A stretch of 37,748 nucleotides of DNA from Rhodothermales bacterium (lineage in GTDB: Bacteria; Bacteroidota; Rhodothermia; Rhodothermales; UBA10348). The notes beneath the pieces were generated by a model, which did not search any database, was not told where the DNA came from, and saw only the letters and a list, made by a program, of their open reading frames with translations. Shown one piece after another: positions 1 to 37,748 of the stretch; within the stretch, counting starts at the first letter, position 1; each line of letters begins with the position of its first letter. Position numbers and translations under genes: made by a program. The stretch covers positions 1 to 37,748 of the forward strand of contig JAURNP010000063.1 of the NCBI GenBank assembly GCA_030830105.1. The letters are read 5' to 3'.

Positions 1-1
1 T

Positions 2-262
2 GTCCTCGTATGTATGGACATCTACCCGGCGCGTGAGGCACCTGAGCCTGGGGTGACCGGTGAATTGATTGCCGATGCGGCCCGATCGGCCGGCCACCCT
101 GCCGTCACATACGTCCCCGAGAAAGAGGACCTGGTCGACACGGTGGTCGGACTGAGCCGTCCCGGTGATGTCATCCTGACCCTGGGCGCTGGTGACATCT
201 GGCGTCAGAATCGTGCCATCGCTCAAAAAATGATCGCCATGGAGGCAGGCGAGAAATCGTGA
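2..262 (+). CDS. murC: UDP-N-acetylmuramate--L-alanine ligase, C-terminal fragment (5' truncated by window)
   Basis: Open frame from the window edge; MDIYPAREAPEPGVTGELIADA...PGDVILTLGAGDIW is typical of the MurC C-terminal domain; sits immediately upstream of ftsQ-ftsA-ftsZ with a GTGA overlap. Confidence 0.9.
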   Translation, partial: VLVCMDIYPAREAPEPGVTGELIADAARSAGHPAVTYVPEKEDLVDTVVGLSRPGDVILTLGAGDIWRQNRAIAQKMIAMEAGEKS

Positions 263-1047
263 CTGAGCATAAGCGACATATCGGCTCATGGATACTGGCC
301 ACGCTGCTGGTCCTGGTCTTGGCTGCTGGCGGGTGGACGGCCTGGCAGTGGGTGCAGCAAGTCACCTTGCAGGAAGTACGGATCAGTGGCCATGTAAACG
401 TGCAGGATGAAGAGGTGCTGGATCTGCTGCGTGTCGATACGGGTCTGGTGATGTTCGATATCAATGCTGTGATACTCGAGGACCGCGTGGTGCGTCACCC
501 TTGGATTCGGCAAGCGGATGTGGCACGGCTACCCTCGGGTATTCTGGATATTTCAATCGAAGAGCGAACTCCCGTGGCCATGCTGATGAGCACCGATGGT
601 CATGTTGACTACTGGGTTGATGCTGAAGGCTGGCGACTGCCGGTGACGGGGCGCGCCCGCTATGACGTTCCCCTGCTATACGCTGTGCCACAGAATTGGC
701 ACCCGATGCAGCCGCTGGCCCATGGGCCAACCCGGGAGTTGATCCGTGATCTCGACAACGCTGGCCGCCGCATGGATGCGCTCTTCTCGGAATTCGTTTG
801 GGGAGCAGACGGATGGACCGTCCATCTCACGCCGGCCCCACCGCATGGGAGCATACCCGCATTGCTTGGCGAGTTTGGATATGCCGCCAAGTTTGAAGTA
901 TTGCTCGGATTTTGGGATCAGCAGGTCCTTCAGTACGCCAACAAGATTTACGACCGTGTAGACCTCCGTTTTGACAGCCAAGTCGTCGTAGAGGAACGCC
1001 CTCGACCAGGGTATGCCAACGACTTAACCAACAACAACAATGAGTGA
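259..1047 (+). CDS. ftsQ: Cell division protein FtsQ (N-terminal TM, POTRA/FtsQ domain)
   Basis: GTG start overlapping the murC stop; N-terminal TM helix, then VTLQEVRISGHVNVQDEEVLDLL...HPWIRQADVARLPSGILDISIEERTPVA; position between murC and ftsA. Confidence 0.9.
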   Translation: MTEHKRHIGSWILATLLVLVLAAGGWTAWQWVQQVTLQEVRISGHVNVQDEEVLDLLRVDTGLVMFDINAVILEDRVVRHPWIRQADVARLPSGILDISIEERTPVAMLMSTDGHVDYWVDAEGWRLPVTGRARYDVPLLYAVPQNWHPMQPLAHGPTRELIRDLDNAGRRMDALFSEFVWGADGWTVHLTPAPPHGSIPALLGEFGYAAKFEVLLGFWDQQVLQYANKIYDRVDLRFDSQVVVEERPRPGYANDLTNNNNE

Positions 1048-2302
1048 CAAAATTGTCGTCGGACTGGATATAGGTACAACCAAGGTATGTGCCGTTGTCG
1101 CGACATCAGATGAGCTGAATCGCGTTCAGGTCCTAGGGGTCGGTGTAGCCGAATCCGAGGGGCTCAATCGTGGAGTCGTGGTCAACATCGACAAGACGGT
1201 GGCAGCGGTACGCGAGTCCATCGAAGAGGCCGAGCGTATGGCCGGCGTGACGGTGCGCAACGTGATTGTGGGTATCGCTGGCGATCATGTTCAGAGCTTC
1301 CAGTCGCGCGGTGTCATCACCATTTCTGGTCGCGAAGGCGAAATCACAGAAGCAGATGTCCAGCGACTGCTCGAGGACACAACCCATGTGGCCATGCCGG
1401 CCGACCGCGAGATCTTGCACGTCATCCCTCAGGAGTTCATCGTTGACGGTCAGGACGGCGTGGCCGATCCAGTCGGTATGAGCGGTGTGCGTCTTGAAGC
1501 CAATGTGCACATCATCACAGGCCTTGTCTCCGCGGCCAAGAATATTTATCGCTGCGTAGAAAAAGCCGGGTATGAAGTAGCCGACATCGTCCTGGAACCG
1601 TTGGGTTCTTCGTTCGCCGTCCTTCATCAGGATGAGAAGGAAGTAGGTGTGGCGCTGATCGATATAGGCGGCGGTACGACGGATATCGCTGTATTCGAGG
1701 ATAACACGATTCGCCACACGGCTGTAGTGGCCGTAGCGGGCAACAAGGTCACGGATGATATCCGAAAAGGCCTGGGCGTGATGCGTGATCAGGCCGAAGC
1801 GCTCAAATGTGAGTTTGGAACGGCGATCGTAGAAATGGCGCCGGAAGAGGAAATCGCAATTCCGGGTGTAGGCGGCCGCAACGAAAAGCGGGTTGGGCGC
1901 TCGACGCTGGCCCAGATCATTCAGCCGCGGCTCGAAGAGATCCTCGAGATTGCAGCTATCGAAATCAAACGCAGTGGTTTCGCCCGCCATCTCTCCGCTG
2001 GAGCGGTGCTCACCGGGGGAGGCTCGATGACTACAGGAACGGCCGAACTGGCCACCGAAATTTTGGGAATAGATGCCAGGATCGGGAGGCCCATGGGTCT
2101 CACTGCCGGGTTGGTCCAGGAAGTATCTGATCCCAAATACGCAACCGGTGTGGGGCTCGTGCTCTACGGACTCCGCCCGGAAATGATTGGAAACACACCA
2201 TTCAGGACGAATCATCTGGACGCAACGAATCCCTCGACCGGGGGAGACAATGTGGTCCGGAAGATTAAAAACGCCATGATGGGGTGGTTCAATGAACTCT
2301 AA
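1040..2302 (+). CDS. ftsA: Cell division protein FtsA
   Basis: Actin-fold motifs VGLDIGTTKVCAVVA, ALIDIGGGTTDIAVF, GAVLTGGGSMTTG; overlaps the ftsQ 3' end. Confidence 0.97.
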   Translation: MSDKIVVGLDIGTTKVCAVVATSDELNRVQVLGVGVAESEGLNRGVVVNIDKTVAAVRESIEEAERMAGVTVRNVIVGIAGDHVQSFQSRGVITISGREGEITEADVQRLLEDTTHVAMPADREILHVIPQEFIVDGQDGVADPVGMSGVRLEANVHIITGLVSAAKNIYRCVEKAGYEVADIVLEPLGSSFAVLHQDEKEVGVALIDIGGGTTDIAVFEDNTIRHTAVVAVAGNKVTDDIRKGLGVMRDQAEALKCEFGTAIVEMAPEEEIAIPGVGGRNEKRVGRSTLAQIIQPRLEEILEIAAIEIKRSGFARHLSAGAVLTGGGSMTTGTAELATEILGIDARIGRPMGLTAGLVQEVSDPKYATGVGLVLYGLRPEMIGNTPFRTNHLDATNPSTGGDNVVRKIKNAMMGWFNEL

Positions 2303-2376
2303 CCCGAGCACCATGTCGGACCGATCGCTCAATCGATCCGGCCATTTTACAGCCAATAAGTTCTTCGGAGGAATCC

Positions 2377-3648
2377 ATGGATAACAATTTATTCAGTAGT
2401 CATTTCGCGTTTGACGACGCCGCAAATGAAGAGGCCAAAATCTGCGTTGTAGGCGTGGGTGGCGGTGGCGGAAACGCCGTAAATAACATGATCAGCAAGG
2501 GAATTACGGGGGTGGACTTCTATGCCATCAACACCGATTCCCAGGCTTTGGACGCCAACCAGGCTCCGTTCAAAATCCAGGCTGGACGCGGCCTGACGAA
2601 GGGACTGGGAGCTGGGGCACGTCCCGGCGTTGGTGCCGAAGCAGTTGAGGAAAGCCGTCACGAACTGGAAGAGGCGATTCGCGGGTTCGATATGGTATTC
2701 ATCACCGCGGGTATGGGTGGTGGTACCGGAACGGGCGGTGCCCCCATTGTGGCTGCCATTTGCAAGGATCTTGGCATTCTGTCCGTGGCTATTGTGACAA
2801 AGCCATTCGTCTGCGAGGGCCCGAGACGATCCAAGTCAGCCGAGGCAGGAATCGAGCTGCTTAAGCAGAATGTAGACACGCTAATCATTATCCCGAATGA
2901 GCGATTGCTCGACATAGCGGGAGAAGACACGTCCATGCTGGAGGCATTCGGAAAGGCCGACGACGTGCTCTATAACGCTACGCGTGGCATTTCCGACCTG
3001 ATCACGGTCCATGGCCTGATCAACCTGGACTTCGCTGACGTCAAGACGACAATGCGCAGCGGAGGAACGGCCTTGATGGGCGCGGCCATGGCGTCCGGCG
3101 AGAACCGGGCCGAGCGCGCAGCGCGCGAGGCCCTCTCAAGCCCATTGCTTGATGGCCTGACCATCAACGGTGCACGCAACGTCCTGGTAAATATCACCGC
3201 TGGTCCGAGCCTCGGTATTCGTGAGGCCACACAGGCTACGGCTATTATCCAAGAAGAGGCGGGCGATGACGTCGAAGTCATCTTCGGTACGGTGATTGAT
3301 GAGCAGATGGGCGACGAACTCCGTATTACTGTGATTGCTACCGGCTTCGAAAAGTCCGCAGCCAACATGCCTCCGCGCAAACGTCAGGTCGAGCTTGACG
3401 TTCGGACGTACACGCAGAACCCTATCCCTTACAAAGGGGAGGAAGGACTCAAAACGTTGGACAAGCCGGCTTTTGAGCGTCGTGGTGCCTCCCTGAGTGT
3501 GGGCGACGGCGATGGAGGCCGAGCCGAGGAGGCCAAAGAGGTACCGACGCGCGTGCGTCTACTGACCGCAGACGATATCTCGAACAAAGACGAAGAGGGT
3601 GATGCCGACAGCGACGTCCCCGCCTTCCTTCGCAAGATGATGGACTGA
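2377..3648 (+). CDS. ftsZ: Cell division protein FtsZ
   Basis: Tubulin motif GMGGGTGTGGAPIVA, N-terminal VGGGGGNAVNNM, C-terminal conserved peptide DVPAFLRKMMD. Confidence 0.98.
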   Translation: MDNNLFSSHFAFDDAANEEAKICVVGVGGGGGNAVNNMISKGITGVDFYAINTDSQALDANQAPFKIQAGRGLTKGLGAGARPGVGAEAVEESRHELEEAIRGFDMVFITAGMGGGTGTGGAPIVAAICKDLGILSVAIVTKPFVCEGPRRSKSAEAGIELLKQNVDTLIIIPNERLLDIAGEDTSMLEAFGKADDVLYNATRGISDLITVHGLINLDFADVKTTMRSGGTALMGAAMASGENRAERAAREALSSPLLDGLTINGARNVLVNITAGPSLGIREATQATAIIQEEAGDDVEVIFGTVIDEQMGDELRITVIATGFEKSAANMPPRKRQVELDVRTYTQNPIPYKGEEGLKTLDKPAFERRGASLSVGDGDGGRAEEAKEVPTRVRLLTADDISNKDEEGDADSDVPAFLRKMMD

Positions 3649-3753
3649 TGGACATTCCATTTCGGGGACGATGTCATCGCCGCACCTCCGAAGGTGGCGG
3701 GTGGCTGAGTGCCTCGATAGAGATCGAATCGTTCACGTTCAGCCTTGTGCTGT

Positions 3754-3784
3754 GACCGACCCCTGAGCAAGGTCGGTTCCTTTC
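3754..3784 (+). terminator. Weak terminator-like hairpin downstream of ftsZ
   Basis: ACCGACC (3755-3761) / GGTCGGT (3771-3777) followed by TCCTTTCT. Confidence 0.4.
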
Positions 3785-3835
3785 TGATACTCGTGGGCTG
3801 TAGGAGTTTCAGGTGTGAATGGTTCGGTATGGAGC

Positions 3836-3871
3836 GCGCGGGCCCTCGAAAGGGGGCCCGCGCCTTTTTTT
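3836..3871 (+). terminator. Strong Rho-independent terminator after ftsZ
   Basis: GCGCGGGCCC (3836-3845) / GGGCCCGCGC (3854-3863), then C and seven T (3865-3871). Confidence 0.9.
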
Positions 3872-4002
3872 GTCCCGCCCAGCAACTCTTATTTTCCATC
3901 GCCCAGGTGATGTTGTCGTAGCGTCCGTGTGGCATCCTCGTCTCGCATTCGTATCGTCTTCGAGTCGGCGCCACGAAGGACCTTCATTCTCTACCACCCT
4001 CG

Positions 4003-5694
4003 ATGCGCACACCCGTGCAAAGACCCTTTCGCCTGCTGTTCCTCGTCCTTCTTCTCCTTGCGGGAGGGAAGAGTGCAGTACATGCACAGACCTCATCGGT
4101 ACGTGCCGTCTCCGGAAATACCGGGAGCACACCGGTCATCGGTGTGGATTGGATCGCAACAGGTGATTTCGGCGATGCCGCCAGTGTCCTCGTTGAAATC
4201 TCAGAGGTTGGCTTCACAGCTGTCCGCATGCCACCGGTCTTTGACCGGGATTTCTTCACTCTGGCTGATACCCTGGGATTGACGCTGTACATCGATTTGC
4301 CCTTCATGCAGCTGCCATCTCACTCGCTGCGCAGGGCCCTCTCAGAGGCTGATTCATTACTGACGCTGGTGCTGAGCGCTGGACAGGGGCATCAATCTGC
4401 CGGCCCCATCGGTATCGCACTTCTCTCAGATACCCGATCCCTTCAGGCGTGTGAAGCCATCGGTACGCTGGCTGAAAGAGTCAGAGCCGCAGGTCGGCAA
4501 GCCTACTACACGACTCTCTTTTTGGAAGGAGACCGCTGCGCCGACCGGGTGGACTTCGTATTGATCGATCAATTAAGGCCGTTCGGGGATGTGGATAGGC
4601 TGGGAGACGTTCTTCGCCATGAGGTACCCGATGGAACACCGATGGGATTGGCAGGCGTCGGCTCCTCAGTCAACGACGATGTCCAAGGTGGTTGGTCTGT
4701 TTCCGGCAGCAAGGAGGCGCAGGCGCGCTACATGGAAAGGGCGCTCAAGACATTACGCGCCTCCCGCCTGCCGTACGTTTTCGTTCACCGCTGGCGCGAC
4801 CAAGTGAAGGGAGGTGCCGAATTGCCCGATCCGTGGGGTCGCTCCTACGGTCTTTACACGAGCGAGTCGGACCCGCGCCCTTCCCTTCAGGTCGTGCGTG
4901 GCATTTTGCGTGGCATTCAGGATACTTTTGCCTTTCCGGAAGGTCAGGATAGCGAGGAGGGGCGTCCTTGGTTCCCCGTTCTCGGCTGGCTCATGATCAG
5001 CTTGACGGCGCTCATGTACGCGGGAAGTCCACGATTCCGCAGCATGATTCCGCGCTATTTCTTTGCCCACGGCTTCTTCAGAAATGCCGTACGCGAGGCT
5101 CGGGAAGTATTGCCGCTGACCAGTACGGCAATTCTTACCGTCACCGGATTATCCATTGGGTTGATCGGATCGTTCATCATCACAGGGCTGCAGGATCTTC
5201 CCCTGACCATTCATTGGTATCGTATGCTGCAGGAGCCAACCCGCGCTTCGGTAACCGCCATTCTGAACGTTCCCTTCGTCCTGACTGTGCTTATTGGCAG
5301 CATGACCCTTATTTCGACGTCGGTCTGGATGGGAGGATGGATGGCATTGACAGGAAGAAGGGCCCGCCTGTTACCGAGTCAAGCGCTCATGCTCGCTTCC
5401 TGGCCCCGCTGGCAAGTACTGGTCCTCCTTCCGCTGGCCATGACCCTTCATGCCACGCCCAGCATTCCGCTGTGGTCCATTATTGCGCTGGCTGTCGGTT
5501 GGATGACCACGGCGTTCTGGGCTACTATACGAACGACGTACGATCTGTACAAAATAACCAGTGTATCGCCAGTAGCAGCCTTCCTGGCGTGGGTACTTCA
5601 TCCGCTGGTTCTGGGTACGCTGGTGGCCCTTGGCTGGTCGCTGCTCAACTGGGAGCACGTTCGGTTCGCCTGGCACTTATTGCTGGCTGCCTGA
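4003..5694 (+). CDS. Signal-peptide protein with TIM-barrel (GH2/GH5-like) N-terminal half and polytopic membrane (Yip1-like) C-terminal half
   Basis: Signal peptide FRLLFLVLLLLAGGKSAVHAQ; extracytoplasmic barrel-like region (PVIGVDWIATGDFGDAA...FTAVRMPP...LGLTLYIDLPF...FVHRWRDQ) followed by about 6 hydrophobic helices. Confidence 0.6.
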   Translation: MRTPVQRPFRLLFLVLLLLAGGKSAVHAQTSSVRAVSGNTGSTPVIGVDWIATGDFGDAASVLVEISEVGFTAVRMPPVFDRDFFTLADTLGLTLYIDLPFMQLPSHSLRRALSEADSLLTLVLSAGQGHQSAGPIGIALLSDTRSLQACEAIGTLAERVRAAGRQAYYTTLFLEGDRCADRVDFVLIDQLRPFGDVDRLGDVLRHEVPDGTPMGLAGVGSSVNDDVQGGWSVSGSKEAQARYMERALKTLRASRLPYVFVHRWRDQVKGGAELPDPWGRSYGLYTSESDPRPSLQVVRGILRGIQDTFAFPEGQDSEEGRPWFPVLGWLMISLTALMYAGSPRFRSMIPRYFFAHGFFRNAVREAREVLPLTSTAILTVTGLSIGLIGSFIITGLQDLPLTIHWYRMLQEPTRASVTAILNVPFVLTVLIGSMTLISTSVWMGGWMALTGRRARLLPSQALMLASWPRWQVLVLLPLAMTLHATPSIPLWSIIALAVGWMTTAFWATIRTTYDLYKITSVSPVAAFLAWVLHPLVLGTLVALGWSLLNWEHVRFAWHLLLAA

Positions 5695-5757
5695 AACTTT
5701 AAATCGCCTGAAGTCCGAGTCGCCTGAAGCGCCGCTCCGACCATGAGAGAGACTCGC

Positions 5758-6753
5758 TCAGCGCGCCGAAACCGAAACAGAAAAACCGGCTTGCTCGCCA
5801 TCTCCACCGGCACTCGCTCCCTTCATCGCACTCTCCCACAGCCGATCGGCCAGGTCGAAGAAGGGCTGCTTATGGTGCATCCAGCCAAAGTGGAGGGCAT
5901 ACGGCGTAACCCACATGTAATCACCCCGCCCGGGGAAGCGGGCAAAGAGTCGAACCAATCCATCTCGAAGGCCGTGCATAGGAAGGCCCCGAAGGCCGTG
6001 CACGAAGTCATCCGCGTAATGGCGGCATCGAACCGTTTCGAAGTCGTGATCGTGCTCGACGAACCCTTCAATAAAGTCCAGCTGGGGGCTGTCCTGACCC
6101 TGGAACCAGTCGAATATCGGTAGGTCCAGATAGCTCATGGCCATGGCCAGGCTCCACTCGCAGCTTTCCTCTGAGCGTCCCTCGTCGAGTCGACTGCGGA
6201 AATGGGTCTCCGGACGACGGGAAAGGAAATCCCGGGCCGCCGTCATCACTTCACCGACGGCACGCTCTCCTGACGTATAAATCATGCCGGCTTGAACCCG
6301 GGGCAGATAGGTAAGGCCGAATCGCCGCATCGTGCGTCTTCGACGATCGAGCAATCGATCCGCAAGAATGCCCAGGCCCTTTGGTCCACCAAACCAGAAA
6401 TCTGCTTTATGCAGTCCTGTGGCTGTGAATTCGTAGGTAGCCAAACGCGTCCAAAGCGGATCGGGATCTCGGCACCAGACGATGTCCGAGTCCACATAGA
6501 GGTTACGATCGAAGGGCCGGAATCTGTCCAGGTTGTGCTTGAATCCGACGATGGACTGGTGATCTTTGGGTAATTCCTCGAGAACCGCAAAGAGATGATC
6601 CAGCTCTACTTCCCGCAGACGGGCAATCTGCGAGGGGTCCGCGTACAGCGCAACCGGTCGATGCACATCGTACCGACGAAGCGTCAGTACGGAAGCAACG
6701 GCGTGGCGCAGATACTTTTCCGTTCCGTAGGTGTGGAGTACGTAGCCTTCCAC
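5758..6753 (-). CDS. Glycosyltransferase (nucleotide-diphospho-sugar transferase fold)
   Basis: DxD-type motif NLYVDSDIVW, N-terminal YVLHTYGTEKYLRHAVASVLTLRRY. Confidence 0.65.
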   Translation of the reverse strand: MEGYVLHTYGTEKYLRHAVASVLTLRRYDVHRPVALYADPSQIARLREVELDHLFAVLEELPKDHQSIVGFKHNLDRFRPFDRNLYVDSDIVWCRDPDPLWTRLATYEFTATGLHKADFWFGGPKGLGILADRLLDRRRRTMRRFGLTYLPRVQAGMIYTSGERAVGEVMTAARDFLSRRPETHFRSRLDEGRSEESCEWSLAMAMSYLDLPIFDWFQGQDSPQLDFIEGFVEHDHDFETVRCRHYADDFVHGLRGLPMHGLRDGLVRLFARFPGRGDYMWVTPYALHFGWMHHKQPFFDLADRLWESAMKGASAGGDGEQAGFSVSVSAR

Positions 6754-6906
6754 GTGACGAACCCTTTGTTACAAGCGTGACAATCGATCTTCGATCGGAT
6801 GCGAACGCGGCCAGCAGGGTATTGTTCGAAACAGGCCTTATTCCACTTCCAGGCTCGATTCTGGCGATGCCACCTCTATCGTTGCCCTCTGTCCGGGGGC
6901 TCTCGA

Positions 6907-7524
6907 TCAGGACTCTGATTGATTCCGTTCAAGTCGCTTGTTCAGATTCTCCATGAGTGCGTCAAACCCCCACTTGCGTACATAGGACTGAAACGAGCGG
7001 CTGTAGCCCTCGACCGTGCTGACCTCGTCAAGTACGACATCCGTGGCCAGCCAATCTTCTCCCGAGCGACGCAGCGCATACTCGACCACGGTGGGTACTT
7101 CCTTGTACACGGTTGTTGTGATGACCTGCGCATCATCTCCGGAGACAGTGATTTCCTCGTAGGTCACGTTCGCGCGGTAGATATCAACGTCCGCCAGGCT
7201 TTGATAGCGCACGATTTCAGCGAACACTTCCACGAACTCCTGCTGTTGATCGGCTGTTATCTCGTTCCAGTGACGGCCCAACGCCTCGCGCCCCATGGAG
7301 TCGAAATCGAACATGTCATTGACGGCTGCACGCAAGGCGTCCATCTGCGCATCACTAAGTTCCTCGTCATTGCCCAGGAGCTGTTTGATATCGGCTTCGC
7401 GCTGTTCGAGCATGACCCGGATTGCCTGGTCTTCGCCGGCTTGACGCGCAGCTGCTGTCTCTGCGGAGATGCTGGTGACTAGAATCGTCAGCAGCAAGAG
7501 GAAAGTGTTCAGTCGGGTGGACAT
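6907..7524 (-). CDS. MlaC/Ttg2D-family phospholipid-binding (toluene tolerance) protein
   Basis: MSTRLNTFLLLLTILVTSISAETAAARQ signal peptide; FDFDSMGREALGRHWNEITADQQQEFVEVFAEIV...SYVRKWGFDALMENLNKRLE matches the MlaC family pattern. The ORF track extends to 7569, but the signal peptide supports a start at 7524. Confidence 0.85.
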   Translation of the reverse strand: MSTRLNTFLLLLTILVTSISAETAAARQAGEDQAIRVMLEQREADIKQLLGNDEELSDAQMDALRAAVNDMFDFDSMGREALGRHWNEITADQQQEFVEVFAEIVRYQSLADVDIYRANVTYEEITVSGDDAQVITTTVYKEVPTVVEYALRRSGEDWLATDVVLDEVSTVEGYSRSFQSYVRKWGFDALMENLNKRLERNQSES

Positions 7525-7584
7525 GGTATCGGTGGGATCGGGCGATTTCAGCCCAAAATCGGTTATCAAAAGGATTCTACTAAC

Positions 7585-9009
7585 CTAGAGTCCAAGGAGT
7601 GTGCCATCCTGCATGGCCACCTGGAGTTGTCCGGTTTTTCGCAGGAGTCGGATGATGGCCACATTCAGGTTGAAGACCGTCTGCTCTCGCTGAGCTCGTA
7701 GGCTGAGGTTGTCCCTCACCGCGCGAACCAGGTTTTCGGTATCACCGAGATCCAGATCAAAGTTGATCTGCTCATCGCGAAGCCAGCGCTTCGAAATGAG
7801 AAGGGCCTCCTCGCGTGCGGACACAGCTGATTGGGCTATCAGGACTTTCCGGTAGGCTTCTTCCACCTCGAACAGGATCAACTGCCGGAGGGCTTCCTCC
7901 TGAGAACGGACTTCGGCACGCTGCGCTTGCGCTTGCCGCACTTTAGCCCGGGTCTGGGAGAAATTCAGGTTCTGCTGCACGACCAGGCCAGCCCGAACTC
8001 CACGGGAAAGGAAAGGGTCGCTCACGTAGGGATTGCGCTGGCGCTCGCGGCCTGCAGCATATGCCCATTTGCCCGTAAGCCCCAGGAAGAGTTTCGGGAA
8101 GTAGTCCGACTGGGCCACTTCGACCAGCGCGGATCTAGCCAAAACGCCGGCATCCGCCTGTCTCACTTCCGGTCGATCCGAAATCGCAATGCTTTGCCAG
8201 ACTTCGAGTGATTTCATATCGATAGCAATCGGGTCAAGTACCTGATTGCGGGTCTCGACACTTTGCCCATCGGCCAGGAAGAGTTGCCGTGACAACGCAG
8301 CGCGGGCCAGCTTTCGACTTTCTTCCACTTCAACCACACGCTGCAAGAACTCCTGTTCGGTGATCTCAACCTGGAAGAGGTCTGCATAATCCACATCCGA
8401 GGCTCCTTCTTCGAGCAACCGGTCGATTTCATTTTTTGCCTGTTCGACAATATCACCAGACTCCCGGGTCAGTCGACCCAGGGCGTCGGCCAACTGAAGG
8501 CTGTAATACAATTCTGCCGTGCGGGCAAGCACCTCGTCTTCCGTAACCCGGACACCTGCTGCGTCCAGATCGAGCCCGGCCCGTGCTGCCTCAATGGAAG
8601 ATCCGAGCTCCCCCCATGTCCACAAGGGCTGAATAGCCTCGAATTCAATCCGGTTGAACGGAGAGAGGTCGTCCCAGTCATTTCGCACATCCGGGTCGAG
8701 GTACAGTCGGTTCGCAGCTGTGTTGTTCGGGTTATCCAGGGCCGGTGCAAAGGAATGGGCCGATGTGGCGGAGAAGTCTGTCAGAAAGCGCGACGTACGC
8801 GCAAGGGACAGTCGCGCGTCCGAAAAGGCCCGCTTTGCCTCGGCAGCGTCCACTTCAGGGCTGACCTCGAGGGAGCGATCGAGTGCTTCAGACAGATCAA
8901 CCAGCATCGTGTCTGCGGCCTGACGCCCCAGGGCAGAGCAAGGAAGGAGGAGCAGGCAAACAAGAGCCGGCAAGAGCAAGAGTCGAGTAGACAGACGCAC
9001 GGGCAGCAA
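7585..9009 (-). CDS. TolC-family outer membrane efflux protein
   Basis: Signal peptide then repeated helical OEP pattern (DLSEALDRSLEVSPEVDAAEAKRAFSDARLSLARTS...; FNLNVAIIRLLRKTGQL). Start codon is TTG 9009 or nearby GTG 9000. Confidence 0.85.
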   Translation of the reverse strand: MLPVRLSTRLLLLPALVCLLLLPCSALGRQAADTMLVDLSEALDRSLEVSPEVDAAEAKRAFSDARLSLARTSRFLTDFSATSAHSFAPALDNPNNTAANRLYLDPDVRNDWDDLSPFNRIEFEAIQPLWTWGELGSSIEAARAGLDLDAAGVRVTEDEVLARTAELYYSLQLADALGRLTRESGDIVEQAKNEIDRLLEEGASDVDYADLFQVEITEQEFLQRVVEVEESRKLARAALSRQLFLADGQSVETRNQVLDPIAIDMKSLEVWQSIAISDRPEVRQADAGVLARSALVEVAQSDYFPKLFLGLTGKWAYAAGRERQRNPYVSDPFLSRGVRAGLVVQQNLNFSQTRAKVRQAQAQRAEVRSQEEALRQLILFEVEEAYRKVLIAQSAVSAREEALLISKRWLRDEQINFDLDLGDTENLVRAVRDNLSLRAQREQTVFNLNVAIIRLLRKTGQLQVAMQDGTLLGL

Positions 9010-9127
9010 GGGCCAATGGGAAAGGGACGAGAGTGCAACAAACGATGCGGATGTACACGAAGTTCTTGACGCGGTGAGGACCCATGTGGTAACTTTTGAG
9101 CAGCTCTTTGTAAATCATTCGACGGAC

Positions 9128-9345
9128 GCAATCAGGAGAGATAATTTCTCTGATTGCAGGGAATCCGGTCCGATACCGTTTCGCGGAAATCGGGAATCCG
9201 GAGCTGTGCCCGCAACTGTAAGTGATGCGCTGCGCCTTGTTGATTGGAACGACCACTGATGCTCCGGCCTGAATGGGCGGGATCGGGAAGGTTGACCAAG
9301 AAAGGAAGCGGCCAGACTGTCACAAGCCAGGAGACCGGTCCGATG
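9128..9345 (+). promoter_or_regulatory. Cobalamin riboswitch aptamer (adenosyl/aquocobalamin, RF00174-type)
   Basis: Core motifs: GGGAATCCGGAGCTGTGCCCGCAACTGTAAG (about 9193-9223), GGGAAGGTTGAC (about 9284-9296), AAGCCAGGAGACCGGTCC (about 9324-9341); directly upstream of a BtuB-like receptor. Confidence 0.93.
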
Positions 9346-9454
9346 AATGGTGTCCACGACCTCCGGGAATAGAGGTGCCAGCACCGATGCGTCGATTTCT
9401 TCGCACCAGGCCTCCGCATATTCCGGTCGCCGGGGTCGAGCATCGCCGTTGTTC

Positions 9455-9488
9455 GGGCCTGTACCTCGTTGAGGAACAGGCCCTTTTT
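9455..9488 (+). terminator. Rho-independent terminator of the riboswitch expression platform
   Basis: GGGCCTGT (9455-9462) A CCTC (9464-9467) GTT GAGG (9471-9474) A ACAGGCCC (9476-9483) then TTTTT (9484-9488). Confidence 0.88.
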
Positions 9489-9489
9489 C

Positions 9490-11469
9490 GTGCCCCATCA
9501 TTTTCAGGAGACACTCGTCTCCATTCTTTTCGTCGCTTGCGTGCTTGCGCTCGCACCCTTGGGTGCTCGCGCTCAGGTCGCGGATACCCTCTCGGCGAGA
9601 GTCGAGCCGAAAGAGGTATTACTCGGCGAGATCACGATCGAGGAGTCGTCCGACGGTGCGTCTCTGTTCCGGGGCCGACTGCGCTTGCAGCGCGCTTCCC
9701 TTGCCGCACAGGCTTCCCATGATGTGGTTCGTTTGCTGGATCACGTCCCGGGATTATCCATCCGACAAAGTGGTCCCACGGGTGCAGCGATGGCCTCGTT
9801 TCGCGGCCTCGGAGTTGCGTCGACTCATATTCAGTTGGATGGTGTCCGACTGGTTGATCCTGCTACCGGCTCGTTCGACCTGTCGGTCCTGCCTGCAGCG
9901 CTGATTCAGGCCGCTTCGGTGTCCTCTGGTACCTCGGCCGGCTTCACGCCCGGAGGCGTGATCTCACTTGAGTCACCCCGGTCCCTGCCATCGGCAGCCT
10001 CCTTCGAGAGTGGTTCTTTCGGTTTGCGCCACCTTCTTCTACAGGGCAGCGTGTCCAATAGTGGAGCAAAAGTAGCCGCTGCTGTCACCAGGACGACATT
10101 CGATGGCGATTTCCCGTACCGACACCCGATTCTGATCGAGAGCGCGGAAGTGCGTCGAGAGGGGGCCGATCGGCTGCAAAGCGCATTCTTTGTAAGCGCC
10201 CACCATGAACTGCGATCCGATGCGTTGGTCGGCGCGGGTCCGGTGCGCGCAGGCAACAGCCTGACCCGCCCCCCTGTTCATATACGGTTTCTGACCCTGG
10301 GCACCAGCGTGGAGCGTTCCCTCCCGGTCTTGTCAAACGCCGGTGGAACAGGTGCCTCCCAGGAAGATGATCTCTTGCTCCTCGCGCTCAACGTGTCATC
10401 GAGGCTCGGATCGATGCCTGCGAACGCAACCCTTTCCACGACCCGGACCGACTTCCGCTATGTGGCCTCAGATCTTGAGGCGACGCAAGTGCAAGTGCAT
10501 GAAGTCGCGCTTCGAGGAGGACTCTCCCGCGTGCTGGCTCTTCGCTGGGTGCTGGCCGTCGAGCCATCCTTTGTGCGAAGCCGTGTCACGACCCGTGATC
10601 GAAGAGATGTCAGCGAAGGGACGCTGCGCACATCGTTGGACTACGTGCGCAATGGCTGGATGACGGGCGCCTTCCTCGATACGCGATTGAGAAACACGCG
10701 ATCCGCTGAGGGCCTCGAAGGTGAAAGCGCGCATGACACGGCGTTGGCGCCTGGATTGTGGGCGGGAGCGCGCAACAATTCAGGTTGGGAGACGCGCCTT
10801 GCCCTCGCTCGCGTTTTCAGGCTTCCAACACTCAACGAGCGCTATTGGCAACCCGGAGGTAACGTGAATCTGCAGCCAGAGCATGGGTATCAGGTGGAAT
10901 GGCAGCTCAGTTACCGCCCGGATTCGAGAGATCTCCAAGCCCGCGTGGTTGTCTTTACCAGTCGTATTTCGAATCGCATCGTGTGGCGGCCCGCTTTTGC
11001 CGGTACGCAGCGCCGAATCTGGACGCCTGACAATGTAGCCCGCGTCTCGGGTCGCGGACTGGAGGCATTCCTGCGTTGGCGCATGGGTCAACCGTGGACC
11101 CTGACTCTCTCTGCTTCGCGCCTTCACCAGGTAGATCGCTCCAATCCAGCTGCGGCCTCCTATGGTCACCAAATCCGTTTTTCCGCGCCCTGGTCGGCTT
11201 CTTCGGAGGCCGAATACCGTCGCGGCCGCAGTGGCCTTTTTGCTTCCTGGCGATTGACAGGACGACGCTACACCGCAACAGACGAATCCACTTGGCTGCC
11301 GCCCCATCACGTCCTGGATGCCGGACTCATCTGGCACCATATCCGCGCTGGCATACCTCTGAGCTTCCAAGTGAGCGCAAGCAATTTGCTCAACGCTGCC
11401 TATGAATCATCGCCTTGGATGCCCATGCCTGGGCGAGCTTGGCGGGCGGCGCTCCGACTGGGACAATGA
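9490..11469 (+). CDS. btuB: TonB-dependent receptor, BtuB-like vitamin B12 transporter
   Basis: Plug domain DVVRLLDHVPGLSIRQSGPTGAAMASFRGLGVASTHIQLDGVRL; beta-barrel C-terminus SNLLNAAYESSPWMPMPGRAWRAALRLGQ; preceded by a cobalamin riboswitch. Start uncertain: GTG 9490 or TTG 9469. Confidence 0.87.
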   Translation: MPHHFQETLVSILFVACVLALAPLGARAQVADTLSARVEPKEVLLGEITIEESSDGASLFRGRLRLQRASLAAQASHDVVRLLDHVPGLSIRQSGPTGAAMASFRGLGVASTHIQLDGVRLVDPATGSFDLSVLPAALIQAASVSSGTSAGFTPGGVISLESPRSLPSAASFESGSFGLRHLLLQGSVSNSGAKVAAAVTRTTFDGDFPYRHPILIESAEVRREGADRLQSAFFVSAHHELRSDALVGAGPVRAGNSLTRPPVHIRFLTLGTSVERSLPVLSNAGGTGASQEDDLLLLALNVSSRLGSMPANATLSTTRTDFRYVASDLEATQVQVHEVALRGGLSRVLALRWVLAVEPSFVRSRVTTRDRRDVSEGTLRTSLDYVRNGWMTGAFLDTRLRNTRSAEGLEGESAHDTALAPGLWAGARNNSGWETRLALARVFRLPTLNERYWQPGGNVNLQPEHGYQVEWQLSYRPDSRDLQARVVVFTSRISNRIVWRPAFAGTQRRIWTPDNVARVSGRGLEAFLRWRMGQPWTLTLSASRLHQVDRSNPAAASYGHQIRFSAPWSASSEAEYRRGRSGLFASWRLTGRRYTATDESTWLPPHHVLDAGLIWHHIRAGIPLSFQVSASNLLNAAYESSPWMPMPGRAWRAALRLGQ

Positions 11470-11504
11470 TCCTTGTTCACCAACCATACCAAAGAAATAT
11501 CATT

Positions 11505-12605
11505 ATGAATACCCGCCTTTCTTCGACCCTTATCATTCTTGTTGTCTCTCTCTGGCTGTCCGGCTGCGACATGCTGGGAGGAGATGAGGGCTCCGGAGCG
11601 ACATTGGCTACTTCCATCATCGTGGCCAATGGCGGCAATTTTTCCGACCAGAACGGGACGCTGACGTTCTACGACCCGTCCACCCAGGCGACGACAGAGT
11701 CTTCCTCCCGTGCTGGATTCGTTCAAGGCCTGTTGGACGATGACCGAGGACTGGTGACGCTCATAAACACATTTGGTCAGGGGCGCATCGACATCCTGGA
11801 TCCATCCTCCCTGGAGACTACCGGACAGTACACGGACATCAGCAATCCACGAGATGCGGTATCGATTGATGATGTCCTCTGGGTGAGCACTTCCACCTTC
11901 GGCGAACCCGGGCAATTGATCGCCTTCAATGCTCAGGGGACGAAACTGTCGGCGAGTACGGTTGGATTCGTTCCGGAAGGGGTCGCGTCCTGGTCGGACC
12001 AGCTGGTAGTTGCCAACAATGGAAGCCTGGGTAGCGGATCCACTCTCAGTATTGTCTCTGAGGCAACGGGTGAAGTTCGCTCGGTGGAGACTGGGTGCGA
12101 TGGGCCACGCGACGTGTACACTGCGACCTTCTTGGTCGTCGTTTGCACAGGAAAAACGGTCTATTCGGCCGATTTCACCCAGATACTGGAGCAGACGCCC
12201 GGTCAAGTCCTGTTCATGGATAACGATTTCGAGGTTGTATCACGCATTGTCCTTCCCGCTCAAGCAGGATCGACCAACGGCACCGAGACCGGATTTTACT
12301 CGGAGCAGACCGACGAGTTGTTCGTGACGCTCTCGGCCACGGAAATGGTGCTGATAATCGATCTAGAAGGTCGATCGGTATCACAGACGCTCGAGCTCGC
12401 CGGGCATCCCACGCTCGTTGGGCTCTCCGGTATCGCCTATGATGCTGGCAGGGATCAGCTCTACCTCGGGCGCTTTCCGCAAGCGAGTGCAGGCCCGTTC
12501 CCAGACTATGCTGCCTCAGGAACCGTGCAGGTCATGAATCGTGAAGGAGTTCTCCTGCACTCATTTGGCGCAGGCGTCTCCATTTCTGCCATCACGCTGC
12601 GATAA
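11505..12605 (+). CDS. BtuG-like surface lipoprotein (DUF5074/YncE-like beta-propeller), putative B12-binding
   Basis: ATG 11505; lipobox LWLSGCDML; repeated blades (SIIVANGGNFSDQNGTLTFYDPST..., GRIDILDPSSLETTGQYTDISNPRDAVSIDDVLWVS, QLVVANNGSLGSGSTLSIV); directly downstream of btuB. Confidence 0.78.
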   Translation: MNTRLSSTLIILVVSLWLSGCDMLGGDEGSGATLATSIIVANGGNFSDQNGTLTFYDPSTQATTESSSRAGFVQGLLDDDRGLVTLINTFGQGRIDILDPSSLETTGQYTDISNPRDAVSIDDVLWVSTSTFGEPGQLIAFNAQGTKLSASTVGFVPEGVASWSDQLVVANNGSLGSGSTLSIVSEATGEVRSVETGCDGPRDVYTATFLVVVCTGKTVYSADFTQILEQTPGQVLFMDNDFEVVSRIVLPAQAGSTNGTETGFYSEQTDELFVTLSATEMVLIIDLEGRSVSQTLELAGHPTLVGLSGIAYDAGRDQLYLGRFPQASAGPFPDYAASGTVQVMNREGVLLHSFGAGVSISAITLR

Positions 12606-12610
12606 AGCCG

Positions 12611-12838
12611 GTGCCGCTACCATCTCGACAATCCCTTTGCATCGATCGATGCATTTGCAGCCGCGTCCTGTTCTCGGACCTACGCAAGGAGGCCGAAAAG
12701 GCGGAGGTGGACTCGTTCGAAGCGCTGCAGAAGGTCCGGGAGTTTGGCGTCAACTGCCAACTTTGCCACCCGTATGTACGACGGATGCTCAAGGATGGTA
12801 CGACTGAGTTTCACGAAATCCTTCGTGACGAATCCTGA
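12611..12838 (+). CDS. BFD-like [2Fe-2S]-binding small protein
   Basis: GTG start; CIC-X32-CQLC (CICSRVLFSDLRKEAEKAEVDSFEALQKVREFGVNCQLCHPYVRRML) matches the C-X-C...C-X2-C spacing of bacterioferritin-associated-ferredoxin domains; 5 nt after the BtuG-like stop. Confidence 0.72.
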   Translation: MPLPSRQSLCIDRCICSRVLFSDLRKEAEKAEVDSFEALQKVREFGVNCQLCHPYVRRMLKDGTTEFHEILRDES

Positions 12839-13064
12839 AAATTGGGGCGTTGCTGGCCTGCGACAACCGGACAGGGAAACCAGGTGGGGGAAACCGGGTG
12901 AGGAAACTGGGAGAGCAAGAGTTCTCAAGGGCAAAAGGATTTCCGAGATTCACAGGACATCGTTTCTAATAGCCTTTGGATCCCCTAGACCCGATAATGG
13001 AACCCTGCCCTCGGCGGTGAGTGCCAATCCAGGTCGCGGGAATCATCCATCCCATCCTAGTCGC

Positions 13065-15314
13065 ATGGCGTTCTCCCGTCACATCGGTCCACCCAGGTAT
13101 TCATTGCCCGGACTCCGTGTGGGCTTCTCAGCCCTCTACAAGGTGCTTGCAATGACGGCAGTATGCATGCTGCTGGTCGTGATCCCAGCGCAAGCCCAAC
13201 AACGAGAGGCTCCCCGGGCCATGCAAGCTGATGCGCTGGCGCCCTCGCGCGTCGAACGGGTATTCCATCCGAATGCGAATGCCAATCCAAATCCGACTGA
13301 CTCAAGGCACATCTCTGCATGGCAGCTCTCACCAGATCATGCTAGAGGTATTCCTCATCCCCGTCGGCATGTACTACGTGGACTGGGCGAATCTGGAATC
13401 GGAAAACATTCTCCGAGACGGCGCCAGGATGCTTTTGACGTCACGTGGTACCATCTCGACTTGGATTTGGATAAGGACCGGGCGCCAGAGCTTCGAGGAA
13501 GCGTCCGTGTTGTGGGTAGGGCGCTCACTGAGTTGGATACGCTGGAGCTCGACCTGGCTCGGTCCATGGAGGTGTTGTCGGTTACGACCTCTGATGGCCA
13601 GGCCTTGACCTGGCAACATGGTGTGGGCCCTGAAGCAGACAGGCTGCTGATCGTTCCGAATGGTGCTCTTGGTCAAGGGACGTTTTTCGACGTGTCAGTC
13701 ACCTACCAGGGAGATCCGGCCTGGAACGCATCACGCGGCGGGTATCAATCTGGTGTCCGCTCTGGAGGAGATCCCTACATCTGGACCCTGTCCGAACCAT
13801 ATGGATCGATGCAATGGTGGCCCACCGAAGATCATCCCGCCGACAAGGCGGACTCTGTATGGGTCACACTCACCGTTCCCACGGGTATGACGGCCGCTTC
13901 CAACGGGATGTTGGATGTCGAGACGGAGAACGGCGATGGAACCACGACTTTCGAATGGAGGCATCGTTATCCCATCGCAACGTACCTGGTATCCATCGCT
14001 GCCGGGGACTACGATCGCGTCGTGGATTTCTATGTCAGACCATCTGACCTGGAAGCGCAATTTGGACCAGCGACGTTTCCGATCGAACAGTATGCGTACC
14101 GCGATATCCCGGCCGTCGAGGGTGTCAATGACGCCAGCGGATGGCGACTGACGGCAGAGGCCATGGCCATCCAGGAAAGGTGGTTCGGGCCCTATCCCTT
14201 CGCCAATGAGAAATACGGCAATGCTCATGTCACCTTCCGAGGTGGGATGGAGCACCAGACTGTGAGCAGCATGGGCAACATCGGCATCGAATTGATAGCC
14301 CATGAGCTGGCTCACCAGTGGTATGGTGATTCCCTCACGCCTGCTTCCTGGCGTCATCTGTGGCTGAATGAGGGATTTGCTACCCTTGGGGAGATGCTAA
14401 CGTTTGAAGCAGATCCGGCTTTTGAGCCGGTTCGCGAGATCCTTTTCGACCTCTATTACAGCCGCGCGCTTGAGGCGCGCGGGACGCTGGTGCTCTCGGA
14501 CACCACCAACGCCATGGATATGTTCACCCACGCCCGTGTTTACGCCAAGGGATGGATGGTTCTGCGCATGATCCGATCCAGGGTGGGAGATGCCACGTTC
14601 AGACAGATCCTGCGTGCATGGGCCGCTCGTGCGGATGTCAAATACAGCACGGCTGTCACCGACCAATTCCGGGACGTCGTGACTTCCGTTACCGGAGTGA
14701 ACTGGACGGGATTCTTCGATCAGTGGGTATATACCGGCACCGGAGAGCCAAGGTGGCAGCTCGCGTGGGAAGAAAGTCCGGAGGATGCGCCAGGATTGGT
14801 GCGCGTATCATTGAACCAGATACAGGATCGGCTTCACTCCAACGTAGACGCATTCCAGATTCTTTTGCCCGTCTGGTTCGAGACGGCCGATGTGACGTAT
14901 CAGGTGTGGCTCGACATTGACGAGCGGGCAGAGGTGTTTGATGTGTCCATTCCTTCGTCAGTGCTGGCCGTCCACGTGGATCCCGAGCGATGGGTCCTGC
15001 GTGGAGAGACGTTGATGGGGACCGGTACGGATACCGAGGCCCTTGCGGTACCACTGTTTCATGTGCAGGTAGCCCCTCATCCCGCCGAAGGCGACGTCCT
15101 GGTGGCTATAAAAGGGCCGCGAGGCGACCTCCGCAATGCAGAAATGACGATTGAGGTATTCGATCTTATCGGACGCCGGGTGTGGAAGCGCGTGCAGGTC
15201 CATGCCTCGGATTCACGTCTTAGAATCCCCGATTTATCTTCCGGGCGATATCTTCTGCGTGTCCGTCAGGGCAGCCATGTGGACGAACAGGTAGTTGTTG
15301 TCCGTGCGCACTGA
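13065..15314 (+). CDS. M1-family metallopeptidase (aminopeptidase N-like) with C-terminal T9SS sorting domain
   Basis: GGMEHQT and HELAHQWYGDSLTPASWRHLWLNEGFATLGE (HEXXH-X18-E); C-terminus MTIEVFDLIGRRVWKRV...LPDLSSGRYLLRVRQG-type sorting domain. The ORF track starts at 12744; ATG 13065 precedes a plausible signal peptide (LYKVLAMTAVCMLLVVIPAQAQ). Confidence 0.9.
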   Translation: MAFSRHIGPPRYSLPGLRVGFSALYKVLAMTAVCMLLVVIPAQAQQREAPRAMQADALAPSRVERVFHPNANANPNPTDSRHISAWQLSPDHARGIPHPRRHVLRGLGESGIGKHSPRRRQDAFDVTWYHLDLDLDKDRAPELRGSVRVVGRALTELDTLELDLARSMEVLSVTTSDGQALTWQHGVGPEADRLLIVPNGALGQGTFFDVSVTYQGDPAWNASRGGYQSGVRSGGDPYIWTLSEPYGSMQWWPTEDHPADKADSVWVTLTVPTGMTAASNGMLDVETENGDGTTTFEWRHRYPIATYLVSIAAGDYDRVVDFYVRPSDLEAQFGPATFPIEQYAYRDIPAVEGVNDASGWRLTAEAMAIQERWFGPYPFANEKYGNAHVTFRGGMEHQTVSSMGNIGIELIAHELAHQWYGDSLTPASWRHLWLNEGFATLGEMLTFEADPAFEPVREILFDLYYSRALEARGTLVLSDTTNAMDMFTHARVYAKGWMVLRMIRSRVGDATFRQILRAWAARADVKYSTAVTDQFRDVVTSVTGVNWTGFFDQWVYTGTGEPRWQLAWEESPEDAPGLVRVSLNQIQDRLHSNVDAFQILLPVWFETADVTYQVWLDIDERAEVFDVSIPSSVLAVHVDPERWVLRGETLMGTGTDTEALAVPLFHVQVAPHPAEGDVLVAIKGPRGDLRNAEMTIEVFDLIGRRVWKRVQVHASDSRLRIPDLSSGRYLLRVRQGSHVDEQVVVVRAH

Positions 15315-15366
15315 CTGAACGCACCTGGTGTGCCCAGCTTCAACCCCGTCATTACCGTACTGCTGC

Positions 15367-15870
15367 ATGTCTTTCTCGATACAGCCCGCTGAACCGGCTG
15401 ATGCGCCCGACATGGTGCGCCTCATCAACAGTCTTGCCGCCTACGAACGCCTGGCACATGAATCCCGGCCGGATGAGGCAATGCTGGCGGCCCAGTTGGC
15501 TGAAGATGCTTCGCCTCGAATCGAGGCGTTGGTTGCGCATGAGGAGGGCACCGGGAAGTGCATCGGATTTGCCCTCTACTTTCACAACTATTCGACTTTC
15601 CTGACCAACTTCGGACTGTATTTGGAGGATCTGTTCGTTGAGCCGGCGTATCGAGGCCAGGGCATTGGATTCGCGCTTTTCAAGCGTCTAGCCAGTATTG
15701 CCCGCGATCGCGGATGCCAGCGCCTGGAATGGAGTGTGCTCGATTGGAACGAGCCGGCCATCACGTTCTACGAAAAGCTGGGTGCCACTTCGATGACCGG
15801 ATGGGATACCATGCGACTGACGAGTGATGCGATCGAGCAGATCGCGGACGACCCCCGAGAAGATCGCTGA
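15367..15870 (+). CDS. GNAT-family N-acetyltransferase (diamine acetyltransferase-like)
   Basis: LYLEDLFVEPAYRGQGIGFALFKRLASIARDRGCQRLEWSVLDWNEPAITFYEKLGA. Confidence 0.88.
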   Translation: MSFSIQPAEPADAPDMVRLINSLAAYERLAHESRPDEAMLAAQLAEDASPRIEALVAHEEGTGKCIGFALYFHNYSTFLTNFGLYLEDLFVEPAYRGQGIGFALFKRLASIARDRGCQRLEWSVLDWNEPAITFYEKLGATSMTGWDTMRLTSDAIEQIADDPREDR

Positions 15871-15876
15871 CTCAGA

Positions 15877-16122
15877 CTACGGAGCCTGGGCCGGGACGAT
15901 CTGTCCGTCGCAGGTAATCATCTCACCCGGACCTGGCTCTCGAGTAGGTGCATCGCCCGGGGTCAGCTGTGGATCACAGTCCTTTGGAACGTAGTGTGTG
16001 TGGCTACCGTGAGGCACTTCGTAATAGGGTCGGGAATCGAATGTCCCGAGTGAATCGACAAACACGAAAACCAGAAACAATCCGATGACCAGCAGCAAGT
16101 AGAAGCGGGCGCGCTTTTTCAT
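15877..16122 (-). CDS. Small single-TM hypothetical protein
   Basis: MKKRARFYLLLVIGLFLVFVFVDSLGTF TM segment followed by a His/Cys-containing tail (PHGSHTHYVPKDCDP...MITCDG); convergent with the GNAT gene. Confidence 0.6.
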   Translation of the reverse strand: MKKRARFYLLLVIGLFLVFVFVDSLGTFDSRPYYEVPHGSHTHYVPKDCDPQLTPGDAPTREPGPGEMITCDGQIVPAQAP

Positions 16123-16313
16123 GGACACAGGCTCCCATTCGATTGAGCGAAGAAGGCCGCACAACGGCGGCTCTGGGTTCGGAATTTACCCATGGGGCGG
16201 ACTCCGGTTCTCAAGTCCCTCAAATTGACGTGCTATCCACCTACCCAGGTAGAGGCGATCTTGAGCGCGGCATCGGCGTACAGGGTGTCTCTCCTCTCAC
16301 CACCCACCCCGTC

Positions 16314-18611
16314 TTGAGTATTCGGCTGTCCATACGTTTCTGGATTCCCCTCTTGGTCCTGTCGGCATGGCTGCCTTCCATGGTGGTGCACGCACAGGGG
16401 CTGCAGGGCAGGGTGCTGGATGCAGAAACGCGTCAGGGCTTGCCTGGGGCGACCGTTCTGCTCATCCAGGGCGGCGAGAGGATGGCCGGACAGATTACGG
16501 ATGGGGCCGGCGTATTCGTCTTCGGCGATGTTCTTCCGGGCCAGTATGTGTTGGAGGCCTCTTTTGTTGGCTACGAGATTATCCGGGACACGCTTTCCGT
16601 TCCGTTGGACGGGCTGCTCGAATTTATTCTGGAGCCTACCCAAACCATGCTGGAAGAGTTGGTGGTTGAGTCTCAGCGGGTGAACCAGGAGCGTTATGCG
16701 GCTGGTCTTGAAACCATCCGCCCAAGTGATCTGGCCAGAGTTCCCATGTCGGACGTGACGTACGATCTGGCGGGGTATCTGCTCACGCTTCCGGGGATTG
16801 TGTCTACGGGAGACCGAGGTGGACAGCTGTTCGTGCGGGGGGGTACGCCAACGCAGAACCTGGTCCTGCTCGACGGCATGCGCATCTTTCAGCCGTTTCA
16901 TGTGGTTGGATTCTACAGCGCCTTTCCCGCCGACATCATTGCGACCACCGATGTGTATGCCGGTGGCTTCAATGCTCGATACGGCGGACGCATCTCGTCG
17001 GTAATCGATATCAAGACGCGCAACGGCAGCAAGGATCGTGTAACCGGCTCGGCTTCTATCGCTCCCTTTGTGAGCGGTCTTCGAGTGGAAGTACCGATCC
17101 TGAAAGATGAAGCTTCCCTCATTCTGTCAGCCCGTGAGTCCATCATTGACCGGATCGCACCGGAGGTACTAGGGGAAGAACTGCCTTTTCGTTTCGGAGA
17201 TCGATTTGCCAAGTTCCACGCATATCTGAATCAGACCTCCAGTGTGATGCTGACAGCCCTAAGGACTTCTGATACCGGAAACCTGCGATCCGGGGACCCT
17301 TCCGATCCATCAGTCGATATCCGGCGGTCAACCTGGAAGAATGAGGCCTATGGGGCACGCTACCTCTACATCCCGGAAGAGGCGGCGGTGATGTCTGAAT
17401 TCTCCGTCTACTACTCCTCCTTGGAAAGCCGCTATCGTCAGACGGCAGACGATGTTCGGAACGCAGATGTGTCGGAATTTTCGCTCAACATCGGATTCAC
17501 TTATTTGCTGGGAGCCAACCAGATCAATTTTGGCATCTTCGGCAACACCAATTTCTTCGACTTCAGCTTTGGTCGGGGTCGCAGCGATATCAATACCGGA
17601 GTAAGCAGCGGTGGTGCCTTCTTCGAAGGTCGGGTCGTTCCGAACGAGTATATCCAGATTGAGCCGGGTGTCCGTATCGAGGCATTCTCGCGTGGTCTAC
17701 GTCGTACCATCGCTCCTCGTTTGCGGCTTCAATGGCTGCCCTCAGGTGCTGGCAGCCGCAACAGACTCAGTTTTGCCTGGGGTCGGTACCACCAACAGAT
17801 TGTGGGCCTGAACAACGAGCAAGATGTATCCGACGTGTTCACGGTATGGACCGCTTCTCCGCGCGGCACGCCCGTGCCGCGCGCCGTGCATTACATCGCC
17901 GGTTGGCAGACACGTCCAATTCGTTGGCTGGAACTCTCGGTAGAAGGGTATCGCAAGGAGCTTACCGACCTGTCCTTTCCTGCTTTTGCCGATGAGGTCG
18001 GGGTGGTGGCTGAGTTCTCTCAGGTCAACGGGCGCGCCGAAGGCCTGGATCTCAAAGCTGAAATCGTTTCGAGAAACGTGTATTTCTCGGCAACCTATGG
18101 CCGCGCCAAAGTGAATTACGTCCGGCCCCCGCAGCTGTCGCGGGCCATTTTCCTGGCCGGCACGGGACGTTCCGTGGAACTGCCCCGTTTGGAGTTCAAC
18201 CCACCCCACGACCGTCGTCACCAGGTGGGCGCTACCCTTCGTGTGACAACGGGTGCCTGGTCGGTAGGCGCGCGCTGGCAATTTGGGTCTGGACTGCCAT
18301 TTACGCAGGTCAATGGCTATTACACCGGACTGGATGTTGACGATTTCTCATCGGTGGACTTCCTGACGGACGAGGGTAGCACGTTGGTCTCCCGTTCTCA
18401 GCCATACGGAGGTCGCATGCCGACCTATCATCGTCTGGATATCTCCGTCGAGCACAAGATGCCATTCTCGCGGGCGGATCTCACGCTTCAGGCTGGCGTC
18501 ATCAATGCCTACGATCGTGCAAACATTTTCGAGTACAACATCTTCACTGGTAACCGTGTAGATCAGCTACCGCTCATTCCCTCTCTTGGTGTGCGGGTGG
18601 ACATGCGATGA
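16314..18611 (+). CDS. TonB-dependent receptor with CarboxypepD_reg-like N-terminal domain (module 1)
   Basis: GLQGRVLDAETRQGLPGATVLL...; plug GGQLFVRGGTPTQNLVLLDGMRIFQPFHVVGFYSAFPADIIATTDVYAGGFNARYGGRISSVIDIKT. Start (TTG 16314) chosen from the signal peptide; the ORF track extends to 16143. Confidence 0.9.
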   Translation: MSIRLSIRFWIPLLVLSAWLPSMVVHAQGLQGRVLDAETRQGLPGATVLLIQGGERMAGQITDGAGVFVFGDVLPGQYVLEASFVGYEIIRDTLSVPLDGLLEFILEPTQTMLEELVVESQRVNQERYAAGLETIRPSDLARVPMSDVTYDLAGYLLTLPGIVSTGDRGGQLFVRGGTPTQNLVLLDGMRIFQPFHVVGFYSAFPADIIATTDVYAGGFNARYGGRISSVIDIKTRNGSKDRVTGSASIAPFVSGLRVEVPILKDEASLILSARESIIDRIAPEVLGEELPFRFGDRFAKFHAYLNQTSSVMLTALRTSDTGNLRSGDPSDPSVDIRRSTWKNEAYGARYLYIPEEAAVMSEFSVYYSSLESRYRQTADDVRNADVSEFSLNIGFTYLLGANQINFGIFGNTNFFDFSFGRGRSDINTGVSSGGAFFEGRVVPNEYIQIEPGVRIEAFSRGLRRTIAPRLRLQWLPSGAGSRNRLSFAWGRYHQQIVGLNNEQDVSDVFTVWTASPRGTPVPRAVHYIAGWQTRPIRWLELSVEGYRKELTDLSFPAFADEVGVVAEFSQVNGRAEGLDLKAEIVSRNVYFSATYGRAKVNYVRPPQLSRAIFLAGTGRSVELPRLEFNPPHDRRHQVGATLRVTTGAWSVGARWQFGSGLPFTQVNGYYTGLDVDDFSSVDFLTDEGSTLVSRSQPYGGRMPTYHRLDISVEHKMPFSRADLTLQAGVINAYDRANIFEYNIFTGNRVDQLPLIPSLGVRVDMR

Positions 18612-19447
18612 AACGCTCATTCCTGATTATAGCGCTGCTGACAACCACCCTGCTTCAAGTCGGGTGTGAGAATACGGTGGAGCCGATTTCGGCAGAAAGG
18701 GAAGACACCGTTGCTCTGTACGGCATTCTGGACATGCGATCCAATCAGCAGATTGTCCGGGTGGAGGCACTTCGCTCCACCATTCTTTCAGAGGATGACG
18801 GTTTGGATGGCGTGCGGGTGCGAAGCATCGTGGTGGGTTCGGGTACTTTCCAGGAGTGGCGGGATTCCACCGGGACCGATGAAGTAGGCAATCCGGTATC
18901 GCTGTACGTCTCGGATTTCAGGCCCGAAGCCGGGGCCACCTATCGATTGGCGGTGACACGTGAAGATCAGATTCTTGCTGAAGCGATTACAACAGTGCCC
19001 GCGGCTCCGGGTCTGTTGATCGATTCCGCAGTCGGGGACGAAAGCTCATTGGCTCAAACGGTATACCTGCGGGATATGAACGGGGCACCACAAGGTATCA
19101 CGGTTTCGTATACGATGATCGATATGGACCTGGGCAACCCGGTAACCATTCCGGTATCCTATGGCCAAATCGTGGAAACGCCCGTGACCCAACTGAATTT
19201 TGATGTCACGTATTGGTCGGATCGATTCGTGGTGATGAATGCCCTCGGCCGCGATATTGATGAGCCCGGCGTGCAGCTGCAGCGCATTGAATTGAGCTTC
19301 GACCTGCCAAGTCCGGAATGGGCCGATGTTGAATCCTCCAACCTGCTTGACGGACTTGGATTCTTTGCTTCGATAGGGCGCTATTCGTATTCCTGGCTAC
19401 TCGATGACCAAAGCGTTGCAACCATGGGATGGATTGACGCGCAATGA
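18608..19447 (+). CDS. DUF4249-like lipoprotein (module 1 partner)
   Basis: Lipobox TLLQVGCENTVEP; ATGA overlap with the upstream receptor; same fold pattern as 21883-22863. Confidence 0.75.
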   Translation: MKRSFLIIALLTTTLLQVGCENTVEPISAEREDTVALYGILDMRSNQQIVRVEALRSTILSEDDGLDGVRVRSIVVGSGTFQEWRDSTGTDEVGNPVSLYVSDFRPEAGATYRLAVTREDQILAEAITTVPAAPGLLIDSAVGDESSLAQTVYLRDMNGAPQGITVSYTMIDMDLGNPVTIPVSYGQIVETPVTQLNFDVTYWSDRFVVMNALGRDIDEPGVQLQRIELSFDLPSPEWADVESSNLLDGLGFFASIGRYSYSWLLDDQSVATMGWIDAQ

Positions 19448-19597
19448 GTGGAATGAATGGGCCTGAAAGGGCGTCTACTTTCTGTTCGAGATCCCGCCCT
19501 AATGGCTGAGGTTCAAGGAATTACCCTCATTCCACCTACTTTCTGTACACGTCAGGCCGTACCTTTTCGGCTTTCGTGATCTACACCCCCTGTACTC

Positions 19598-21886
19598 TTG
19601 CGCAGCCACATCCGAGTGCCCGTTTCGGTCCGCATTTTTCTCCTTCTTCTGCTCTGGACCCTGCCGGCCGCCGCTCAGAACGGAACGATCCGCGGATTCA
19701 TCACGGATGAAGCCGATGGACAGCCCCTTCCGGGCGTCAATGTCATCCTGACCAATGCCGCTGGCGACCTCTATGGTGCCGCTTCGGATACAGACGGATT
19801 CTACGCCGTCTCGCGGGTCCCGGCCGGTGACTATCAGCTCAAAGCCTCTTTCATTGGCTTCCAGGAATTTGAGCGTAGTATCACCGTCGTCGCTGGCGAG
19901 ATCCAGACGCTCTCTATCGAGATGGCCGTGGAGGAGACAGAGCTGGGCGAAGTGGTGGTCGAGGGAGCACGAGAAACAGCCGGTGCAGCCAACGTGACGG
20001 CCGGCTTGCAAACCGTTCGGCCTGCTGACATTTCACTGGTTCCGGCGCCGGATATATCGGCCGACCTTGTCAACTATCTGACGGCGCTTCCGGGCGTGGT
20101 CTCCCAGGGTGACCGAGGTGGCCAGCTCTTCATTCGCGGTGGCGAGCCCACACAGAACCTGGTCCTTCTGGATGGGATGCAGATATTCCAGCCATTCCAT
20201 GTGGTGGGTTTCTTTTCGGCCTTCCCGTCGGATATTATCAACACGGCCGATGTCTACGCCGGTGGGTACGGCGGCAAGTTCGGAGGCCGTCTCTCCTCCG
20301 TCATCGACATTACCGCGCGAACCGGCAACAAGAGGCGCGCCGTAGGAGCTGCCACGATTGCACCATTCGTCAGCTCGATCCGTCTCGAGGGGCCCATCGT
20401 GCCCGGAAAGGTCTCTTTCCTGGGATCGTATCGTCGCTCCGTGATCGAGCAGGGCGCTGCCAAGCTCATTGATGAGCCGCTTCCGTTCAAGTTTGACGAC
20501 GCGTTCGCCAAGATCCACGCAAACCTCGGATCCAATGCGCAACTGTCCTTCTCGGGCATCCGCACTACGGATTCGGGGCGACTGGGGATCAACCCCCTGA
20601 ATGAAGGTGCCGACGGTATCACGCAGGACGAAGTGAACTGGGAAAACATGGCCTTTGGAACGAGATTCCTGTTCCTGCCTGCCACGCTGCCTGTGTTCGC
20701 GGAAATCGTATCGAGCTATTCTTCGCTGAAGAATGAGTTTGGCCCTCCTGGCGATCCTGAGCGCTCGACCGAGGCTAGCGTATTCTCATTTCAGGCCAAT
20801 GTGACCCACTATGTTGGGCCCAATAATTTCAACTGGGGGATCTTCCTCAGTTCATCGCAGCTTGATGCCAATCTGGGCGGCCTGTTCCAGAATGTGCAGC
20901 TGAAGAAGGAGTTCATCACCGAAGTCGGTGCGTATCTCGAGCCTGAATTCAAACCAACGGATGGTCTCAATATCCAGCCAGGCGTTCGTTTGCAGTCCTT
21001 TCCCTCGAAGGGAGAGACCTTCATCGAGCCGCGTCTGCGCATCGTCTGGAATACCGGCATCCATCGTCTTTCGGCGGCCGGCGGAATCTACCATCAGGAA
21101 ATTACGGGTCTGAATGACCGTCGCGACGCTGGCGATATTTTTACGGCGTGGACAGCTTCACCGTTTGGGACCATTCCTGAGGCGCGGCATGTCATTGCCG
21201 GCTACCGCATCGAGCCGGCCAATTGGGTGCGTTTTTCGGCGGAAGGCTTTTACAAGGACCTGACCAATCTGAACGTTTCGGAATGGACGGCATTCCCGCG
21301 TTTTACTACCAATGTGCAGATCGCCGACGGGACTGCTCGGGGGTTTGATCTGCGCATGGAAGTGGGGAGTAGCGATCGATTCCAGGCGACGGTAAGCTGG
21401 GGCCGCTCCGAAGTGGAATACGAAACCACCGCGCGTGCGCTGCAGCTCCTAACCGGAGATGACGCGGTGGCGTATGCCCCACCGCATGATCGGAAAGATC
21501 AGCTCAACGTGATGGCCAATGTCAATCTGAAAGGGTTCAACCTTTCTGCACGCTGGCAATTCGGTTCGGGTCTGCCGTTCAATGAATCGCTTGGATTCGA
21601 TCGTTTCGTATTGCTCGATTCTCTTGTTGCCGTTACCGAAGTCCCGGGCGAGGAGCGCGTGCTGTATGGACGACCGTACACAGGGCGCCTCCCGACCTAT
21701 CATCGTCTGGATGTTTCGCTGGACCGCGAATTCCGTGTCGGTCCGACCACATTCCTGACTGTGCAGACAGGGATCCTGAACGCCTACGATCGTCGTAACC
21801 TGTTCTACCTCGATCTCTTCACGCTGCGTCGTGTGGATCAGCTGCCGCTGATTCCAACGTTGGGTCTGAAACTGGAGTACCGATGA
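19598..21886 (+). CDS. TonB-dependent receptor with CarboxypepD_reg-like N-terminal domain (module 2)
   Basis: TTG start with signal peptide RIFLLLLLWTLPAAAQ; plug GGQLFIRGGEPTQNLVLLDGMQIFQPFHVVGFFSAFPSDIINTADVYAGGYGGKFGGRLSSVIDIT; paralogous to the 16314-18611 CDS. Confidence 0.9.
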   Translation: MRSHIRVPVSVRIFLLLLLWTLPAAAQNGTIRGFITDEADGQPLPGVNVILTNAAGDLYGAASDTDGFYAVSRVPAGDYQLKASFIGFQEFERSITVVAGEIQTLSIEMAVEETELGEVVVEGARETAGAANVTAGLQTVRPADISLVPAPDISADLVNYLTALPGVVSQGDRGGQLFIRGGEPTQNLVLLDGMQIFQPFHVVGFFSAFPSDIINTADVYAGGYGGKFGGRLSSVIDITARTGNKRRAVGAATIAPFVSSIRLEGPIVPGKVSFLGSYRRSVIEQGAAKLIDEPLPFKFDDAFAKIHANLGSNAQLSFSGIRTTDSGRLGINPLNEGADGITQDEVNWENMAFGTRFLFLPATLPVFAEIVSSYSSLKNEFGPPGDPERSTEASVFSFQANVTHYVGPNNFNWGIFLSSSQLDANLGGLFQNVQLKKEFITEVGAYLEPEFKPTDGLNIQPGVRLQSFPSKGETFIEPRLRIVWNTGIHRLSAAGGIYHQEITGLNDRRDAGDIFTAWTASPFGTIPEARHVIAGYRIEPANWVRFSAEGFYKDLTNLNVSEWTAFPRFTTNVQIADGTARGFDLRMEVGSSDRFQATVSWGRSEVEYETTARALQLLTGDDAVAYAPPHDRKDQLNVMANVNLKGFNLSARWQFGSGLPFNESLGFDRFVLLDSLVAVTEVPGEERVLYGRPYTGRLPTYHRLDVSLDREFRVGPTTFLTVQTGILNAYDRRNLFYLDLFTLRRVDQLPLIPTLGLKLEYR

Positions 21887-22863
21887 TGGACAGCACGAAT
21901 AGACCTACTATGCACGCCGCAGACCCAAACGCCCAACCTGGTCGATCCATGCGATCACGAATCAAAACGCTTCCGCTGCTTGTCGCCATGATGGCGGCTG
22001 CCATGCTGTGGACAGGTTGCGAGGATACCGTCAATCCGTTTGTCGAAGAGGATCGCTACTTCACGCTGTTCGGTTATCTGGATACGGCTACGGATGAGCA
22101 GTACCTGCGGGTGATTCCGTTGCGCACCGACTTCGCGGCGCTTGAGGCTGGTGAGATCGATGCCACAGTCACAACAACGGAAGTGGAAACCGGGCGGTCA
22201 ATTGTTTGGCGCGATTCGTTGATCACCTTCGACGATGGGTCAACGGGCCACATATTCGTCTCGAACTTCCGCCCGATTCCGGGCTGGACCTACAATCTGA
22301 CGGTTGCGCGCGAAGATGGAAAGCGCGCCGAAGCTACTACGACCATTCCGGTTGTGGATGGCGTTGAACTGGATGAGCCGACCATTTCAGTTGCAGCCGT
22401 TTTCCAGAAGATTCGCTGGGACAACGTGGACTTCCCGCCATTCAGGGTTGAAGTCTGGTACCGGTTCCTGAACGCCTCTCCCGGTCAGCCCTTCCTGGAT
22501 GCCGTGATTCCTTACGGCAATGTAGGAGATCTCTATGGCCAACTTGTGCAGGGCGACAAGTGGGAAGTCCTTGTCAGGTTGACTGCAGACAAGGAAGAAG
22601 TCACCAAAGAATTGGGCGTCTCGGATGACGCTCAGCCATTCCTTATGTCCGTCGGTATGCGTCTGACAATGACTTCTGATTCCTGGCGTCCGCCGGATGG
22701 CGTCTTCGATCGCGAGGTACTGGTACAACCAGGTACCTTTTCGAATGTGGACGGCGGGTTCGGCTTCTTTGGTTCGGTCAATCAGTTCTCCTATGAGTGG
22801 ACACTCGAGCCCAACATCACCGAGTTGATTGGTTACACCTATCCGGGTAAGCGTTCCCAGTAG
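21883..22863 (+). CDS. DUF4249-like lipoprotein (module 2 partner)
   Basis: Lipobox AMLWTGCEDTVNPF; ATGA overlap with the upstream receptor; paralogous to the 18608-19447 CDS. Confidence 0.75.
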   Translation: MMDSTNRPTMHAADPNAQPGRSMRSRIKTLPLLVAMMAAAMLWTGCEDTVNPFVEEDRYFTLFGYLDTATDEQYLRVIPLRTDFAALEAGEIDATVTTTEVETGRSIVWRDSLITFDDGSTGHIFVSNFRPIPGWTYNLTVAREDGKRAEATTTIPVVDGVELDEPTISVAAVFQKIRWDNVDFPPFRVEVWYRFLNASPGQPFLDAVIPYGNVGDLYGQLVQGDKWEVLVRLTADKEEVTKELGVSDDAQPFLMSVGMRLTMTSDSWRPPDGVFDREVLVQPGTFSNVDGGFGFFGSVNQFSYEWTLEPNITELIGYTYPGKRSQ

Positions 22864-22896
22864 AAGTAGGGACGAAACCATACAGGATTCACTATC

Positions 22897-22936
22897 TGAC
22901 GCGGCGCGGAAATGAACTTTTCCGCGCCGCGTTCAG
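22897..22936. terminator. Long GC-rich hairpin (terminator/processing-like, no T-tract)
   Basis: ACGCGGCGCGGAAA (22899-22912) / TTTCCGCGCCGCGT (22919-22932), perfect 14 bp inverted repeat between two genes. Confidence 0.5.
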
Positions 22937-23024
22937 TATCCTGAAAACAGCCCAAGGGTCCCGTTCCTTGAGCTGTCCGGCGTGCCGGGCCTACCGTTCT
23001 TTCCCCACCCAAATCCGTGCAAAC

Positions 23025-23957
23025 ATGACCAAGGCTGATATCTGGATGAACGGCGAGTTCGTTCCGTTCGACGATGCTAATGTCCACGTTTTGACCCATG
23101 CCCTGCACTATGGCTCGTCGGTTTTTGAAGGTATCCGGTGCTACAAGACGGATAAAGGATCGGCCATCTTCCGTCATCCAGAGCACATGCAGCGCCAGAT
23201 TGATTCGGCGCGCATATACCGTATGGATCTCGGATACACCCGGGAAGAGCTGGAGCAGGCTGTAATCGATACGATTGTCCGATCTGGTCTCGAGGCATGC
23301 TACATTCGCCCGCTTTCGTACCGTGCCATGGGCCCCATGGGTGTCAACCCGTACAACAATCCAGTACACACGATGATTGCTGTCTGGGAATGGGGAGCCT
23401 ATCTCGGACCCGAGGCCCTGGAGCAGGGTGTTGACGTACACGTCGCCTCTTGGAATCGCATGGCGCCGAATACCTTCCCTTCGATGGCGAAGGCCGGTGG
23501 CAACTATCTGAATGCCGGTCTGGTCAAGATGGATGCCGTTCTGAGTGGTTTTACGGAAGGCATCATGCTGAGCGTTGACGGACATGTAGCGGAGGGATCG
23601 GGCGAGAACATCTTCGTGGTCAAAGATGGCGTGCTCTACACGGCTCCTGTCGCGACCTCTATTCTCCCCGGCATCACCCGCAGCAGCATTGTGCAAATGG
23701 CCAATGACATGGGCCTGGAGGTGCGCGAAGGACTCATTCCCCGTGAAGCTCTTTATATCGCGGACGAAGTCTTCTTTACGGGAACGGCCGCTGAAGTGAC
23801 GCCTGTCCGCTCCATCGATCATCATGTGATCGGCAAGGGAAGCCGTGGCGAAATAACCGAGCGGATGCAGACCGCGTACTTCGATGTCGTGCACCGCGGC
23901 ATCGATCCCTACGGTTGGCTTACGAAGGTACCCGTGGGAGAGACGGCAGCAGGCTGA
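23025..23957 (+). CDS. ilvE: Branched-chain amino acid aminotransferase
   Basis: MTKADIWMNGEFVPFDDANVHVLTHALHYGSSVFEGIRCYKT...EGSGENIFVVKDGVLYTAPVATSILPGITRSSI; class IV aminotransferase motifs. Confidence 0.95.
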   Translation: MTKADIWMNGEFVPFDDANVHVLTHALHYGSSVFEGIRCYKTDKGSAIFRHPEHMQRQIDSARIYRMDLGYTREELEQAVIDTIVRSGLEACYIRPLSYRAMGPMGVNPYNNPVHTMIAVWEWGAYLGPEALEQGVDVHVASWNRMAPNTFPSMAKAGGNYLNAGLVKMDAVLSGFTEGIMLSVDGHVAEGSGENIFVVKDGVLYTAPVATSILPGITRSSIVQMANDMGLEVREGLIPREALYIADEVFFTGTAAEVTPVRSIDHHVIGKGSRGEITERMQTAYFDVVHRGIDPYGWLTKVPVGETAAG

Positions 23958-24021
23958 ATCACCGCCGGGCCGAACCACCAGGGGGCAGGCTGCCCAAAGA
24001 AAGCGGGCAGCTCAGGACTGC

Positions 24022-25272
24022 TTAGAATTCGTAGAGCGTGCTGACCAGGGAGCCTTCCTGCTCGCCGGTGATCAAGACATCCAGCCGTCCATTTCCGTCT
24101 GAGTCGAACCAGTCCAGGCTACCGAACAAGACACCACGCAAATTGGCGATCTGCAAGAAGCTGAGGTCGATGTTCTCGAATACCTGTAGCCGCTGAGATT
24201 CCGGATTGCTGAGGTCTGACTGGCCCCATGTGACGAAGTCCAGATCTCGATCGCCGTCCATGTCACGGAAAAATGAGCCACCACCGAACAGTCCGGTAAG
24301 TGACGAGCGGGAGCCGTCGAACTGGGTTCCATTGTTACGGAAGACATACGTCTCACCGCGCAGGATGGTAGGTGCGAGCTGACCGCCGGCTACGATGATA
24401 TCCGAATCATTGTCAAAATCAATGTCACCAAAGGCCGTGCTGGCGAAATAGAGTTCCGGGAAGCCTTCTTCGGTCCGGGTGAACTGCGCATTACCATCGT
24501 TGCGGAAAAGGCGTACCGTGGGCCGGCCCGATTCTGTGAAACCGCCAACAATGAAGTCCATGTCACCGTCGTCGTCCATGTCCGAGATGTCAAGTGAGGT
24601 AAGCGCCAGCGGTTCGAATGACGTCGGTCCGGGGATGAATTCGCCGCCTCCATTGCCAAGCCAGACTCCCATGACGAGTCCGTCGTCCGACTCGCCTCCG
24701 AGGACGACGTCCACCAGTCCATCACCATTGAAGTCGGCGGCATCGGCCCTACTGCGGTGCACACCTGGTAGTCCAGAGGACCCATTGATGAAAAACGTAC
24801 CGCCGCCGTTGATATAGATATCCGTAGCTGGGCGGTAAATCACGGTCGTCGTCGTTGCCTCCTCAATTGCCAGGCCGGTCACGAGGATGTCCAGCGCTCC
24901 GTCGTTGTTCATATCTCGCCAGACGACGGATCCGCTTTTGAGATCTCGCTTGGGGAAATCGACTCGCTGGTAAACCGCGTCAATCTTAGGGGAGGCATTG
25001 GGGATCGGTGTGACACGGCGCTCCACGAACCGGTAAAGGGCGGAGTGCAAATTGCCATTTTCAAGCTCGCCTGTCAGGAATACATCATCGTCACCATCCC
25101 CATCGAAATCACCTGCGGCTAGAGCTCCGAAGCGGACCGGTGGCATACCGACTACGCCGGCAATCTGCCGCTGTGCAGCTACCGGAAGCACCAGCAGGAA
25201 ACAGGCAAAAATGGCTAGCCAACGTCTCATCGCGGTCGGCTTGGCCGCATTCTTCAGTCCCGATTCGGTCAT
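24022..25272 (-). CDS. Secreted FG-GAP/VCBS repeat protein, no obvious C-terminal sorting domain
   Basis: Repeats AAGDFDGDGDDDVFLTG, DAADFNGDGLVDVVLGG, DISDMDDDGDMDFIVGG, DIDFDNDSDIIVAGG; signal peptide MRRWLAIFACFLLVLPVAAQ (start may be 25230). Confidence 0.85.
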   Translation of the reverse strand: MTESGLKNAAKPTAMRRWLAIFACFLLVLPVAAQRQIAGVVGMPPVRFGALAAGDFDGDGDDDVFLTGELENGNLHSALYRFVERRVTPIPNASPKIDAVYQRVDFPKRDLKSGSVVWRDMNNDGALDILVTGLAIEEATTTTVIYRPATDIYINGGGTFFINGSSGLPGVHRSRADAADFNGDGLVDVVLGGESDDGLVMGVWLGNGGGEFIPGPTSFEPLALTSLDISDMDDDGDMDFIVGGFTESGRPTVRLFRNDGNAQFTRTEEGFPELYFASTAFGDIDFDNDSDIIVAGGQLAPTILRGETYVFRNNGTQFDGSRSSLTGLFGGGSFFRDMDGDRDLDFVTWGQSDLSNPESQRLQVFENIDLSFLQIANLRGVLFGSLDWFDSDGNGRLDVLITGEQEGSLVSTLYEF

Positions 25273-25275
25273 GGA

Positions 25276-27150
25276 TCAGCGTACCAACGTCATTGTTCCG
25301 GAGGCTGAGGAGCCACCCGCCCGAATTTCATAGAAGTAGATGCCCGATCCCATTTGAGAGCTGCCATTGGAGCGTCCGTCCCACTCTACCTGATGCTCAC
25401 CGGCAGGCTGCGTCCCAAGCGTGGCTGTATGGACTTCCTGGCCAAGCAAGCTGTAGACACGGAACTGGACGGCGGCGGCCTCAGGCAGGTCGTAGCGAAC
25501 CGTCGTCTGTGAGGTGAAAGGATTCGGATAGTTTCCATAGACTGCGAACCTGCGCGGCAGCGTGTCTTCGGCGTCGACATCTACGGACAGGCTTCCCTGT
25601 ATCGTGAAGGATCCCTCGGCTGCGAATTCAGAGGCAAGAAATGCGTTGTTCACAGCCTGGACACTCCAGAAGTAGGTGCCATCTTCCAGTTCGGTGAGCA
25701 TGAAGGCCTCTGCCACCGAAGCATTACCGGGACTTGGAGTAAAGCGTTGCCCGCTCACCGGATCAGCCATGGCCGACACCACATCAGAGGCACCAGGCTG
25801 CGTTCCAACACGTACGTTGTACGTAGTCAACATCACCCCATCCGATTCCGCGGGGGCTTGCCAGGTCAGGGTAGCCGCGCGATCGGAAATACTCGAGATC
25901 AAAGCAGAAGGAGCGCCTGGCAGCTCCGGGATGACCTGCCGGTAATTCTCGTAAATATTAGTCATCGATGGGCCGAGACTTGAGCGACCCGTGGAGATCA
26001 GATCCAGATCGCCGTCCCCATCGAAATCGCCGAATTCTGCATCGGCGAATACGCCGCCAACCAAGAGTGTAGCAGCCACGAATCCAGCTTCGGCATCATT
26101 GCGGAAAATGCGTGCGCTGCGTCGACCGATTGCAGCCTCAGCCCCATAAACCAGCAAATCCAGATCGCCATCGTGATCGTAGTCGCCCCACGTCACATCA
26201 CCAGCCAGAATACCGGTCAATGCATGACCCGATGGCGAGAATGAGCCCCCGGTGTTCTCCCAGATCTCCAGGCTGCCCTCAAAGATGAGCTCCGATACCC
26301 GACCACCAGACACAACGAGGTCGAGATCGCCATCCAAGTCATAATCTCCGAAGTCGACGGAGGAAAAAGCGTAGGGAGGAAAGTTCGCAGCTACGCTGGC
26401 AAAGACTCCATTATCGTTGCGCATCACCCGCGTTACGAATCCATTATCGGATGCGCCGGACAGCACGATATCGGGGTCAAGGTCCCCATCGATGTCACCG
26501 ACCGCCACGTCACCGTATCCGATTCCGTCGAGTAAATCTGTATGTGATTCAAAGGTGCCGTCGCCGTTGTTGTAGGCTACCACAGTGGTAGGTACGTCGC
26601 CAGACGTCACCCCAACCATAACAAGGTCCAGATCACCGTCCAGGTCCAGATCACCCCATTCCATGGCAGCGGAATGCAAGTCCGGAATACCGTGTTCCTC
26701 GAGGTATTCGACTGGCCCAAGTGATTGCAAGCGGTAGAGACGCGTTGAGGCTGTGTAAGGCCATTCCCGCGAAGTAGAACCCGTCACGAGCACATCGAGG
26801 TCTCCATCGCCGTCTACATCCGCGAACGAGGAAGAGGAATAGAGCACCTGGTGAAAGGGCCCGGTCAATGCATCGAAACGATGCAGTTCTCCGTTGTGGC
26901 CCTGGTTGACGTACAGGCCGGTTCTTACATCATCGCCAAAGGAGCCCGACAGCAGGAGATCCAGGTCCCCATCGGCGTCAATGTCACCCCAGTTTGCGGA
27001 TCCATGATGGATCGCGGGCAGGTCGTGACCGGAGATGTTGAAAGTAAATGGCTGCGTGACCGGCTGAGCAAAAGCCTGCGTTGTAAGCAGGAGGCCGAGA
27101 GCCAGCATCAGAGTGGCAGGTCGCAGGAGTGCCTTTGGGGCGATAGCCAT
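25276..27150 (-). CDS. Secreted FG-GAP/VCBS repeat protein with FN3-like domain and T9SS C-terminal sorting domain
   Basis: DxDxDGDLDLLLSG-type repeats throughout; FN3-like PGAPSALISSISDRAATLTWQAP; C-terminus NYPNPFTSQTTVRYDLPEAAAVQFRVYSLLGQEV...GIYFYEIRAG. Start placed at the signal peptide MAIAPKALLRPATLMLALGLLLTTQAFAQ (27150). Confidence 0.9.
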   Translation of the reverse strand: MAIAPKALLRPATLMLALGLLLTTQAFAQPVTQPFTFNISGHDLPAIHHGSANWGDIDADGDLDLLLSGSFGDDVRTGLYVNQGHNGELHRFDALTGPFHQVLYSSSSFADVDGDGDLDVLVTGSTSREWPYTASTRLYRLQSLGPVEYLEEHGIPDLHSAAMEWGDLDLDGDLDLVMVGVTSGDVPTTVVAYNNGDGTFESHTDLLDGIGYGDVAVGDIDGDLDPDIVLSGASDNGFVTRVMRNDNGVFASVAANFPPYAFSSVDFGDYDLDGDLDLVVSGGRVSELIFEGSLEIWENTGGSFSPSGHALTGILAGDVTWGDYDHDGDLDLLVYGAEAAIGRRSARIFRNDAEAGFVAATLLVGGVFADAEFGDFDGDGDLDLISTGRSSLGPSMTNIYENYRQVIPELPGAPSALISSISDRAATLTWQAPAESDGVMLTTYNVRVGTQPGASDVVSAMADPVSGQRFTPSPGNASVAEAFMLTELEDGTYFWSVQAVNNAFLASEFAAEGSFTIQGSLSVDVDAEDTLPRRFAVYGNYPNPFTSQTTVRYDLPEAAAVQFRVYSLLGQEVHTATLGTQPAGEHQVEWDGRSNGSSQMGSGIYFYEIRAGGSSASGTMTLVR

Positions 27151-27352
27151 GTGGTCGGAGGGCGGAGACAAAAGGACGATGAGTGTCCGGGATTGGACGC
27201 ACCCGGTGCTCGGACCATTCCCAACCAGGAGGACTCTGCACCGGAATAACAGCCACGAAACGGCGGCGCTCCAAACTAACAATCACTTCCCTCGGAAACA
27301 GGTCTCAAGCAGGCCATTCTTTCTGACCTTTGGGCGCACCTTCGACGGCGGC

Positions 27353-27412
27353 TGCACAATCACATAGGAGGCACAACCACACAGGTTGCACAATCAGATA
27401 GGACGCACAACC
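27353..27412. repeat. Short imperfect tandem duplication (26-nt core, 34-nt period, 2 copies) overlapping the yhhQ 3' end
   Basis: TGCACAATCACATAGGAGGCACAACC (27353-27378) and TGCACAATCAGATAGGACGCACAACC (27387-27412), 2 mismatches in 26. Confidence 0.9.
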
Positions 27413-28140
27413 TCACCCTCTTCAGCAGCATGAATGAGCTCTTCAGCCAGTTCTTCTCCCAGATAGCGGTCCATGACCCAGTGGGCTCCATAGATCACCG
27501 GCGTGATCACCACGGCAATGATGAACTTGTAGGAGTAGTTGAACAACGTGATTGCGATGATCTCGGCCCAGGCCAGCTGTCCCCAGAACGCGACCGTAAG
27601 GACAACAAACGTATCGATGAACTGGGACCCGAATGTGGATCCGGTGGCGCGGAGCCACAGATGCTTTCCTTTTGTCAGGCCGCGAAGCCAGTGGAAAAGG
27701 GAAATATCGACCAGCTGCCCAATTACGTACGCTGTGAGACTGCCGATGATGATGCGGCCTGTTGCGCCGAACACTGTGTTGAAGGCCTCTGCCGGGACGG
27801 GGGAGATGTCTGAGGTCGGGACAGCCATGGCCAGCTGCAAGAGGCCGAATTCGAATATGATCATCACCATCCCAATGAAGGTCACGAACCGGATTCCCGG
27901 CTTACCGAAGTACTCGTTCAAAAGGTCGGTGATGATGAATGTGATGGGGAAAGCCAGCACGCCTGCCGTCATTACCACCTCGTTGAACTCCATCCCGAGT
28001 ATGGTGATCGAGAAAGGCAGGTTGAACGCCGTGAAGAACTTGCTCGCCGTGGCTTCGGCAATCACGAGTGCCGTCAGGAAGATGGCTGTACAGATGACGA
28101 ACAGTTTCTGGGGACGGGAGAGCTGATAGGCTTTTCTCAT
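27394..28140 (-). CDS. yhhQ: Queuosine precursor transporter (YhhQ/VUT family)
   Basis: Multi-TM; ITDLLNEYFGKPGIRFVTFIG, GSLTAYVIGQLVDISLFHWLRGLTKGKHLWLRATGSTFGSQFIDTFVV. Confidence 0.9.
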   Translation of the reverse strand: MRKAYQLSRPQKLFVICTAIFLTALVIAEATASKFFTAFNLPFSITILGMEFNEVVMTAGVLAFPITFIITDLLNEYFGKPGIRFVTFIGMVMIIFEFGLLQLAMAVPTSDISPVPAEAFNTVFGATGRIIIGSLTAYVIGQLVDISLFHWLRGLTKGKHLWLRATGSTFGSQFIDTFVVLTVAFWGQLAWAEIIAITLFNYSYKFIIAVVITPVIYGAHWVMDRYLGEELAEELIHAAEEGEVVRPI

Positions 28141-28201
28141 GGTATCTGGGTGCTGGATGCGAGCGGTGGGTCTCGCGTTTCTTCGCCACGCTCAGTGGCG
28201 A

Positions 28202-29314
28202 TCAGTCGATCGTATGGGCTTCGTCTACCAAGGCCACATTCAGCAAGAAGGTAAAGGTAGAGCCCTTGCCAAGTGTACTGGAGACCGAGAGCTCCTGATC
28301 ATGGGCTGCCAGGATGTGTTTGACGATTGAAAGTCCCAATCCGGTGCCACCTGCCGAGCGGGATCGGCTCTTGTCAACGCGAAAGAAGCGTTCAGTCAGG
28401 CGAGCGAGATCTTCCTTTGACACCCCGACACCTTGGTCCCGAACGCTGAATTCGACGACTTCTCGTTTGCGTCGGCTTCGCAGTCGGACAGCTACTTTGC
28501 CTCCTTGATTCGAATACTTGATCGCGTTGTCGACAAGGTTCACTACCACCTGTCGGATTTGGTTGGGGTCACCGTATACCGGCGGGAGCTCTTTGTCGAA
28601 GGAAGTTTTGATGCTGATGGACTTCTCCCGGGCCTGGGGTTCGACCGATTCTACCACATCGTCGACCAGTCGCTTCATGCTGAAGGCCGACTGCTCTATC
28701 TCCAGACTGCCCGTTTCCAGTCGTGCAATCTCGGCGAGGTCCGTGGCAAGTGCGCTGAGCCGATCCGCATTGCGAATGATCTTCTCTACGAAGGACTGGT
28801 TCACCGATGGATCGTCAAGGGCGCCATCCTTGAGCGTTTCGGCGAAACCACGAATGGAGAAGATGGGCGTCTTGAGCTCGTGGGAAATATTGCCGAGGAA
28901 ATCCTTCCGGTAAGATTCCATTTTCTTCAGCTCCGAAAACTCCCGCTCAAGAACGCGGCCGGTCCGATAAACCTGACGGATGATATCATTGAGCTCATCG
29001 CCGCGCTCGACCTGGGCAAGATCAAGGGTCTCGAAGTCGTGCTTCCGGATGTTTTTCAGGATGGCCCGAGCCAGTTCCAACCGCGAGGATGCATGGTGGA
29101 ATGTTGCGATGTAGGCCCCCAATCCACTTCCCAATACCGCAACCACGGAAACCCAGAGGGTCCATACTGGCCAGAAAACGGTCAGAAAGACGCACACCAC
29201 CGCCATGCCGCCCGCCGCCGACAGCCCAATTTTCAGGGCCAGTCGGTGACCAAGCGGAGAGGTTGATGTATCGAGGATCTTACCGATATCCGCGTTCTGA
29301 GTGGAATCGGACAT
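28202..29314 (-). CDS. phoR: Sensor histidine kinase (PhoR-like)
   Basis: HisKA FLGNISHELKTPIFSIRGFAETL; HATPase DPNQIRQVVVNLVDNAIKYS, GTGLGLSIVKHI; paired with a response regulator. Confidence 0.85.
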   Translation of the reverse strand: MSDSTQNADIGKILDTSTSPLGHRLALKIGLSAAGGMAVVCVFLTVFWPVWTLWVSVVAVLGSGLGAYIATFHHASSRLELARAILKNIRKHDFETLDLAQVERGDELNDIIRQVYRTGRVLEREFSELKKMESYRKDFLGNISHELKTPIFSIRGFAETLKDGALDDPSVNQSFVEKIIRNADRLSALATDLAEIARLETGSLEIEQSAFSMKRLVDDVVESVEPQAREKSISIKTSFDKELPPVYGDPNQIRQVVVNLVDNAIKYSNQGGKVAVRLRSRRKREVVEFSVRDQGVGVSKEDLARLTERFFRVDKSRSRSAGGTGLGLSIVKHILAAHDQELSVSSTLGKGSTFTFLLNVALVDEAHTID

Positions 29315-29389
29315 GCGATCGGGGTGGAGTCAAGCAGAGGGTGGAGTGGGGCAGGTGGTAAACTGACGGCGACCACCAAGGGCGCCGGC

Positions 29390-30103
29390 TCAGGCGAGTT
29401 GGTCCGTGAATCGGTAGCCAACGCCTTTCACGGTTTCAATATAGTACTCGCCGATTTTCTCGCGGATCTTGCGCACGTGAACATCCACGGTCCGGTCTAC
29501 CACATAGACATCATGGCCCCAAACCTGGTCCAGCAGGTCCTGCCGTGAAAACACCCGACCGGGACGCGAGGCGAAAAAGAAGAGCAGCTCGAATTCTTTT
29601 CGGGCGAGGCGGATGGCATTATCGACGCCAAGCTTGCGAACCTCGAAGCGGTCCCTATCAATTTCCAGATCAGCGATGCGAAGAACGTCTACCGGCATCT
29701 CATAGCGCTGTGCGCCCCGCAGGAGCGCTTTGATCTGGCTGGACAGAACGGGGATGGAGATCGGTTTGGTCAGATAGATGTCTGCACCAGCGTCGAGACC
29801 TTGCACCTGATCGGATTCGTCGCTGCGAGCGGTCAACATCAGGATCGGAATAGCCCTCAGTTTGGAATGTTCGCGTAGCCTCTTTGAGGCCTCGATTCCG
29901 TCTATCTCCGGCATCATGATGTCCATTACAATTACATCGGGGATGGATCCCTTGGCCATTTCCAAAGCCTGCAAACCATTCTCTGCACAATGGACATCGA
30001 ATCCTTCCTTTTTCAGGTTATACTTGACCAGTTCCAGGATGTCTTCCTCATCGTCGACGACGAGAATGAGGGGGGTGCTGCGGCCAGAAATGGGTCCAGT
30101 CAT
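29390..30103 (-). CDS. phoB: OmpR/PhoB-family response regulator
   Basis: ILVVDDEEDILELVKYNL...DVIVMDIMMPEIDG...; winged-helix KEFELLFFFASRPGRVFSRQDLLDQVWGHDVYVVDRTVDVHVRKIREKIG. Confidence 0.88.
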   Translation of the reverse strand: MTGPISGRSTPLILVVDDEEDILELVKYNLKKEGFDVHCAENGLQALEMAKGSIPDVIVMDIMMPEIDGIEASKRLREHSKLRAIPILMLTARSDESDQVQGLDAGADIYLTKPISIPVLSSQIKALLRGAQRYEMPVDVLRIADLEIDRDRFEVRKLGVDNAIRLARKEFELLFFFASRPGRVFSRQDLLDQVWGHDVYVVDRTVDVHVRKIREKIGEYYIETVKGVGYRFTDQLA

Positions 30104-30219
30104 TGGATTGGGGATCTGTGCATTCCAGAGATACCCGGCAAAGGTAGGAAAGGGGTGCCCCCATCCCTTTACGCCAAGGTTAACAAACCTGAATCACTAA
30201 TTCTTCAACTGTCGAAATC

Positions 30220-31386
30220 ATGGACTCGAATAACCGAAAACTACGTTATGCCATGGTCGGGGGAGGCCCCGGCGCCTTCATCGGAGCGGTCCATCGCATG
30301 GCTGCTGAGCTCGATGGCGAAATGGAACTTGTTGCGGGCGCATTTTCCAGTTCCGAAGAGAAGTCCCGACAGGCGGGCGAAGAGTTGTACCTGGATTCGG
30401 ACCGGGTCTATGGGTCCTGGCAGGAGATGCTAGAGCGAGAAGCGGCGCGCACAGACGAGCGGATTGATTTCGTCAGCATCGTCACCCCCAACTTTCTGCA
30501 CCATCCTGTTGCCAAGGCTGCCCTTGAAGCTGGCTTTCATGTGGTTTGCGACAAGCCCATGACCATGACGGTTGAGGAGGCTGAAGATCTTTGCGAGACG
30601 GTTGTGCATACCGGCCGGGTGTTCGCCCTTACGCACAATTACACGGGCTACCCCATGGTCAAACAGGCACGTCACCTGGTCCAGTCAGGGGAGCTGGGGG
30701 CTATCCGGAAAATCGTGGTGGAGTATCCGCAAGGCTGGCTCTCCACGCTGCTGGAGGCCACGGGGCAAAAACAGGCCAGTTGGCGATCCGACCCCCAGAA
30801 GGCCGGCGCTTCGTCCGCACTGGGTGATATCGGAACGCACTGCGAGAATCTGGTCCAATACATCACCGGGCTGGAAATGGAAGAGATGTTTGCAGATTTG
30901 GGAACGGTCGTGGATGGCCGCGCCCTCGAAGATGATGCTTCCGTACTCATCCACTACAAGGGTGGTGCCCGCGGCATCCTGCACTGCTCGCAGATTTCTC
31001 ACGGGGAAGAAAACGACCTGACCATTCGGGTCTACGGATCCGAGGCTGGCCTGGAATGGAAGCAGGAGTTTCCTACCTGGTTGTGGGTTCGTTCCCAGGA
31101 TGGACCCGAGCGCATTTTCAAAAACGGCAATGGTTATTTGGCCGATTCGATTCAGTCGAGCATGCGACTGCCATCGGGCCATCCGGAAGGCTTTATTGAG
31201 GCATTTGCAAACATCTACCGTGAAGCGGGCCGCGCCATCCGCGCTGTCGATGCCGGAGAGCTGCCCGAAAATCCGGACTACCCCACGGTTCAGGACGGCG
31301 CGCGCGGAGTGCACTTCATCCATACGGCGATTGAAAGCAGTACCAAGCGCGCTTGGGTCGATGCGTCCTACTCGCCCCCGGCCTGA
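30220..31386 (+). CDS. Gfo/Idh/MocA-family oxidoreductase
   Basis: RYAMVGGGPGAFIGAVHRMAA...; DFVSIVTPNFLHHPVAKAALEAGFHVVCDKPMTMTVEEAEDL. Confidence 0.93.
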   Translation: MDSNNRKLRYAMVGGGPGAFIGAVHRMAAELDGEMELVAGAFSSSEEKSRQAGEELYLDSDRVYGSWQEMLEREAARTDERIDFVSIVTPNFLHHPVAKAALEAGFHVVCDKPMTMTVEEAEDLCETVVHTGRVFALTHNYTGYPMVKQARHLVQSGELGAIRKIVVEYPQGWLSTLLEATGQKQASWRSDPQKAGASSALGDIGTHCENLVQYITGLEMEEMFADLGTVVDGRALEDDASVLIHYKGGARGILHCSQISHGEENDLTIRVYGSEAGLEWKQEFPTWLWVRSQDGPERIFKNGNGYLADSIQSSMRLPSGHPEGFIEAFANIYREAGRAIRAVDAGELPENPDYPTVQDGARGVHFIHTAIESSTKRAWVDASYSPPA

Positions 31387-31413
31387 CCTGCCATCGCCCG
31401 ATTCCTGCACAAT

Positions 31414-31449
31414 TTGTATTCTGCCTTCCGCTTGTATTCTGCCTTCCGC
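31414..31449. repeat. Perfect 18-bp tandem duplication, intergenic
   Basis: TTGTATTCTGCCTTCCGC x2 (31414-31431, 31432-31449). Confidence 0.95.
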
Positions 31450-31491
31450 GGATAAAGCCGCACAGCACTTACCACCTACTCCTCGTCTGTC

Positions 31492-32493
31492 ATGTCCCGT
31501 CCTGTTACCCTATTTACCGGCCAATGGGCTGATCTTCCCTTGGAAACTCTGGCTGAGAAGGCCGCATCGTGGGGATATGACGGGCTGGAATTGGCCTGTT
31601 GGGGCGATCATTTCGATGTACAGCGCGCCCTTAATGAAGAGGATTATTGCCAGGGCCGTCACGACTTGCTGGCCAAATACGGTCTGAAAGTATGGTCCAT
31701 TTCGACGCACTTGGTGGGCCAGGCTATCTGCGACCTCATTGACGATCGCCACAAAGCCATTTTGCCAAACCATGTCTGGGGCGATGGCCAACCGGAAGGT
31801 GTTCGACAGCGTGCCGCCAAGGAAATGATGGACACGGCACGGGCAGCGGCCAAATTGGGCATTTCCGTGGTAAACGGTTTCACTGGATCGTCGATCTGGC
31901 ACCTGCTCTACGGATTTCCCCCGATTCCCCCATCCATGATCAACGCAGGCTTTACTGATTTCGCAACGCGTTGGAATCCGATCATGGATGTATTTGATGA
32001 GGTGGGTGTGCGCTTTGCTCTGGAGGTTCACCCGGCTGAGATCGCCTTCGACATTGCGTCTGCCGAGCGAACGCTCGAAGCGATCGGTCATCGTCCATCG
32101 TTCGGCTTCAACTTTGACCCAAGTCACTTCGGGTACCAAGGTGTCGATTATGTGGCCTTCATCCTGAAGTTTGGAGATCGCATCTTCCATGCTCATATGA
32201 AGGATGTCTGGTGGTCCGAGAAAGCAACCGAAGCGGGAGTATTTGGGGGTCACACTGAATTTGGCGATCAGCGTCGTCATTGGGATTTCCGCTCGCTGGG
32301 CCGTGGCAGTATTGATTTCGAAGAAATCATCCGCGCACTCAACCGTATAGGCTATAACGGCCCGCTTTCAGTAGAATGGGAGGACATCGGAATGGATCGC
32401 GAGCATGGAGCGGCAGAAGCCTGCGAGTTCGTGAAAAGCATTGATTTCGAGCCCTCGAATGTGGCGTTTGATTCGGCTTTCTCGGACGACTGA
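31492..32493 (+). CDS. Sugar phosphate isomerase/epimerase (AP endonuclease 2 TIM-barrel family)
   Basis: [36 protein letters not shown]...[12 protein letters not shown]...[13 protein letters not shown]...[11 protein letters not shown]...GPLSVEWED. Confidence 0.9.
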
Positions 32494-32543
32494 GCTCCAA
32501 GCTCCGTTACGCCGGCGCCCCAACTAACCCAACGAAAGAGATC

Positions 32544-32891
32544 ATGGATGACCGACAGTGGATGGTAACCTGTGGCTTGGCCGCCGTGTTTGTCAGTGCT
32601 TTCATGTACCTGCCAGTGGTAGGCCATTTCTGGACGTTCATGAGTCTCGTCGTTCTTCAGGGGTTCTATCTGGGATGGCAGCCTGTTCCCAAGAGCCAGG
32701 CGCGTCTGGGTGCGCTGGTATTCGTTGGCCTGCAATGGGTAGGTTTGCTTCTTCTCGGGTTTGTATTTCGAGAAAACGGCCCCGGTAACCTGTGGGGTCT
32801 CGTCGCTATCTCGGGGTCTCTGGCCGGGGTTACAGCTATATGGCTCTCGCGAAAAGTTCGTCGGTACCGGGATAGCCAGTCGGCGAGTTGA
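32544..32891 (+). CDS. Small polytopic membrane protein, hypothetical
   Basis: Three to four hydrophobic segments; own start just after the isomerase gene. Confidence 0.55.
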   Translation: MDDRQWMVTCGLAAVFVSAFMYLPVVGHFWTFMSLVVLQGFYLGWQPVPKSQARLGALVFVGLQWVGLLLLGFVFRENGPGNLWGLVAISGSLAGVTAIWLSRKVRRYRDSQSAS

Positions 32892-32921
32892 AGATCTGGG
32901 CCCGAGTTGAAGATCTGGCCC
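32884..32921. repeat. 19-bp tandem duplication spanning a stop codon
   Basis: CGAGTTGAAGATCTGGGCC (32884-32902) and CGAGTTGAAGATCTGGCCC (32903-32921); the TGA stop of 32544-32891 lies in copy 1. Confidence 0.9.
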
Positions 32922-32967
32922 TACGAGTAGATCAGTCCGTAGATCGGTTGGCAACGTCGCAGTATGG

Positions 32968-33882
32968 TCACCGTACAGCGTGACGAGCCGGGTCGCGCGT
33001 CACGCGGACCCAATCCACTTCCATGGCCAGCCCACCTTGCTGGATCTTCTCCACCGTGCCGGCGGGCAGACCGTAGTACGGCTCGGTGACGCCGTTGATC
33101 TTGAACGAGTAGGCCCCGCCGATGGCGGTATTCAGGATCAGGTACTTCCGGTTGTCGAAGCGCCAGTCTCCGAAAAACGTTACGAGGGGCCTTCCGATGC
33201 GATACATCAGGCGGTCGTCGACGTAAAACGTCATCTCCTCGTGGGTCCAGTCCACGGCATAGACGTGCCAGTCCGTGGCATCTTCGCCTTCTGGGAAGTA
33301 AAAGTTGTCGACCGGCGCCTGGTCACCAGAGTAGCCGGGACCATGGACGGCCACCGCGGTCCAGTCCTTCTCGCCCACGTATTCCATGATGTCGATTTCG
33401 CCCGATCCGGGCCAGCGGCCGTAACCGAGCAGCCAGAAAGCTGGCCATATCCCGACGGCATCCGGCATGCGCAATCGCGCCTCGGCCCGGCCGTACATGA
33501 AATCGAATTTGTCCCGCGAGTTGATGCGGCCGGAAATAAAATCAGCCGTTCGGCCCCGCGGTGATGAGGTGCCTTCCGCCCAGCGGGCACTCAAGGCGAG
33601 CACTCCGTTATCCGCTCCGTCCGCGCTGTCCTTGACCACCACGGTCCATGTCGTGTCGATGTAAATCTGCTGCTCGTTGTTCACCCACAGGTTCGGGCCA
33701 ACCACATTCCACTTCTCGCGATCAATTTCACCGGCGTCGAAATCATCGAAGAAGACGACTCCAAAAGCTGAATCCGGCGTGGTTATGCTACCGGAATCGC
33801 TCCACCGCGATGACTGATTCGGTTCAGCGGCGCAACCCACGAGGACGATTACGATTGTTGCGAGAGGAAAGAATCGAGGCAT
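32968..33882 (-). CDS. Glycoside hydrolase family 16 lipoprotein (beta-glucanase/laminarinase-like)
   Basis: Catalytic motif GEIDIMEYVGE; VFFDDFDAGEIDREKWNV; WPAFWLLG; lipobox IVLVGCAAE. Confidence 0.92.
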   Translation of the reverse strand: MPRFFPLATIVIVLVGCAAEPNQSSRWSDSGSITTPDSAFGVVFFDDFDAGEIDREKWNVVGPNLWVNNEQQIYIDTTWTVVVKDSADGADNGVLALSARWAEGTSSPRGRTADFISGRINSRDKFDFMYGRAEARLRMPDAVGIWPAFWLLGYGRWPGSGEIDIMEYVGEKDWTAVAVHGPGYSGDQAPVDNFYFPEGEDATDWHVYAVDWTHEEMTFYVDDRLMYRIGRPLVTFFGDWRFDNRKYLILNTAIGGAYSFKINGVTEPYYGLPAGTVEKIQQGGLAMEVDWVRVTRDPARHAVR

Positions 33883-34007
33883 GAGGATGATGATCTTCTA
33901 TGGGGAATACGAGAATATAGCTGATGGTGTGCCGAAGCGGTCTTGAAGATGGAAGTTGTCGGGGGTAGGTTCGACGTCAACGCTGTTCAGCCCCAATTCC
34001 CAAATCC

Positions 34008-35651
34008 ATGTTCCGCATTTTTGCGCTGTTTGTTCTAGCCCTGTTTTCAACCCGTGCGTCCTCTCAACCAACCCTGTTGCTGGATAGCATGAGCGTTTCG
34101 GCCACGGCGTCTCAGATCAATGCGGTACGGATCGACTACGATCCGATTTCTGAGCAGCTTTGGCTGGCCGGCCTGAGTGGAGATCTGGTCTCGGTCAGCC
34201 CGGATCCAGCCAATCATCGGCTGACCATCCGTTACCGAAGTGACGATCACGGAGTACCAGCTCCTCTGATGGGAATGGATATTGCCTCGGACGGGACCAT
34301 CTACCTGGTCGGAAACGATGCTGGCTCGCAACCCGGGTACAACATCGGAATCGTTCGGCGTGGCGTACCGGATGGACAAGGGACTCACGATTGGCAGACG
34401 GTTGCCACCACCGTCCCGTACCCCAGGTCGGCCACCCCATTTGATCATAATATGAATGCGATTGTCCTCTCACCGGACGGGCAGTGGCTGTACATAAACA
34501 GCGGATCGCGTACCGATCATGGAGAGCTGCAAGAAAACAACGGCCAGTTTCCAGGTAGCCGGGAAGTACCCTTGACGTCGGCTATTCTCCGCATTCCGGC
34601 CGATGGCTCAGCTCTGGTATTGGAAGACGATCTGGATTGGCTCATCCAGCAAGGAATTCTGTTTGCCGATGGAACGCGAAATTCCTTTTCCCTGGCATTC
34701 GACGGTCAAGGACGATTATTCGGGACGGAGAATTCTGGGGACCGGGACGATGAGGAGGAAATCAATCTGCTCGAAGAAGGGCGCCACTATGGATTTCCAT
34801 GGCGTATGGGTCTGACCGACACCCCGATGCAGTTCAGCAGCTACGATCCAGCAGCAGACCTGCTTTTGAATCCGTCTTCGTACGCGGTGCAGAATGGTCA
34901 CTTCTACAACGACCCAACGTACCCCGCGCCGCCTGCTGGTGTTGTATTCGTCGACCCGGTACGCAATCTGGGTCCCCATGCGAATTTGTACCGGGATCCA
35001 CTTACCGGTGCCATTCTGGATGCTGATGACACCGGCCAGCCGTTGGCCACGCTGACGTCGCACCGCTCCCCGCTGGGCCTGGTCTTTGACGTGGACAACG
35101 CCTTGCCTCACCCGCTCACGGGTGACGCCCTGGTCCTCAGCTGGACCGGGCCGGAATCGGATCTTCTGTCACCTTACGCGGGCGAAGGAGAGGACCTGTT
35201 GCACATCACGCTTGCCGACGGGCCGAGTGGACCTGTGGCCGCCGTAGATCGGATTGCTACAGGATTCACTAACCCTATCGATGCCGTGCTGGTGGATGGA
35301 TTCCTGTACGTACTGGAGTACGGATCCAATGCCCAGGTCTGGCAGATCGGTTTCGGTGGAGGTACGGCAACCGAAGATCCGGTCATGCCGGCATCGCTCG
35401 AGGTGGATCTATGGCCCAACCCGGCAGCGGGCCGTCGGTCGGTACGCATCTCCACGCCGCACTCGGGGCGTGTTGTGGCCAAGCTCTTTGCCGTTGACGG
35501 GCGTGAGGTGATGACCGTCGCAGATCAACTGGCAGCCTCTGGCGACGAGATCACGATAGCGGTTGCTTCCGATCGCTTGCCGGCCGGTATCTACTTCCTG
35601 ATGGTCACTGCTGGGTCATCCAGACATGTGCAGGCAGTCTTCGTGCAATGA
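34008..35651 (+). CDS. PQQ-type glucose/sorbosone dehydrogenase-like secreted protein with T9SS C-terminal domain
   Basis: Signal peptide; LWLAGLSGDLVSVSPDP..., DEEEINLLEEGRHYGFPWRMG, GFTNPIDAVLVDGFLYVLEYGSNAQVWQI; C-terminus SLEVDLWPNPAAGRRSVRISTPHSGRVVAKLFAVDGREV...LPAGIYFLMV. Confidence 0.8.
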   Translation: MFRIFALFVLALFSTRASSQPTLLLDSMSVSATASQINAVRIDYDPISEQLWLAGLSGDLVSVSPDPANHRLTIRYRSDDHGVPAPLMGMDIASDGTIYLVGNDAGSQPGYNIGIVRRGVPDGQGTHDWQTVATTVPYPRSATPFDHNMNAIVLSPDGQWLYINSGSRTDHGELQENNGQFPGSREVPLTSAILRIPADGSALVLEDDLDWLIQQGILFADGTRNSFSLAFDGQGRLFGTENSGDRDDEEEINLLEEGRHYGFPWRMGLTDTPMQFSSYDPAADLLLNPSSYAVQNGHFYNDPTYPAPPAGVVFVDPVRNLGPHANLYRDPLTGAILDADDTGQPLATLTSHRSPLGLVFDVDNALPHPLTGDALVLSWTGPESDLLSPYAGEGEDLLHITLADGPSGPVAAVDRIATGFTNPIDAVLVDGFLYVLEYGSNAQVWQIGFGGGTATEDPVMPASLEVDLWPNPAAGRRSVRISTPHSGRVVAKLFAVDGREVMTVADQLAASGDEITIAVASDRLPAGIYFLMVTAGSSRHVQAVFVQ

Positions 35652-35708
35652 AGTGAGTGGCCGAATGCAGGGCGGTCGTTCTCCCAGCGTGACCCTCCAT
35701 CGCCTAGC

Positions 35709-37313
35709 CTACCAGAACATGGCGTACAGCGCCGCCGTGATGCCGAGGATGCCAAACGAGGCCAGGGTGAAAACCGGATCTCCTCCCAAACGGATACCTG
35801 CCAGGGAAATAGCCTTCTCGCTGTCCTTGCCTTTGCCTTCAAGCCAGGACAGGATGACGATGAGCACAACCGAGATCACAAAGACCCATCCCATCCGGGA
35901 GATGAATGGCAGATCGGGTGTGAGGAATTTCATGGCCGTGGACAGCGGGATGGAAAGGATAGCCGTCCAAAGGGCTGCGTTGGCCGAAGCTTTCTTGTAG
36001 AAGAGCCCCATCATGAAGACGGCCAGGACGCCCGGGCTGATGAAGCCCGTGTATTCCTGGATGTACTGGAAGGCCTGATCGATCTGGCCCAGTAGCGGGT
36101 AGGCCGCTGCGGCAGCGATCACGATAGCCACGACGCTGACCGTCCGACCGACCTGCACGAGGCGATGCTCGGCAGCGTCTTTGTTCAGGATCGTCTTGTA
36201 AATATCCATCGTGAAGATGGTAGACGTCGAGTTCATCATCGAGGCCAGAGAGGAGACGATGGCGGCTGCCAGTGCAGCAACAGCGAGTCCGCGGACCCCA
36301 GGGCCGAGGTACTCTCCCAGCAGCCAGGGATAGGCTTGGTCGGCCTTGTCGATAGGCGCGTCGAGGGCGTATGCCACGATCCCCGGAATAACGACAATCA
36401 ATGGGAGGAGCAGCTTGAGGTAGCCGGCGAAAACCAGACCGCGACGGGCTTCCTTCAGACTTTTGGCGGCCAGGGCGCGCTGAATGATGTACTGATTACA
36501 GCCCCAGTAGAACAAGTTTGCGACCCACATGCCGCCGAGAAGGACACCCAGACCCGGCAGCAGGTCGTATGCATCCTGCGTCAAGCCAGCATCGTCCGTG
36601 TACATGAGCTCGCCTTCGAACAGGATCATGTTGAAACGGTCACCGACATCGGTTACCAGCTGGGAAAATCCGGCAATTACACCTGCATCCCCGCCGTAGG
36701 CGTCGAGAGCCAGCCAGGTCGTGAGAAGGCCGCCACCGATCAGGACAATCACTTGCACCACGTCGGTCCAGGCCACGGCCTGAAGACCCCCGTACACACT
36801 GTAGATCATGGCGAAGAGCGAAAGGCCGATAATGCCCGTGGTCAGCGAAATCCCCATGATGCCGTTCAGGGCCAATGCGCCCAGGTAGAGGACGCTGGTC
36901 AGATTGACGAACACGTAGACCAGCAGCCAGAACACCGCCAAAAGGGTTCGTACCCGGCTGTCATAGCGCTTCTCGAGGAATTGGGGCATTGTGAAAATGC
37001 CCTTCTCGAGGTAGATGGGGAGGAAAAGCCACGCGATGACCAGCAGTGTGACGGCTGCCATCCATTCATAGGTAGCAATGGCGAGTCCCACTCGGAAGCC
37101 GGACCCCGACATACCGATGAATTGCTCTGCCGAGATGTTTGAGGCAATCAGCGAGGCGCCAATGGCCCAGAAGGGAAGGCTTTTTCCCGCCAGGAAGTAG
37201 TCTGTCGAGGTTCGTTCCTGTCCTTCTTTTCGTCGGGATACCCAGAGTCCCAAGGCAACAATAGCCACAGCATAGATGGCGAATACGACGTAGTCCAGAC
37301 CAGTGAATTGCAT
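35709..37313 (-). CDS. Sodium:solute symporter (SSS/SGLT family)
   Basis: LDYVVFAIYAVAIVALGLWVSRRKEGQERTSTDYFLAGKSLPFWAIGASLIASNISAEQFIGMSGSGFRVGLAIATYEWMAA; many TM helices; YSVYGGLQAVAWTDVVQ. Confidence 0.94.
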   Translation of the reverse strand: MQFTGLDYVVFAIYAVAIVALGLWVSRRKEGQERTSTDYFLAGKSLPFWAIGASLIASNISAEQFIGMSGSGFRVGLAIATYEWMAAVTLLVIAWLFLPIYLEKGIFTMPQFLEKRYDSRVRTLLAVFWLLVYVFVNLTSVLYLGALALNGIMGISLTTGIIGLSLFAMIYSVYGGLQAVAWTDVVQVIVLIGGGLLTTWLALDAYGGDAGVIAGFSQLVTDVGDRFNMILFEGELMYTDDAGLTQDAYDLLPGLGVLLGGMWVANLFYWGCNQYIIQRALAAKSLKEARRGLVFAGYLKLLLPLIVVIPGIVAYALDAPIDKADQAYPWLLGEYLGPGVRGLAVAALAAAIVSSLASMMNSTSTIFTMDIYKTILNKDAAEHRLVQVGRTVSVVAIVIAAAAAYPLLGQIDQAFQYIQEYTGFISPGVLAVFMMGLFYKKASANAALWTAILSIPLSTAMKFLTPDLPFISRMGWVFVISVVLIVILSWLEGKGKDSEKAISLAGIRLGGDPVFTLASFGILGITAALYAMFW

Positions 37314-37439
37314 GGCAGCTCGGAAGGCAATAGTGTCAAAAGTGCGGCTTCAACGGGGCGAATATAGGGGTTCGAAGCGGTTGCCACCCTTCTTCAGGCC
37401 ATCTCCTCTTTTTGGACTGACAACAACTCGCCCTTGCTC

Positions 37440-37748
37440 TTAACCAGCTACGCGAGCACGGACGAAATCTTCGGCCAGAATGCGATCTATTGTATGCACA
37501 AGTCGATCGGCATCTTCGGCGTCAAAAACCATGGGAGGCTTGATCTTGAGGACGTTGTGCAGAGGACCGTCGGTGGAGATCAGGATGCCTTCTTCTCGCA
37601 TGCGGTTGGCGACATAAGATGCTTCCTCAGCAGCCGGTTCGAGGGTGAATCGATCTCGTACGAGTTCGACCCCGACAAACAGTCCGACCCCTCGGGCTTC
37701 GCCCACAATCGGATGGACCTTGGCCAGCGCAGACAATCCTTCCAATAA
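37440..37748 (-). CDS. Class III aminotransferase, C-terminal fragment (5' part beyond the window)
   Basis: [22 protein letters not shown]...[44 protein letters not shown]; open to the window edge. Confidence 0.85.

Follow-up and report, generated by a model that had tools for sequence, protein, structure and literature searches.

We conclude, with a probability of about 0.88, that the window (the whole stretch of 37,748 nucleotides that was analysed) carries a B12-repressed cobamide uptake operon of the BtuB and BtuG type. The locus is a compact operon on the plus strand, in which a cobalamin riboswitch (RF00174) is followed by btuB, btuG and a gene for a Bfd-like protein, and this gene order is kept in dozens of genomes, so that the arrangement is not a product of chance. 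The original prediction had described tight spacing on a single strand, and the intergenic gaps bear this out: 35 nt separate btuB from btuG, and 5 nt separate btuG from the Bfd-like gene. Four lines of evidence, namely the sequence profile, the predicted fold, the context of the operon and the riboswitch, agree on BtuB plus BtuG, in line with the BtuBG-type uptake locus that had been proposed; this support covers uptake only, and the "piracy" from a host or neighbour that had also been suggested is unsupported. The features of the locus are:

9107–9357, plus strand: cobalamin riboswitch aptamer (RF00174; cmscan 73 bits, E = 2.6e-16, full model 1–189)
9455–9488, plus strand: probable expression platform, a hairpin (GGGCCTGTACCTC-GTT-GAGGAACAGGCCC, 9455–9483) followed by TTTTT and then the GTG at 9490
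9490–11469, plus strand: btuB, TonB-dependent cobalamin receptor (GTG start; Pfam plug and barrel; PDB matches; adjoins btuG in 41/41 loci)
11505–12605, plus strand: btuG, predicted seven-bladed beta-propeller lipoprotein (ATG start; lipobox LSGC; profile match to BtuG; AlphaFold (AF2) model; Foldseek)
11565–11567, plus strand: codon of the predicted lipidated cysteine (mature residue 1; lipobox; invariant in alignment A1 of lipid-anchored members)
11628–11660, plus strand: NGGNFSDQNGT loop, counterpart of the B12-gripping loop Asn54–Thr64 of BtuG2 (aligned to 8bmx_D)
12611–12838, plus strand: Bfd-like [2Fe-2S] ferredoxin of 75 aa (GTG start; four invariant Cys; Fer2_BFD; follows btuG)
12650–12766, plus strand: predicted cluster-binding segment CxC...CxxC (C14, C16, C49 and C52 invariant in alignment A2)

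The host, described beforehand as resembling Rhodothermota, is a member of the Rhodothermales and a relative of Salinibacter and Rhodothermus; Salinivenus, Longimonas and Rhodothermus are the named relatives in this order. Its genome assembly (2.5 Mb, 91% complete) encodes MetH, a PduO-type adenosyltransferase and BtuF- and BtuC-like proteins elsewhere, and CobA was absent from all 60 relatives examined.

By homology to tested systems, riboswitch control, surface capture and import through BtuB and BtuFCD would act in sequence. Scarcity of B12 would lead to the production of BtuB, BtuG and the ferredoxin. By analogy with Bacteroides, BtuG would form a surface lid on BtuB, its propeller pocket capturing the cobamide and handing it over to the receptor, which would move it into the periplasm with TonB energy; BtuF and BtuC (BtuFCD), encoded elsewhere, would then carry it into the cytoplasm. 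There the Bfd-like ferredoxin would most likely act as electron donor to cobalamin that has just been imported or has become oxidised, serving the PduO-type adenosyltransferase and/or the reactivation of MetH. At high intracellular cobalamin the aptamer would bind its ligand and the hairpin would form, so that transcription would stop and the ribosome would lose access to its site on btuB.

The receptor and its lipoprotein lid

The TonB receptor recognised from the sequence proved to have both expected domains above the Pfam cut-offs (plug, PF07715; barrel, PF00593) in an ORF ending at 11469. A phmmer search of the PDB returned four chains at E ≤ 0.01, all of them Bacteroides BtuB1–3 from BtuBG structures (8bmx, 8p97, 8p98 and 8blw, and no other entries; best E = 5e-22). 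The NCBI equivalog model for B12 receptors (TIGR01779) gave this receptor, the one BtuB scored, 51.7 bits against a cut-off of 599.7.

The downstream lipoprotein had been described as carrying propeller-like repeats. It has a lipobox (LSGC), and structure prediction supports a propeller fold. For this protein Pfam gave DUF5074 only, below threshold, and a single-sequence search of the PDB placed BtuG chains first at E = 0.04, which is too weak to decide, so that identity was decided by family profile and fold. A homologue turned up in 42 of 60 relatives, and a profile built from 30 of these homologues (A1, lipid-anchored members) matched BtuG1, BtuG2 and BtuG3, mostly over full length, at E = 1e-16 to 4e-18. 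The sole PDB entry to outscore BtuG with this profile was 1l0q, a generic YVTN surface-layer propeller, through the summing of repeats. The AlphaFold model has a pLDDT of 93.9; its first 18 Foldseek matches are BtuG1–3 and BtuK1, with E-values from 4e-15 to 5e-10, and E. coli YncE follows them (E = 6e-10). TM-scores to the top BtuG3, BtuG2 and BtuG1 are 0.69–0.77 by query length. The comparison of 11505–12605 with BtuG by profile and structure, as originally envisaged, therefore points to BtuG on both counts.

BtuG2 grips its ligand "like a pair of pliers" between the loop Asn54–Thr64 and a loop of blade 5 (PMC10404256). The first of these, NEGNFQYSNAT, aligns to NGGNFSDQNGT in the window, and no other motif of the Rhodothermales BtuG family (A1) is as well conserved as this counterpart. 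Sequence and model together support the assignment of the lipoprotein as a BtuG, predicted to capture cobamide at the cell surface. Propeller lids also serve siderophore receptors, and XusB of the XusAB siderophore piracy system is itself a seven-bladed propeller lipoprotein paired with a TonB receptor (PMC13142918), so that receptor and propeller might import another ligand and merely share a fold, as the weak single-sequence similarity to BtuG would allow. XusB, however, is a DUF4374 protein, a domain with no match in the BtuG family studied here; the locus is headed by a cobalamin riboswitch, as it is throughout the order and phylum, and B12 proteins come first in both the sequence and the fold matches from the PDB. 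We consider a siderophore or other such ligand highly improbable.

The closest parallels are the BtuB2G2, BtuB1G1 and BtuB3G3 systems of Bacteroides thetaiotaomicron (Abellon-Ruiz 2023, PMC10404256; Wexler 2018, PMC6143338), which share the riboswitch, the TonB receptor and the propeller lipoprotein in one operon, together with the predicted fold and the motif of the B12-gripping loop. The differences are an identity of about 14% in structural alignment, a Rhodothermales host, a single riboswitch locus, the added Bfd-like ferredoxin, an operon in which BtuH, BtuJ and BtuK were not recognised and, in some Rhodothermales relatives, a tail of the type IX secretion (T9SS) type instead of the lipid anchor. 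The BtuB–BtuF–BtuCD system of E. coli likewise combines a riboswitch-controlled TonB receptor with a separate BtuF/BtuC importer, but lacks the surface lipoprotein lid and the linked ferredoxin.

Spread and anchoring of BtuG

BtuG has been reported only from Bacteroidetes (Wexler et al. 2018, PMC6143338) and has been discussed in terms of how bacteria cope with crowding in the gut. Across 396 sampled genomes of GTDB Bacteroidota, the BtuG profile (threshold E ≤ 1e-10) matched in 164 and RF00174 in 374. Within the order, RF00174 lies on the same strand 1.9–2.3 kb 5' of BtuG in at least 36 of 41 genomes, the other five lying at the ends of contigs; in the rest of the phylum it is located within 9 kb 5' of BtuG, mostly at 1.9–2.6 kb, in at least 46 of 54 testable genomes. 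The locus had been singled out as lying outside Bacteroides, which holds for the genus; as an isolated transfer it does not hold, since riboswitch-adjoining BtuG-like genes occur throughout GTDB Bacteroidota. Judged from these genomes, BtuG is not a gut speciality. Rhodothermota, a separate phylum in NCBI, falls within the same GTDB phylum in our sampling, so BtuG is a trait spread widely within the superphylum. The pairing of riboswitch and BtuG in environmental Rhodothermales and more broadly in the phylum suggests that the group has long possessed the lidded B12 receptor. In the literature consulted, mostly outside subscription journals, we found nothing relevant on BtuG in Rhodothermota.

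Nine BtuG members from at least four families of the order have no lipobox. The eight complete ones measure about 450–500 aa and carry a C-terminal domain, which matched Por_Secre_tail above the Pfam cut-off in three (L045, L049 and L050) and more weakly in two (L042 and L044), and FlgD_ig above the cut-off in one (L043). This suggests that some relatives have swapped the lipid anchor for a T9SS-type tail; because T9SS cargo goes outside, such tails support a surface role for BtuG.

Riboswitch and expression platform

The riboswitch, anticipated at 9100–9350, was recovered on the plus strand with a score well above the RF00174 gathering cut-off of 31.5 bits and over the full model. It is the only RF00174 copy in the whole genome. 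The leader of btuB is predicted to fold 3.7 standard deviations better than shuffled sequences, and an SD-like GAGG sits within the 3' arm of the hairpin at 9455–9483.

To compare this arrangement among orthologous loci, we searched the first 330 nt 3' of the aptamer. A hairpin with a T-rich tract was present in 29 of 36 leaders, a few of them short or badly placed and possibly due to chance. In the majority of these leaders an ATG or GTG follows 0–3 nt past the T tract and GAGG lies in the 3' arm. The two arms co-vary: the alignment of 22 hairpins showed outer stem positions paired in nearly all sequences and several pair types swapped, one stem position being occupied by TA, AT, GT, CG and TG pairs. 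The GTG start at 9490, as originally called, is correct, because in homologues the start codon comes 0–3 nt behind the corresponding hairpin and its U tract. A TTG start for btuB at 9469 was ruled out: it lies inside the hairpin, and homologues start 3' of it.

From its sequence, the hairpin is probably an intrinsic terminator that also holds the SD-like GAGG, and this one structure could both terminate transcription and conceal the ribosome-binding site of btuB. A hairpin acting on translation only would agree with the GAGG in the 3' arm and the start codon immediately after it, but a GC-rich stem with five U directly behind it has the form of an intrinsic terminator, and we regard an effect confined to translation as rather unlikely. 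A generic terminator scan did not list the hairpin at 9455–9483, whose stem is broken by a mismatch.

The Bfd-like ferredoxin

The BFD-like protein noticed at the end of the operon, described as an extra iron-sulfur component, is real and conserved. Its CxC...CxxC cysteines are invariant in 27 family sequences (A2). Its Fer2_BFD score is 22.3 bits (E = 2e-4), under the Pfam gathering score of 26; in the family the domain was recovered at E < 0.01 in 27 of 27 members. Among proteins of known structure, Bfd proteins come nearest in sequence; Foldseek returned no match for the predicted model. The protein is cytoplasmic, to judge from its lack of a signal peptide. Compared with Bfd, it shares size, cysteine pattern and family, whereas it sits in a B12-riboswitch operon and not in an iron context.

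The gene follows btuG in 34 of the 39 loci of the order with enough sequence. In three genomes (G029, G043 and G053) it lies downstream of a riboswitch and btuB with btuG absent, and in the f13 genomes genes for a DUF6580 membrane protein and for a BtuF-like protein lacking a signal peptide come before it. In loci organised otherwise a homologue directly follows metH in a cluster headed by a riboswitch 7.5 kb upstream, cobA being three genes further along (L138), or precedes a class II B12-dependent ribonucleotide reductase (L131), and four loci from planctomycete MAGs have RF00174 about 2 kb upstream of the homologue. The ribonucleotide reductase beside another homologue (L130) was ruled out as B12-dependent, being class I.

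MetH and PduO-type adenosyltransferase both need cobalamin reduced to Co(I), and in E. coli flavodoxin serves MetH. Flavodoxin_1 was found in none of the 27 family genomes. Given these two needs and this absence, supply of electrons to cobalamin is our best guess, and genome context makes a ferredoxin for intracellular cobalamin reduction a reading to which we would give slightly less than even odds. More tentatively still, the B12-linked Bfd-like proteins may be dedicated B12 ferredoxins serving adenosyltransferase and/or MetH in flavodoxin-less lineages, the gene having joined the uptake operon in Rhodothermales. The loss of flavodoxin mirrors the presence of Bfd only incompletely. Several genomes (f14, f15 and G007) have MetH without the Bfd-like gene and without flavodoxin, so other electron donors must exist, and the f13 genomes have the Bfd-like gene without MetH.

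Two other roles have to be weighed. Family membership and the closest solved sequences would suit a conventional bacterioferritin-associated ferredoxin that releases iron from storage and stands in the operon by chance, as would Balneola-like genomes, in which the homologue lies between the genes for dCTP deaminase and RsmE, away from B12 genes. Its place in the operon is nevertheless kept in most loci of the order, homologues recur beside B12 genes in other lineages, and a search of the 91% complete host genome revealed no bacterioferritin. The textbook role as bacterioferritin partner is unlikely because the genome's sole ferritin is of the non-heme FtnA type, and we give the ordinary-Bfd explanation little credence. 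The protein might instead meet another cytoplasmic need that grows under B12 shortage, for instance in iron-sulfur supply or as the ferredoxin of unrelated reductases. One genome of the same genus (G004) lacks riboswitch, btuB and btuG and retains the Bfd-like gene with its usual flanking genes; it also keeps MetH and PduO, which counts equally for the role in cobalamin reduction. The gene is located elsewhere in G032, as it is in the Balneola-like genomes. Set against the repeated adjacency to B12-handling genes in separate lineages, this leaves such a need somewhat unlikely, though better placed than iron mobilisation. In the literature consulted, again mostly outside subscription journals, nothing relevant turned up on Bfd with cobalamin or on donors to MetH. 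The recurrence of this ferredoxin points towards an electron donor that is still missing from accounts of B12 assimilation.

The gene 3' of the operon encodes an M1 peptidase with a sorting tail and is unrelated to it; on the 5' side, genes for an outer membrane efflux protein and an MlaC protein lie on the minus strand.

The Bfd-like gene apart from btuBG

In G004, a genome of the same genus as the window genome, the riboswitch, btuB and btuG have been lost, while the Bfd-like ferredoxin gene is kept among unchanged neighbours (L136, around 6435; L065, around 6001) and MetH and PduO are still encoded. This combination of loss and retention constitutes a natural experiment.

At four planctomycete MAG loci (L087, L088, L090 and L091), a Bfd-like gene lies ~2 kb downstream of RF00174. 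The interval in L088 encodes a DUF1559 protein and a secreted protein that is uncharacterised.

DUF6580 and a BtuF-like protein in B12 operons

Cobalamin-riboswitch operons of three families contain DUF6580, a family of small membrane proteins:

L056, 7734-8273, -: DUF6580
L139, 5819-6430: DUF6580
L138, 6056-6613: DUF6580
L056, 6768-7709, -: BtuF-like Peripla_BP_2 protein, inside the B12 operon

We found no mention of DUF6580 in the literature searched and consider it a candidate S-component of a B12 transporter. The BtuF-like protein of L056 is possibly cytoplasmic, as its sequence lacks a signal peptide.

Anchoring of BtuG and other observations

BtuG-like proteins of eight loci (L042, L043, L044, L045, L047, L049, L050 and L058) lack a lipobox and end in a sorting domain of the T9SS type, so that one mode of anchoring appears to have been exchanged for another. 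The window also encodes two tandem pairs of a TonB-dependent receptor and a DUF4249 protein (16143-19447 and 19598-22863), which apparently arose by duplication. In L131 (1773-5498), an intein with a LAGLIDADG domain splits the class II ribonucleotide reductase.
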